A stretch of 60,143 bases of DNA, taken from NCBI GenBank assembly GCA_030693235.1, contig JAUYBE010000016.1, positions 99,917 through 160,059 on the forward strand, given 5' to 3'. Below are positions 1-60,143 of this stretch, piece by piece. The DNA is from a bacterium. GTDB taxonomy: Bacteria; Patescibacteriota; Minisyncoccia; UBA6257; UBA9933. The notes under the pieces are model-generated. The model was not told where the DNA came from and did not search any database. It saw only the letters and a list, made by a program, of their open reading frames with translations. Numbering within the stretch: the stretch's first letter is position 1; every line of letters starts with the position of its first letter. Both the position numbers and the translations under genes were made by a program.

Positions 1-1050
1 ATTCTCTTCCGAATAAGCGCCAGCCGCGTAACCCTTCATTCCCAGTGTCAACGGACCGGCCGGCCAAACAGCCTGACCGTCAAAAACTTTTTCAACCAGC
101 GATTTTTTATCAACACCGTAATTTAAAGCCAATCTGATATTTTTATCTTTTAAAACCGGCCTACTGTAAGAATTCAGAAAAACCGCGTAATATCTCGGCA
201 TCAACAATTTAAAAACTTGATAATTAATAATAATTTTAGAAATATTTTTCGGATTCAATCCGCCGAAACCGTCAATGGTTCCCGAATTAAAAGCCTTGAT
301 CAACTCGTCTTCGTTTTGATAAAATTTTAAAACTATCTCTTCTAAATAGGGCTTTTGATTAAAATAAGATTCGTTTCGCGTTAAACGGTATTCGCCAATA
401 AATCCCGAGCGTTCTTTTTTAAAAGAAGTAAATTTAAACGGTCCGCTGCCGATTGGCTCAAGATTATAATCGGAAAGCCGCAAGTTAGAAGCCGGAAGGG
501 CTTCAAAAATATGCTTGGGAATCGGCCTTAGTTCCTTAAGCGCGCTTTCAAAAAAAACATAAGTCTCGGGAAGCGTTAATTTCACTTCCCGCTCGCTTAT
601 TCTTTCCGCCGTTATTCCTTTCCAGTTGGAAAAAAGCGGGGAACGGCTATCGGGGTCCTGAATAGTTTTAATGGTAAAAATCAAATCATCACTAGTAATA
701 GGCTCGCCGTCGTGCCAAACAACGCCTTCTTTAAGCCGAATATTCCAGACTTTGTTGTTTTCGTTTGCTTTATAGCTTTCGGCCAAATCTGAAAGATCGC
801 TGAAAATCAACTCAATTAAATCGCGGTCCGAATCGTTATCCCCGGCGAAAACCGGATTGACAAAACTGGGCTGGCCGATTATTCCTTCGGTATAACGACC
901 GCCGGAAACCGAAGCGAGAGTGGTTTTTTCGTCAAAAAAATTAATACCGATAAAAATAAAAGACGCGGTGAAAATCAAAAAAGACGCGGTGAAAATCAAG
1001 CGTTCATTCCGAGAAAATGTTTTAAATGCGTAAGTTAAAATTTTAAACAC
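1..1050 (-). CDS. ABC transporter substrate-binding protein, family 5 (peptide/oligopeptide binding), truncated at window edge
   Basis: Reverse-strand ORF open at base 1; translation contains VWHDGEPITSDDLIFTIKTIQDPDSRSPLFSNWKGI and IRLALNYGVDKKSLVEKVFDGQA, typical of SBP_bac_5; GTG start near 1050. Confidence 0.85.
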   Translation of the reverse strand, partial: MFKILTYAFKTFSRNERLIFTASFLIFTASFIFIGINFFDEKTTLASVSGGRYTEGIIGQPSFVNPVFAGDNDSDRDLIELIFSDLSDLAESYKANENNKVWNIRLKEGVVWHDGEPITSDDLIFTIKTIQDPDSRSPLFSNWKGITAERISEREVKLTLPETYVFFESALKELRPIPKHIFEALPASNLRLSDYNLEPIGSGPFKFTSFKKERSGFIGEYRLTRNESYFNQKPYLEEIVLKFYQNEDELIKAFNSGTIDGFGGLNPKNISKIIINYQVFKLLMPRYYAVFLNSYSRPVLKDKNIRLALNYGVDKKSLVEKVFDGQAVWPAGPLTLGMKGYAAGAYSEEN

Positions 1051-1197
1051 AAGCCAGTTAAAAATTTTCAATTTTACAATTTTCAATCAATGAGTCAATT
1101 TACAATTTCCAAGCCCTTGTTGCGATAAAATCGCTCCCCGAAGGGTTTAAATTAAACCATTGAAAATTCAATGAAAATTAAAAATTGTTCATAAACT

Positions 1198-1410
1198 TTA
1201 TGAACCAAGGTTGATAAGCGACAAAACGGCAAAGGCGATTATCAAAACAATGGTGGCGTAAAAAATCAACCGCTCAAAACCGCGCCGTTGGCTGTAAAAT
1301 TCCGATCCGCCGCCGCCAAAAACGCCGGAAAGCCCGGAAGACCTTTCCTGAAGCAGAACTAAAACAATTAAAATAACCGAAATAATGATTTGCGCTATTG
1401 AAATAATCAT
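1198..1410 (-). CDS. secG: Preprotein translocase subunit SecG
   Basis: 70 aa, two TM segments, LVLLQERSSGLSGVFGGGGSEFYSQRRGFERLIFYAT. Confidence 0.85.
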   Translation of the reverse strand: MIISIAQIIISVILIVLVLLQERSSGLSGVFGGGGSEFYSQRRGFERLIFYATIVLIIAFAVLSLINLGS

Positions 1411-1772
1411 TCTTTGTATATTCTTTTAGCCGAGAAACTTATCAAGATATTGATTAAACTTATAATTAAGGTAGCATAAATAAGGGCCGATAGTCCAGTT
1501 ATCGTAATATCAGTCAAAATAATATCAAGCAGATAAAGGGTCAAGGCGTTGACTAAAATAATTCCCAAGCCAAAGGTTAAAATAATAATCGGACTCAAAA
1601 TCAATTTCAAAATCGGCCTGATAAAAATATTAATCAAAGTGAAAATGCCGGCGACCAGAGAAAAATTCAGCAAATCAGGAGTTATCTTGAACTCTTTGAT
1701 AAAATAAGCCGCTACCAACAAGGCGATAAAATTGGTGAAAAAATGAAAAATCAATCTGCTGATGAATTTCAT
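1407..1772 (-). CDS. Phage holin family 4-like small membrane protein
   Basis: Four TM segments; NIFIRPILKLILSPIIILTFGLGIILVNALTLYL motif style. Confidence 0.65.
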   Translation of the reverse strand: MKFISRLIFHFFTNFIALLVAAYFIKEFKITPDLLNFSLVAGIFTLINIFIRPILKLILSPIIILTFGLGIILVNALTLYLLDIILTDITITGLSALIYATLIISLINILISFSAKRIYKE

Positions 1773-1976
1773 ATTGCTATATTAACATAAAATAATAGCG
1801 GAGCAAGGTTATCCACAGCCGAAAGATTTCATTTATTGAATTCTTTTGTTATAATACTATAATAAATATAAAGGTCGAATAAAAACACTAATAGCCACTA
1901 ATAGAAACACTAAAAGCCACTAAAAATTTATTCGTGGTACTTCGTGTTTATATTCGCGGTACTTAGTGTGTAAAAT

Positions 1977-2660
1977 ATGGTTATTCAATCTTGGACTGAA
2001 GTGATAGTTAATTCCCTGCAAAGCCTTTGGTTTGGCGCTATTAATTTTTTGCCGTCTTTAATCGGCGCTTTAATAGTTATTATCATCGGCCTCGTCGTCG
2101 CTTCCGGCCTTCGCTCATTGATAGAAAAAGTTGTCGGTGTTTTAAAAATTGATTCGCTTCTCAAAAAAATCGGCCTTTCGCCTTTCTTTGAAAGAGCGCA
2201 TCTTCAAATTAACACCGGTAAATTCCTTGGGCTTTTGGTTTACTGGTTTCTGACGATTGTTTTTATTTTGGCCGCCACCGATATTTTGGGGCTTTTCGGA
2301 GTTTCTCTGTTCTTGCGCGATATTCTCGCTTACATCCCGAATATTATTATCGCGGTTTTGATAATGTTAGCCGCCGTTGTCTTGGCTAATTTCTCAAAAT
2401 CCATAGTTAAGGCTTCTATTATGAGCGCCAAACTTCACGCTTCGAAATTCTTGGGAACTCTGGCTTGGTGGACGATAGTGATTTTCGGTTTTTTGGCCGC
2501 CTTAATTCAGCTCGGTATTGCCGTTACTATTCTTAACACATTGATAACGGGCTTGATCGCTATGCTCGCTTTAGCCGGCGGCATTGCTTTTGGTTTGGGC
2601 GGTAAAGACTACGCGGCTTATCTTCTGGAAAAATTAAGAAGGGAAACCGAAGAAAAATAG
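1977..2660 (+). CDS. Mechanosensitive-channel-like TM-helix repeat protein
   Basis: Multi-TM, LAGGIAFGLGGKDYAAYLLEKL near C-terminus (MscS TM-helix style). Confidence 0.65.
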   Translation: MVIQSWTEVIVNSLQSLWFGAINFLPSLIGALIVIIIGLVVASGLRSLIEKVVGVLKIDSLLKKIGLSPFFERAHLQINTGKFLGLLVYWFLTIVFILAATDILGLFGVSLFLRDILAYIPNIIIAVLIMLAAVVLANFSKSIVKASIMSAKLHASKFLGTLAWWTIVIFGFLAALIQLGIAVTILNTLITGLIAMLALAGGIAFGLGGKDYAAYLLEKLRRETEEK

Positions 2661-2701
2661 TATCCGAAAGCCTTATAAATAGGCGCATCCGAATCACAGA
2701 A

Positions 2702-2731
2702 AAACCCTGCCTTCAAAAGCAGGGTTTTTCT
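2702..2731. terminator. Rho-independent terminator
   Basis: AAACCCTGC-cttcaaaa-GCAGGGTTTTTC hairpin plus T-run downstream of the 1977-2660 CDS. Confidence 0.7.
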
Positions 2732-2749
2732 ATTGAAAATTTAAGCAAA

Positions 2750-2889
2750 CCCAGTTAATTCAACTTCAACTTAAAGCTATTTATTTTATTGAATATCTTC
2801 AACTAGTTTATTGATTTTATGAAAAAATTTTTAACCGCGGTATGTTTTTCTGAAAAACAGAAAAACATCATTGAAGTTGAATTACTGGG
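2750..2889. mobile_element. MITE-like element copy 1 (terminal inverted repeats, candidate 4-bp TSD)
   Basis: CCCAGTTAATTCAACTTCAA ... TTGAAGTTGAATTACTGGG, flanked by CAAA (2746-2749) and CAAA (2890-2893); shares termini with 10088-10244. Confidence 0.7.
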
Positions 2890-3016
2890 CAAAATAGTAT
2901 ATTATTAAATCACCGAATAACGAATAGATTACAAATTTACGAATAAATGTTTTTGCTTTGGCAAATCCCCAAAGGACTATTCGTATATTCGCGCAAATTC
3001 GCTATTCGTTGATTTT

Positions 3017-3655
3017 ATGATTATCACTTTTTACGGTGAGGGGTGTTTTAAAATCCAGAGCGGGGATTTTATTGTTTCAACAGACCCGCTTGACGATAAG
3101 ACCGGGATGACAACGCCGCGTTTTAAAAGCGACGTTATTTTAAAAACCCTTACCCCGTTTCCCATAGTCAACAATCAACAGTCAATGGTCAATGGTCAAC
3201 TCATCCACGGTCCGGGCGAATACAACATCAAAGACGTTAATATAACCGGCTTCGCTTTGCCGAAAGAATCTTCGGAAAAATTTTTAAAAACCGTTTATTT
3301 AATGAAAATGGAAGGCATAAATCTTTGCTTTCTCGGACATATTTCGGAAACGCCCGAGCCGGCAATTTTTGAGCATCTGGAAGAAATCGATATTTTGTTT
3401 ATTCCGGCCGGCGGAGAACCGTTTATAAATCAAAAATCAGCAGGGAAAACCGTCAAACAAACAGGGCCGAAAATCGTTATCCCGTCTTTTTATAAAATCC
3501 CGGGTTTGAAAAGAACGGCCGGCGATATTTCAATATTTTTTGAAGAATTTAACGGCGAAAAAACGGAACAAAAAGAAGCGCAAGAAAAATTAGTCATCAA
3601 GAAAAAAGATTTTGCCGGCATTAAAAAAACGGAAATAATGATATTAAAAACATAA
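3017..3655 (+). CDS. MBL-fold metal-dependent hydrolase-like protein
   Basis: MIITFYGEGCFKIQSGDFIVSTDPL and FLGHISE...IDILFIPAGG. Confidence 0.7.
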   Translation: MIITFYGEGCFKIQSGDFIVSTDPLDDKTGMTTPRFKSDVILKTLTPFPIVNNQQSMVNGQLIHGPGEYNIKDVNITGFALPKESSEKFLKTVYLMKMEGINLCFLGHISETPEPAIFEHLEEIDILFIPAGGEPFINQKSAGKTVKQTGPKIVIPSFYKIPGLKRTAGDISIFFEEFNGEKTEQKEAQEKLVIKKKDFAGIKKTEIMILKT

Positions 3656-3661
3656 TATTCA

Positions 3662-3958
3662 ATGTTTAAAAAACTAAATAAATTCATTGGGAAAATTCAA
3701 AATTCCGACGAGGCGACTAAAAAACGATGGCTGATTGTTTCAAGCGCCATCGCGATGGTTTTGGTAATCAGCCTTTGGCTGGTTTATATCAACTGGACAA
3801 TCAAAGCAGTCGGCGATAATGTTGGAAAACAAGACATGGAACCGGGATTCTGGCAGATTTTCAAAACCGGATTAAAGGTTGCCGGCGAATCCGCTTGGAA
3901 TGGTGTTAAAAATTCTGTTTCAAAAATAACAGGGGAAAGGATAATTACGATAGAATAA
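3662..3958 (+). CDS. Hypothetical single-TM protein
   Basis: 98 aa ORF, one TM segment, short gap to the preceding gene. Confidence 0.5.
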   Translation: MFKKLNKFIGKIQNSDEATKKRWLIVSSAIAMVLVISLWLVYINWTIKAVGDNVGKQDMEPGFWQIFKTGLKVAGESAWNGVKNSVSKITGERIITIE

Positions 3959-3963
3959 GCCAA

Positions 3964-4077
3964 ACGTCATTGCGAGCGTTAGCGAAGCAATCCTAACCCT
4001 CTTGCCATTGTGAGCCGAAGGCGAAACAATCCTTATGTATCTATGAGATTGCTTCGGGCTTTGCCCTCGCAATGACA
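3964..4077. repeat. Dispersed 'cattgcgagcg..gaagcaatc..ctcgcaatgac' repeat
   Basis: gtcattgcgagcgttagcgaagcaatcc ... gattgcttcgggctttgccctcgcaatgacatg; related copies at 29670, 46186, 46329 and 58625. Confidence 0.75.
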
Positions 4078-6560
4078 TGATTATGGATAAAAATATTAAT
4101 AAAATTGACAAAATAGAAAAAATTGAAAAACGAGAAATATCAGACGAGCTCAAAGAATCATATCTTGATTACGCGATGAGCGTTATTGTTTCCCGCGCCT
4201 TGCCTGATGTCCGAGACGGCTTGAAACCCGTCCATCGCCGGATTTTATGGACTATGTGGGATATGGGGTTAACCCATACCGCCAAATTTATAAAATCGGC
4301 TCGGGTGGTCGGGGATTGTATGGGCAAATACCATCCTCACGGCGATATGGCAATTTATGACTCCTTAGTTAGAATGGCGCAGGATTTTTCTTTAAGATAT
4401 CCATTAATTAAAGGACAAGGAAATTTTGGAAATATAGACGGGGACAGCGCGGCCGCTATGAGATATTCAGAAGCCAAATTGTCAAAAATTTCCGAAGAGC
4501 TTTTATTTGACGTTGAAAAAGAAACCGTTGACTGGAAACCGAATTATGACGCTACCCGCCAGGAACCGAAAGTTATGCCGGCGAGACTCCCTAATCTCTT
4601 GCTTAACGGCTCGTTCGGAATCGCGGTCGGAATGGCAACCGACATTCCTCCTCATAACCTGAACGAAGTCGTTGACGCCTTGGTTTGTTTAATTGACCGA
4701 CCGAAAACCAGCTGTGAAGAATTAACGCAATTTATTCAAGGACCGGATTTTCCGACCGGCGGCATTATTTATGACAAAAAAGCCATTACCGAGGCTTACG
4801 CTTCCGGCAAAGGGCCGATAACCTGCCGCGCCTTGGCGGAAATTGAAGAACGCAAAACCGGTCAATTTAACATCATCGTCACCGAAATCCCCTATCGGGT
4901 CAACAAATCCGAGCTGATAATTAAAATCGCCGAGCTTGTTCAGGATAAAAAAATTGAAGGCATTCGCGACCTTCGCGACGAAAGCGACCGCGAAGGAATG
5001 AGAATCGTCGTTGAATTGAAAAACGACGCCAATCCCCAGAAAATTTTAAACCAGCTTTACAAAAACACCGACCTCCAAAAAGATTTTCATTTAAATATGA
5101 TCGCTTTGATTGATAACGGCATTCAGCCGCAGCTTTTATCATTAAAAGAAATTCTGGAAGCTTATTTGGAACACCGAAAAATCGTAATTGAACGCCGGGC
5201 AAAATTCGATTTGAACAAAGCCAAAGAACGGGCGCATATATTGGAAGGGTTGGTCAAAGCCTTATCTGTCATTGATAAAATTATCAGCACCATCAAGAAA
5301 TCAAAAGACCGGCCGGACGCGCATCAAAATTTAATCAAGAATTTTAAACTAACCGACATCCAAGCCGGCGCGATTTTAGATATGCGGCTTTCCGCCTTGG
5401 CCGCCTTGGAACGCCAAAAAATCGAAGACGAGCTGAAAGAAAAAAGAAAGTTGATTCTTGAACTGGAAATGCTCTTGAAAAGTCCGGCGAAAATCCTTAA
5501 TGTCGTCAAAAACGAACTTTTGGAATTGAAAAAAATTTACGGCGACAAAAGAAAAACAAAAGTGGTCTCCTCAGAACTTAAAGAATTCAAAGAAGAAGAT
5601 TTAATCCCCCAGGAAGAAGTCATTATAAATCTTTCCCGGAGCGGTTATATCAAAAGAGTTTCGCCAAGCGCTATCCGAATCCAACACCGCGGCGGCAAAG
5701 GACTGATCGGCTCTGAGGTCAATGAAGAGGATTTAATCACTCATTTCATCTCCGCCAACACCCATGATAATATTTTATTTTTCACCGACAAAGGCAGAGT
5801 CTTCCAAACTAAGGTCTACGAAATTCCGGCCGGAAGCCGGACCAGCAAAGGCAAACTCGTTCAAAATTTCCTGGAAATTCCAGCTGAAGAAAAAATAAGC
5901 GCTATTATCGCTTACGCAGAACAACGCGGAATAGAACGCGAAACTACGCAGAAAAGTCCGCGTGAGTCCGCGTACTTGGTGATGACTACGAAAAGGGGAA
6001 TAATCAAAAAAACATCCGTTGAGGATTTCGCCAATGTCAGACGAAGCGGTATTATTGCCATTAATCTCCAGAAAGGCGATGAGTTAAAATGGGTCAAACT
6101 TTCTTCGGGAAAAGACGGAGTAATTATAATAACCGCGTTGGGTCAAGCAATCAGATTTAAAGAATCGCAATTGCGGCCGATGGGCCGAACAGCCGCTGGC
6201 GTCAAAGCGATTAGAATTAAAAAGGATGATTTTGTTGCTGGAATTGATATAATAAAGAAAGAGGGAAAATTATTAGTGATAACCGAAAACGGATTCGCCA
6301 AACAAACGCCGCTTAAAAAATATAAAATTCAGAGTCGCGGCGGCTCCGGAATCAAAACCGCCAAAATCACTTCAAAAACCGGCAAAATCGTGGCCGCTCA
6401 AATAATCGCCGATGAAGAAGAATTATTGGCTCTTTCAAATAAAGGCCAAATCATCAAAACCAAAATTTCCGACATCAGAACCGCGGGCCGTGCCACTTCC
6501 GGCGTGCGGGTAATGAGACTGAAAGAAGGAGACAAAGTGGCGGGAATAGTAATTTTATGA
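4077..6560 (+). CDS. gyrA: DNA gyrase subunit A
   Basis: [51 protein letters not shown]-terminal beta-pinwheel repeats. Confidence 0.95.
5914..5955 (+). repeat. In-frame dispersed repeat inside gyrA
   Basis: acgcagaacaacgcggaatagaacgcgaaactacgcagaaaa; differs by 3 bases from rpoC copy (22595-22636). Confidence 0.85.
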
Positions 6561-7909
6561 ATTTATCTAAAAATCAAATAATAATTATCGGTATCGCTGG
6601 AATAATTGTCCTGTTTTTTATTTTGCTTTTTCTCGGCGTTATTCCGGGCCTTAAAAAATCCGGCACCGGCGGCAATTTCGGGACTATCGGCGGCGGCAGT
6701 GAAACCGTCGTTAATTTCTGGGGAATCGCGGACAGCGATAACGACGCGAAAGCCATTCGAGCGGTGATTGAAGAATATCAAAAAATAAATAAAGGTGTCA
6801 GAATTGATTTCACGGCGTTTGATAACGCGAAAAATTACGAGAAAACTCTTTTAAACGCTTTTGCAACCGGAAAAGCTCCTGATATTGTCGCTTTCCACAA
6901 CACTTGGCTGACTAAACATTGCGATAAAATTATTCCCATTCCGGAAACCGTTTTTCCCTTAAGCGCTCTCCAACAATTATTTCCCCAAGTCGTTGAACAG
7001 GATTTTGTCCTTCGGCAAACCCATTCGGCAAGCTCAGGGCAAGCTCAAGATAAATCTTTAATTGTCGCTCTGCCTCTTTATATTGACACTTTGGCTCTTC
7101 TTTACAACAAAGACATGTTTGACGCCAAAGCCATTAGCCTTCCGCCGACCACTTGGCAGACTTTTCAAAACTTGGTTCCCTATCTCCGCGAAGTTAATTT
7201 ATTGAATCAAATTACCAAACCAGCTAGCGCTATCGGCGGCTCGGAAAAAAATATTGATAACGCTTCAGATTTGCTGAATCTTTTAATGATGCAATTCGGA
7301 AGCAAAATGATTGATGATTACGGCAAATCAAGTTTTGTCCGTGAAGGTCTTCCTGCTTTGAATTTTTATCTTCAATTCAGCAATCCCAACAGCCCTTATT
7401 ACACTTGGAATGAAAATTTAAGATATTCTTTAAATAGTTTTAGCGACGGCTCAACCGCGATGATTTTCAACTACGCTTCGCGAATTCCTTTAATCAAAGC
7501 CAAGAATCCTTATTTTAATGTCGGCATCGCTCCAATGCCTCAGCCGACCGGAATCAGCCAGCCGCTCAATTACGCCGATTACTGGGGGTTATCAGTTTCC
7601 AACCAAAGCCGGCAATCTGATTTAGCCTGGAATTTCATTCTTTTCGCCAGTGCCAACCCGCAAACAGCCGAGATTTATCTTCAAGCCGCTAAAAAACCGC
7701 CGGCTCTTCGTTCGCTTATCCAAAAATACATCAATGACCCGGAATTGGGAGTTTTCAGTCGACAAGCTCTGACCGCTCGAAGCTGGCGCCAACCGGATAG
7801 CAACGCAATTAAACAAATTTTCTCCAATATAATAGAATCAATTTTAAGCGGGAAAATTAGCCCCCAACAAGGACTGGAACAGGCGGAAAATGAGATAAAT
7901 GGATTATAA
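6557..7909 (+). CDS. Extracellular solute-binding protein, family 1
   Basis: [28 protein letters not shown]...[15 protein letters not shown]-terminal TM anchor. Confidence 0.8.
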
Positions 7910-8342
7910 AATGTCGCCAAACAGACGCAAAACTAATACGCCAAACAGACGCAAAATATTTAGCGTCGGTTTTGCGTTAGTATTTTTATTTAGCGTCGGT
8001 TTTGCGTTATTGCCAACAGCGCAGGCCGCCTTAGTGCCTTGCGGACCGGGAGTAGGCAAAGCATGCACCTGGAATGATTTTTATGTTTTATTCAAAAGAA
8101 TCATTGATTTTGCGATTTATAATCTTGTCTTTCCGATTTCCGCAGTGATGATTGTGGTTGGCGGTGGCTTTATTATGACTGCTGGTGGTTCAACAAGCCG
8201 GGTTGCCAAAGGCAAAGAAATTCTTACGGCCGCTATTGTCGGTCTTTTAATCGCCTTGCTTAGCTGGTTGATTATTGATACAATAATTAAAATCCTTGCT
8301 CCCGATTTTGAAAGCAAGTTCGGCCCATGGAATCAATTATGA
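7899..8342 (+). CDS. T4SS pilin-like (TrbC/VirB2-type) membrane protein 1
   Basis: Signal sequence plus two TMs; SRVAKGKEILTAAIVGLLIALLSWLIIDTI. Confidence 0.7.
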   Translation: MDYKMSPNRRKTNTPNRRKIFSVGFALVFLFSVGFALLPTAQAALVPCGPGVGKACTWNDFYVLFKRIIDFAIYNLVFPISAVMIVVGGGFIMTAGGSTSRVAKGKEILTAAIVGLLIALLSWLIIDTIIKILAPDFESKFGPWNQL

Positions 8343-8737
8343 AAAAAAATATTTATAAAGGATTATTTATTGTTTTGGCGCTTATTGGCTTGTTCGGTTT
8401 TCTCGCGATTGAAAATCCTGTTTTTGCCGCCGTTGCTCCGTCAACTGAAAGCGCGGCCAGAGAATTAGCCGGACGCTCTAAAATTACAACCCCCAGCCAT
8501 ATTTTAAATATTTTAACCAAAATAGTCCGATACACTTATACGATTTTCTTTATTGTTGCCATCATCTTTATCATTATCGCGGCTTTTAATTTCTTAACCG
8601 CCCAAGGCGATCCGGAAAAAATAAAAGGCGCCCGAGCTCAAATTCTTTGGGCGGTCGTGGCTATCGCTATTGCTTTGATTTCCGTCGGCGCGGCGCAAAT
8701 TATTCAAACATTTATTGACCCAAATATCAGAAATTAA
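8339..8737 (+). CDS. T4SS pilin-like membrane protein 2
   Basis: Paralog: FLTAQGDPEKIKGARAQILWAVVAIAIALISVGA; start probably ATG 8339. Confidence 0.7.
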   Translation: MKKNIYKGLFIVLALIGLFGFLAIENPVFAAVAPSTESAARELAGRSKITTPSHILNILTKIVRYTYTIFFIVAIIFIIIAAFNFLTAQGDPEKIKGARAQILWAVVAIAIALISVGAAQIIQTFIDPNIRN

Positions 8738-8738
8738 A

Positions 8739-9110
8739 ATGAAGAATTTTATTCTTTTAATCCTAATAATTTTTGTATCTCTGTTTTTTTATAATATCTC
8801 TGCGGCAAGCACAATCGTTCCTGGCACTATCCCCGACGCCGGGGAAATAGGAGTTCAAAATTCGCCAATTACAGAGCCGAATCAATTTTTAGATGTAATC
8901 GCCGGTGTTGTTAAATGGACCTACGCGATTTTCTTTATCATCACCGTAATGTTCGTTCTTTTCGCGGCTTTCAATTATCTGACCGGCGGCGGCGATCCGG
9001 AAAAAATTAAAACAGCCCATAAGCAAATAATGTACGCTGTAATCGCTATCGCTGTCGCTCTTTTGGCGGTCGGATTCAGTTTGATTATTAAACAATTTTT
9101 GGGAACCTAA
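8739..9110 (+). CDS. T4SS pilin-like membrane protein 3
   Basis: Paralog: YLTGGGDPEKIKTAHKQIMYAVIAIAVALLAVGF; start probably ATG 8739. Confidence 0.7.
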   Translation: MKNFILLILIIFVSLFFYNISAASTIVPGTIPDAGEIGVQNSPITEPNQFLDVIAGVVKWTYAIFFIITVMFVLFAAFNYLTGGGDPEKIKTAHKQIMYAVIAIAVALLAVGFSLIIKQFLGT

Positions 9111-9116
9111 AAGAGA

Positions 9117-9644
9117 ATGAGATTTTTTATAATAATCTTAATTGGTTTTTTATTAATATCCCCTGTTTTAACAAACGCGATTTCGCCTGAATCGGTCACG
9201 CCGGAAAACATAGCCGGCGGGGGCGTAATCAAAGACGTGTCCGCTCCAACTCAGGTTAGAGATGTTTCCGGAATAGTCGGAATAGTGGCAAGCGTAGTCA
9301 AGTGGATTTATATTATTTTCTTTATTATTGCCGTGATGTATGTTCTTTTTGCCGCTTTTGCTTATTTAAGCGAAGGCGATGACGCGGAAAAAATGAAGGC
9401 TGTCCATAATCGAATAAAATACGCCGCCATCGCGATCGCCGTGGCGTTAATGGCGATCGGGCTTGAAATGATTATCAAAAACTTTTTAATAACCGAAGGC
9501 GACGGCAGAGGAGCCAATACGGGAGATTATTGGCGCATAAATCCGGGAGGAAACCTGCCAATAGACACAGACTCTTGGCGTTGGTATCCGTTTCAAAAAG
9601 GAAACCAGCCATCTCCGCCGCCCGTGCTCCCCGAAAGCCTATAA
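9117..9644 (+). CDS. T4SS pilin-like membrane protein 4 with C-terminal extension
   Basis: Paralog: YLSEGDDAEKMKAVHNRIKYAAIAIAVALMAIG, plus a Pro-rich tail. Confidence 0.7.
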   Translation: MRFFIIILIGFLLISPVLTNAISPESVTPENIAGGGVIKDVSAPTQVRDVSGIVGIVASVVKWIYIIFFIIAVMYVLFAAFAYLSEGDDAEKMKAVHNRIKYAAIAIAVALMAIGLEMIIKNFLITEGDGRGANTGDYWRINPGGNLPIDTDSWRWYPFQKGNQPSPPPVLPESL

Positions 9645-9711
9645 AATCTTGACATCATTGAATTAAAAGTTGAAAATTAATAAAAAGGTCGAGTGAAAAT
9701 TACCAATATAT

Positions 9712-10086
9712 ATGAATTTATCTAAAACAAAAATTGCCACCCTGTCGCTGACGGCTTTGGTTATCAGCTTATTGGTTTTCGGAAATGTCGCCATCGGCCA
9801 AGTCGCCAATATTCCGGGAATAGACCGAATCGGACCTTCAACGGTCGGCGGCATAGTTGATATTATCAGACAAGTAGTAAGGTGGGTTTATATCATCTTC
9901 TTTGTTATTGCCGTCTTGCTTATTATTTTTGCGGCTTTCACTTATCTATTTGCCGGTGGAGACCCGGAAAAAGTCACCGAAGCCAAAAATAGGCTTATCT
10001 ACGCCGCCGTGGCTATAGCCGTTGCTTTCTTGGCTGTCGGATTTGAAGCGATAGTCAGAAATTTCTTGACCACGCCGGGCGCGTAA
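9712..10086 (+). CDS. T4SS pilin-like membrane protein 5
   Basis: Paralog: YLFAGGDPEKVTEAKNRLIYAAVAIAVAFLAVGFEAI. Confidence 0.7.
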   Translation: MNLSKTKIATLSLTALVISLLVFGNVAIGQVANIPGIDRIGPSTVGGIVDIIRQVVRWVYIIFFVIAVLLIIFAAFTYLFAGGDPEKVTEAKNRLIYAAVAIAVAFLAVGFEAIVRNFLTTPGA

Positions 10087-10087
10087 A

Positions 10088-10244
10088 CCCAGTAATTCAA
10101 CTTCAATGATGTTCTTTTTGTGTTTATGTGTTATTAAGTTCTCAAGACAATAAACATTATATCTGTTATGCTGGTAATTTAATGAGAAGATTAGAAGAAC
10201 ATAAATTAGGCAATTTTTTGCCTTTTGAAGTTGAATTAACTGGG
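10088..10244 (+). mobile_element. MITE-like element copy 2 carrying a GIY-YIG endonuclease fragment
   Basis: Termini CCCAGTAATTCAACTTCAA...TTGAAGTTGAATTAACTGGG, flanking TAAA/TAAA; internal frame reads VYVLLSSQDNKHYICYAGNLMRRLEEHKLG. Confidence 0.75.
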
Positions 10245-10356
10245 TAAAATTAAATTTATGCTTCGCGTTAATTCTTTTTTAATTAACGCGGGCATACCCG
10301 ATGTTTGAAATTTCTAATTTCTAATTACTAATTTCTAATTACTTCAAACATTGGGT

Positions 10357-10719
10357 ATGCTTAAAAAAACTAAAAACTTAATTTGGCTGGCGGGATTGAT
10401 GGTTTTGGGAATGGTTTTTTTGAATAATAAAGTTTTGGCGCAACGAGGCCCAATCACTGGCGGCACAAGACTTGATAATCCTTTAGGCACAGACAGTATT
10501 ATTGAAATTATCAGCAACATCCTTGACTGGCTTATTATTTACAGTATTCCAATTTTGGCTTTAATGATATTAATCGGCGGTTTTCAAATTTTAACCGCCA
10601 AAGACAGCCCGGAAAAAATTTCCAGCGGTCGCAAAACAATTATGTACGCTGTTGTTGGTTTTATTATAATTTTGATCTCTAAGGGCATCGCCTTAATTCT
10701 TCTTAATATTATTGGGTAA
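10357..10719 (+). CDS. T4SS pilin-like membrane protein 6
   Basis: Paralog: ILTAKDSPEKISSGRKTIMYAVVGFIIILISKGI; ATG at 10357 preferred over TTG at 10351. Confidence 0.65.
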   Translation: MLKKTKNLIWLAGLMVLGMVFLNNKVLAQRGPITGGTRLDNPLGTDSIIEIISNILDWLIIYSIPILALMILIGGFQILTAKDSPEKISSGRKTIMYAVVGFIIILISKGIALILLNIIG

Positions 10720-10725
10720 AAAATA

Positions 10726-10751
10726 CCGAGCACTAAAAAGTGCTCGGTTGT
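10726..10751. terminator. Bidirectional terminator between convergent genes
   Basis: ACCGAGCACTaaaaAGTGCTCGGTTG hairpin. Confidence 0.7.
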
Positions 10752-10763
10752 TAATCGCTCGAG

Positions 10764-11210
10764 TTAGCGATTGATGGTTATCGTAGACTCTCCTTCGCCC
10801 CTAATCCAAAGGGTCGCCTCGCTTATATTGCTATTCTTTTGAATAGGCATATACGCGGACTGTCCTTTTTTAAGGATGGGTCCGTTTTTTCCGTCCCATG
10901 TTTTTATCTGACGCCAATCGTCAACGCCAAGAACATCAACATCATAAGCAATAGCATCAAGAGGCAATGCTATTCCCTCCCACCTTTCTGGTCCAATAGG
11001 AATAGTAATTTGTTTAATCCCATCAGGAAAAGTATGGAGAGAAATATAAGGAATTTCCGCCATCCGCGCCGGAGTAACATTCATTTTTGGCGGTTTTTCC
11101 GGCCACACAGCAACAACAACAGAAATAATCATTGCCAATAAAGCAATACTAACAACTGCTATCGCTGTTTTAGCTTTTATGTATTTTTTCGCTTCTTTCA
11201 GTTCTGCCAT
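10764..11210 (-). CDS. Hypothetical membrane-anchored protein
   Basis: N-terminal TM; strong SD (aaaggaggcaagtgATG); overlaps the stop of the upstream SPFH gene. Confidence 0.6.
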   Translation of the reverse strand: MAELKEAKKYIKAKTAIAVVSIALLAMIISVVVAVWPEKPPKMNVTPARMAEIPYISLHTFPDGIKQITIPIGPERWEGIALPLDAIAYDVDVLGVDDWRQIKTWDGKNGPILKKGQSAYMPIQKNSNISEATLWIRGEGESTITINR

Positions 11211-12295
11211 CACTTGCCTCCTTTTTGCTGCGGCGTAATATTCATTAATGGTAATACATTGCCGCCCTCGATTGATATCACTTGCCGTGGCGTTGCAATG
11301 CCCATAAGAACATCTGCCGCATTTGACGCCTTTTCAGCATCCAATCCCTTTGCTATAAGCTCGTCCATTATTTCCAACTTCCATTTCTGCTGCTGTTTTG
11401 CCGCTTCAATTCTTAATCCAATCTGTTTTTTCTGTTCCATTGCTTTTTTTGTCGCTTCGGCAAAATCCACATCAGCAATCCGAAATATAGAAATATTAAT
11501 ACCGTATAGCGCCTCGATCAGAGATTGCTCATCTTCTTCATCTACTATCTCAAGCATTATTTTTACCTTAGGGGCATTTAATTCATAAAAGCGCAGCACA
11601 TCCCATTCTGCCTCTTCTGTCCCGAGGTTTTTTACTGGCAAAATTTTCCATTCTGCTCCTGATAGCTTTGCCAACTTTTCGCTTAATTCCTCCGCTTTCT
11701 TCTCCCCTGCTTTACCCCTATTCTTTAATGCCTCGACACATTTTTGAACCTTTTGGATCCACTTAGACATGGAATCGCCCATTTCAACCGAAATTAAATA
11801 TCCTTCTTCATTCCAGCCAAAATTCAAGTGCAGATGAGGTGGCCTCTCCAAACGAAAGATGCTATTAATTAAAACCTCTAACTGCGGTCTTTCGCTAATG
11901 AAAACTTGAGAATCTTTCGCTCCCGCAATTTTGCCAATTTCAGACTTTATAGCATCTTTAAGTCCGACAAGGATGGTGTTTTCAGGAATCTCAACAAACC
12001 TTCTAAGATTTTTAAAATCGGGCCGCCACTGAATTGATCCTTTTAATGATGTTGCTTGACGATCTTTTGAAAATACCTCCGCTTCCAGTGGGTCTGTCCT
12101 TAATTCATACGAATAAATTAAGGCTTTTTCAATAAAGGGCCAGATGAAATTTAGGCCTTCATTCAAAAATCTCCCTGTTCTTTCATTAAAGCGCACAACG
12201 ACTCCGTAATGAGCAGTCGGTATGCTAATTGCGGCGCTTAATAAAAACACAGCCGCACCAACAAGAATTCCTAAAACAAATATTACTATCTCCAT
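11210..12295 (-). CDS. SPFH/Band 7-like protein
   Basis: SIPTAHYGVVVRFNERTGRFLNEGLNFIWPFIEKALIYSYELRTDPLEAEVFSKDRQATSLKGSIQWRP; strong SD (ggaggaggaagaaATG). Confidence 0.75.
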   Translation of the reverse strand: MEIVIFVLGILVGAAVFLLSAAISIPTAHYGVVVRFNERTGRFLNEGLNFIWPFIEKALIYSYELRTDPLEAEVFSKDRQATSLKGSIQWRPDFKNLRRFVEIPENTILVGLKDAIKSEIGKIAGAKDSQVFISERPQLEVLINSIFRLERPPHLHLNFGWNEEGYLISVEMGDSMSKWIQKVQKCVEALKNRGKAGEKKAEELSEKLAKLSGAEWKILPVKNLGTEEAEWDVLRFYELNAPKVKIMLEIVDEEDEQSLIEALYGINISIFRIADVDFAEATKKAMEQKKQIGLRIEAAKQQQKWKLEIMDELIAKGLDAEKASNAADVLMGIATPRQVISIEGGNVLPLMNITPQQKGGK

Positions 12296-12300
12296 TTCTT

Positions 12301-12438
12301 CCTCCTCCGGCCATCGGCCAATTTAAAGTTGTTTTTTCCTTTCAATCCTTATAAAATTGTCAAAGGGCTTAATTTCCGAATAGGAAACCTATTCTTGAAA
12401 CTGCCTTTAAAATAGCATACAATTTTAAAAAAGTCAAG
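12301..12438 (-). promoter_or_regulatory. Promoter plus structured 5' leader, copy 1
   Basis: Reverse strand TTGACT-17-TATTTT (12432-12437 / 12409-12414), hairpin AATAGGtttCCTATT, SD-proximal GGCCGATGGCC; duplicated at 12898-13053. Confidence 0.65.
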
Positions 12439-12531
12439 GTCTGATTTTATGGGCTAAAACTGGATAAAAAAGAGCCCCATAAACAAAACAGTCTAATGGT
12501 GCTCTTGGGTAATAAGGGTTTTAAAACCTAA

Positions 12532-12891
12532 TTAAAAATTATGTTTTTTGGCAAAAGCTGCAGCCCATTCATACTCTTTTCTTGATATCGCCGCGTTGTA
12601 TATTATCTCTTCAGCTTTTCTCCTACATTCCTCATATACCTCGTTCTCTAGATTATATTCCGCAACTAACTTATTAATTTCATTCAACTTACTTTCTATT
12701 GCTTCCTCTGCTTTCTCCATCGAAATTTCACTATAATACTCGTCTCCAACATGTTTTCTTTTGGGGATTTCTTCTATTTCTTCTTCTAATGCTTGAATGG
12801 CCATTAAGGCTGCTTTTGCTGCTTTTGCTGCTTTTTTGACACCTGTTTCTACCTTTAGCCCTAAAAACTTTTTAATCGTTAACCACTTCAT
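12532..12891 (-). CDS. Hypothetical coiled-coil protein
   Basis: 119 aa, Ala/Glu/Lys-rich helices, strong SD (gggaggaagaagATG). Confidence 0.55.
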   Translation of the reverse strand: MKWLTIKKFLGLKVETGVKKAAKAAKAALMAIQALEEEIEEIPKRKHVGDEYYSEISMEKAEEAIESKLNEINKLVAEYNLENEVYEECRRKAEEIIYNAAISRKEYEWAAAFAKKHNF

Positions 12892-12897
12892 CTTCTT

Positions 12898-13053
12898 CCT
12901 CCCTTTCCGGCCATTTGGCCGATTTAAAGTTGTTTATTTGATTTATTTCCTGCTCTGTCCTATATTAAATTATCAAAGGGCTTAATTTCATCCTGAGTTT
13001 GTCGAAGGATTGAAACTACTTTTAAAATAGCATACAATTTTAAAAAAGTCAAG
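12898..13053 (-). promoter_or_regulatory. Promoter plus structured 5' leader, copy 2
   Basis: TTGACT-17-TATTTT (13047-13052 / 13024-13029); hairpin ATCCTtcgacaaactcAGGAT replaces the copy 1 hairpin. Confidence 0.65.
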
Positions 13054-13134
13054 CTCCCGTGGCGGAACTGGAATACGCGCGGCGTTTAGAACGCCGTCCC
13101 GCAAGGGTTAGAGGTTCAAATCCTCTCGGGAGCA
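13053..13134 (+). tRNA. tRNA-Leu (anticodon TAG)
   Basis: gctcccg...cgggagc acceptor, CGGCG-TTTAGAA-CGCCG anticodon arm, long variable arm, gaggttcaaatcctc T-arm. Confidence 0.9.
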
Positions 13135-13189
13135 CAGATCAGAAGCACAAAATAAAATTAACACCAAATGCCAAATAACCAATTAAACA

Positions 13190-13227
13190 TTACTCCAGTA
13201 TCCTGCGATCGTTAGACACTGGAGTAA
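13190..13227. repeat. CGATCG-centred hairpin element (copy A)
   Basis: TTACTCCAGT-ATCCTGCGATCGTTAGAC-ACTGGAGTAA. Confidence 0.8.
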
Positions 13228-13280
13228 ATTTAAAAAAATGGAAAAAGCTTAATAAAGAAATGGAAATGGAAAACCACATC

Positions 13281-13877
13281 TTAAATTAAATGTTCCAAAC
13301 TTCCGGTTTTGCTAATCTCAAAAATCTCTACAAAATCAACCAATTTCATTTTAAAAAGATCTCCTAAAAATTCTTTGGGAATTTTAACTTTTCCCATCCA
13401 AACGCTTTTTTGAATCATTTTAAATCCCAAATTTACTAAAACCGCTCTCAACCACTCTCTTTTTCTTTTTTCCAATTCTGGAATATCAAAAACCACAATA
13501 ACAAATTTATTATTTCCTTCTTTTAAATAAACCGCTTCTGGCAATCTTCTCTTATTTTGTTCTTTTAGATAAGCGAGTTTTTCTTTTCCTTTTTTGGTTA
13601 AAATAAAAAATCTTTTGTTGTTCTTTTGTTCTTCCCCAATAAGACCGTCCTTCTTCAGATAATAAACCATATTATAATATCTTTGTTTGGCCTGTCTTTT
13701 TAAGTTTCTTTCCATTGACTTTCCAATTCTCTGATTTTGACGCTTGGAAATTTCGTATTGTAATTTGCCATAAGAAGCTCCATAACTAGCGCTTAAAACG
13801 ACATCAAAAAAATCTGTTGCTGTTCCAGCAAAATCTCCGATTACTTCTAATATTTTTACACTAACATCTCCCTTCAT
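13281..13877 (-). CDS. HTH plus Cas2-like/PaaX-type domain protein
   Basis: N-terminal winged-helix-like region, then KFVIVVFDIPELEKRKREWLRAVLVNLGFKMIQKSVWMGKV (Cas2/PaaX-like ferredoxin fold). Confidence 0.6.
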   Translation of the reverse strand: MKGDVSVKILEVIGDFAGTATDFFDVVLSASYGASYGKLQYEISKRQNQRIGKSMERNLKRQAKQRYYNMVYYLKKDGLIGEEQKNNKRFFILTKKGKEKLAYLKEQNKRRLPEAVYLKEGNNKFVIVVFDIPELEKRKREWLRAVLVNLGFKMIQKSVWMGKVKIPKEFLGDLFKMKLVDFVEIFEISKTGSLEHLI

Positions 13878-13939
13878 AAATAATTCGCAAATAATAAACG
13901 GTATAAAATAAATTGTTTATAATTTTATAATAATCTAAT

Positions 13940-13977
13940 CTACTATGAAGTCAAGCGATCGCATAATGCTGGAGTAA
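13940..13977. repeat. Degenerate CGATCG-centred element (copy B)
   Basis: CTACTATGAA-GTCAAGCGATCGCATAAT-GCTGGAGTAA; same 10-18-10 spacing, arms mostly unpaired. Confidence 0.5.
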
Positions 13978-14000
13978 TTTATAAAAATTTAAATTCATGC

Positions 14001-14912
14001 TTATTTATTTCTTCTTCTGCCGTGAAAAGATTGATGCACTTCGCGGAGTTGCTTGTTGGTTAAATGAGTGTAAATTTGGGTGGTGGAAACATTGCTGTGC
14101 CCTAAAAGCTCCTGAACCGAACGCAAATCCGCGCCGCCGACCAAAAGATCGGTGGCGAAAAGATGTCGAAGCGTATGAGGATGAACTTTTTCCGGAATGC
14201 CGGCTTTGCGGCTGTAAAAATCAACCATTCTTTGAATTGCCCGGGGAATAATCCGACCGATTATCTTGGGTAATCTTTTAGCTTTGAGCTTTGAGTTTTT
14301 AGTTAAGCTGACAAAAAGCGCTTCTTCGGCATCCGCTCTTTTATTTAAATAATTCTTGATAGCTTTTTTTGACCGCTCCGAAAGAAAAACTATCCGTAGT
14401 TTCCCGCCCTTGCCACGTACCGAAATCTCGCCGCGATCAATGTCAAAATAACGATTCAAACCGCAAAGTTCGGAAATTCGCAGTCCTGTGGAAAATAAAG
14501 TTTCTAAAATCGCTTTGTCGCGAAGAGAGCGTAAATCAGAGCTGTTTGGCGCGCTCAATAATCTTTCCAGATCTTCGTACTCAATAATTTCAATCTGGCG
14601 CGTCGGAATTTTCGGCAATTCAATCTTATCCGGAGATAAAACCTCAATATCCCGCCTGATTAAATATTTCAAAAAATTCCTTAAGGCGATAATATAATAA
14701 CTTTGGGTATTTTTCTTAATCTCCCTCCTCGCCAAATAAAGCCGAAATTCACGGACGGCCTCCGAAGTAATTTCTTTTTCGCTTTTAATTTTCCCGAAAT
14801 CCAAAAAGGCTTTTAAATAATGCTCGTAGTTCTCGCGAGTCTTAATCGAACGGTTTTTCTCGATTTCCAAATAATTAAGATAATCTTGAAGAAATTTTTG
14901 AATGCTGTTCAT
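14001..14912 (-). CDS. Tyrosine recombinase XerC/XerD-like
   Basis: ETLFSTGLRISELCGL, HTLRHLFATDLLVGGADLRSVQELLGHSNVSTTQIYTHL. Confidence 0.92.
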   Translation of the reverse strand: MNSIQKFLQDYLNYLEIEKNRSIKTRENYEHYLKAFLDFGKIKSEKEITSEAVREFRLYLARREIKKNTQSYYIIALRNFLKYLIRRDIEVLSPDKIELPKIPTRQIEIIEYEDLERLLSAPNSSDLRSLRDKAILETLFSTGLRISELCGLNRYFDIDRGEISVRGKGGKLRIVFLSERSKKAIKNYLNKRADAEEALFVSLTKNSKLKAKRLPKIIGRIIPRAIQRMVDFYSRKAGIPEKVHPHTLRHLFATDLLVGGADLRSVQELLGHSNVSTTQIYTHLTNKQLREVHQSFHGRRRNK

Positions 14913-14966
14913 TTTTTTATTTTAACAAATAAAAACACGAAAAACCATTAATAAAAATACGAAGTT

Positions 14967-16247
14967 TTGCCAAAAAGACCCATTTTTTGTATTCTTAAAG
15001 AGGTGAAAGACAAAATTTTGGAAAATTTAATCGAAAAAGAAGTCAAACGGCAAAAAGAAACTATTAATTTGATTGCTTCGGAAAATTTCGTTTCGAAAGA
15101 CGTTTTAGAGGCGCTTGGTTCGGTTTTAACCAATAAATATTCCGAAGGCTACCCGGAAAAACGCTATTACGCCGGAAATGAAATTATTGACCAAATAGAA
15201 ATGTTGGCGCAGGAACGCGCTCTAAAGGCTTTTAAGCTAAAAGCTAAAAACTGGTCAGTAAATGTTCAACCCTACTCCGGCTCGCCGGCAAATATGGCGG
15301 TTTATTACGCCCTACTTAAGCCGGGAGAAAAAATTATGGGTATGGGACTGCCTTTCGGCGGCCATTTGACTCACGGCTGGAAAGTAAATTTCTCCGGGCG
15401 GTTTTATAAAACAATTCAGTACGGCGTCCAAAAAAACGGCTATCTTGATTACGGCGAAATTAGAAAATTAGCCAAAAAAGAAAGACCGAAAATTATTGTC
15501 GCCGGCGCCACCGCTTATTCCCGAATAATCGATTTTAAAAAATTTTCCGCCATCGCCAAAGAAGTTAACGCTTATTTGATGGTTGATATGGCTCATATTG
15601 CCGGACTCGTCGCCGCCGGAGTTCACCCTTCGCCTTTCCCCTATGCTGATGTGGTAACTACCACTACTCACAAAACTCTTCGCGGGCCAAGAGGAGCGAT
15701 GATATTCTCGAATCGCGAATCGCGAATCGCGAAACATTACAAAATTGACATTACTTCGGCGATTGATAAAGCGGTTTTTCCAGGCCTTCAAGGCGGACCT
15801 CATAATAATCAAACAGCGGCTATCGCCCAATGTCTTTTTGAAGCGTCACAACCAAGTTTTAAAAAATACGCCGAACAAATTGTAAAAAACGCTAAAACTC
15901 TGGCAAAAAAATTGCGAGAATACGACTTTCAATTAATTTCCGACGGAACAGACAACCACTTAATTCTTATTAATCTTGCTGATTTAGACGTTTCAGGCCG
16001 GCAAGCGCAGAGTCAGCTCGAAAAAGCCGGTATTGTCGTTAATAAAAATACCGTTCCTTATGACAACCGCTCGCCTTTTGATCCATCGGGAATTAGATTG
16101 GGAACGCCGGTAATCACTTCACGGGGCATGAAAGAAAAAGAGGTGGAAAAAATCGCCGAGTTGATTTATCGGGTTTTAATTAAAAAAGAAAATCCGACAA
16201 TTATTAATAGAGAAGTTAAAAAAATCTGCAATAAATTTCCAATATAA
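14967..16247 (+). CDS. glyA: Serine hydroxymethyltransferase
   Basis: INLIASENFVSKDVLEALGSVLTNKYSEGYPEKRYYAGNE; VVTTTTHKTLRGPRGAMI; start uncertain. Confidence 0.95.
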   Translation: MPKRPIFCILKEVKDKILENLIEKEVKRQKETINLIASENFVSKDVLEALGSVLTNKYSEGYPEKRYYAGNEIIDQIEMLAQERALKAFKLKAKNWSVNVQPYSGSPANMAVYYALLKPGEKIMGMGLPFGGHLTHGWKVNFSGRFYKTIQYGVQKNGYLDYGEIRKLAKKERPKIIVAGATAYSRIIDFKKFSAIAKEVNAYLMVDMAHIAGLVAAGVHPSPFPYADVVTTTTHKTLRGPRGAMIFSNRESRIAKHYKIDITSAIDKAVFPGLQGGPHNNQTAAIAQCLFEASQPSFKKYAEQIVKNAKTLAKKLREYDFQLISDGTDNHLILINLADLDVSGRQAQSQLEKAGIVVNKNTVPYDNRSPFDPSGIRLGTPVITSRGMKEKEVEKIAELIYRVLIKKENPTIINREVKKICNKFPI

Positions 16248-16252
16248 AAACC

Positions 16253-16729
16253 ATGGTCAATAAATATAAAAATACAATTGAAGCGGTCGCCTCTGTATTG
16301 GTTGTCAATCAAGAAAATAAAATACTTTTAATTAAATCGCACAAATGGGGAAATTATTATCTTGTCCCGGGCGGCCATATAGAAATTAATGAGGGTATAA
16401 TGAATGCGGCCAAGCGCGAAGGCGAAGAAGAAACTGGTTTAAAATTGAAACCCCTCTATTGCGTAAACATAGGAGAACTCATTAACGATGCGAGTTTTTA
16501 TAGAGAAGCTCATTTAATATATTTTCATATCGTTTGCGAGCCGCTAAGTGAAAAAATAAATTTACAGAAAGATGAACTAAGAGAATTTATTTGGATTGAC
16601 CCAAGAGAGGCACTCAAATTAAATCTTACGAGAGGCGTGAAGCAAACCATAAAAAATTTTATTAACGGTGTGCGAATAAATATCACATCGCATACTTCTA
16701 AAAAATGGTTATCGACGGCAAGAAAATAG
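16253..16729 (+). CDS. NUDIX hydrolase
   Basis: VPGGHIEINEGIMNAAKREGEEETGLKL Nudix box. Confidence 0.85.
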   Translation: MVNKYKNTIEAVASVLVVNQENKILLIKSHKWGNYYLVPGGHIEINEGIMNAAKREGEEETGLKLKPLYCVNIGELINDASFYREAHLIYFHIVCEPLSEKINLQKDELREFIWIDPREALKLNLTRGVKQTIKNFINGVRINITSHTSKKWLSTARK

Positions 16730-17661
16730 CAAGCGAAATTATTACTAAACTGAAAACCCAGCCCATTCCGCAAAAAATTTTAGCGGCTGTTTTGGTCGGC
16801 GAAAATCCGGCTTCAATTAGTTTTTTAAAACAAAAAGAAAGGGTTGCTAAAGAATTGGGTGTTGATTTCAGAATCTATAGATTCCCGGAAGAAATTAAAA
16901 ATGACGACTTAAGAAAAGAAGTCGGAAAAATCGCCTTGTTAAAACCGGTTGGTGGAGTAATCGTCCAATTGCCCCTACCGATACATTTGAACCGTCATTA
17001 TATTCTTAATGTTATTCCACGCGAGAAAGACGTTGATGTTTTAGGCGAGCGGGCGCTTGGCGCTTTTTATGCCGGAAGAAATCCGGTTCTACCACCAGCT
17101 GTGGGAACCGTTATTGAAATTTTAAGAGAGCCAGCGGCTTTGTTTGAGAAAAATGTCTCTGAGGCCGAGCAGTCACGGTGCCTGAGCGAAGCGAAGGCGA
17201 GCGAGGCCGAGAGGTCAAGCGGCGTCCGCCACGCCGGGGCGGACAACCACGTTTTTTCAAAAATAAAGCCGTTGGCGATAGCAGTCATCGGTCTTGGATT
17301 TTTAGTGGGCAAACCGATTGCGACTTGGCTGATAGGAAAATGTCCGGAAATTTATCTTTTGGGCCGAGGCAGTGATTTAAAAATTCTAAAACAGGCGGAT
17401 TTAATAATTTCCGGCGTTGGCCAAGCAGGAATAATAAAGCCGGAAATGCTAAAAGAAAACGCCGGCGTCATTGATTTCGGATATTCAATAGAAAATGGAT
17501 CAGGAATTATGAATAATGAATTAAGAATAAAAATTCGCGGAGATTTAGATGTTTCTGATATTCATAATTCAGGTTTCTATACCCCCACTCCCGGCGGCAC
17601 CGGCCCGATATTAGTGACTAAAATTTTTGAAAACTTTTATAGATTATTAAATAAAGAGTAG
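16705..17661 (+). CDS. folD: Bifunctional methylenetetrahydrofolate dehydrogenase/cyclohydrolase
   Basis: VGGVIVQLPLPIHLN..VIPREKDVDVLG; TPTPGGTGPILVTKIFENF; carries an unusual insertion at 17158-17250. Confidence 0.88.
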   Translation: MVIDGKKIASEIITKLKTQPIPQKILAAVLVGENPASISFLKQKERVAKELGVDFRIYRFPEEIKNDDLRKEVGKIALLKPVGGVIVQLPLPIHLNRHYILNVIPREKDVDVLGERALGAFYAGRNPVLPPAVGTVIEILREPAALFEKNVSEAEQSRCLSEAKASEAERSSGVRHAGADNHVFSKIKPLAIAVIGLGFLVGKPIATWLIGKCPEIYLLGRGSDLKILKQADLIISGVGQAGIIKPEMLKENAGVIDFGYSIENGSGIMNNELRIKIRGDLDVSDIHNSGFYTPTPGGTGPILVTKIFENFYRLLNKE

Positions 17662-17691
17662 TTTGTTAACAATTATAACTAATGTAAATAA

Positions 17692-17731
17692 AAACTCCCC
17701 AACTTCTTTCTTTATATTAAGCGGGGAGTTT
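17692..17731. terminator. Bidirectional terminator
   Basis: AACTCCCC ... GGGGAGTT between convergent genes. Confidence 0.65.
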
Positions 17732-18262
17732 AAAAATTGTCCAAGCGCGGCATAGATAAAAGACGAATGTCGCGAAGGAAAGGGCGACCATCAACTTCAA
17801 GATTCGCGTTAACTCAATATTATAGATATTAAAATACGAATTAGTAATCGCAAATCCAATCAAAATCAGATAGCCAACTTGCCTTAATTTACCCACAAGA
17901 TGGACTTTAATTAGGGCTCTTCTTCTGGTTCCAATATAGACACTGGCGCTAAGAACGAATATGCCAAGCTCAATTACAAGAATCACGACCACCCATTTAC
18001 TAAAAACAGCTTCCGCTCCTTTAAGAAAAATTAAATTCCCAATAGCAGCTGCCAAAAGCAATCGGTCTCGTAAGGGATCTAAAAAAGCGCCCAGAGTCGT
18101 TTATTGGTTAAGGCGGCGAGCTAAAAAACCGTCCAACACGTCAGAAAACATTGCCCACAATATTGTCCCTATCATCACAACAAGATAGTTGCTTAGATAT
18201 CCAAAAACATAGAAAACCGTAGCAATTATTCCAGACATCGTCACTAAATTTGGGATTATCAC
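17717..18262 (-). pseudogene. CDP-alcohol phosphatidyltransferase (PgsA-like), interrupted by an in-frame TAA
   Basis: One frame reads VIIPNLVTMSG...SDVLDGFLARRLNQ*TTLGAFLDPLRDRLLL...; stop at 18101-18103; SD aggaggtgattgagGTG. Confidence 0.8.
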
Positions 18263-18309
18263 CTCAATCACCTCCTATTCTTATTGTTTATTTTAAACAA
18301 CTAATTAAA

Positions 18310-18338
18310 GATATAAATCAAATTTTTAAAGCTGTCAA
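18310..18338 (-). promoter_or_regulatory. Sigma70-like promoter for the PgsA-like gene, within the 3' end of recA
   Basis: Reverse strand TTGACA-17-TATATC. Confidence 0.55.
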
Positions 18339-19349
18339 GGTTTTCTTTTTGATTTCTTCTAAAAGTTTTTTGTCTTGTTTTAATTTTTCGCGGGACGCTT
18401 CGAGGCCGACGCCAAGTTTTTCAGCATCAAAAGAATAAGTGTTGCCGGTTTTTTTAACAATGCCGTATTTAACGGCGCTGTTCAGAACATCGCCTTCATA
18501 AGAAATTCCTTCGCCATACATTATATCAAATTCCGCGATTTTGAAAGGCGGCGCCACCTTGTTTTTCGCCACCTTGGCGCGAGTGCGATTTCCGACCACT
18601 TCCTCGCCCTTTTTAATTTGAGCGATGCGCCTTAAATCAATCCTCACCGAAGCGTAAAATTTTAAAGCCCGGCCGCCCGGCGTGGTAGTCGGATCGCCAT
18701 AACCCATCATATTAATTTTCTCCCGAAGTTGATTGATAAAAATAATTAAAACCTTGTTTTTGGCGGCAATTGCCGTTAATTTTCTTAGGGCCTGACTCAT
18801 CATTCTAGCCTGAAGGCCGATAAATTGCGCTCCCATTTCACCTTCAATTTCCGCTCTCGGAGTTAGGGCCGCCACCGAGTCAATAATAACGGCGCTGATA
18901 ATCCCGGAACGCACCAAACTTTCCAAGATATTCAAAGCGTCTTCACCCGAATCCGGCTGGGAAACCAAAAGGTCTTCTATTTTAACTCCAAGTTTTTTGG
19001 CATAATCCGGGTCCATAGCGTGCTCAGCGTCAATATAAGCCACTTTGCCGCCTTTTTTCTGAATCTCGGCGATAACATGAAGCGCCATCGTGCTTTTGCC
19101 GCTTGATTCAGGGCCGAATATCTCAACTATCCTACCCATAGGCAAACCGCCGACGCCCAAAGCAATATCCAAAGAAAAAGAACCCGTTGAAACCACCTCT
19201 GTATCAACTTTTTTAACGGAATCTAATTTCATTATCGCGCCCTCGCCGAATTTATCCTGAAGAGACTCTAATAATTTATCTAAATCTGTACTCTTTATTA
19301 AATTTTTATCGTCTTCTTTGTCTTTTCTCATATTCCTTATTTTTCGCAA
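18318..19349 (-). CDS. recA: Recombinase A
   Basis: [52 protein letters not shown]. Confidence 0.96.
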
Positions 19350-19430
19350 AACCGACGCGAAACTTTACGCGAAACTGACGCGAAACAATTTAGCGTCTGT
19401 TCTGCGTTCAATTTTGCGTCTGTTTAGCGC
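19345..19430. repeat. Iterated acgc(g/a)aaac word repeat between recA and rpsR
   Basis: cgcaaaaccgacgcgaaactttacgcgaaactgacgcgaaacaatttagcgtctgttctgcgttcaattttgcgtctgtttagcgc; related to 7914-8012. Confidence 0.65.
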
Positions 19431-19621
19431 TTTACAAACGCCAACAATCCCATAAATCTGGCTCTTTTAACGGCCTGTGCCAGCATTCGCTGATGCTTGG
19501 CGCAAGTGCCGGTATGTCGCGGGTCGATAATTTTTGCCTGGCCGGAAACAAAACGCCGAAGCAAATCAACTTCTTTATAGTCAATATTTTTTTTATTTTG
19601 AGAACAGAAAAAGCATTGCAT
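19424..19621 (-). CDS. rpsR: 30S ribosomal protein S18
   Basis: IDYKEVDLLRRFVSGQAKIIDPRHTGTCAKHQRMLAQAVKRARFMGLLAFV. Confidence 0.92.
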   Translation of the reverse strand: MQCFFCSQNKKNIDYKEVDLLRRFVSGQAKIIDPRHTGTCAKHQRMLAQAVKRARFMGLLAFVKR

Positions 19622-19729
19622 GATAATTAGTTTATAAAGTTATAAAGTTGAAAGTTATAAAGTTGAATCATTAAATTTTACAAACTTTATGAACTTTACA
19701 AACTTTATGAACTTTATGAACTTTTAACT

Positions 19730-20170
19730 TCAAAATGGTAAATCCTCCGATTTTATTTCTTCTTCATTAATGTCTATTTCCGGTAATTCTTCTTTCGCCG
19801 CTGCCGGTTTCGCGTTAAACGCTTCTCTTTGACCGCCTTGACCGCTCCTTGGCCCAAATTGAATTCTTTCAGCGACTATTTCGGTCCGATATTGTTTGCT
19901 CCCATCCTTGCCATCCCAAGACCGAGTTTGAATTCTGCCTTCAACCAAAATCAGACTTCCTTTGGCAATATACTGATTTACGATTTCAGCCTGACGGCCG
20001 AAAACCACGACATTATGAAACTGAACTTCTTCTTGTTTTTCACCTTGCTGATTTTTCCAAACGCGATTAGTAGCCATACCGAAAGAAGCCACTGCGGCGC
20101 CCGAAGGCAAATTCCGAAGTTCCGGATCCCGAGTCAGATTGCCAATTAAAAAAACTTTGTTTAGATTCAC
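19730..20170 (-). CDS. ssb: Single-stranded DNA-binding protein
   Basis: MNLNKVFLIGNLTRDPELRNLPSGAAVASFGMATNRVW; acidic tip DLPF. Confidence 0.93.
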   Translation of the reverse strand: MNLNKVFLIGNLTRDPELRNLPSGAAVASFGMATNRVWKNQQGEKQEEVQFHNVVVFGRQAEIVNQYIAKGSLILVEGRIQTRSWDGKDGSKQYRTEIVAERIQFGPRSGQGGQREAFNAKPAAAKEELPEIDINEEEIKSEDLPF

Positions 20171-20171
20171 T

Positions 20172-20240
20172 TTTTTAGGTGTTAGGTGTTAGGTGTTAGG
20201 TGTTAGAAAATTACTAAAACCTAAAAACTAAAACCTAAAA
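20172..20240. repeat. Iterated ttaggtgt / ctaaaacc hairpin repeat
   Basis: ttaggtgttaggtgttaggtgttaggtgttagaaaattactaaaacctaaaaactaaaacctaaaacc; inverted relative of 56703-56795. Confidence 0.7.
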
Positions 20241-20242
20241 CC

Positions 20243-20698
20243 TCATTTCAATATTTCTTCCAATTTTTTTTCTAATTCCTCATTGCTCAAAACCTCTGTT
20301 TTTGGCGTTATTTTGCGCGCTGAAATCGCCGGAGCCGCTGAAATTTCCCGAGTGTAAACTTTCTCGGAATCGATTTTGCTTTCGATTTTTCTCATTATAA
20401 CCGGCCGGGAAATAATCAGGTGTCTTAAAATTTTCGGCGAAGTTTTTAATTCTTTATCCAATTCCTTAACGCTTTCGGGATCGCCGGAAAAATACAGATA
20501 ACCGAAAAAAGCGAAATTCTCTTTCTTTATCAGATAAGCTAATTTTATTCGCGAAACTTCTCCATCATCAATAATCGAAAACCCGCGGTCTTTTAAAATT
20601 CTTGCCAGTTCTCCTTTATCCTCCTCTAATTTAACCAAGAAGCCGATTTCGTATTTTTTGGGTTCTTTATCCATTGTTAATATATAGTAAATGGTCAA
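20243..20698 (-). CDS. rpsF: 30S ribosomal protein S6
   Basis: KYEIGFLVKLEEDKGELARILKDRG...LAYLIKKENFAFFGYLYF; operon order rpsF-ssb-rpsR. Confidence 0.82.
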   Translation of the reverse strand: MTIYYILTMDKEPKKYEIGFLVKLEEDKGELARILKDRGFSIIDDGEVSRIKLAYLIKKENFAFFGYLYFSGDPESVKELDKELKTSPKILRHLIISRPVIMRKIESKIDSEKVYTREISAAPAISARKITPKTEVLSNEELEKKLEEILK

Positions 20699-20708
20699 TG
20701 GTCAATGG

Positions 20709-23700
20709 TCAATGGTTATCGGCTATTTTCCGATAACCCGTTCCGGCCGGAATTAATCGGCCGATAATAACGTTTTCTTTCAAACCCACAAGATTATCGA
20801 CTCTGCCTTCAGCCGCGGCCATTACTAAAATTCGGGCGGTTTCCTGAAAAGAAGCCGCCGAAAGAAAACTCTCCGTGGAAAGAGCGGTCTTGGTGATACC
20901 CATCAAAAGCTGTTTTGCTTTTGCAGGCTTTTTGCCTTTCTTTTTGGTTTTTTGGTTAACGCTGAAAAATTTTGATTTCTCAATCACTTCTCCGATAACG
21001 AAATCTGTGTCGCCGGAATCCTTAATTATGACTCGCGAAAACATCTGCCTGATAATCACTTCAATATGTTTGTCGTTAATATAAGTTCCTTCAGAAACAT
21101 AAATTCTTTGAATCTCGTTAATGATATATCTCTGAACCGCTTCTTTGTTTTTGAAATTAAAAAGTTCTTTGAGGTCCATGCTTCCTTCGCTTAATTGATC
21201 TCCTTTTCCCACTTTCTGGCCGGCTTTGACAAAAATAATATTTGTCCGCGGAATAACATACTCGATAATTTTGGATTTTAAAGTTTTTAATCTTATTGTT
21301 TTTACAGAGTCCTCTTCTTCAATGTCTTCAATAACGCCGTCGGCTTCGGCCAATGGCGCCTTTCCTTTGGGAATTCTTACTTCAAAAAGCTCTTGAACGC
21401 GCGGCAAACCATGAGTAATATCAACGCCAGCCACGCCGCCGGTATGGAAAGTTCGCAGCGTCAACTGTGTTCCCGGCTCACCAATGGATTGAGCCGCGAT
21501 GATTCCAACCGCCTCGCCGATATTAATCGATTTATTTTTCGCCAAATCAAGACCGTAACATTTGGAACAAACGCCATATAAAGTTTTACAAGTAATCGGC
21601 GAGCGGATTTTAACCGACTCAATTTTTGATTTTTCAATTTTTTCGGCCGTTTCCCGACTAATAATTTCTCCCGCTTTAACGATAATTTTCTTGCCTGCCT
21701 TAATATCTTCGCAAGCGCTCCTGCTGAACAACCGTTTGCCGAAATTATAACCAAACGCTTCGCCATCCGAACGGAAAAGTTCTATTCCTTCGGCCGTCCC
21801 GCAATTATTTTCCCTGACAACAACGTCCTGGCTAACATCAACCAAACGCCTGGTTAAATAACCGGCTGCCGCGGTTTTCAAAGCCGTATCAATTAAACCT
21901 TTTCGAGCGCCGTGAGTATTGATGAAGAATTCCAAAACATCCAAGCCCTCTTTATAAGAAGCTTTAATCGGTAATTCAATGGTTTCGCCTTTGGGATTTT
22001 GCACCAAACCTTTCATTCCGGCCATCTGAATCGGCTGAGACCAACTGCCCCTGGCGCCCGAATCAATGATGGAATAAACTGAACTCTCCTCCGAGATGGC
22101 CGCCGGCACCAATTCGGCAATTTCATTTTTCGCTTTTTCCCAAACTTCAATGGTTTTTTGCCGACGCTCGTCATCGGTTAACAAACCGTCCTGATACTGG
22201 TCTTTAATCCGGGAAATTTGAATTTCCGCCCCTTTTAATATTTTATTTTTCCCTAAAGGAATAACCAAATCATCCATTCCCCAGCTGATACCGGACAAAG
22301 TGGCGTAGCGGAAACCCAATTCTTTGATATCGTCCAGAATCCGCCAAATATCTTCAAGCCCGTATTCTTCTATTAATTTAGCTATGATCTTCTGTAACTC
22401 TTTTTTGCCAAATATTTTGTTAACGAAGTCAAAATTTTTCGGGAGAACGTCGTTGAAAATCAATCTGCCGATACTTGTTTCCATGATTTCGCTTTCCGCT
22501 TTTCCCTTTATTTTTACCTTAATCGGTTCATTAATTTTTAAATAACCGAAATTGTAAGCGATCATCGCCTCGTCCGGATCTGAAAAAATTTTCTTTTTCT
22601 GCGTAGTTCCGCGTTCTGTTCCGCGTAGTTCTGCGTCTACAATCTTGGTAAGATAATAACAACCTAAAACAATATCCTGGGAAGGCGAGGCTATTGGTTC
22701 ACCGCCTGAGGGCTTCAAAATATTGCCACTGGCCAACATTAAATCAGTTGCTTCTTTTTGAGACTCTTCGGTTAAAGGTAAATGCACCGCCATTTGATCT
22801 CCATCAAAATCGGCGTTAAAAGCGCTACAAACCATTGGCGGAATCCTGATACACAAATCCTCGATTAAAATTGGTTTAAAAGCTTGAATGCCCAAACGAT
22901 GAAGCGTCGGCGCGCGGTTCAAAAGAACTTTTCGGTTAGCGATCACTTCTTCCAGAATCGCCCAAATTTCCGACGTGGCGGTTTCAATCAAGCGATTGGC
23001 GTTTCTGATATTATGAGCCAATCCTCTTTCAAGAATTTTATTGATTACAAAGGGTCTGAATAATTCCAAAGCCATTTTCTTCGGCAAACCGCACTCATTA
23101 AGCCTTAACTCCGGCCCAACCGCGATTACCGACCGAGCGGAATAATCAACTCTCTTGCCCAACAAATTTTGCCGAAATCTGCCCTGCTTGCCTTTTAACA
23201 TATCTGCCAAAGACTTAAGCGGCCGGCGCCGACTCGACATTTGCTGTTGAGTGCCGAAACGGGCGGTATTATCAACCAAAGAATCAATCGATTCTTGAAG
23301 CATTCTTTTTTCGTTGGTAATGATAATTTCCGGCGCTTTTAATTCAATCAGTTTTTTTAACCGATTATTACGATTAATCACCCGGCGGTAAAGATCATTA
23401 AGATCTGAAGTGGCATAACGGCCGCCGTCCAAAGCCACCATCGGCCTTAATTCCGGAGGTAAAACAGGCAAATTCGTCAAAACCATCCATTCCGGCCGCA
23501 TATTATTTTTAATAAATAAACGAATTAATTTAAGACGATAAAGCAGATAACGCTCCCGGCTGGCGTCTTTAATATTTTTAATTTCAGATTCTGTTCGAGA
23601 AGCTTCTTTTTTTAAATCGATATTTTCCAAAATTTTCCGAATCGCTTCGGCGCCGCTTCCGGCTTTAAAAATATTGGCGAATCGCCGAGCCAAATTAAAA

Positions 23701-24263
23701 TACTCAATCTCGGTAAGAATTTTACCGGGCTTCAAAGAAATCAGCCCGTCTCTTACTTGAATCATCGCCGCTTCCAATTCTTTTATGTCTTCTACTTTCT
23801 TCCGCGACTTGAATTCCCGCTCCAATTCTTCCAAAACTGTTTTTTTATTTTCTTCGTTGACGTCCGTAACAATATAAGCCGCGTAATAAATAACTTTCTC
23901 CAGTTTTTGAAGTGGCGCGTTCAAAAACAAACCGATTTTGGAAGGGGCGGTTCTTAAAAACCAAATATGAGCGACCGGCGTCGCCAATTTTATATGTCCC
24001 ATTCGATCGCGCCGAACAGCGGATCTGGTCACTTCAACTCCGCAACGGTCGCAAGTTACACCCTTATAGCGAATCTTCCTGTATTTGCCGCAATAACATT
24101 CATAATCTTTGGTCGGACCAAAAATCCGTTCGGAAAAAAGACCGTCCTTTTCCGGCCGCTGAGTGCGATAATTTATTGTTTCCGCCTTTAACACTTCTCC
24201 GTGAGACCAGGAAAGGATTTCTTCCGGTGAAGCGATTTTAAGTTTTAAAGCGTCGAAATTCAT
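20709..24263 (-). CDS. rpoC: DNA-directed RNA polymerase subunit beta'
   Basis: NADFDGDQMAVHLPL; APTLHRLGIQAF; GEPGTQLTLRTFHTGG. Confidence 0.97.
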   Translation of the reverse strand: MNFDALKLKIASPEEILSWSHGEVLKAETINYRTQRPEKDGLFSERIFGPTKDYECYCGKYRKIRYKGVTCDRCGVEVTRSAVRRDRMGHIKLATPVAHIWFLRTAPSKIGLFLNAPLQKLEKVIYYAAYIVTDVNEENKKTVLEELEREFKSRKKVEDIKELEAAMIQVRDGLISLKPGKILTEIEYFNLARRFANIFKAGSGAEAIRKILENIDLKKEASRTESEIKNIKDASRERYLLYRLKLIRLFIKNNMRPEWMVLTNLPVLPPELRPMVALDGGRYATSDLNDLYRRVINRNNRLKKLIELKAPEIIITNEKRMLQESIDSLVDNTARFGTQQQMSSRRRPLKSLADMLKGKQGRFRQNLLGKRVDYSARSVIAVGPELRLNECGLPKKMALELFRPFVINKILERGLAHNIRNANRLIETATSEIWAILEEVIANRKVLLNRAPTLHRLGIQAFKPILIEDLCIRIPPMVCSAFNADFDGDQMAVHLPLTEESQKEATDLMLASGNILKPSGGEPIASPSQDIVLGCYYLTKIVDAELRGTERGTTQKKKIFSDPDEAMIAYNFGYLKINEPIKVKIKGKAESEIMETSIGRLIFNDVLPKNFDFVNKIFGKKELQKIIAKLIEEYGLEDIWRILDDIKELGFRYATLSGISWGMDDLVIPLGKNKILKGAEIQISRIKDQYQDGLLTDDERRQKTIEVWEKAKNEIAELVPAAISEESSVYSIIDSGARGSWSQPIQMAGMKGLVQNPKGETIELPIKASYKEGLDVLEFFINTHGARKGLIDTALKTAAAGYLTRRLVDVSQDVVVRENNCGTAEGIELFRSDGEAFGYNFGKRLFSRSACEDIKAGKKIIVKAGEIISRETAEKIEKSKIESVKIRSPITCKTLYGVCSKCYGLDLAKNKSINIGEAVGIIAAQSIGEPGTQLTLRTFHTGGVAGVDITHGLPRVQELFEVRIPKGKAPLAEADGVIEDIEEEDSVKTIRLKTLKSKIIEYVIPRTNIIFVKAGQKVGKGDQLSEGSMDLKELFNFKNKEAVQRYIINEIQRIYVSEGTYINDKHIEVIIRQMFSRVIIKDSGDTDFVIGEVIEKSKFFSVNQKTKKKGKKPAKAKQLLMGITKTALSTESFLSAASFQETARILVMAAAEGRVDNLVGLKENVIIGRLIPAGTGYRKIADNH
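22595..22636 (-). repeat. In-frame dispersed repeat inside rpoC
   Basis: Coding strand acgcagaactacgcggaacagaacgcggaactacgcagaaaa, 39/42 identical to gyrA 5914-5955. Confidence 0.85.
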
Positions 24264-24269
24264 TGTTTT

Positions 24270-27200
24270 TTATTTTTTCTCTATCTCCTCCACGCTTAAT
24301 CCCAAAGCCTTTAGTTCACTTACCAAAACATTAAAAGCCAAAGGCGTGCTGGGAGTTTTTATTTTCTCACCCCTGACAATTGATTCGAAAGCGGCGGCTC
24401 GACCAAAAACATCGTCCGATTTAATAGTTAACATTTCCTGAAGAATATTAGCCGCGCCATAACCTTCCAATGCCCAAACCTCCATTTCTCCGAAACGCTG
24501 GCCGCCCATTTGCGCCTTTCCTCCCAAGGGCTGCTGGGTAATTAATGAATAAGGACCGATAGAACGCATATGAATTTTATCCTCAACCAAATGATTCAAC
24601 TTCAACATATAAATATAACCGACGGTAACCGGCCGGGAAAACGGTTCGCCGGTGCGGCCGTCATAAAGAACCAGTTTCCCGTCTTCCGGCAAACCGGCTT
24701 TTTGGAGTTCATTTTTAATATCTTCTTCGGAAGCGCCGACAAAAACCGGAGTAATCGCCCGATATCCGAGTTTCTTGGCCGCCATTCCCAAATGAGTTTC
24801 CAGTATTTGCCCAAGGTTCATTCGCGAAGCCACGCCCAAAGGATTTAAAATAATATCCACCGGCGTTCCATCGCTAAGATAAGGCATATCTTCAATCGGC
24901 CGAATCTGAGAAATCACGCCTTTGTTGCCGTGCCGTCCGGCTAATTTATCGCCGGCTCTTACTTTTCTTAATTCGGCGATTTCCACCTGAATTCTTTTTA
25001 TAACGCCCGGGTCGAGTTTATCACCGCGTTCGCGGGAAAAAATTTTGATTCCGACTATCCGACCGGACTTGCCATGAGGCAAAACCAAAGAAGTATCCCT
25101 GACTTCAATCGCCTTTTCGCCGAAAACCGCCCGCAATAATTTTTCTTCCGGCGTCAACTCAACTTCGCCTTTTGGAGAAATTTTACCGACCAGAATATCG
25201 CCAGCCGCGACTTCGGCGCCGATTCTGATAATTCCTTCTTCGTCCAGATTTTTAAGTTTATCCTCCGGCACATTGGGAATATCCGGCGTAGTGGTTTCCG
25301 GACCCAATTTAGTGTCCCGAATATCGCAATAAAAATCTTCTATGTGAACCGAGCTGAACAAATCATCTTTGACCACCCGTTCTGAAAGAATAATCGCGTC
25401 TTCAAAATTGGCGCCTTCCCAAGAAATAAAAGAAACTAAAAGATTCTGGCCCAAAGCCAAGACACCGTTCTCGCTCGAAGAAGCATCTGCCAAAACATCT
25501 CCTTTTTTAACTTTCTGACCCTTAACAACCAAAGGTTTTTGGGAAATACAAGTATAATAATTCGACCTTTTGAATTTGTGAAGGTTATAAATTTTTTTCT
25601 CCTTTCCTTCGGTCACGATTTGCCGGGCATCAACGCTCAAGACTTCGCCATCGGCTTCGGCAATAACCAAACGGCCGGAATCAAAAACCGCTTTTTCTTC
25701 CATGCCTGTTCCGACCAAAGGAGCCTGCGGCTTTATCGACGGCACTGCTTGACGCTGCATATTTGACCCCATCAATGCCCTGTTCGCGTCATCGTGTTCA
25801 AGAAAAGGAATCAAAGAAGCGGCGATGCTGGTAATTTGATTCGGAGCCGCGTCAATAAATTCAACTTCTTCCCGATGACAAGTCCCGGGGATGCCCTTTA
25901 TTCTGGCATCAACGATTTCCTCAATAATTTTTCCGGACTTATCCAGTTTTGTGCTCCCTTGGGCGATTTTATATTTTTCTTCTTCCAAGGCGTTAAACCA
26001 GACAATTTCGCCGGTTATTTTTCCGTTTTTTATCTTTGAATAAGGAGTTTCTAAAAAACCGAATTCATTAAGTCGAGCATAATTGGCCAAATAATTTATT
26101 AATCCGATGTTCTGGCCTTCCGGTGTTTCAATCGGACAAATCCGGCCGTAATGGGAAGTATGAACATCGCGAACTTCGAAACCGGCGCGCTCCCGAGTCA
26201 ATCCGCCGGGACCCATTGAAGAAAGCATTCGCTTATGCTCCAGTTCCGACAAAGAATTAATCTGGTTCATGAATTGGGAAAGCTGAGAGGTGGCGAAAAA
26301 TTCCCTGATAATCGCCACGAGCGGCCGGGGGTTAATCAATTGAATCGGCGTCAGAGTTTCAATTTCCGAAGTCGACATACGATCTTGAATATTACGACGA
26401 AGTCTGGCAAATCCCACGTACAACCGGTTTTGAAGCAATTCACCGACGCTTTTTATCCGTCGATTTCCCAAGTGGTCGATATCGTCCGGCTCGGCCAAAG
26501 GATTATTATTCAGTTTAATAATTTCCTTAACAACCAGAATCAAATCCTCAAGGTCGATAAGCTGGCTTTCTTTATTTTTCAATCCCACTCTTTGATTAAA
26601 TTTAAATCGGCCGACCGCGGAAAGACTGTAGCGGTCGGAACGGCGAAACATCGCGTCTATCAAACTTTTAGCATTTTCCGGAGTGGCCAAATCGCCCGGC
26701 CGAAGTCTTTTATAAACTTCGATATACGAACCGGAGGCGTCTTTAACCGCGTCTTTCTTTAAGGTGGCTTCAATGAATTTAATTTGTCCCGTATCGACAT
26801 CGCTGAAAGTTTTAATAATCGCTTCGTTATCTTTTAAACCGAAAATTCTTAAAAGGTCTGTAATCGGCGCTTTGCGATGGCGGTCAATTTTAACGCCGAT
26901 AAAACCGTCGGATTCCGTGGCAAATTCCAGCCATGATCCGCGATTGGGAATAACCTTGGCGCCAAAAAATTTCTGACTCTTGGAAACTTCCGCCGTGAAA
27001 AAAACTCCGGGTGAACGGATTAATTGAGAAACCACCACTCTTTCGACGCCATTAATAATAAATGTCCCTCTTTTTGTCATTACCGGAAAATCGCCCAAAT
27101 ACACCTCTTCATCATTGGTTTTTTTGGTTAAAAGATTGACGAGTTTAACCTTCACCCTTAGCGCCGCTTCATAGGTGAGATCTTTGAACTGAGCCGTTTC

Positions 27201-27422
27201 TTCATCGTATTTCGGCTCGTCAAAATGATAGTCGCTGAAATAAACTTCCAAATTCTCGCCGGAATAATCCTTAATCGGCGAAATTTCCTCAAAAAGCTCT
27301 TTGATTCCCGTTTTAACAAACCAATTCCAAGAAGCGATTTGGCCCTCGGCCAAAAATTGCTGCTTGATTAATTGGTCGGAGTCGGAATAAGACGAAAAAA
27401 TTTTAGTCGGTAATTTTGACAT
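24270..27422 (-). CDS. rpoB: DNA-directed RNA polymerase subunit beta
   Basis: [57 protein letters not shown]; start MSKLPTKIF. Confidence 0.97.
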
Positions 27423-27461
27423 AAAAAATAAAAGCCCTCTCAAGGCGGAGCAAAATAATAA

Positions 27462-28448
27462 TTATCTATTTAATAAATATGCGGCGCGATTTTTGTTGTG
27501 TTCATCAAAGGTCTCGCTAAAAATCGTTTTTTTTGTTTTGGGGTCGGAAAGATAATACCAATATCTTGTTTTTTCCGAATTTAAAACCGCTTTTATCGAT
27601 TCCGAATCGGGATTGGAAATCGGACCTTCCGGCAAACCAGGATAAAGATAAGTATTATAAACTGAATTAATTTTATAATCCGCTTCCGCAAGCCGCGGAC
27701 AATTCAAAAACCGGCCAGAGCATTTAGCGTAAATAACGCTCGCGTCAACTTGAAGCGGCATGCCCACTTTTAATCTTTTCAATAAAATTCCGGCAGCAAC
27801 TTTTTTCTCCTCGTAATCGGGAATTTCTTTTTCTAAAATCGAAGCTAAAATTAATTTATCTAAAATCCTATCATTATCTTTAAATAAAGGCAAGGCTTTT
27901 GTTTTAAAATTGTCTAAAAACTTGTGGATAACCAAATCAGCGCCGGAATCGGGGAAAAAACGATAAGTGTCGGGAAAAAGAAATCCTTCAAGTGAATGAG
28001 CTTCGGTTAAATAAGAATAATCGCTTTTCAAGGAATTGATGTTAAAATTTATTATCTCGCCCGGTTTAATAATACGAGCTTCGCTTAATTTTTCATCAAT
28101 CTCTTTAAGGGTTAAGCCCGGAGCGATTACCGCGGAAATTTCTTCCGGCCCTTTTGTTAAAATTCCAAACAATTTCGAAATAGAGAAATCCGAAGATAAT
28201 GCGTATTTTCCCGGTTTTAATCGGCGGGCCTCGCCGGTAATTACGCCGTAAATTTTAAAAACCGCCGTGGACGCAATCAAATTTTCGCTTTTCAATTTAT
28301 CGACGATTTCATTAAAACTCATTCCGGTTGATATTTTAAAATCACCAATTAAAATTGAAGCCCTCGCGGGAAAGGTCCGAAAAAAAAGAAACGACGAAAT
28401 TAAACCGAAAAATAAAAAGCCGCTGATAATTAAGGCTGTTTTTTTCAT
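27462..28448 (-). CDS. mltG: Endolytic transglycosylase MltG
   Basis: LASILEKEIPDYEEKKVAAGILLKRLKVGMPLQVDASVIYA; YNTYLYPGLPEGPISNPDSESIKAVL. Confidence 0.92.
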   Translation of the reverse strand: MKKTALIISGFLFFGLISSFLFFRTFPARASILIGDFKISTGMSFNEIVDKLKSENLIASTAVFKIYGVITGEARRLKPGKYALSSDFSISKLFGILTKGPEEISAVIAPGLTLKEIDEKLSEARIIKPGEIINFNINSLKSDYSYLTEAHSLEGFLFPDTYRFFPDSGADLVIHKFLDNFKTKALPLFKDNDRILDKLILASILEKEIPDYEEKKVAAGILLKRLKVGMPLQVDASVIYAKCSGRFLNCPRLAEADYKINSVYNTYLYPGLPEGPISNPDSESIKAVLNSEKTRYWYYLSDPKTKKTIFSETFDEHNKNRAAYLLNR

Positions 28449-29518
28449 AAGCGACGAACAAAAATCGATTGAATTATACCTATCAGAATCAAGTTCGTCA
28501 ATAAACTGGAACCGCCGTAGCTTAAAAACGGGAATGTCACGCCGACAACCGGCGTCAACCCCAAATTGGAACCGACGTTAAAAATAAACTGGGCGATGAA
28601 TAAAATAACCGTTCCCATGCAGATAAAACGGCTGAAATTATTTTCGGCGTTCAAACCTATTTTAACGATTCTTAAAATTAAAAGGGCGAAAATAACAACC
28701 AAAAGAAAACCCGAAAACAATCCCCATTCCTCGATAAAAGCCGCGAAAATAAAATCCGTCTGGGCCTCGGGCAAAAATCCCAATTGCGATTGCGTCCCTT
28801 GGCCGAATCCTTTGCCGAAAAAACCGGCTGAACCGATGGCGATTTTTGATTGAATAACATTGTAATTTACTCCCAAAGGATCGCGGTCCGAAAAAAGAAA
28901 ACCCAAAATTCTTTCTTTTTGATAATTTTCCAAAAAACTTTGCCAAAGAACCATTCCCAAAAGAGAAAAAATAACCAAACCAATAATTAAATACCGCCAA
29001 GGAATGCCGCTGACCAGAAGAAAACCGAGCCATAAACAAAAAAGAATCAAAATCGAACCGAAGTCCGGCTGAAGACTAATAAGGCCTGCTGGAATAATAA
29101 AATAAAAAAAGGAAGTGGCTAAATTTGATAATCGAGCCATACCGATATGTTTTCGGCCGAAAAACCACGCGTAAACAATGATCAAAACCAATTTCGCCAG
29201 TTCTGAAACCTGAAAACGAAAATCTCCTATTACCAACCAGCCCTTAACACCTCGAATAGTCGGCGCGAAAAAATAAGTCAGTAATAAAAATAAAATTACC
29301 AATCCATAAAGCCCGAAAATCGCTCCCCGATAATTAACATAAGATCGCCAATCGAATTTAACAAACAAAAAAGCGAAAAAAAGTCCGAGCGCCAAAGCGA
29401 TTACTTGCTTGAAAACCAAATCCGGCGCGGTTGAAGCCAAGCTCAAAAATCCGGCGCCGATTAAAAATAAAACCGCCGAATTCAGTTTCCAATCTAATTG
29501 TTTGAAAAAGGAAAGCAT
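28445..29518 (-). CDS. SEDS glycosyltransferase (RodA/FtsW family)
   Basis: GGLQPDFGS-type motif (LISLQPDFGSILIL), GFLPEAQTDFIFAAFIEEWG, TPVVGVTFPFLSYGGSSLLTN. Confidence 0.92.
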   Translation of the reverse strand: MLSFFKQLDWKLNSAVLFLIGAGFLSLASTAPDLVFKQVIALALGLFFAFLFVKFDWRSYVNYRGAIFGLYGLVILFLLLTYFFAPTIRGVKGWLVIGDFRFQVSELAKLVLIIVYAWFFGRKHIGMARLSNLATSFFYFIIPAGLISLQPDFGSILILFCLWLGFLLVSGIPWRYLIIGLVIFSLLGMVLWQSFLENYQKERILGFLFSDRDPLGVNYNVIQSKIAIGSAGFFGKGFGQGTQSQLGFLPEAQTDFIFAAFIEEWGLFSGFLLVVIFALLILRIVKIGLNAENNFSRFICMGTVILFIAQFIFNVGSNLGLTPVVGVTFPFLSYGGSSLLTNLILIGIIQSIFVRRL

Positions 29519-29532
29519 ATTTTTTATATATA

Positions 29533-30699
29533 TTATAATCCCAAATTACCATTAGCGATCAACCGCCGATTTTTTTTGCGCAAATAATTAATATAACCGG
29601 CAACGGCAATCATAGCGGCGTTGTCAGCGCAGAATTTTTTTGCTGGCGCCAAAAAATCGATTTTTAATTGAGATTGCTTCGCTTCGCTCGCAACGACAGA
29701 TTGAAATTGTTTCTGCAAAGTTTTATTTGCGGCGACGCCGCCGGAAATCATTATTGATTTAGCTTTGAATTCTTTGGCGGCTCGCAATGTTTTTGAAATT
29801 AAAACATCGAAAGCGGCGGCTTGAAAAGAAGCAGCTATATCTTGAATTATGAATTTAGAAGTATGAATTAGGGGAGGTGTTTTTTTATTCATTATTCCTA
29901 ATTCATTATTCTTAATTCCCCGGAGGTAATACAAAACCGCCGTTTTTAACCCCGAAAAACTGAAATCATAATTTTTTTGGTAAATCATCGGCCGAGGAAA
30001 ACTAATCGCTTCGGGATTTCCTTTTTTGGCGAGCTTTTCAATTTCCGGACCGCCGGGGTAGGGCAAATCTAATAGTCGCGCCACCTTGTCAAACGCTTCG
30101 CCAACGGCATCGTCTCTGGTTTCACCGAGTTTTTTATAATGAGTTAAATCTTTCATTAATAGAAGTATCGTATGCCCGCCGCTTATAATGAGCGCGATTG
30201 CCGGAAACAATTCTGAATTCTGAATTCTGAATTCTGAATTTACAGTTTTCTGTTCTAACAGAAAACTGTAGAGGTGGCCTTCAAGATGGCTGACGCCAAT
30301 AAGTTTAGGGTTTAGGACATAGGGTTTAGGGTATAGGGTTTTATATAAATCTTTGGCGAAATTTATGCCTGTCCATAATGCCGGTTCTAAACCCGGTCCA
30401 ACTGTTACACAAATTAAATCAACTTTTTGGATTTTGGGTTTTGGGTTTGGGATTTGTTTAGAAATTAGAAATTCTGATTTAGAAATTCCAAAAATCTTCC
30501 GAAACAATATTGGAAGATTTTTGGTGTGTTCTCTCTTTGCCAAATTCGGCACAACGCCGCCAAAAGGCCTGTGAATTTTTATCTGCGACGCCACGAGATT
30601 TTCCAAAATTTTAAATTGAGGGTTTTTTAATCCCCCGGAGGCTTCCACTAAAGCAATCGCCGTCTCGTCACAACTTGTTTCAATTGCAAGAATTTTCAT
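29533..30699 (-). CDS. tsaD: tRNA N6-adenosine threonylcarbamoyltransferase
   Basis: MKILAIETSCDETAIALVE; GVSHLEGHLYSFLLE; LIISGGHTILLLM; contains several in-frame repeat insertions; the longer ORF start overlaps a tRNA. Confidence 0.93.
   Translation of the reverse strand: MKILAIETSCDETAIALVEASGGLKNPQFKILENLVASQIKIHRPFGGVVPNLAKREHTKNLPILFRKIFGISKSEFLISKQIPNPKPKIQKVDLICVTVGPGLEPALWTGINFAKDLYKTLYPKPYVLNPKLIGVSHLEGHLYSFLLEQKTVNSEFRIQNSELFPAIALIISGGHTILLLMKDLTHYKKLGETRDDAVGEAFDKVARLLDLPYPGGPEIEKLAKKGNPEAISFPRPMIYQKNYDFSFSGLKTAVLYYLRGIKNNELGIMNKKTPPLIHTSKFIIQDIAASFQAAAFDVLISKTLRAAKEFKAKSIMISGGVAANKTLQKQFQSVVASEAKQSQLKIDFLAPAKKFCADNAAMIAVAGYINYLRKKNRRLIANGNLGL
30241..30270. repeat. Perfect 14-bp-arm inverted repeat inside tsaD
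   Basis: TACAGTTTTCTGTT-CT-AACAGAAAACTGTA. Confidence 0.9.
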
Positions 30700-30716
30700 A
30701 AAAATTTTAACATTGG

Positions 30717-30788
30717 TGTCCTCGACAGGAATCGAACCTGTACCGCCTCCTTCGGAGGGAGGCATTGTATCCATTCAACTACGAGGAC
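30717..30788 (-). tRNA. tRNA-Arg (anticodon CCG)
   Basis: gtcctcg...cgaggac acceptor; CCTCC-CTCCGAA-GGAGG anticodon arm; acaggttcgattcctgt T-arm. Confidence 0.9.
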
Positions 30789-30846
30789 AAAAATAGGGTT
30801 TAACCACCAGAGAATAGCCAATAGTTTAAACCCTAAACCCTAGTGG

Positions 30847-31293
30847 CTAGTGGCTAAAAACTAATTTAACATACACCACATCGCTCGGCGCAGGCGAATA
30901 AGAAATCTTCATTTCAACTTTTTTAAAAGTTTCTTTGATTTTTTTAGCCAATTTTACCGCCAATTGATTTTCGGTCGTGGTTATTCTCAACCCTTCTTCA
31001 TTTTCTTTTATAGCAATCAATCTGTCCATTGGGTCGCGCTGATAAGCCCGAGCTGCAAAAGTTTTCGCCAAATTGATTAAATCGCTTTTTATTTTAATCG
31101 GAATATTTTTGATAATTATTTCGCCTTCAAATTGCCTGTTTTTAATCATCGCGCAGGCCGGGCAAAGCGAAAATTTCACCGCTAAATTTTCTTTTAAGTT
31201 TTTATAATGGCGCAGATTGCGATGCCAGGATTTTTTATAATAAACCGCGTCGCATACCTTGCAAAAAACCAAACCCGATTTTGTTTTTTTCAT
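30847..31293 (-). CDS. NMD3-like zinc-binding hypothetical protein
   Basis: FCKVCDAVYYKKSWH ... FSLCPACAMIKNRQFEGEI: two CxxC pairs in NMD3-like context. Confidence 0.55.
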   Translation of the reverse strand: MKKTKSGLVFCKVCDAVYYKKSWHRNLRHYKNLKENLAVKFSLCPACAMIKNRQFEGEIIIKNIPIKIKSDLINLAKTFAARAYQRDPMDRLIAIKENEEGLRITTTENQLAVKLAKKIKETFKKVEMKISYSPAPSDVVYVKLVFSH

Positions 31294-31297
31294 AAAT

Positions 31298-32434
31298 TTA
31301 GTATGCTATTTCATAAATTATCCCACCGACAAAAATTAAAAGCAAGGCGTAAATAATGAGCGGGTTCATTTTTTGCAGAAAGACGCCGCGCTCTTCGTCT
31401 CCGGACTTGCGCGCCTTTAACCACATTAAAATAATAAAGACGCTCTCTAACCCAATAAAAACTCCTCCTATTAAACCGACTAATTTCAAAAAATTCTGAA
31501 AGCCCAAAAAATATAAAAACAGAGGAGATAAAACAATTATTAATCCGGAAAAAATTTGAGGAAAATTAAAATCATGTTCAAAACTTTTTTTAACATCTCG
31601 GCCGATCACGATATAAGAACTCCATAGAGAAATCAGCCCTAATCCTCCCAATAGTCCCAAAATCGATGGCGGCAGCCGGCCGATTAAGCCGGAAATTGAA
31701 TCCTGAGAAACGGTTTCCGACAAACTCAAAATGCCGAACACAAATATTGAATAAATTAAAGCCGGGGCCAAGCTGCCCAAAATAATCGGAATCTTGGCTT
31801 TCAGTTGCGGCTGATTATTATTTCTGAAATAACCGAGTAAAGCCGGAATAGCTGTCCGGCCGGCCAAAGAAAACAAAACAGCGCCGTACGGCAAAAATAA
31901 ATATTTTAAATCAAAAGAAGATATTGAAACCGCCTGCCCCATGTCGCCGAAACCATAGCCGAAAATTATTAAAATAATTCCTGCGATTCCGAAGGTGATT
32001 AAAAATTCCGCAATCGCCAAACGATTAATTCCCATGAAAACCGCCAAAGAACCGAAAAGCCAAAAAATCAAGATTTTATAAATATCCGGCAAAACGATGT
32101 TCTGGGGAATCAAATTGAAAAAACTGACGGATAAAATCAAATAAACGGTCAAAATAAAAATCATTCCGACGATCGTCGTTAAAATCGCCGACCACTTGCC
32201 CCAGCTGCCGAGATAAATTTCCGCGTAGCCGAAAAAGCGGCGATTTTCTTTGGTCCGTAAAATAATGTCTGCGTACATCAAATGAATTAAAGTAAAAACC
32301 GCGCTGAAAATAATTAAATAAAACAAGCCCGTTAAAACCCCGGCTCTTATAAAAACATAAGGCAAAGCAAAAACGCCCGCGCCAATAATTGTCCCGGCAA
32401 GCAGACTCGCCGGCAAAATAATATTCTTAAACAC
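31298..32434 (-). CDS. Amino acid permease (aromatic/HAAAP-like)
   Basis: ASLLAGTIIGAGVFALPYVFIRAGVLTG; about 11 TMs. Confidence 0.75.
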   Translation of the reverse strand: MFKNIILPASLLAGTIIGAGVFALPYVFIRAGVLTGLFYLIIFSAVFTLIHLMYADIILRTKENRRFFGYAEIYLGSWGKWSAILTTIVGMIFILTVYLILSVSFFNLIPQNIVLPDIYKILIFWLFGSLAVFMGINRLAIAEFLITFGIAGIILIIFGYGFGDMGQAVSISSFDLKYLFLPYGAVLFSLAGRTAIPALLGYFRNNNQPQLKAKIPIILGSLAPALIYSIFVFGILSLSETVSQDSISGLIGRLPPSILGLLGGLGLISLWSSYIVIGRDVKKSFEHDFNFPQIFSGLIIVLSPLFLYFLGFQNFLKLVGLIGGVFIGLESVFIILMWLKARKSGDEERGVFLQKMNPLIIYALLLIFVGGIIYEIAY

Positions 32435-32445
32435 CTTATAAACTT

Positions 32446-32694
32446 TTAAACTTCGTAAATCTTATATCCTTCTCTGACTTTCTCGTCGACTTTAATGCCG
32501 ACATCCTGTCCTTTTTTGGCGCTCTTTATGCTTTCGTGTTCATATTGCATTGAACCGATAATTTGGGAAAAATCCGTATTGGCGCCTTTAAAATTAACCG
32601 TCTCGCCGACTTTTACTCCGCGATTGAATTTCACAACGGCAACGCCGATATGATCGTAATAATGAATAACTTCGCCGATTGGTTTCTTTTCCAT
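32446..32694 (-). CDS. Small elongation-factor domain-2-like protein
   Basis: KPIGEVIHYYDHIGVAVVKFNRGVKVGETVNFKGANTDFSQIIGSMQYEHESIKSAKKGQDVGIKVDEKVREGYKIYEV. Confidence 0.65.
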   Translation of the reverse strand: MEKKPIGEVIHYYDHIGVAVVKFNRGVKVGETVNFKGANTDFSQIIGSMQYEHESIKSAKKGQDVGIKVDEKVREGYKIYEV

Positions 32695-32701
32695 AAAATA
32701 A

Positions 32702-33292
32702 TTAGTGATTATTTCGACCTTTTTCTTTCTTGATAATTTCCACGAGTTTGTCCAAAAGTTCTTTTGGACTGGAAGAATAAACAATTTTATCTTTCATTTC
32801 TTCGGCTCGGTGAGATTTTTCAATCAGGGTTTTTAAAATCTCATCGGTTTCCCAATCGCCCACTAAAATGCCTATCGGTTTCTTGTCTTCAAAAGCGATT
32901 GTAAATTCATTAAGCGTTCCCATTCGACCGCAACCGATAACCACGGCATCGGACGACCTCGTCAATATTAAATTACGGCCGGAATATTCAAAACCGGTAT
33001 AAACGATCACATCGTGAAAATCCGTCGGTAATTGGTAGCGCTCAATATGTTCTTTTTCGGTTTTTGCCGGCGAAAAACCGATAACGATTCCGCCTTCTTT
33101 TTTCGCGCCTTTGGCCGCCCAATAAGGAAAACCCGTGGTGGCGCCGTCAACCAAAACCGCGTCATGACGAACAATTTCCCTGCCCAATTCCTCGGCTAAA
33201 TTAAAAGCGTTAATTCCGCAATGGTTGGTCTCGGCCGCCCCGGAAACGCAAATTTTGTATTTATAACTCGTATGACAAATATTGTTATCCAT
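32702..33292 (-). CDS. LOG / TIGR00725-like nucleotide-binding protein
   Basis: YKICVSGAAET...GREIVRHDAVLVDGATTGFPYWAAKGAKKEGGIVIGFSPA. Confidence 0.65.
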   Translation of the reverse strand: MDNNICHTSYKYKICVSGAAETNHCGINAFNLAEELGREIVRHDAVLVDGATTGFPYWAAKGAKKEGGIVIGFSPAKTEKEHIERYQLPTDFHDVIVYTGFEYSGRNLILTRSSDAVVIGCGRMGTLNEFTIAFEDKKPIGILVGDWETDEILKTLIEKSHRAEEMKDKIVYSSSPKELLDKLVEIIKKEKGRNNH

Positions 33293-33300
33293 TTTATTTA

Positions 33301-34707
33301 TTATAGCACATATTCTTCTCCTTTTAAAGGCATTGCCGCGTCAATCGCCAATTCATCTCTAATTTTTCTCGCCAAAAGAACCATTTGGTCTTCTTCCCCT
33401 TGGACAATAAAAACTTTTTTCAAATTCAATCTCATCGGCCTTAACCAATTTAAAAGTTTCGGCTGGTCGGCGTGGGCCGAATAACCGCCGATCGCTTTTA
33501 CTTTACATCTTACCGGAATTTCTTCGCCGAAAATTTTAACGCTGAAAGGTTGTCCTGTTTTTACGCCGTCCAAAATCCGTCTTCCCAAAGAACCTTGCGT
33601 CTGATAACCAATAAATAAAATCGTGTTTTTCGGATCGGACAAATATCGGTATTCATGGTGTAAAATCCGACCGCCTTGCGACATTCCGGAACCGGCAATG
33701 ATTATTTTCGGCGGCAAAACATCATTGATTTCTTTTGATTGCTCGGTTGTCAAAGTCAATCTCAAGCCCGGAAAATCAAAAATCGCGTCGCCTTTTCGCA
33801 GGGTTGAGAGCGCCTCTTGGTCAAAATAATCCGAATCCTGGGAGTATTTCTTATAAGCAGAGGTCAACTTTATCGCCAACGGACTATCAACAAAAATCGG
33901 CGCCTTTGGAATTCGATTATTTTCAACCAATTCATTTAATTCATATAAAAGTTCTTGCGTTCTTTCCATGGCAAAAGCCGGAATCATCAAAACGCCTCCG
34001 GCTTTTATCGTTTCTTCAATCAAATCTTCAAGAATTTCTTTTCTGGCTTCCAAATCCTCATGAATCCGGCCACCATAAGCCGATTCAATCAAAACATAAT
34101 CCGCCTTATCAATGATTTCGGTATCTTTAACCAAAGGCGCCAGGACATTGCCCAAATCGCCGGAAAAAATTATTCGCTTTCCTTCGGCCGAAACCGCGAT
34201 AAAAGCCGAACCCAGAATATGGCCGGCGTCATAAAATTCGATTTCGAATCCACCGGCCGCCAAACCGATTTTAAATTTTTGGTGATACTTAACCGTCTGC
34301 CACAACTCCATTGTCTTATTGACATCGTCCAAACTATAAATCGGCGCTAATTTTTTTTCTTCGGCTTCTTTATTTAAAAGATGTTCTGAATCAATCAAAA
34401 GCTCTTCGCTGAAATCTTTGGTCGGCGCCGTTGAATATATCGAACCGCGAAAACCGGCTTTATAAAGTTGGGGCAATCTACCGATATGGTCAATATGGCT
34501 ATGCGTAATCAAAACCGCGTCAATGGTTTTCGGGTCAAAAGGAAAAGGTTCAAAATTCAAACGCTCGCAATAACCGGAACCCTGATTCAACCCGCAATCA
34601 ATCAAAATTCTTGTTGCCTGCCCTGAGCCCGCCGAAGGGTCGTTTGTCTCCAGTAAATAGTTGGCGCCGGTTACCATTTTGGCGCCACCGTGAAAAGTTA
34701 ATTTCAT
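33301..34707 (-). CDS. MBL-fold beta-CASP RNA-processing exonuclease (CPSF/Ysh1-like)
   Basis: ITHSHIDHIGRLPQLYKAGF; GDLGN; ESAYGGRIHED; SGMSQGGRILHHEYRYL; GYSAHADQPKLLNWL. Confidence 0.9.
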   Translation of the reverse strand: MKLTFHGGAKMVTGANYLLETNDPSAGSGQATRILIDCGLNQGSGYCERLNFEPFPFDPKTIDAVLITHSHIDHIGRLPQLYKAGFRGSIYSTAPTKDFSEELLIDSEHLLNKEAEEKKLAPIYSLDDVNKTMELWQTVKYHQKFKIGLAAGGFEIEFYDAGHILGSAFIAVSAEGKRIIFSGDLGNVLAPLVKDTEIIDKADYVLIESAYGGRIHEDLEARKEILEDLIEETIKAGGVLMIPAFAMERTQELLYELNELVENNRIPKAPIFVDSPLAIKLTSAYKKYSQDSDYFDQEALSTLRKGDAIFDFPGLRLTLTTEQSKEINDVLPPKIIIAGSGMSQGGRILHHEYRYLSDPKNTILFIGYQTQGSLGRRILDGVKTGQPFSVKIFGEEIPVRCKVKAIGGYSAHADQPKLLNWLRPMRLNLKKVFIVQGEEDQMVLLARKIRDELAIDAAMPLKGEEYVL

Positions 34708-34766
34708 GCTATAATTGTATAAATTTATAAGCTTCAGCGCAATAAATTTATTTAGAATTATGAGCA

Positions 34767-34942
34767 CCCCGCACATAGTCTGACCACACGCTATCTTAAT
34801 AATCTATCAGTTGAAAGCGAAGCGGCTTCGCCTTACCTCTGTTAAATTACCGTGAACGCATCGCTGGACTATGTGAGGGGTAAAGGTTTTCTAACTAAAT
34901 TTTCTACGGCTTCGCCTTGAAAATTTAGAGAAAGCCCTTTAC
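34767..34942. other. Candidate structured intergenic region (two large hairpins)
   Basis: CCCCGCACATAGTC (34767-34780) opposite GACTATGTGAGGGG (34867-34880); GTAAAGG...AAATTTTC...GAAAATTT...CCCTTTAC. Confidence 0.45.
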
Positions 34943-35022
34943 AAACTTTGAATTTTATGCTATCTAATAATCAGGACTTTTAAATTATAAAAAAGGGTGA
35001 ATACATAATGAAAGGAGAGTCT

Positions 35023-35244
35023 ATGAAAATCTTGGGAGGGATTTTGATTTGGGTCGGCTTTTTGCTTATATATGGCACAGCAGGGCAAAGTGATTTTGAA
35101 ACATTCCAGGCAATGAAGGGAGTTGATATTATCCCCACTCCACTCACAAAAACTATCGCAACAGTAGCTGTAGGAATATTTCTCTTCTTGGGTGGAATAA
35201 AAGCACTCCTATGGGAAAAAATTTCGGAAAAATCTTACCGCTAA
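35023..35244 (+). CDS. Hypothetical two-TM membrane protein
   Basis: MKILGGILIWVGFLLIYGT...; SD aaaggagagtctATG; upstream TTTACA-17-TATCTA. Confidence 0.55.
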   Translation: MKILGGILIWVGFLLIYGTAGQSDFETFQAMKGVDIIPTPLTKTIATVAVGIFLFLGGIKALLWEKISEKSYR

Positions 35245-35262
35245 CTATAAAGGAGACGCAAA

Positions 35263-35331
35263 ATGCCCAGCATAGCAAAGTGTGTGTCCTGCGGATACCT
35301 TACCCGCAAGGATGTTGAATGTCCGAACTAG
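35263..35331 (+). CDS. 22-aa Cys-rich microprotein
   Basis: ATG..TAG encodes MPSIAKCVSCGYLTRKDVECPN; SD aaaggagacgcaaaATG; terminator follows. Confidence 0.45.
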   Translation: MPSIAKCVSCGYLTRKDVECPN

Positions 35332-35349
35332 GTGATTCAATCACTCATT

Positions 35350-35387
35350 TGAGGCCGGGAGTTTAAACAACGGCCTCTTTTTTATTT
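35350..35387 (+). terminator. Rho-independent terminator
   Basis: tGAGGCCGggagtttaaacaaCGGCCTCttttttatttt. Confidence 0.75.
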
Positions 35388-36719
35388 TAATATTTCCTCA
35401 ACAATCCCCTTTTCATTCCACGGAATTTTCTTCCCATTCTCCACACACATCCAAACTTCGCCGCCTTTGCCGGTTAAAACCACGGCATCGCCTTTTTTAG
35501 CCAAAGAAATCGCTTTTTTAATGGCTTCTCTCCTATCTATTATTTTAAAAACATTTCGGATTTCGGATTTCGGATTTCGGATTTGCGAGACGCCGGAAAA
35601 AATATCGTTGATTATATTTTCGGGCGGCTCGTCGTACGGATCTTCATTGGTCAAAATTATTTCATCGCAATAATGAGAAGAAATTTTGCCCATCTCTGGT
35701 CTTTTCCATTTGTCCCGTCCTCCGCCGGCTGAACCAAGCAAACAAATTAGCTTTTTATTTTTTGCTTTAAGCCCTGAGTCGATTACCGCTTTATAAACCG
35801 ATTCCAAACTTTTCGGCTCATGGGCGTAATCAACGACAACGGAAAAATTTTGCCCCATATTAACAACCTCCATCCGGCCGGCTGGCGGCTGAAAAGTCAA
35901 TAAAGATTTCTGAATATGCTCAATCGGAATGTTCTGCGACAAAGCCGCGCAAATGACTGCCGCGGCGTTATAAATATTAAACTCGCCAATAAGCGAAGTT
36001 TTAAAATTATAGCCATTGGCCTTAAATTCCGCTCCATCAGACTTGAATTTGCAATCGGTAATCCGCAATTCGTAATCCAATCGCTCATCGGCAACGGACT
36101 GCTGGCGCTTGCCGACAATCGTATAGCCGTATTTTTTGGCCGCTTTCGGCTTAATAAAATGAATAACGTGTTCATCGTCGAAGTTATAAATTGCCGCGCT
36201 GTTTCGCTTCCGAGATATTTTTTTAAACAATTCCACTTTGGCTTGCCGATAATTTTCAAAACCCTTGTGCCGCTCCAGATGCTCCGGCGAAAGATTTAAA
36301 AAAACCGCCGCGTCATAGTCAATAAACCGGTGGCGATACTGAACAATTCCTTCAGACGAAGTTTCCACCACCGCGTATCGGCAACCCGTCTTCAGCATCC
36401 GCGATAAAAGCCCTTGAAGATAAAATCGTCCGGGCATTGTTTGTTTTAAATCGTTTTTCCATTCCTCGCCGCCGATTTTAAAATTAATCGTCGTGCTCAA
36501 ACCGGTTTTATAGCCAGACGAGTTTAAAATATGGTGGATTAAATTACAGGCCGTGGTTTTTCCTTTGGTACCGGTAACGCCTATAACGATCATTCGGCGA
36601 GAAGGAAAGCCGTAAAACAAAGCAGCGGAAAAAGCCAATAAATAATGATAAGCCGGTTGGAAAAATTCAAAAACCGGCAGGGGAATTAATTTTTCTATTG
36701 TCCGCAACGCTCTTTCCAT
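35382..36719 (-). CDS. Mur ligase (MurE-like)
   Basis: VIGVTGTKGKTTACNLIHHIL; YDAAVFLNLSPEHLERHKGFENYRQAKVELF; VVVDYAHEPKSLESVYKAV. Confidence 0.88.
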   Translation of the reverse strand: MERALRTIEKLIPLPVFEFFQPAYHYLLAFSAALFYGFPSRRMIVIGVTGTKGKTTACNLIHHILNSSGYKTGLSTTINFKIGGEEWKNDLKQTMPGRFYLQGLLSRMLKTGCRYAVVETSSEGIVQYRHRFIDYDAAVFLNLSPEHLERHKGFENYRQAKVELFKKISRKRNSAAIYNFDDEHVIHFIKPKAAKKYGYTIVGKRQQSVADERLDYELRITDCKFKSDGAEFKANGYNFKTSLIGEFNIYNAAAVICAALSQNIPIEHIQKSLLTFQPPAGRMEVVNMGQNFSVVVDYAHEPKSLESVYKAVIDSGLKAKNKKLICLLGSAGGGRDKWKRPEMGKISSHYCDEIILTNEDPYDEPPENIINDIFSGVSQIRNPKSEIRNVFKIIDRREAIKKAISLAKKGDAVVLTGKGGEVWMCVENGKKIPWNEKGIVEEILK

Positions 36720-36744
36720 AAAAACATTACTGCCTGCTGGCAGG

Positions 36745-37326
36745 CTATTTGATAATTTTTAAAACCGCTCTCAATCGCTTTTCCAAGCCCGCCAAATTTT
36801 CCGGAAGATTTTTAACCGCTTCTTCAATTTCTTTTTGTTTATAGCCAAGATTTTTAAGAACCGACTCCAAGTCTTTATCAAAATCCAAATCAAGAATTTC
36901 GCCTTTTAAATTAATCTTTTTAAATTTCCCCAATTTGTCTTTTAATTCCAAAACAATCCGTTCGGCTTTTTTCTTGCCGATGCCCCATGATTTTTCCAAT
37001 ATATCAGCTCTGGCGCCGGACACCGCCGCCAAAAATTTTTCAATATTGGAAACGCCGGTGATTTCCAGGGCTGATTTCGGCCCGATGCCGGAAACGGAAT
37101 TTAATAATTCGAAAACTTCCAGATCTTTCTCGCTTAAAAATCCGTAAACATCGACGCCGTCGCGCCTGACAGCCAACGAACAAAAAAGTTTTGTTTTTGA
37201 TTCAATTTTGGGAAGATTTTTTGATGTTTTTTCGGAAATCAAAACTTTCAAGCCAAAACCGCTCGTTTCAATCACGGCAAATTGAGGTTTTTTTATAATC
37301 AGTTTTCCGGAAAGAGAGTAGAGCAT
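36745..37326 (-). CDS. ruvA: Holliday junction branch migration protein RuvA
   Basis: MLYSLSGKLIIKKPQFAVIETSGFGLKVLIS; FELLNSVSGIGPKSALEI; GIGKKKAERIVLELKDKL. Confidence 0.9.
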   Translation of the reverse strand: MLYSLSGKLIIKKPQFAVIETSGFGLKVLISEKTSKNLPKIESKTKLFCSLAVRRDGVDVYGFLSEKDLEVFELLNSVSGIGPKSALEITGVSNIEKFLAAVSGARADILEKSWGIGKKKAERIVLELKDKLGKFKKINLKGEILDLDFDKDLESVLKNLGYKQKEIEEAVKNLPENLAGLEKRLRAVLKIIK

Positions 37327-37505
37327 AAAAAAATCACCGAATAACAAATTTATTACGAATATACGAATATTTTAATCTATTATGGTTGACAGGGCAAGCA
37401 GCATAGGTAGAATGAATAATGAATTGTGAATAATGAATTATGGTTATGAATTTATAATTTTTTCATTCTTAATTCCTAATTCATGCTTCATAATTCAAAT
37501 ATCAT

Positions 37506-37760
37506 ATGCCTATCATCAAATCAGCCAAAAAAGCCCTGCGGCAAAATATTTCGCGCCGAAAAAGAAACCTCAAAAAAAAGGCGGAGTTAAAAAAGGTCAT
37601 CAAAGAATACAAAAAATTGATTATTGCCAAAGACAAAGAAAAGGCTAATGAATATCTGTCGCAAGTTTATAAAAAACTGGATAAAGCGGCTAGGGTAAAT
37701 CTCATCAAAAAAAACAAAGCCGCGAGATTAAAATCGGGATTGTCAAAACTAATAAAATAA
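37506..37760 (+). CDS. rpsT: 30S ribosomal protein S20
   Basis: MPIIKSAKKALRQNISRRKRNLKKK. Confidence 0.9.
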   Translation: MPIIKSAKKALRQNISRRKRNLKKKAELKKVIKEYKKLIIAKDKEKANEYLSQVYKKLDKAARVNLIKKNKAARLKSGLSKLIK

Positions 37761-37762
37761 AA

Positions 37763-37790
37763 ACTCCGTTGTCGGGAGTTTTTATTTTTC
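37763..37790 (+). terminator. Rho-independent terminator after rpsT
   Basis: AACTCCgttgtcGGGAGTTTTTATTTTT. Confidence 0.65.
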
Positions 37791-37802
37791 TAACTTAAAA
37801 TT

Positions 37803-37840
37803 TTAGTCAACACTCGCACGATCGTCTAATTGTTGACTAA
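37803..37840. repeat. CGATCG-centred hairpin element (copy C)
   Basis: TTAGTCAACA-CTCGCACGATCGTCTAAT-TGTTGACTAA. Confidence 0.85.
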
Positions 37841-37862
37841 TTTTTTTATTTTTATTTCAATT

Positions 37863-39968
37863 TTAATTTACCGCTTTCAGCGACAATCCGATTCTTCCAT
37901 TATCAAGTTTTACTACTTTTGCCCTAACGACATTGCCGATTTTTACGACATCTTCAACTTTTTCAACAAACCCTTCTTTTAATTCCGAAACGTGAATCAT
38001 CCCGTCGTTGCCGCCGCCCAAATCAACAATGGCGCCAAAATCCAAAATCTTAATAACTTCGCCTTCGATAATTTCGCCTATCTGAAATTCGCGAGTAAGC
38101 GATTTAATATAACTAATCGCCAATAGGGCTTTTTCACGGTCGGTCGAAGCCACAAAAACCCGGCCGTCTTCTTCAATATCAATACTGCTGACGCCGGTGT
38201 CGGCGATAATTTTGTTAATTATTTTTCCGCCCGGACCGATGACTTCGCCGATTCTCTCCGGATTAATTTCCACTGTCATAATAATCGGAGCGAAAGAAGA
38301 AACTTGCGGTTTCGGCTTATCAATGGCTTTTTTCATCGCCTCTAAAATTTCCAAGCGGGCTTTTTTAGCCTGAATCAAAACTTCTTTTAATATTTCAGGC
38401 GTAACTCCTTCGATTTTAACGTCCATCTGAACGGCGGCAATACCGTCCTCGGTACCGGCGACTTTGCAATCCATATCGCCGTAATGGTCCTCCGGCCCCT
38501 GAATGTCGGTTAAAATTTTATAATTTTGTTGGTCAACCATAAGTCCCATCGCAATCCCGGCTACGGCTTTTTTAATCGGCACGCCGGCATCCATCAAAGC
38601 CATTGAAGAAGCGCAAACCGTCGCCATTGAAGACGAGCCGTTGGAAGACAAAATTTCGGAAACAATTCTAATGGTGTATGGAAATTCTTCCTGCGACGGA
38701 ATAAGAGATTGAACCGCTTTCCCCGCCAAGGCGCCGTGCCCGATTTCTCTGCGGTTGGTTACGCCCAGACGCTTGACTTCTCCGGTTGAAAAAGGCGGAA
38801 AATTATAATGAAGCATAAATCGCCGCTTAATCGTAGATTCCATCGTCTCCATTAATTGTTCCGCGCCGGGCGCTCCCAAAGTCACAACTGCCAATGCTTG
38901 GGTATTGCCGCGAGCGAAAAGAGCCGAGCCGTGGAGCCGTTTAAACAAGCCGACTTCGGCGTAAAGCGACCTGACCTCGTCCAATTTTCTGGCATCCGGT
39001 CTTTTTTCCGATTCTAAAATATTTTTATGAACAATCCTGTCTATTTCTTCTTCAAATAGATACTCTACTCCGGAAAAATCCGAAACGCCTTCGCTTTTCA
39101 GATATTCAAAAAGGCCGGATTTTAATTCGGCGAGGTTGTCGCTTTGCTCTTTTTTATTTCCAACGTAAATAGCCTGCTCCAATTTGTCCCCCAAAAACCC
39201 GAGAATTTTATTTTTAATTTCCGAGTCTATTTCTTTCAGTAAAATTTTTACTTTCGGTTTGCCGATTTTTTCTTTGATTTCTTTTTGAAATCCAATTAGT
39301 TTTTTGATTTCAATTTGGGCTTTCTCAAAAGCGTCGATAATGTCGTCTTCCTTCGCTTCATTTCCCGCCAATTCAATCATATTTATTTTATCTTCGGTTC
39401 CACTAACAAAAGCTTCAAAAAGAATCTGTTTTTCTCCGCCAGAAGGGGCGGATAATTCAGGGTCTGTCGGATTAATGAGTAAATCTCCGTCTTTGGTTTT
39501 TATCAATCTTAAACCGGCAACCGGACCGGCCCAGGGAATATCGGAAATCAAAAGAGCGGTTGAGGCGGAAAGCAATGAAATAAAATCAGGGTCGTTTTCT
39601 TCGTCATAAGACAAAACCGTAATCACTATCTGGACGTCGCGGCGCATTCGCGAATCAAAAAGCGGCCTCAAGGTTCTGTCAATCATCCGGCCGGACAAAA
39701 CCGCGCCTTCCGAAGGCCTGCCTTCGCGTCTGACAAACCGGCTGCCGAGAATTTTGCCGGCCGCGTAAAAACGCTCTTCATAATCCACGCTCAACGGAAA
39801 ATAATCCGTGATCCTGTCTTCCTTCCCCATCACCGCCGTCACTAAAACCGAAGTGTCGCCAAAAATGCCCAAAACCGCGGCGTTGGCTTGGCCGGCTAAA
39901 TCAGAAACTTCTAATGTTAAGGTTTTGCCATTAATTTCTGTTGTAAATTGTTGTTTGTTTAAATTCAT
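37863..39968 (-). CDS. pnp: Polyribonucleotide nucleotidyltransferase
   Basis: TDYFPLSVDYEERFYAAGKI; REGRPSEGAVLSGRMIDRTLRPLF; KH and S1 domains at C-terminus. Confidence 0.96.
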   Translation of the reverse strand: MNLNKQQFTTEINGKTLTLEVSDLAGQANAAVLGIFGDTSVLVTAVMGKEDRITDYFPLSVDYEERFYAAGKILGSRFVRREGRPSEGAVLSGRMIDRTLRPLFDSRMRRDVQIVITVLSYDEENDPDFISLLSASTALLISDIPWAGPVAGLRLIKTKDGDLLINPTDPELSAPSGGEKQILFEAFVSGTEDKINMIELAGNEAKEDDIIDAFEKAQIEIKKLIGFQKEIKEKIGKPKVKILLKEIDSEIKNKILGFLGDKLEQAIYVGNKKEQSDNLAELKSGLFEYLKSEGVSDFSGVEYLFEEEIDRIVHKNILESEKRPDARKLDEVRSLYAEVGLFKRLHGSALFARGNTQALAVVTLGAPGAEQLMETMESTIKRRFMLHYNFPPFSTGEVKRLGVTNRREIGHGALAGKAVQSLIPSQEEFPYTIRIVSEILSSNGSSSMATVCASSMALMDAGVPIKKAVAGIAMGLMVDQQNYKILTDIQGPEDHYGDMDCKVAGTEDGIAAVQMDVKIEGVTPEILKEVLIQAKKARLEILEAMKKAIDKPKPQVSSFAPIIMTVEINPERIGEVIGPGGKIINKIIADTGVSSIDIEEDGRVFVASTDREKALLAISYIKSLTREFQIGEIIEGEVIKILDFGAIVDLGGGNDGMIHVSELKEGFVEKVEDVVKIGNVVRAKVVKLDNGRIGLSLKAVN

Positions 39969-40468
39969 TTTTTTAGTATCACTCTCGGTATTTTTTCCAA
40001 ATCAATAAAAAAATCCGCCGCTTCTTTGAGTTTGGCCGAAGCGCTGCGGCCAAAAGCCGCCACTTCAACTTCTCTGCCCAAACCCCATTTCAAATATTCC
40101 ACCAAGGGCACGAAATCGCCGTCGCCGGTTACCAGAACAATCGCGTCTAAAAAACTCGACATTCGAATGGCATCAACCGCCATTCCAACGTCCCAATCGG
40201 CTTTTTTTATGCCGCCCGGAAAAATTTGGAGATCTTTAACTCGTAATTCGACTCCGGCCTTGGTCAGAGCTTCAAAAAATGAAGCTTCCGCCGAATCTTC
40301 TCCTTCGCTTTTAACCACGTAACCAAGCGTCCGAATCAGCGGCCGGCCAGCAACCAGTTCCTTGATAAGTTCCCGGTAATTCACCCGAGCGCCATAAAGA
40401 TTCTTGGCCGAATGATAAAGATTTTGAATATCGATAAAAATTCCGATCCGTTGATTTTTGTAAATCAT
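39965..40468 (-). CDS. NYN domain protein (LabA/DUF88 family)
   Basis: [19 protein letters not shown]...[37 protein letters not shown]. Confidence 0.88.
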
Positions 40469-40737
40469 ACCTTCTTTTTCAATCCCAACTTCCTCACTAT
40501 CGCCGAATAACTTTTCGGACTATTCTTGCTCAAATAATCTAAAAGTCTTTTCCGCTTGCCAACCATTTTCAATAATCCCCGGCGCGAATGATGGTCTTTC
40601 GGATTCTGCTTCAAGTGCCCGATCAATTCAAGAATTTGCTTCGTTAATAAAGCGACCTGAACCTCGCTTGAACCGCTGTCGCTTTCATGAAGTTGAAATT
40701 CATCAACAGTGTTTCTTTTTTGCCGAGCAGTTAACAT
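40465..40737 (-). CDS. rpsO: 30S ribosomal protein S15
   Basis: [50 protein letters not shown]. Confidence 0.95.
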
Positions 40738-40820
40738 TGAAATCAGTATAATTTATCTTTGGTTGTGTTGTCAACCTCGTTAAGTTGACAGACGTCGCAA
40801 TCCATATAAACTAATAAAAT

Positions 40821-41915
40821 ATGTTAGCGGTTAATAATAAAAAAACAGACTCGGCCGTCGGCCAACTGATAAAAACCGAACCGGATTTGATTTCCTTTCT
40901 TAAAGAAAATGATTTGATGGAAGCGAAACTTTTAAGAAAAACGCCAAAGGCGGTTTATTTTGATTTGGGAAAATTCGGCACGGGCATTGTTTATGGCGTC
41001 GAACTTTTAAACTCCAAAAACATCGTCAAAAGCTTGAACGCCGGAGAACCGATAACCGCTAAAATAATTGACGTTGAAAACGACGAGGGCTATGTCGAAC
41101 TTTCCCTGGCCGGCGCCCACAAACAAAAAAACTGGCAAGAAATCAAGGAAATCAAAGAGAAAGAAGAAGCGCTAACCGTTAAAATTATCGGCGCCAACAG
41201 CGGCGGTCTGGTCGCCAACGTAAATGAAATCAAGGCCTTCTTGCCGGTTTCCCAATTATCGAGCGAACACTATCCGCGAGTCGATGACGGCGACCGAAGA
41301 AAAATCTTGGAAGAATTAAGAAAGCTTGTCGGCCAAGAAATAAAAGTTAAAATCATTGATTTTAATCCGCGCGCCGATAAATTAATCATTTCCGAAAGGG
41401 GCGTTATGGAACAAAATATTAAAGAACTTTTGAATCAATACAAGGCCGGCGATATTATTAATGGCGTCGTTTCCGGCATCGCCAATTTCGGAGTCTTCGT
41501 TCGTTTTGTCGACCAGCCGGCGATTGAAGGAATGATTCATATTTCCGAAATCGACCATCGCCTGATCGACGCTCCGAAAGAAGCCGTCGAAATCGACGAA
41601 GAAGTCAAAGCGAAAATCATTGAAATAAAAGATGGTCAGGTTTTTCTCTCGCTTAAAGCCCTAAAATCCAACCCGTGGGAAACCGCTGCCGAGAAATTCA
41701 AAGAAGGCCAGGAAGTTGGCGGCGCTGTTTATAAATACAATCCGTTCGGCGTTTATATTAATTTAGAGCATAACCTCCAAGGATTGATTCACGTGGCTGA
41801 ATTCGGCAGTCAGGAAGAAATGAGAAAGAAATTGGAAATCGGCAAAAAACATCATTTTATTATTGAATCAATAAAACCGGAAGAGAAAAGAATTCTTCTG
41901 AAATTGAAAAAATGA
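40821..41915 (+). CDS. rpsA: S1 RNA-binding domain protein (ribosomal protein S1-like)
   Basis: Multiple S1 repeats, e.g. GDIINGVVSGIANFGVFVRFVDQPAIEGMIHISEI. Confidence 0.85.
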   Translation: MLAVNNKKTDSAVGQLIKTEPDLISFLKENDLMEAKLLRKTPKAVYFDLGKFGTGIVYGVELLNSKNIVKSLNAGEPITAKIIDVENDEGYVELSLAGAHKQKNWQEIKEIKEKEEALTVKIIGANSGGLVANVNEIKAFLPVSQLSSEHYPRVDDGDRRKILEELRKLVGQEIKVKIIDFNPRADKLIISERGVMEQNIKELLNQYKAGDIINGVVSGIANFGVFVRFVDQPAIEGMIHISEIDHRLIDAPKEAVEIDEEVKAKIIEIKDGQVFLSLKALKSNPWETAAEKFKEGQEVGGAVYKYNPFGVYINLEHNLQGLIHVAEFGSQEEMRKKLEIGKKHHFIIESIKPEEKRILLKLKK

Positions 41916-42000
41916 TGCCTTTGGCAAAGCCTTGACACTGTCAGGGTTTTTTATAATAATTTAATTAACTTGTGGCTTTCCCCTGATTGGCTGGGCGCGA

Positions 42001-42052
42001 TTGTGAAGAAAATCATAAGAGGTTATCGACGCGATTGCGAAGAAAGTCGCAA
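42001..42052 (+). other. Tandem pair of covarying hairpins upstream of the 42162 ORF
   Basis: TTGTGA-agaaaa-TCATAA (42001-42018) and TTGCGA-agaaag-TCGCAA (42035-42052). Confidence 0.5.
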
Positions 42053-42161
42053 GAAGCACATTAATAAAAATTTAGAAAAAGGGGGTGAAAAATCAATTTT
42101 AGTTAGTTAAGGAAAATTTTTTATATTAACAATTTCACCAAAATAGAATAAGGAGAAATTC

Positions 42162-42395
42162 ATGGAACCAGCTAATGGGAGAGGCGAAAATCTGGTCAGA
42201 ATCAGAATCAAGGACGCTCCGGAAACAAGATGTTGCCCGAAATTGCACAAGTTTATAGGCATGACACGAAACGCAATCGCTACGCCGGCAGGACTTTATG
42301 TTTTTTATTTTACCGCCTCAAATGGAAATGGATTTGGCGGCATAATAACCGAGCCGCATCAGATTGCGTCGCATTTGGTAGAAGTACTCTCCTAA
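42162..42395 (+). CDS. Hypothetical protein (77 aa)
   Basis: SD ataaggagaaattcATG; hairpin terminator follows near 42481-42525. Confidence 0.5.
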   Translation: MEPANGRGENLVRIRIKDAPETRCCPKLHKFIGMTRNAIATPAGLYVFYFTASNGNGFGGIITEPHQIASHLVEVLS

Positions 42396-42480
42396 ACCTA
42401 TGGCGGGCGTGGCCTTACCTCGAGAGCGCGCCGTAGTCGAGAGCAATAAAGGTCCCTCCTACCTTTAGCTCTTGCTTTTG

Positions 42481-42525
42481 GGCAGAGTTCTTTCTTCAAG
42501 AAAGAGCTCTGCCTTTTTTATTTTT
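42481..42525 (+). terminator. Rho-independent terminator
   Basis: GGCAGAGttCTTTCTTcAAGAAAGagCTCTGCCTTTTTT. Confidence 0.8.
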
Positions 42526-42595
42526 TCAGTTAAAGGCTGATTCGCCTCGGGCGAAAAATAATCTTAAATTAATTAAATTTTTATATTCTGATATT

Positions 42596-42633
42596 TTACT
42601 ATAGTATCTCACGATCGTAGGATATCATAGTAA
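42596..42633. repeat. CGATCG-centred hairpin element (copy D)
   Basis: TTACTATAGT-ATCTCACGATCGTAGGAT-ATCATAGTAA. Confidence 0.75.
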
Positions 42634-42705
42634 ATTAAAAACAAACCAAATAAATCTAAAAAGTAGAAATTTGACAGCCGATTAAAAATTACTATAATTT
42701 ATAAG

Positions 42706-44544
42706 ATGAAAACCTTGTCAAAAAATGTTTTTTGGGCGATTACAACGCTTCTTTTAATAGCGTTTATTTTTTCGTTCTTTTACGCCGAACAAAAACAGCC
42801 TGTGGTTTTAAGCATTGACCAACTGGTTTTAAAAATTAACAGCGGTGAAATTTCAAAAATTATCGTCAACGGCAATAATTTGGAAATTGAACTGAAAAAT
42901 AACGACAAGGCGGTTTCCAAAAAAGAAACCGAAGCCGGACTTTCGGAAACTTTAAAAAATTTCGGCGTTAATCCCGAAGCGCTTCAAAAAGTTAATCTGG
43001 CAATCAAGGAAGAATCTGGTTTCCGCTACTGGGCGAGCATTCTTATCCCCTCTCTTTTGCCGCTTCTTATTATCGGCGTCTTTTTATGGTTGATGTTCCG
43101 CCAGGCCAAAACCGGAATGAGCCAGGCCTTCACTTTCGGCAAAGCCAATATTAAACTTTTTTCCCAATTCAAGGACCAAATTACTTTCAAAGACGTTGCT
43201 GGACTGAAAGAAGCCAAAGAAGAATTGCTGGAAGTGGTTGATTTTTTGAAAAATCCGAAAAAATATCTGGAAATCGGCGCTAAAATCCCCAAAGGAGTTT
43301 TGCTTTTTGGCGCGCCGGGAACGGGAAAAACACTGCTTGCGCGCGCCGTAGCCGGCGAAGCCAATGTGCCGTTTTTTCATATTTCCGGTTCGGAATTTGT
43401 GGAAATGTTTGTCGGAGTTGGCGCCAGCAGAGTCAGGGATTTATTCCAAACCGCCAAAAAAGCCGGTCGGTGTATTATTTTTATTGATGAAATCGACGCC
43501 GTCGGCCGCGAGCGCGGCGCCGGCTTGGGAGGCGGAAACGACGAAAGAGAACAAACTCTTAACCAAATCTTGGTTGAAATGGACGGCTTTGAAAGAAACG
43601 ACGAAAGAATAATTTTGGCGGCGACCAATCGCCCGGATGTCTTGGATTCGGCGCTTTTGCGCCCCGGCCGATTTGACCGCCGGATTATTTTGGACTTGCC
43701 GGACATTAATGACCGCGAAGAAATTTTGAAAATCCACAGCCGCGGAAAAATTTTATCCAAAGATATTAATTTAAGAAAAGCCGCGGAGCGAACTCCGGGA
43801 TTTTCCGGAGCGGATTTAAGCAATTTAATGAACGAAGCGGCGCTTTGGGCCGCCAGAAAAAACCGAAAAGAAGTTGTCCAGCAGGATATTTTTGATTCAA
43901 TTGAAAAAGTTTTGCTCGGTCCCGAGCGCCGAAGCCGAGTTTTATCAGCGAAAGAAAAAGAAATCATCGCTTATCATGAAGCCGGTCACGCCTTAGTGGC
44001 GGCCAGCCTGAAAAATGCCGATCCGATCCATAAAGTTTCCATCGTCGCCCGCGGCCGGGCCGGCGGTTATACTTTAAAACTTCCGATTGAAGAAACTTAT
44101 CTGCGAACCAAATCGCAATTTATGACCGATTTATCCATGATGCTCGGCGGTTATATCGCCGAAAAAACGACTTTTGGCGATATTTCTACCGGCGCTTCCA
44201 ATGATCTACAGAACGCTTCCGAATTAGCGCGGAAGCTGGTCACTAAATTCGGGATGAGCGAAAAACTCGGGCCGATTACTTACGGCAAAACAGAAGAATT
44301 GGTTTTCTTGGGCCGCGAAATCACCGCCGGAAAAAATTATTCCGAAAAAATCGCGGGGGAGATTGACAAAGAAGTCAAAGCCCTAATTGACAAAGCCTTT
44401 GAAACCGCCAAAAAAATCATTATTTCCCGAAAACACGTTCTCAAAAACATCGCTCAAGAATTAATCGAAAAAGAAACCCTGGAAAGAGAAGCATTTGAAA
44501 ATCTGATAAAAGGATTTAAACTTAAGCCGATAGCGATTCAATAA
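42706..44544 (+). CDS. ftsH: ATP-dependent zinc metalloprotease FtsH
   Basis: [56 protein letters not shown]. Confidence 0.97.
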
Positions 44545-44558
44545 GTCGTTATCCGTTT

Positions 44559-44635
44559 GCGCCCGTAGCTCAACTGGTTAGAGCACCGAGCTTATACCTC
44601 GGCGGTTCTTGGTTCGAGTCCAAGCGGGCGCACCA
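44559..44635 (+). tRNA. tRNA-Ile (anticodon TAT), CCA encoded
   Basis: gcgcccg...cgggcgc acceptor; CCGAG-CTTATAC-CTCGG anticodon arm; ggttcgagtcc T-loop region; ACCA end. Confidence 0.88.
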
Positions 44636-44639
44636 AATT

Positions 44640-45218
44640 ATGGAATCTCTTTTAACGAATTTCTCCGAAACCCATCGAATTATTTCTTATTTGATTATCG
44701 CGCTGGCAATCTTGATCGAAGGCGAAGTTGTCCTTATTTTGGCAGGCATTTTATCCCACAAGGGACATTTAGATATTTTTAATGTGATACTCTTTGCTTT
44801 TGCGGCCGCGGTTATTCACGACTTAATTTACTGGTCAATCGGCAAAAAACTTTCCGCTTCGGGCAAAAAAAAGTTTTTATTTATTAATCTGGAAAAAATA
44901 AAAGGGTTTTTAGAAAAAACGAAAATCAACAACGGCTTATATGTTTTTATTTCAAAATTCACCTGGAATTTAAACCGAATAATGCTTATAACAAACGGCT
45001 ATTTAAAAATGCCGATAAAAGAATTATTGCGTTACAGCATTCCAGCTTGTTTAATTTGGTCAATCACCTTTGTTTCAATCGGTTATGTTTTTGCCTTTGA
45101 AACCGACGTTCTTAAAAAAGACATAAAAACCGCGGCTCTTCTCTTAATGAGCTTTATCATAATAATAGTTATTCTTGAAAATATTCTTAGGAAAATAGTT
45201 GAAAAAAAGAACAAATAA
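44640..45218 (+). CDS. DedA/VTT-type membrane protein
   Basis: LTNFSETHRIISYLIIALAILIEGEVVLILAGILSHKGHLDIFNVI...ISKFTWNLNRIMLITNGYLKM. Confidence 0.75.
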   Translation: MESLLTNFSETHRIISYLIIALAILIEGEVVLILAGILSHKGHLDIFNVILFAFAAAVIHDLIYWSIGKKLSASGKKKFLFINLEKIKGFLEKTKINNGLYVFISKFTWNLNRIMLITNGYLKMPIKELLRYSIPACLIWSITFVSIGYVFAFETDVLKKDIKTAALLLMSFIIIIVILENILRKIVEKKNK

Positions 45219-45229
45219 GTAGCATTACC

Positions 45230-45340
45230 GGGTAATGCGATGAAACCTACATTCTTGACAAAAAAGCGTTAAACATGTGAAACATCGGTGTTTTGCCAAC
45301 AGGCGGGTAAGCAGATGAAATCTACGTTTTTTGAAAATTG
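45230..45340. repeat. Two imperfect direct repeats about 75 bp apart, plus short palindrome
   Basis: GGGTAATGCGATGAAACCTACATTCTTGA (about 45230) vs GGGTAAGCAGATGAAATCTACGTTTTTTGA (about 45305); GCATTACCgGGTAATGC. Confidence 0.5.
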
Positions 45341-45384
45341 CTGTTTTTGATGTTGGTCGTGAAACATTTTGAAACAAAACAAAA

Positions 45385-45768
45385 ATGACTTATAAAACTA
45401 ATTTGGGCAATTTTGGAGAAGATTTAGCTTGCAAATATCTTGTGGATAAGAATTATAAAGTTATTGAACGCAATTTTCGGAAGCCGTGGGGAGAAATAGA
45501 TATTATCGCTAAAGCGCCTGATAAAACTTTGGTTTTTATGGAAGTGAAAACCCTTCGACAAAGCTCGGGACTAGCAAAAGAAGAGCAACTCCAGCCAGAA
45601 GATCAACTTACCCGCTCTAAGCTTCAAAAACTAAAAAGGGCCGCTTCTTTATATGCCGGCCACCGGCAAGAATTAATTAAAGATGAAAGGGGATGGAGAA
45701 TTGATTTAATAACCTTGACAATTAAAGAAAATCGTTGTGATATAAAACATTACGAGAATATTACTTAA
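45385..45768 (+). CDS. YraN/UPF0102 family endonuclease-like protein
   Basis: GEDLACKYLVDKNYKVIERNFRKPWGEIDIIAKAPDKTLVFMEVKTL. Confidence 0.9.
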   Translation: MTYKTNLGNFGEDLACKYLVDKNYKVIERNFRKPWGEIDIIAKAPDKTLVFMEVKTLRQSSGLAKEEQLQPEDQLTRSKLQKLKRAASLYAGHRQELIKDERGWRIDLITLTIKENRCDIKHYENIT

Positions 45769-45774
45769 GAATAT

Positions 45775-45812
45775 TCAGTCAACAGTCGCGCGATCGCGCA
45801 ATTGTTGACTAA
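45775..45812. repeat. CGATCG-centred hairpin element (copy E)
   Basis: TCAGTCAACA-GTCGCGCGATCGCGCAAT-TGTTGACTAA. Confidence 0.85.
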
Positions 45813-45824
45813 AATTATTAAAAT

Positions 45825-46289
45825 TTATTGTTTAAATTTTAAGACCCTTTCATTTTCTTTTTCGCCATATTCAAATTTTATCCAAACCAAATCTTTCGGC
45901 AAGATTTTTTTTATTCTTTCCGGCCATTCTATTAAAAGAATATTCTCGGGATTATTCAAAATCTCTTTTAATCCCAATCCTGATAATTCTTTTGGCTCTT
46001 CAATTCTATAACAATCAATATGATAACCCAGTTTATAGCTTTTAGCTTTTAGTTTATAGCTTTTGGCGATAACAAATGTGGGGCTTGTAATTTTTCTACG
46101 TACACCTAAACCCCTCAAAAACCCCTGAACAAAAGTGGTTTTGCCAGAACCTAAATCACCAGCCAGCGCCAAAACCAAGGCGTTTTTGAGATTGCTTCGC
46201 TTTCGGCTCGCAATGACAGACGCCAAAAGACCGGCGAATTTTTTGGTCTGCCCGGAAGAATTTGTTTCTAAAAAAATATGCTGCGGCAT
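45825..46289 (-). CDS. tsaE: tRNA threonylcarbamoyladenosine biosynthesis ATPase TsaE
   Basis: LALAGDLGSGKTTFVQGFLRGLGV; SPTFVIAKSY; LLIEWPERI. Confidence 0.92.
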   Translation of the reverse strand: MPQHIFLETNSSGQTKKFAGLLASVIASRKRSNLKNALVLALAGDLGSGKTTFVQGFLRGLGVRRKITSPTFVIAKSYKLKAKSYKLGYHIDCYRIEEPKELSGLGLKEILNNPENILLIEWPERIKKILPKDLVWIKFEYGEKENERVLKFKQ

Positions 46290-46328
46290 TTTATTTATGT
46301 ATTACTTTAAATTACGAAGCGCCCTTTG

Positions 46329-46394
46329 TCATTGCGAGCGAAACGAAGCAATCTCAATTAAGATTGCCACGGGCTAAAGCCCTCGCAATGACAC
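46329..46394. repeat. Dispersed 'cattgcgagcgaa..gcaatc..ctcgcaatgac' repeat
   Basis: cattgcgagcgaaacgaagcaatctcaattaagattgccacgggctaaagccctcgcaatgac. Confidence 0.8.
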
Positions 46395-46399
46395 CAATA

Positions 46400-46939
46400 T
46401 CATTCCGATTCTAATAATAAATTAAATTTTTTGAAAATAAAAACAAAAACAAAAGACAGCGCTAAAGCCAAAGAAAAACCGACAAATAAATTAGTAAAAT
46501 TAAAATTGGTTTTATTAAGAGGGCCGGACAAATTTCCAACATCTTGAACCACAGCAGTGTTTTGAGTTGCCGCAATGCCGGTTTCCCCCATCGCGGCTTG
46601 ACCGGCAAAAATAAACCGGCCGTCATTTTGGCGAATCAAACTCTTGCCCTCGGCCGCGCTGCCAACATATTCCGCCTTATCAACCAAATCACCGCTCGCG
46701 TCATAGAGAAAAAGCGTTTCGCCATTATTGTTTAAAGAAATTTTTGTAATTTTATAATCGAAAGTTAAATACTCACCGGAATTAATTGTAACCTGCTTGA
46801 AAGAAAATGTTTTGCCTGAAGCGTCTTTAATCTGCCAGCCGCCGAGATCGACCGCGGCATTGGCGTCATTAAATAATTTTATCCATTCGCCATCGGTATC
46901 TTTGCCGACAGGATTGGGAAGAAACTCGTAAATTATCAT
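46400..46939 (-). CDS. Lamin-tail domain (LTD) protein with C-terminal TM
   Basis: IIYEFLPNPVGKDTDGEWIKLFNDANAAVDLGGWQIKDASGKTFSF. Confidence 0.85.
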   Translation of the reverse strand: MIIYEFLPNPVGKDTDGEWIKLFNDANAAVDLGGWQIKDASGKTFSFKQVTINSGEYLTFDYKITKISLNNNGETLFLYDASGDLVDKAEYVGSAAEGKSLIRQNDGRFIFAGQAAMGETGIAATQNTAVVQDVGNLSGPLNKTNFNFTNLFVGFSLALALSFVFVFIFKKFNLLLESE

Positions 46940-47913
46940 AATCCCAAATGCTTATACGCTTTCTCTGTTGCCACTCTTCCGAGCGCGGTTCTTTGTAATA
47001 AACCGATTTTTATCAAATACGGTTCATAGATTTCTTCGATTGTCCCTTTTTCCAATCCTAAAACCGCGACCAAAGCATTGACTCCAACCGGCCGATTATT
47101 GAATTTTTTAATAATCGTTTCCAACAAGCGCCGCTCGTAAGATTCCAACCCAAGCGAATCGATTTCAAAAAAATTTAAAACTTCATTAATAATGCTCGTG
47201 TTAATGGTTTTTAAATTATTAACCTCGGCAAAATCCCTGACGCGCTTCAATAATTGATTGGCCGCCCGGGGAGTAAAACGCGAAACCCCGGCCAAAGCAG
47301 TGGTTGCTTCCGGATCAAGTTTTATTTCTAATAACTCCGCGGACCGTTGAATAATTATTTCAATTTCTTTAATGGCATAATAATCAAAATGGAAAATCGC
47401 TCCGAAGCGCGAACGAAGAGGGTTGGACAGCAAACTTGGCCGCGTAGTGGCGGCAATCAAAGTAAAAGCCGGAAGATCTATCGAAACCATGCGACTTCCC
47501 AAGCCCTTGCCGATTACCAAATGAAGCTTGCGCGATTCCATCGCCGGATAAAGAATTTCCTCAATCGACCGATTAAGCCTGTGAGCTTCGTCAATAAAAA
47601 GAACATCCCGCTCTTCCAAACTTGAAAGACATGCTGCTAATTCGCCTGCTCTTTGCAAAGCCGGACCGGCGGTGATTTTTAATTCAGCGCCCATTTCTTT
47701 AGCAACCAAAGTCGCCAAAGTGGTCTTGCCCAAACCGGTCGGTCCGTAAAAAAGCAGATGGTCTGCCGATTCTTTTCTTTTTTTGGCGGCCGTTAAAATC
47801 AGATTAAGATTTTTTTTAATCTTTTCTTGCCCAATATAATCCCGCCAGCCGGTCGGCCGCAAAATTTTATCAATAAACCGGTCTTCGGGTTTTAAATTAA
47901 CGGCTCTTGACAT
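46936..47913 (-). CDS. ruvB: Holliday junction helicase RuvB
   Basis: LRPTGWRDYIGQEKIKKNLNLILTAAKKR; LLFYGPTGLGKTTLATLVAKEM; RPVGVNALVAVLGLEKGTIEEIYEPYLI. Confidence 0.96.
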   Translation of the reverse strand: MSRAVNLKPEDRFIDKILRPTGWRDYIGQEKIKKNLNLILTAAKKRKESADHLLFYGPTGLGKTTLATLVAKEMGAELKITAGPALQRAGELAACLSSLEERDVLFIDEAHRLNRSIEEILYPAMESRKLHLVIGKGLGSRMVSIDLPAFTLIAATTRPSLLSNPLRSRFGAIFHFDYYAIKEIEIIIQRSAELLEIKLDPEATTALAGVSRFTPRAANQLLKRVRDFAEVNNLKTINTSIINEVLNFFEIDSLGLESYERRLLETIIKKFNNRPVGVNALVAVLGLEKGTIEEIYEPYLIKIGLLQRTALGRVATEKAYKHLGL

Positions 47914-47953
47914 GTTTAATAATATATGCTAACATCAGTCCCATACAAAGATT

Positions 47954-48055
47954 GCCTAATCCTGTGGGCAAATTAAGGAATTTTTTTTAGATTCGGACGG
48001 CTTGGTCTTGGCTGGGCCCATCCTCGAAGAAATTTTTAAGCCCGCAGAATTAGGC
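47954..48055. repeat. Inverted repeat pair (16-bp arms, 102-bp span)
   Basis: GCCTAATCCTGTGGGC (47954-47969) / GCCCGCAGAATTAGGC (48040-48055). Confidence 0.6.
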
Positions 48056-48060
48056 GATTT

Positions 48061-49770
48061 TTATTTCAAAAAAATTATCGGCCCGGTTATTCCTTCAACT
48101 TCTTCTAAAGTCGTGATTCCGGAAATCGTTTTTAAAATTCCGTCCTGCTGCATCGTTACCATTCCTTGTTCCAAAGCGAATTCCCTGAAAGCCCCTTCGC
48201 CGGCCTGCTGATTAATTAATTCTTCCAGGGTTTTATGCGATGACAAAACGCTGTGACCCTGATCATTTAGAAAAAATTCGTAAATCCCGATTCTGCCTTT
48301 ATAACCCGTCCCATTGCATTTTTCGCAGCCAACCGGTTTGAAAATTTTAATTTCCTTAAAATTATTTCGACTTACTCTTTCCGGAAGATTATCCAAAAAT
48401 TTTTGAATTTTATCTTTTAAATCATCTCCTGTTTCTTGCAAAACCTTACAATTTTGGCAAAGCTGGCGGACCAGCCTTTGAGCGATAATCAAATTAAGCG
48501 CCGGTCCGATACTGGTGGATTTTACTCCCAAGTCCAAAAGCCGAGGAATAGCGCCGCTGGCATTATTGGTATGTAGGGTTGAAAACACTATGTGTCCGGT
48601 CAAAGCGGCTTGAATGCCGATTTCCGCGGTTTCTTTATCCCTCATTTCTCCCACCAAAATCGCGTCCGGGTCCTGACGCATCAAAGAACGCAAGCCATTC
48701 TCAAAACTATAACCGGCTTCTTCGTCAACCTGAGTCTGTTCAATTCCTTCAAGATGATACTCGATCGGGTCTTCAATGGTTATTATTTTGATTTCTGAAC
48801 TCTTTTTGTGCTTCAAAAACGCGTAGAGGGTGGTGGTTTTTCCCGAGCCTGTCGGTCCGGTGTTTAAAATCATTCCATTGGGCCTTTTAAGTTCGGTTTT
48901 TATTATTTCCAAATCGTCTTCTCTTATTCCAAGATCGGACAAAGAAAGATCAATCGCGTCCGGATCAAGAAGCCGCATCACCGCCACTTCTCCGAATTCC
49001 GACGGAGCGATCGCCACCCTCACTTCCACGTTTTTCTCCGGCAAATTTATGGTAAACCGGCCGTCCTGGGTTTCGTCGTGAATGTTGATTTTTAAACCCG
49101 AGAGAATTTTGATTTTAGTAATTAGATGTTCATAAATATCCTTTTTTAGTTCATTAAAAACATCATGAAGCAAGCCGTCGATTCTCAGTCTTAATTTAAC
49201 AATCCGCTCGCCGGGCTCAAAATGAATATCCGACGCCCGATTAGCCAAGGCGCCGGCCAAAATAATTTCCAAAACTTGGGAAGCGTGAATGGTTTCAGTA
49301 TTTAACGGCTGGATTGAAATCTTAATGCTTTCCAAGGAAATTAAAATATTTTTTAACTCCGAAAACTTTTTCTCTTCAATCCTCACTTTGCCGGTAATCT
49401 GCTCTTTTTGTTCTGAAACAAACCGGTAAAAACTTAAAACATGATTTAAACTTTTTGGGGAAACGATAAAAATCAAAGGCTCATATCCTTTTTGTTTTAA
49501 TTCTTCAATAGCCTTTTTTGCCTGTTCTTTGGTCGGGTCAAAAACCGCCAAAGCCACTTTTTTCTCTTTGATTTCAAAGGCCGCTAATTTTGCCCTTCGA
49601 GCTGTTTCTTCCGGAATCAAAGCTATGGCCTCGACATTGATCGGACTGGTAATTAAATCGGCGCAAGAATGGCCTGTTTTGTCCGCTCTTCTTTGAGCGT
49701 CGCGCTCTTCAGCCTCAGCCCTTAACTGTTCCAGTTTTTCTTTGACCAAAGATTTTTTTGACTGGTCCAT
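48061..49770 (-). CDS. Type II secretion/type IV pilus assembly ATPase (GspE/PilB)
   Basis: LNTGPTGSGKTTTLYAFLKHKKS; SLMRQDPDAILVGEMRDKETAEIGIQAALTGHIVFSTLHTNNA; CEKCNGTGYKGRIGIYE. Confidence 0.95.
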   Translation of the reverse strand: MDQSKKSLVKEKLEQLRAEAEERDAQRRADKTGHSCADLITSPINVEAIALIPEETARRAKLAAFEIKEKKVALAVFDPTKEQAKKAIEELKQKGYEPLIFIVSPKSLNHVLSFYRFVSEQKEQITGKVRIEEKKFSELKNILISLESIKISIQPLNTETIHASQVLEIILAGALANRASDIHFEPGERIVKLRLRIDGLLHDVFNELKKDIYEHLITKIKILSGLKINIHDETQDGRFTINLPEKNVEVRVAIAPSEFGEVAVMRLLDPDAIDLSLSDLGIREDDLEIIKTELKRPNGMILNTGPTGSGKTTTLYAFLKHKKSSEIKIITIEDPIEYHLEGIEQTQVDEEAGYSFENGLRSLMRQDPDAILVGEMRDKETAEIGIQAALTGHIVFSTLHTNNASGAIPRLLDLGVKSTSIGPALNLIIAQRLVRQLCQNCKVLQETGDDLKDKIQKFLDNLPERVSRNNFKEIKIFKPVGCEKCNGTGYKGRIGIYEFFLNDQGHSVLSSHKTLEELINQQAGEGAFREFALEQGMVTMQQDGILKTISGITTLEEVEGITGPIIFLK

Positions 49771-49812
49771 CCCAATAATTATAAAACATAAAAAACCAAA
49801 AAGAAACATTGC

Positions 49813-49840
49813 TTGACAAATTAATAAGATTGTGTATCAT
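49813..49840 (+). promoter_or_regulatory. Sigma70-like promoter of the lipoprotein pair
   Basis: TTGACA-16-TATCAT with a TGTG extension. Confidence 0.6.
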
Positions 49841-49894
49841 AAAAGAGGTTCTTTGTAAGCTGAAAAATAAAAAAATCAAATAGGAGGTGACGCG

Positions 49895-50455
49895 ATGAAA
49901 ACGAAAAAATTGTTAGTAGCTTGTGGTTTGTTGTTTGTTGTTGGTTTGACTGGCTGCGCCGCTATAGGCACCGGGCCGCAAAACGAACGCGAGGCATTTC
50001 CGCTTCGCAATCAGGATCCGCGAATTGGGCTGATTATTAATCAAGGGTCTGCTCATCTAAATCTTTTTATTTACGATGAGGCGGACCGGCTGATTGAACA
50101 GGTTTATGTTGCGGGTGTTAATCGTTATTTGGAAATGAACGGCCAGAACATCCCAAGATATTGGGCAAGACTACTGGCGATTGGACAGTATCGGGTGGAA
50201 ATTTTTCCGTTTTATTACAAAACGGACATTGTCGCTCCCTTGTTCGGAAAACCCGGCCGTTATCGGGTTGATTTACCTAAACAAACAGTCAGACTTTGGG
50301 TCAACAATAATCCGACCACTATTTGGTACGGGGGTCGCCACTGGGCTTGGATTCTTTATCTGAACGCTGGCAACATTCCCGAGACTGCCCACGGATTGCC
50401 GGGGATTAAGTTTAACTTCCAAGGCGAGGCCTGGAAATTGATTTTCGGAGAATAA
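49895..50455 (+). CDS. Putative lipoprotein
   Basis: MKTKKLLVACGLLFVVGLTGCAAIG lipobox; SD aggaggtgacgcgATG. Confidence 0.6.
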   Translation: MKTKKLLVACGLLFVVGLTGCAAIGTGPQNEREAFPLRNQDPRIGLIINQGSAHLNLFIYDEADRLIEQVYVAGVNRYLEMNGQNIPRYWARLLAIGQYRVEIFPFYYKTDIVAPLFGKPGRYRVDLPKQTVRLWVNNNPTTIWYGGRHWAWILYLNAGNIPETAHGLPGIKFNFQGEAWKLIFGE

Positions 50456-50478
50456 GAAAACAAAAGGAGGTGTTTAGA

Positions 50479-50952
50479 GTGAAAAAGTTATTGATTGCTT
50501 GTTATTGGTTGTTTGTTGCTTGTTTAGTCGGCTGCGCAACTCCTGGCGCTTGGTGGGAACCTGATACGCCCTTGGTAATTATTCATAAATATGATTACCA
50601 GGCGCAACCTCAACCCACTCCGCCCGGAGCACCACCCTTACCGCCGGGTTATGGTCCACCGCCGATTGATTATCAAACTATTTATCAGTCGGCATGGGAT
50701 AACTTTACATTGGTCATTTTTAAAAACGATTCTTATCGAAGGGTAAGAATTGAAATTGCTGGCCAGAAGCCGATTGTCCTGGCAGCCTACGGCGCTACCG
50801 CTGACCTCCACTTCGGAGTCGGCGAGCACCGCGTCAGAGTGATAATTGAAAAACCCACCGCCAGCCATAGCATATGGGAAATAGTGCGGTTTTTCAAAAT
50901 CTACATCCGACCCGAAGGCCGCTCGCAAATATTTCATATTTATGATTATTAG
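50479..50952 (+). CDS. Putative lipoprotein
   Basis: VKKLLIACYWLFVACLVGCATPG lipobox; SD aaaggaggtgtttagaGTG. Confidence 0.6.
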   Translation: MKKLLIACYWLFVACLVGCATPGAWWEPDTPLVIIHKYDYQAQPQPTPPGAPPLPPGYGPPPIDYQTIYQSAWDNFTLVIFKNDSYRRVRIEIAGQKPIVLAAYGATADLHFGVGEHRVRVIIEKPTASHSIWEIVRFFKIYIRPEGRSQIFHIYDY

Positions 50953-51061
50953 CGAGCGCCAATCGCCGGATATCGCCCCGCCTTCGTTTTTTAACAAAAC
51001 GATGCGCGGGGATTTTTTATGGGCTTATTGTATATTATAAAAATTTCGGTAGGATACGAGT

Positions 51062-51559
51062 ATGAAAATTCTCGGCATTGATCCCGGGTCAACGCGAGTT
51101 GGCTATGGACTGATAAAAAAAGAGAAGAACGAATTAAAATTTCTCGACTCGGGAATTTTAAAAATATCTTCAAAAGACAAAAACCAAAGACTGGTGGAAC
51201 TGGAAGAATCGTTTTTGGAATTATTAAAAAAAGAAAGGTTGGATTTGGCGGTTTTGGAAAAGCTTTATTTTATGAGAAACTTGAAAACCGCGCTGGAAGT
51301 TGCCCAGAGCCGGGGGGTCTTGACATTATTAATCGTTAAACACAAAATACCCCTATTGGAATTTACGCCCTTGGAAATCAAGCAAAATGTCAGCGGCTAC
51401 GGAGCGGCTGACAAGAAATCGGTTGCCAAGGCGGTAATGAAAATTTTAAACATAAAAAAAATCCACGGCGGCGATGACGCGGCCGACGCATTGGCCGCGG
51501 CCATCGTGGGGAGCAACCATACTAAAGGTCGTTTGAATGAAATTTTAAAATTAATATGA
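51062..51559 (+). CDS. ruvC: Crossover junction endodeoxyribonuclease RuvC
   Basis: MKILGIDPGSTRVGYGLI; ALEVAQSRGVLTLL; HGGDDAADALAAAI. Confidence 0.94.
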   Translation: MKILGIDPGSTRVGYGLIKKEKNELKFLDSGILKISSKDKNQRLVELEESFLELLKKERLDLAVLEKLYFMRNLKTALEVAQSRGVLTLLIVKHKIPLLEFTPLEIKQNVSGYGAADKKSVAKAVMKILNIKKIHGGDDAADALAAAIVGSNHTKGRLNEILKLI

Positions 51560-51726
51560 TTGCCGAAGTTATAAAAAAAACAAGCGCTTTTAAACTTCAA
51601 AACAAACCCTGCCCTGATTGCGGAGAAGAAATGACAGATGATGTTTGCCCAACCTGCAATCCGGAAGAAATACCAGGCGACGAAACAGAAGAAAAGGCGA
51701 GTCCTGATGATGAAGAATTAATATAA
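51556..51726 (+). CDS. Small zinc-ribbon protein (56 aa)
   Basis: MIAEVIKKTSAFKLQNKPCPDCGEEMTDDVCPTCNPEEIPGDETEEKASPDDEELI; start overlaps ruvC stop. Confidence 0.6.
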   Translation: MIAEVIKKTSAFKLQNKPCPDCGEEMTDDVCPTCNPEEIPGDETEEKASPDDEELI

Positions 51727-51728
51727 TT

Positions 51729-53855
51729 GTGGCTAATAAAAAAAAGCGCTTTTTAAAAATTGCCGGCTTTTTTATGCTAATCCTCCTGGGATTGGCTTTT
51801 TTTATTTTAATAATGGCGGCTAAAATGGCGAAAGAGCTGCCGAGCCCCGAGCAATTCGCCGAACGCCAAATCAATCAATCGACAAAAATTTACGACCGGA
51901 CAGGCAAAACTCTTTTGTATGAAATCTACGGCGAAGAAAAAAGAACCATTGTCGCTTTTGAAGAAATTCCCGATTTTGTGAAACAGGCGACTATCAGCGT
52001 TGAAGACCGGGAATTTTATTCTCACAAAGCTTTTGATTGGCGGGCTATTATTCGCGCCTTGTTTGTTAATATTATCAAGGGCCGGGTGGTCCAAGGCGGC
52101 TCAACCATTACTCAACAATTGGCCAAAAACGCTTTTTTAAGCCCGGAACGGACTTATGAAAGAAAACTCAAAGAATTAATTCTGGCTTATTGGATTGAAC
52201 AGCGCTATTCCAAAGACGAAATTTTAAATCTTTATCTTAATCAAATTTCTTACGGCGCCAACGCTTACGGCATTGAATCGGCCGGCCGGACTTATTTTAA
52301 TAAATCCGCCAAAGATTTGAGCTTGGCCGAGGCGGCTATCTTGGCGGCTCTGCCCAAGGCGCCGTCTTATTATTCTCCGTGGGGGACTCATAAAGAAGAT
52401 CTTGAACAAAGAAAAATTTATATTTTGGAACAAATGTTTAAATCGGGATTTATAGATGAAGAAGAAAAAGAAAGGGCTAAGAATTCCAAAATAAAATTCT
52501 CTGAACAAAACATCGGTCTGATTAAGGCGCCGCATTTTATAATGATGGTTAAGGATTATTTGGCTGAAAAATACGGCGAGGAAATTTTGGAAAAGGGCGG
52601 GCTAAATGTGATAACAACGCTTGATTGGAACTTCCAAAAAACCGCCGAGCAGGCTATTGGAGGCGGCGCTAAAAGAAACACCGAGCTCTACGACGGCCGC
52701 AACGCGGCTTTGGTCGCCCAAGACCCTAAAACCGGCCAAATTTTGGCTTTGGTCGGCTCAAAAGATTATCTGGCAGAACCGGAACCGATTGGTTGCGAAC
52801 CCGGCAAAGCCTGTCAATTTGAGGGCAATTTCAACGTAGCCAGCCAAGCTCTTCGCCAACCCGGTTCGGCTTTCAAACCCTTCGCTTATATCACGGCTTT
52901 TCAAAAGGGCTATTCGCCGGAAACAGTTGTTTTCGATCTCCCGACGGAATTTTCCACATACAGCAATGTCTGTCCCTTAACCGGTATTAATTTTTTTGAC
53001 AATAATTCTCTTTGTTTTCATCCGGAAAACTTTGACCGTCAATTTCGCGGACCGGTTAATTTAAGAAACGCTCTGGCTCAATCAATTAACGTGCCGTCGG
53101 TAAAAGTTCTTTATCTGGCCGGAATCAATGATTCAATAAAAACCGCTCAAAATTTCGGCATTACCACCTTGACCGATCCGAACCGCTATGGCCTTTCTTT
53201 GGTTTTGGGCGGCGGCGAAGTTAGGTTAATTGATTTGGTCAACGCTTATTCCGTATTTTCACAAGAAGGAATAAAACACCGGCAAGCGTTTGTTTTGGAA
53301 GTGAGAGATTCTCAGGGGAAAATTCTGGAAAAATATCTTGACCAAGCCACTCAAATCATTGAGCCCCAATACGCCAAATTAATCAACAATATTCTTTCGG
53401 ATATTGAAGCGCGTTCGCCGCTCTTTCAAAACAGCCTCGACCTCACGGTTTTCCCTAATCGGGAAGCGGCCTTAAAAACCGGAACCACTAATGATTATCG
53501 CGACGCCTGGGCAATCGGCTATACGCCGTCTTTGGTGGTCGGGGTCTGGGCCGGCAATAACAATAACAAACCAATGCAAAAACAAGCCGGCAGTATTTTA
53601 GCCGCCATTCCGATATGGCACGATTTTATGAGTAAGGTTTTAGAAAACTATCCGATTGAATTTTTTAACAAACCCGAACAAATAAATCAAACAAAGCCTA
53701 TATTAAATGGAGAATATATTCTTAATGATGAGACGCACGATATTCTTTATTATGTTAATAAAAACGACCCGCTTGGTCCTCAACCGTCAAACCCCGAAAC
53801 AGATTCCCAATTCTGGAACTGGGAATTGCCGATAAAAAATTCTAACTACTTTTAA
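51729..53855 (+). CDS. Class A penicillin-binding protein (PBP1A)
   Basis: EDREFYSHKAFDWRAIIRALFVNIIKGRVVQGGSTITQQLAKNAFLSPERTYERKLKE; RQPGSAFKPFAYITAF; KTGTTNDYRDAWAIGYT. Confidence 0.96.
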   Translation: MANKKKRFLKIAGFFMLILLGLAFFILIMAAKMAKELPSPEQFAERQINQSTKIYDRTGKTLLYEIYGEEKRTIVAFEEIPDFVKQATISVEDREFYSHKAFDWRAIIRALFVNIIKGRVVQGGSTITQQLAKNAFLSPERTYERKLKELILAYWIEQRYSKDEILNLYLNQISYGANAYGIESAGRTYFNKSAKDLSLAEAAILAALPKAPSYYSPWGTHKEDLEQRKIYILEQMFKSGFIDEEEKERAKNSKIKFSEQNIGLIKAPHFIMMVKDYLAEKYGEEILEKGGLNVITTLDWNFQKTAEQAIGGGAKRNTELYDGRNAALVAQDPKTGQILALVGSKDYLAEPEPIGCEPGKACQFEGNFNVASQALRQPGSAFKPFAYITAFQKGYSPETVVFDLPTEFSTYSNVCPLTGINFFDNNSLCFHPENFDRQFRGPVNLRNALAQSINVPSVKVLYLAGINDSIKTAQNFGITTLTDPNRYGLSLVLGGGEVRLIDLVNAYSVFSQEGIKHRQAFVLEVRDSQGKILEKYLDQATQIIEPQYAKLINNILSDIEARSPLFQNSLDLTVFPNREAALKTGTTNDYRDAWAIGYTPSLVVGVWAGNNNNKPMQKQAGSILAAIPIWHDFMSKVLENYPIEFFNKPEQINQTKPILNGEYILNDETHDILYYVNKNDPLGPQPSNPETDSQFWNWELPIKNSNYF

Positions 53856-54963
53856 TCGGCATTATAATATAAAAATAAGAAACGTCTCCCGGCGATTTAA
53901 TCAATGCCGGCTTGTTATCGCCATTAAATCCGATAAAAACATTCTCTGAATCCAAGCCTTTGATTCCGTCCAAAAGAAACCGCCAATTAAAAATAATTTC
54001 CAACGACTGGCCGTTAATTTTCGCCGGAATTAAATATTTATTTTCCCCAAGGGTTTGATTAGATGATTGAATTTCAATGTTCTTGGCGCCCTCTTCAATA
54101 ACGGCTTTTACTTCATTGAGTCTATCGGTAAAAGCGCCTGTTAATTTTAAAGCGTTGATAAGCTGTTCTTTCCCTAAAACAATTTCTGTTTCAAAATTTT
54201 CCGGAATAATTTGCTGATAATCCGGGAAGTTGCCGTTAATCAATCTTGAAATAATTTCCAAATTTTCCGTTTTTAAAAAAATCTGATTTTGGTCAAAATA
54301 AATATCTATAATGTATTCATCCTCTTTGAAAATTCTAATAATTTCCTGAACTGTTTTTAGGGGAATAATTATTTTAAATTCTTTATCTATATTTGATTTA
54401 AATTGAGTGTTAATAATTATTTTTTCCGTTAAACGAAAACTGTCTGTGGCGGCTAATTTTAACGAATTTTGTTGAAAATCAAAAAGAATCCCGTTTAATT
54501 CCGGTTTGGTTTCTGAAATTTGAGCCGCGCTAATTAAAGATAATAATGATTTTTTAAAAATTGACGCGTTAATTTCCAATTTCGGCTGGTTTTTATCTAT
54601 TTTAGGTATAATAGGAAATTCTTCTTTTTTTATTCCTTGAATTTTAGCTAGATAATTATCCGTTTTAATTATTAATTTATTATCTTTATTTTCCAGATTT
54701 ATTCTTTCGCTTTGGAGATTATTGATTATTGAATTAAAAATATTAAAAGGAATTGTTAAATCTCCATCTTTAATGACTTTTCCGGGAATAAAAACCGTAA
54801 TAGCTAATTCTAAATTAGTCATTATTAATTTAATTTTATTATCTACTGTTTCTATTAGAAAATTTTTAAGAATCGGCAGGGTTGTTCCGTCTTTTTCGCC
54901 GCAGATTCTATTAATTGCTTCTAATCCCGATTTTAAATGATTTTTTAAAATAATTATTTCCAT
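53842..54963 (-). CDS. dnaN: DNA polymerase III subunit beta
   Basis: Sliding-clamp repeats; LPILKNFLIETVDNKIKLIMTNLELAI; position next to dnaA. Confidence 0.93.
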   Translation of the reverse strand: MEIIILKNHLKSGLEAINRICGEKDGTTLPILKNFLIETVDNKIKLIMTNLELAITVFIPGKVIKDGDLTIPFNIFNSIINNLQSERINLENKDNKLIIKTDNYLAKIQGIKKEEFPIIPKIDKNQPKLEINASIFKKSLLSLISAAQISETKPELNGILFDFQQNSLKLAATDSFRLTEKIIINTQFKSNIDKEFKIIIPLKTVQEIIRIFKEDEYIIDIYFDQNQIFLKTENLEIISRLINGNFPDYQQIIPENFETEIVLGKEQLINALKLTGAFTDRLNEVKAVIEEGAKNIEIQSSNQTLGENKYLIPAKINGQSLEIIFNWRFLLDGIKGLDSENVFIGFNGDNKPALIKSPGDVSYFYIIMPIKSS

Positions 54964-55020
54964 TTTAAAATTACTATTATTATAACTACTACTATAATTA
55001 TATTTTAATTATAAATAAAA

Positions 55021-55110
55021 TAGTAGTAGTTGTAGTGGTTGTTGATATGTTGATAATGATAAAAATTTATTATTAAACCTAATTAATTTAATCTGTTTTG
55101 TTGTGGAAAA
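55021..55110. promoter_or_regulatory. Candidate oriC unwinding region (DnaA-trio-like run and DnaA-box-like site)
   Basis: TAGTAGTAGTTGTAGTGGTTG at 55021-55041, AT-rich flank, TGTGGAAAA (TTTTCCACA on the reverse strand) at 55102-55110, dnaA-dnaN intergenic position. Confidence 0.4.
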
Positions 55111-55117
55111 TATGGGG

Positions 55118-56482
55118 TTAATTTTTATAAATATTTTCCTTAATTAATGTGATTTTATGGTTTAATTTCTGATTTTTATTGATTTCTTGAGAAATTTTTT
55201 CATAAGAGTAAATAATTGTCGTGTGGTCTCTTTTCCCTAATTTATCCCCAATGTCCGGATAAGACATATCCAAGATATCCCTTAAAAGAAAAGCGGTGAC
55301 TTGGCGCGGTTCAACAATTTTTTTTTTTCTGGAACGGCTTATTAAATCGCTTTGGGGAATTTCGTAAAAATCAGCCACCGCCTTAACTACTTGATTGCCG
55401 GTGATATTTTTGGAAGATTGTTGAATTGCGTTATTAATAACATCTTCAATAATTTTAGAAGTCGGTTCGATATTTTTAACTTCCTTATAAAAAAGAATTT
55501 TATTTAAAATTCCTTCAATTTCCCGGATATTTCTCTGAACTTTATTGGCGATTAAGTCGCAAATTTCATTCGGCAAGTCGGTGTTTTTTTCTTGAAGTTT
55601 GGTTTTGATAATCGCCATTCTCATTTCATAATCCGGATAAGTGATGTCGGCAATCATTCCGCCCTCAAAACGCGAGCGCAACCGCTCTTCAAGCGTGGGG
55701 ATGGCCGCCGGCGGTCGGTCGGAAGAAATAATAATTTGCTTGTTATTTTCATAAAGAACGTTAAAGGTGTGGAAAAATTCCTCCTCGCTCCTCTCTTTGC
55801 CGCCGATAAATTGAATGTCGTCGATGATTAAAACATCAACATTTCTGTATCTGGTTTTAACGTCATCCATTCTTTTGTTGCGAATCGCCCAAACCACGTC
55901 GTTGACGAATTTTTCCGAAGACACATATTTTACTTTAACTTTATTTTTATAAAGATTTTTAATTTCATTGCCGGCCGCTTGTATTAAATGGGTTTTGCCT
56001 AAGCCGGTGCCGCCATAAATAAAAAGAGGATTGTATTTTTTACCGACGTCTTTTGTTATGGCCATAGTGGCGGCGTAAGCCAATTCATTGGAAGAGCCCA
56101 CCACAAAAGAATTTAAATTATAGCGCGGATGAAGATTGGTTTCAGGGTCGATTTTTAATTCCGGCAGACTAGACTGGCGGTTGGAGCTTATTTTGGCGCT
56201 GACATTTTCTTTATCTTTGGGCGTTTTATTTTCTTCCATTAAAACGGTATATTCGACTTTCTTGATAGTTTCATCAAATGAGCGCAAAACCTCAAAAACC
56301 ATTTTATGGTATTTATTTTCAACCCACTCTTTCGCGAAATTATTGCCCAATCCGATTAAAATTTTGCCATCATCTTCTTTTTTAATCAGCCGGCTGTTTT
56401 TTAACCAGGTGAGAAAATTCGGCCGGGAAATTTGAAGTTCCAGCTCCGCCAATGTTGATTGCCAAAGTTGATTAAGATCCAT
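55118..56482 (-). CDS. dnaA: Chromosomal replication initiator DnaA
   Basis: NPLFIYGGTGLGKTHLIQAAGNEI; VLIIDDIQFIGGKERSEEEFFHTFN; KRDHTTIIYSYEKI. Confidence 0.97.
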   Translation of the reverse strand: MDLNQLWQSTLAELELQISRPNFLTWLKNSRLIKKEDDGKILIGLGNNFAKEWVENKYHKMVFEVLRSFDETIKKVEYTVLMEENKTPKDKENVSAKISSNRQSSLPELKIDPETNLHPRYNLNSFVVGSSNELAYAATMAITKDVGKKYNPLFIYGGTGLGKTHLIQAAGNEIKNLYKNKVKVKYVSSEKFVNDVVWAIRNKRMDDVKTRYRNVDVLIIDDIQFIGGKERSEEEFFHTFNVLYENNKQIIISSDRPPAAIPTLEERLRSRFEGGMIADITYPDYEMRMAIIKTKLQEKNTDLPNEICDLIANKVQRNIREIEGILNKILFYKEVKNIEPTSKIIEDVINNAIQQSSKNITGNQVVKAVADFYEIPQSDLISRSRKKKIVEPRQVTAFLLRDILDMSYPDIGDKLGKRDHTTIIYSYEKISQEINKNQKLNHKITLIKENIYKN

Positions 56483-56572
56483 ACTTCTATTATTATTTAA
56501 TCTAAGATCAAGTCAAACGACGATAATTTATTAAGGTGTTGATTTTCTGGGGATAATTAATATAATTAAAAT

Positions 56573-56710
56573 ATGCCTAAAAGAACTTATCAGCCTAAAA
56601 AAAGAAAAAGGGCGAGAACGCACGGCTTTTTGAAGCGGTCGCGAACTCCGGCCGGAAGAAATGTTTTAAAAAAAAGAAGAAGGAAGGGGAGAAAAAAAAT
56701 CACTGTTTAA
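56573..56710 (+). CDS. rpmH: 50S ribosomal protein L34
   Basis: [45 protein letters not shown], below the ORF-track cutoff. Confidence 0.95.
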
Positions 56711-56795
56711 AAGTTTTTAAGTTTTAAGTTTTAAGTTTTAAGTTTTAGGTTTTAGTGGTTTTTACTAACACCTAACACCCAACACCTAATACCTA
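56703..56795. repeat. Iterated ttaagttt / aacacct hairpin repeat
   Basis: tttttaagttttaagttttaagttttaagttttaggttttagtggtttttactaacacctaacacccaacacctaatacctaatta; inverted relative of 20172-20240. Confidence 0.7.
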
Positions 56796-56800
56796 ATTAA

Positions 56801-57118
56801 TTGCTTGCCAAACAATTTCGGCTTCAAATTCAGAAATGGCTGAGAGAGAATAAAAAAACAACCACCCGCAAGAGCGAATTTTTTATTGTTAAATTGCGGG
56901 ACAATAATTTATCATTCAGCCGGTTTGGAACGGTGATAAGCGCCAAAGTAAATAAAAGCGCGGTCAAGCGCAATAAAATCAAAAGAACGATTTTTAATTT
57001 TATCCGCTTTAAAAAACTTCACGAGTTGGCCGGAAAAGATATTTTGATGATTGTTTTGCCAGCGGCAAGTAAATTAACAAAACCGGAAATTGAAAAAGAA
57101 TTAGAAATAATATTATGA
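56801..57118 (+). CDS. rnpA: Ribonuclease P protein component
   Basis: FRLQIQKWLRENKKTTTRKSEFFIVKL...VSKAVKRNKIKR-like motif (KVNKSAVKRNKIKRTIF). Confidence 0.88.
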   Translation: MLAKQFRLQIQKWLRENKKTTTRKSEFFIVKLRDNNLSFSRFGTVISAKVNKSAVKRNKIKRTIFNFIRFKKLHELAGKDILMIVLPAASKLTKPEIEKELEIIL

Positions 57119-57801
57119 GCGAATTATTCAATAAAATTTTATATCAACCCCTTTTTGATATTTTGGTTTTTTTATACCAATATCTCGGGGACTTGGGAGT
57201 CGCCATTATTGTCTTGACTGTTTTAATCAGGATAGTTTTATTTCCTTTGTTTTATAAAGGCGCTAAAGACCAGGCGATTATGCAGCGCTTGGCGCCCAAA
57301 GTCAAGGAGATTCAAACCAATCATAAAAACAACCGCGAAGAACAAGCAAAAGCTTTAATGGGATTGTATCGCGAGCATCGGGTGAATCCCTTATCCGGTT
57401 TTTTATTAATTCTTGTTCAGTTGCCGATTTTAATCGCTTTATACCAGGTTTTTATGAAAGGCCTTTCTGTTGAGGCCGGTTTTTTGGAGCTTACCTTTTT
57501 AGGTTTGATTGATTTAAGCAAGAGAAGCGCGGTCATTGTCGGTTTGGCGGCTGTGGCTCAATATTTTCAAGGCAAGCTGTCAATAATTAAAAGCGGAAAA
57601 CCGTTTAAGGATTTAACTCCAATTGAAAGGATGGGTCATCAAATGGTTTATTTGGGGCCGATTTTGACGGTAATTTTTTTGTATTTTTTTAATTTACCAT
57701 CGGCGGTCGGTCTTTATTGGTTGACAACGTCTTTGTTTTCGGTTATTCAACAGATTATAATTAACAAGAGATTAAAATTAAATGGACCAACTTCATCGTA
57801 A
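57115..57801 (+). CDS. yidC: Membrane protein insertase YidC
   Basis: LVFLYQYLGDLGVAIIVLTVLIRIVLFPLFYKGAKDQAIMQRLAPKVKEIQ... Confidence 0.93.
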   Translation: MSELFNKILYQPLFDILVFLYQYLGDLGVAIIVLTVLIRIVLFPLFYKGAKDQAIMQRLAPKVKEIQTNHKNNREEQAKALMGLYREHRVNPLSGFLLILVQLPILIALYQVFMKGLSVEAGFLELTFLGLIDLSKRSAVIVGLAAVAQYFQGKLSIIKSGKPFKDLTPIERMGHQMVYLGPILTVIFLYFFNLPSAVGLYWLTTSLFSVIQQIIINKRLKLNGPTSS

Positions 57802-58213
57802 TATTCAAAAACTGATTGAGCTGATGGGATTTAATGATTTTTCCGTCAGTCTTGAGCCCGAGAGCAACCGTTTTTTGATTTTTATCAACGACGGCGATTT
57901 TTTGAAAAATTTTTTACCGAACTTCGTCGCGGATTTTGATTACGTGGTTAAGCTGATGGCTAAAAAAATCGGCGTGGAGATGGTTGTCGTTGATATAAAT
58001 AATTATCGTCGGGAACGGGAGAATTTAATTCTGGAATTAGCCAGAGCCGCGGCTCGAAAAGCAACGGCTACCAAACAGGAAGTGGCTTTGCCGACGATGA
58101 ACGCTTATGAGCGCCGCTTGGTTCATGTGGAGCTGGCTTCGCATCCGGATATTAAAACCGAAAGCGCCGGCGAAGGCAGAGACCGCTATGTGGCAGTGAA
58201 GCCGATAGAATAA
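57782..58213 (+). CDS. Jag/SpoIIIJ-associated R3H-domain protein
   Basis: LPTMNAYERRLVHVELASHPDIKTESAGEGRDRYVAVKP (R3H) following yidC. Confidence 0.9.
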   Translation: MDQLHRNIQKLIELMGFNDFSVSLEPESNRFLIFINDGDFLKNFLPNFVADFDYVVKLMAKKIGVEMVVVDINNYRRERENLILELARAAARKATATKQEVALPTMNAYERRLVHVELASHPDIKTESAGEGRDRYVAVKPIE

Positions 58214-58455
58214 AATATTTATAGATATTTATTTTTTAATTACAAAATATTATTTTCTTAGAGCTCGGAGTATTTTTCTGCTGAAAAATCTCCTCCTCTC
58301 GCGCCGTCGCGCTGCGAGAGGCTCTTCAAAAACAATATTTCATAATTCAAAACTAATAGATATTATTATTCTGGATTCTTTTAATTAGGCTTTTAAATCA
58401 GAGTTTTTCGAAATAATTTTCAATTCTGCCGGTCGGCGGATTTTTTGATAGCTCT

Positions 58456-58509
58456 CGAAGTCCGATGTCCCAAGTATTGACACAGATTCGCGCCGGACAT
58501 CAGACTTCG
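58456..58509. repeat. Inverted repeat (15-bp arms)
   Basis: CGAAGTCCGATGTCC / GGACATCAGACTTCG. Confidence 0.65.
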
Positions 58510-58584
58510 CCATATTGGATTTTCCTTTTAATTTTGCGATGTCGGATAAAGCCCAAAAGCGCTATTATTTGGGGTGATATACTT

Positions 58585-58622
58585 ATAGTCAATAGTCTCA
58601 CGATCGCGAGAGTGTTGACTAA
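58585..58622. repeat. CGATCG-centred hairpin element (copy F)
   Basis: ATAGTCAATA-GTCTCACGATCGCGAGAG-TGTTGACTAA. Confidence 0.8.
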
Positions 58623-58624
58623 TA

Positions 58625-58753
58625 TTGCGAGGATGTCAATGGCAGACGAAGCAATCTGACGCAAAGTGTCGTTGCGAGGTCGCCTAAGGCGACCGCGGCA
58701 ATCTCTTTGGGATTGCTTCGTCGTCCCGCATTGGCGGGACTCCTCGCAATGAC
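58625..58753. repeat. Dispersed 'attgcgagg..gcaatc..ctcgcaatgac' repeat
   Basis: attgcgaggatgtcaatggcagacgaagcaatctgacg...gattgcttcgtcgtcccgcattggcgggactcctcgcaatgac. Confidence 0.8.
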
Positions 58754-58916
58754 ATTAATTATTTTGATGGCGTTATAAATCGCGTTAATCTCCGCCGCGC
58801 TTAACGCCCGGTTACCCATATTGATTCTGTTTCAATCGTGTCAACCTGAATTTTACTTCGTGGCGTTGTAAATGGCGGCGATTTCGGCAGCTGATAATGT
58901 TCCGATTGTAGATGCG
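58754..58916 (-). pseudogene. Two remnant copies of a LamG-protein C-terminus
   Basis: NRALSAAEINAIYNAIK and IGTLSAAEIAAIYNATK*, compared with YNRALSAAEISAIYNATQ* ending the intact CDS at 59204. Confidence 0.65.
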
Positions 58917-58938
58917 AAATTTTTCTATTAAAATAATA

Positions 58939-59019
58939 AAGCGGTGGGGGTGACGCAGTGTTGGATTCGGCTTACCATCTAGAATCCACGGGGTGCAATT
59001 CCCCGCACCTCCACCGCTT
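58939..59019 (+). ncRNA. Candidate tRNA/tmRNA-TLD-like three-way-junction RNA element
   Basis: 14-bp closing stem (58939-58952/59006-59019, one G-U), TGGATTC/GAATCCA hairpin, T-arm-like CGGGG-TGCAATT-CCCCG. Confidence 0.5.
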
Positions 59020-59041
59020 AAAAGTTATCCACAGACATGAC

Positions 59042-59136
59042 TTGACAGAAAAATTCTGGCTGTTATTCTTTAATCAAGATGGTGAGCCGAATGCACTGCG
59101 TTTGGATTCGCGAAAGACCCCGCAAGGGGTTTTTTG
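59042..59136 (+). ncRNA. Candidate short RNA with own promoter and terminator, complementary to 58953-58980
   Basis: TTGACA-16-TATTCT, then gatggtgagccgaatgcactgcgt, then ACCCCgcaaGGGGTTTTTTG. Confidence 0.45.
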
Positions 59137-59203
59137 TTTTATTTTGCCTGTCCGGTAGTGAAACTGCGATAAAATAAAATTGCGAAGCAATTCACAGTTT
59201 CTA

Positions 59204-60143
59204 CTACTGGGTGGCATTGTAAATCGCGCTAATTTCCGCCGCGCTCAACGCCCGATTGTAGATGCGGACTTCGTCGATGATGCCGTTGAAAAAAGAGGTT
59301 GGCGTGCCTGGTGCGCCTCTTGCGCTAATTCTCAGTCCCTGCGCTGAGCCTTGTAACCCGCCACTCAAAGCAAAACTTTCAACGAGTATGCTATCAATAT
59401 AATGTTTCTCTACGTTAGCAGCATAGGTTATTGTTAGGTGTTTCCATTGGTTAAGAGGGACTACTATTGAACCTCTCCAAGCCCATGGGTTACTATCTTT
59501 TATTGCCGCTATAAGCGCACCAGTCGTTTTCTGTATAGCAAATTCATACGAATTTTCTTTATTAACTATCATACCTTCATTGGTTGGATAGGCGTAGGTC
59601 GTTGTATAAATCCACGCCTCAAGCGTAATCTCACCCGTGATATTCAAACTCGCCGCATTCCCAGCATCAACATAATCATCCACGCCGTCAAAACTCAACG
59701 CCCCGCCCACTTTTCCGGTTGTCCAAGTAGGGCCATTAGTAAGAGTCCCATTATTCCCCCTCCCGCTGGCGTCATAAGCATTAGTCCCGCTGGTTTCATT
59801 AAATTTCCAATAACCGACCAGAGAAGGGTTGCGGGAAACAGGCAGAAGAGTAAGATTGGTGCCGATTTCCAAGAGTTCGGGATAAGAACCGTTATCTTTG
59901 GAGGTTTTATCCATAGAACCGCCCATTTTGTATCTTTCCGATTCAAATAAAGCAGTTAGTTTATAGGAACCGCCCATTACATAGGTATAATAATTTCCAG
60001 TAGAAGTGGTATTAATCGGGTCAATGGGAAGGATTGCTAAGTTTGAGCCAAAGGAGATAGAGGTGAAAGGGACGGGTATCCAGCCGGTGGAATCAACTTT
60101 CCGATAATTGGCGGAATTGGAACAGCGATATTCCCAGCCGGTG
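59204..60143 (-). CDS. LamG/concanavalin-like domain surface protein, truncated at window edge
   Basis: LPIDPINTTSTGNYYTYVMGGSYKLTALFES...GALSFDGVDDYVDAGNAASLNITGEITLEAWIYT...FNGIIDEVRIYNRALSAAEISAIYNATQ; frame stays open to 60143. Confidence 0.85.
   Translation of the reverse strand, partial: TGWEYRCSNSANYRKVDSTGWIPVPFTSISFGSNLAILPIDPINTTSTGNYYTYVMGGSYKLTALFESERYKMGGSMDKTSKDNGSYPELLEIGTNLTLLPVSRNPSLVGYWKFNETSGTNAYDASGRGNNGTLTNGPTWTTGKVGGALSFDGVDDYVDAGNAASLNITGEITLEAWIYTTTYAYPTNEGMIVNKENSYEFAIQKTTGALIAAIKDSNPWAWRGSIVVPLNQWKHLTITYAANVEKHYIDSILVESFALSGGLQGSAQGLRISARGAPGTPTSFFNGIIDEVRIYNRALSAAEISAIYNATQ

Follow-up and report, generated by a model that had tools for sequence, protein, structure and literature searches.

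A tRNA-like RNA with alanine identity elements and a predicted antisense partner recurs across Patescibacteria

Positions 58939-59019 of the window, the whole stretch of 60,143 nucleotides analysed here, make up the first half of a unit of two RNAs extending to about 59137. The unit combines a covarying tRNA-like fold and a conserved G3-U70 pair with an antisense partner specific for its own RNA, and in some copies it occupies an in-frame antisense position within protein genes. In total, 95 copies of the first RNA (RNA1) were collected across Patescibacteria, and the pair that it forms with the second RNA (RNA2) seems to represent a type of RNA element not yet described, recurrent in many tiny-genome bacteria; no description of the family was found in the open-licence literature, from which the wider literature may differ. 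The explanation that we favour, still tentatively, is that RNA1 is a tRNA mimic recognised by alanyl-tRNA synthetase (AlaRS) and restrained by the antisense RNA2, the two making up a selfish RNA–RNA element akin to a toxin–antitoxin system.

When folded with RNAfold, 58939-59019 gives a three-way junction of -42 kcal/mol, against -25.6 +/- 3.0 kcal/mol for shuffled versions (z -5.4), none of the 200 shuffles being equally stable. The fold described in the first-pass annotation, with a 14-bp closing stem, a 7-bp hairpin and a T-arm hairpin, was reproduced exactly, including the stem running across the CCA positions. Two of its details had to be revised: the 9-nt linker placed where a D-arm would be contains a 2-bp D-stem that covaries, as well as a GG/AG dinucleotide belonging to the elbow, and where a normal anticodon arm was thought to be missing there is a central anticodon-like arm. 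RNA1 is built of a 7-bp acceptor, the 2-bp D-stem, the central arm with its 8-nt loop and a T-arm, the mRNA-like domain being absent:

58929..58934, + strand: probable RNA1 -10 element (TAAAAT), 11 nt upstream of G1, from the sequence
58939..59019, + strand: RNA1, a tRNA-like RNA with extended acceptor stem, from the fold, the tmRNA match and alignment covariation
58946..58952, + strand: acceptor 5' strand GGGGGTG, G3 paired to U70; 7/7 pairs in 33/33 aligned copies
58953..58961, + strand: mini D-arm, 2-bp stem 58953-54/58960-61; alignment columns 16-17/25-26 covary
58957-58958, + strand: analogues of A18 and G19; alignment columns 21/62 covary
58962..58988, + strand: central (anticodon-like) arm with 8-nt loop 58971-58978, from alignment and covariation
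58989..59005, + strand: T-arm CGGGG-TGCAATT-CCCCG, from RNAfold and covariation
59006..59013, + strand: acceptor 3' strand CACCTCC and A73, then CCG, not CCA, from the tmRNA-model match and alignment

In an alignment of 33 RNA1 copies, 26 of the 28 pairs are changed on both sides, which together with the lack of a gathering-level Rfam match at 58939-59019 agrees with the initial suggestion of a mimic or new structured RNA. Paired cells amount to 93.4%, versus 69.9% after shuffling, and the covariation score is 0.673, versus 0.219 for shuffled alignments and at most 0.178 when partners are slid by 1-3 columns. Furthermore, mutual information exposed two features that had not been presupposed, namely the 2-bp D-stem and an elbow contact joining position 18 of the D-loop to position 55 of the T-loop. 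The 18-55 contact is G-U in 20 of these copies, A-G in 12 and G-C in 1, and the 19-56 contact, which covaries as well, is G-C in 31 and A-U in 1. Since such tertiary covariation is otherwise hard to explain, RNA1 seems to adopt an L-shaped tRNA-like fold, and the swap from G18-U55 to A18-G55 represents a natural experiment in tRNA architecture. Both elbow types were seen at what is apparently one locus with homologous neighbour genes in two genomes of one genus (L120 in G331 and L128 in G309), where the RNA1 types are very different, G18-U55 versus A18-G55, which suggests replacement or fast turnover.

With regard to transcription, the best -10 matches cluster 11-12 nt upstream of G1 over the 95 copies, and 27 of them score at least 6, versus about 4 expected. 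The structure of RNA1, as well as its pairing with RNA2 described below, is strongly supported by sequence comparison. That the locus is a hairpin formed by chance, or the relic of a tRNA or tmRNA gene, as the single copy in the source genome and the missing ARAGORN call might suggest, is already contradicted by covariation across 33 copies, both two-sided and tertiary, and by the conserved promoter and antisense partner, and this reading carries next to no weight.

The inner seven pairs had been taken for an acceptor stem with G3-U70, and this was confirmed: position 3:70 is G-U in 84 of the 95 copies, while pairs 4-7 vary freely. G1-C72, G2-C71 and A73 are each found in 87 copies, and a few copies retain the fold without G3-U70. 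A73, G2-C71 and G3-U70 serve as alanine identity elements in bacteria (PMC9976931). Because RNA1 carries this identity set along with G1-C72, AlaRS probably recognises it. ACCA is encoded in 34 of the 95 copies, usually with little extra stem, and charging of this class is plausible from its sequence. It is absent at 58939-59019, and in copies of this second type the stem is extended over positions 73-76, with covariation. As CCA is unencoded and the stem covers 73-76, charging of the 58939-59019 class would require trimming and CCA addition, and is uncertain.

Neither tRNA finders nor Rfam gave a cloverleaf with an anticodon; ARAGORN made no call at 58939-59019 and called almost none of the family copies. 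Under relaxed settings, the best Rfam match was tmRNA (RF00023; 28.0 bits, E 3e-9 in 1 kb), in keeping with the tmRNA tRNA-like-domain geometry first noticed at this locus. The alignment spans the first to the last model position, with most of the 374 positions and the whole mRNA-like domain deleted, and its score lies below the tmRNA gathering score of 47, which one relative, L196, just reaches with 47.1 bits. Apart from L196, relatives yielded only sub-threshold tmRNA or mascRNA-type matches, and assignment to a known Rfam family was rejected. RNA1 thus presents a tRNA-like domain with G3-U70, and neither an mRNA-like domain with a tag frame nor pseudoknots, the central loop having 8 nt in most copies. 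The source genome (610 kb, 18 contigs) contains a separate full-length tmRNA (103.7 bits with Infernal; L009:1501-1862, G000:C14), so RNA1 at 58939-59019 is not the tmRNA of this genome. ARAGORN missed that tmRNA, whose aligned 3' end reads CCACAC, not CCACCA. A permuted or two-piece tmRNA was also rejected: the strands follow one another in the usual order, and RNA2, by pairing with the D-arm, would destroy the tRNA-like domain, not complete it.

These results bear on a host-serving role, in which RNA1 would be a tmRNA relative reduced to the tRNA-like domain, alanine-charged and perhaps SmpB-bound, acting on stalled ribosomes at a level adjusted by RNA2. The tmRNA model being the best Rfam relative, the tmRNA-like geometry of the D-region, G3-U70 and the copies encoding ACCA are all compatible with it, but the source genome and nearly all relatives already possess a full tmRNA, and it would be odd for a housekeeping RNA to be patchily distributed, to have several divergent copies in one genome or to lie inside genes. 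We regard this role as unlikely.

Folding of 58925-59145 revealed that 59077-59101 is complementary to 58953-58980. Because this complementarity is accompanied by a promoter-like site and a terminator-like hairpin, a second short RNA is probably encoded downstream on the same strand:

59025..59033, + strand: TTATCCACA, exact DnaA-box consensus, between RNA1 and the RNA2 promoter
59042..59069, + strand: RNA2 promoter TTGACA-16-TATTCT, from sequence and relatives
59075..59137, + strand: RNA2, a predicted antisense RNA of about 60 nt, from complementarity, duplex energies and joint fold
59077..59101, + strand: RNA2 segment complementary to RNA1 58953-58980, from folding
59110..59137, + strand: hairpin-like RNA2 terminator, from folding

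In RNA1, the sequence complementary to RNA2 covers the D-arm together with the 5' strand and loop of the central arm. A partner is present in 86 of the 95 copies, in tandem in 66 and convergent (opposite strand, downstream) in 20, while nine copies have none within 350 nt; promoter signals were found for both RNAs. That one pairing is preserved in two layouts speaks for selection acting on the RNA–RNA contact. Cognate duplexes have a mean energy of -39.0 kcal/mol versus -22.3 kcal/mol for non-cognate ones, the cognate partner ranking first for most of the 33 RNA1s, and in the 18 genomes with at least two copies it is the best in 53 of 55 cases (-40.2 vs -21.9 kcal/mol). The joint RNA1–RNA2 fold is favoured by ~12 kcal/mol on average, not in every copy. 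In L136, where one genome holds two copies, the acceptor and T-arms are near-identical and the central arms differ, with RNA2 changed to match. Pairing between the third segment of RNA2 and the central 3' strand, once freed, was discarded for its doubtful geometry, and this segment may simply fold RNA2 itself. The DnaA box is exact in 8 of the 66 tandem copies, against an expectation of 0.02, and its distance from RNA1 is constant; judging from this it could tie RNA2 transcription to DnaA.

BLAST returned relatives from the same order. Searching the fetched regions with a covariance model built on the entire unit (R1) yielded 34 matches, and a model of RNA1 alone (R2), in a search covering Patescibacteria, gave further copies phylum-wide. 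The 95 copies are what remained after removal of ordinary tRNAs, which make up most R2 matches of 88-89 nt and also led to exclusion of L224, L225 and L243 (called tRNA by ARAGORN); the model E-values are rough, the genomes are largely metagenome assemblies and related copies are non-independent events. The source genome has a single RNA1 copy, with an R2 score of 90 bits; its next match scores 31 bits, and some tRNAs of other genomes reach about 48 bits. One subtype matches public Jorgensen-, Lipton-, Brenner- and Spechtbacteria records, all of them Patescibacteria. One copy (L060, identical to L132) looks degenerate and is devoid of a partner, and L129 holds RNA2 only. Exact searches of IMG/VR with three patterns returned nothing, BLAST against plasmids gave no match, and one phage matched over 28 nt in the RNA2 terminator region only; a phage or plasmid origin was rejected on these grounds. 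In L065, L066, L067, L069, L071, L081 and L086, another conserved motif of ~60 nt (GAGTGCGAG...GCGATGATATCGATTAAGG...) stands directly before the matched terminator and, from its sequence, appears to be a further small RNA or leader in these bacteria.

The neighbourhood of dnaA/yidC, in which homologs had been expected, is not a constant of the family: other copies occupy unrelated places, so the element is independent of these genes. Comparison of neighbour genes found no protein family common to most loci, so a link to a protein gene was rejected, and most of the largest neighbour-protein cluster derives from the element's own antisense peptide. RNA1 could alternatively be dedicated to donating alanine to, or regulating, a process other than translation, for instance cell-wall or lipid alanylation, under control of RNA2. 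This would suit an alanine identity that comes without a conserved anticodon, but no linked gene for such a process recurs among the neighbours and both the orthogonal copies and the in-gene positions would be left unexplained, which makes this role improbable.

In at least 14 cases the element is embedded in an open reading frame, invariably antisense to the gene; this is partly circular, because such copies were recognised through the frame spanning the element. The eight examined in detail share one common, stop-free frame, and 24 of 25 other copies tested carry stops in it. The hosts identified include:

L142: mnmA
L143 and L147: fmt
L135, L146 and L199 (by Pfam) and L148 (by motif): inteins
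L123: LamG protein

In the mnmA, fmt and intein hosts, the host protein is recognisable on both sides of the element. Relatives of fmt have ~8-15 residues where L147 has ~70-75, and they are too divergent at the site to reveal an exact empty site. In the four intein hosts, the element fills the loop between two intein splicing blocks, a place where homing endonucleases are usually situated. Such copies appear dual-coded, with two structured RNAs on one strand and a segment of host protein on the other. The C-terminal remnant of a LamG gene (58861-58928 of the window) stops at the left edge of the element, so the copy at 58939 may lie within what was once a LamG gene, now decayed; the antisense frame of this copy carries five stops. 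LamG 3'-end remnants are repeated at 58768-58813, 58861-58906 and 59212-59257, beside an intact LamG gene (59204-60143).

The recurrent ends of these inserts are the RNA1 -10 element and the RNA2 terminator, a boundary that, together with the multiple orthogonal pairs and the likeness to the in-frame Rickettsia palindromic elements (PMC10969869), would suit a mobile non-autonomous element whose movement or copy number is limited by RNA2, RNA1 being a non-toxic substrate of movement, for example by reverse transcription. No transposition footprint, terminal repeats or target duplications were identified and no shared enzyme gene lies near the copies, and such an element would have no need for an alanine identity pair; it too has a low probability in our estimation.

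Under the favoured reading of a mimic restrained by its antisense RNA, we infer transcription, charging, toxicity and mobility as follows. Two small RNAs would be made from the locus, RNA2 from its own sigma-70-type promoter, and pairing of RNA2 with its own RNA1 would open the tRNA-like fold. Unless neutralised by RNA2, free RNA1 would tie up AlaRS, EF-Tu or the ribosome and so hamper translation, and loss of RNA2 would then harm the cell, which is the weakest step of the proposal. A selfish RNA–RNA unit would explain the pair-specific co-evolution, the several mutually orthogonal copies per genome and the persistence in genes. The full version of this proposal, which we advance with more reserve than its core, is a protein-free selfish element of Patescibacteria in which a tRNA-Ala/tmRNA mimic poisons translation, its own antisense RNA neutralises it and the unit has spread phylum-wide; it could persist even in essential genes, since the strand facing the two RNAs would stay free of stops and be translated as part of the host protein.

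Among known systems, RNA1 resembles the tRNA-like domain of tmRNA (RF00023) in its acceptor with G3-U70 and A73, its GG D-region, its T-arm and the long arm that replaces the anticodon arm. It differs in lacking the mRNA-like domain, tag and pseudoknots, in its covarying 2-bp D-stem and closed 8-nt central loop, in its antisense partner, in its sub-threshold score at 58939-59019 and in a CCA that is often absent. With tRNA-Ala it shares the identity elements A73, G2-C71 and G3-U70, but it has a 2-bp D-stem, no variable loop and no conserved anticodon. The tRNA-like-domain-only mitochondrial tmRNAs of jakobids and oomycetes likewise comprise a tRNA-like domain without a tag sequence; in contrast to RNA1, they are organelle-encoded, housekeeping and single-copy, and we know of no antisense partner for them. 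The oomycete tmRNAs have been noted before (PMC4131195).

Rickettsia palindromic elements are units of 150-230 bp that lie in-frame within unrelated genes (PMC10969869), as do the in-gene copies described here. Unlike them, one strand of the present element encodes a tRNA-like and an antisense RNA with promoters, and insertion is always antisense to the host gene. To our knowledge, Rickettsia palindromic elements do not carry such RNAs. Type VIII toxin–antitoxin pairs are RNA–RNA systems whose toxins can work by blocking tRNAs (PMC12737573), CreT for instance sequestering a tRNA (PMC8501985). Like SdsR/RyeA and CreTA, RNA1 and RNA2 would consist of an RNA toxin and an RNA antitoxin, the pairing between them being found by sequence and energy only; unlike them, RNA1 is itself a tRNA mimic, its toxicity is a proposal and no CRISPR link was seen. 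What the family would contribute is an RNA that unites a tRNA fold and alanine identity with an antisense inhibitor of its own, in mostly uncultured bacteria, and, if RNA1 is toxic, a very small RNA-only addiction element with a new way of interfering with translation.
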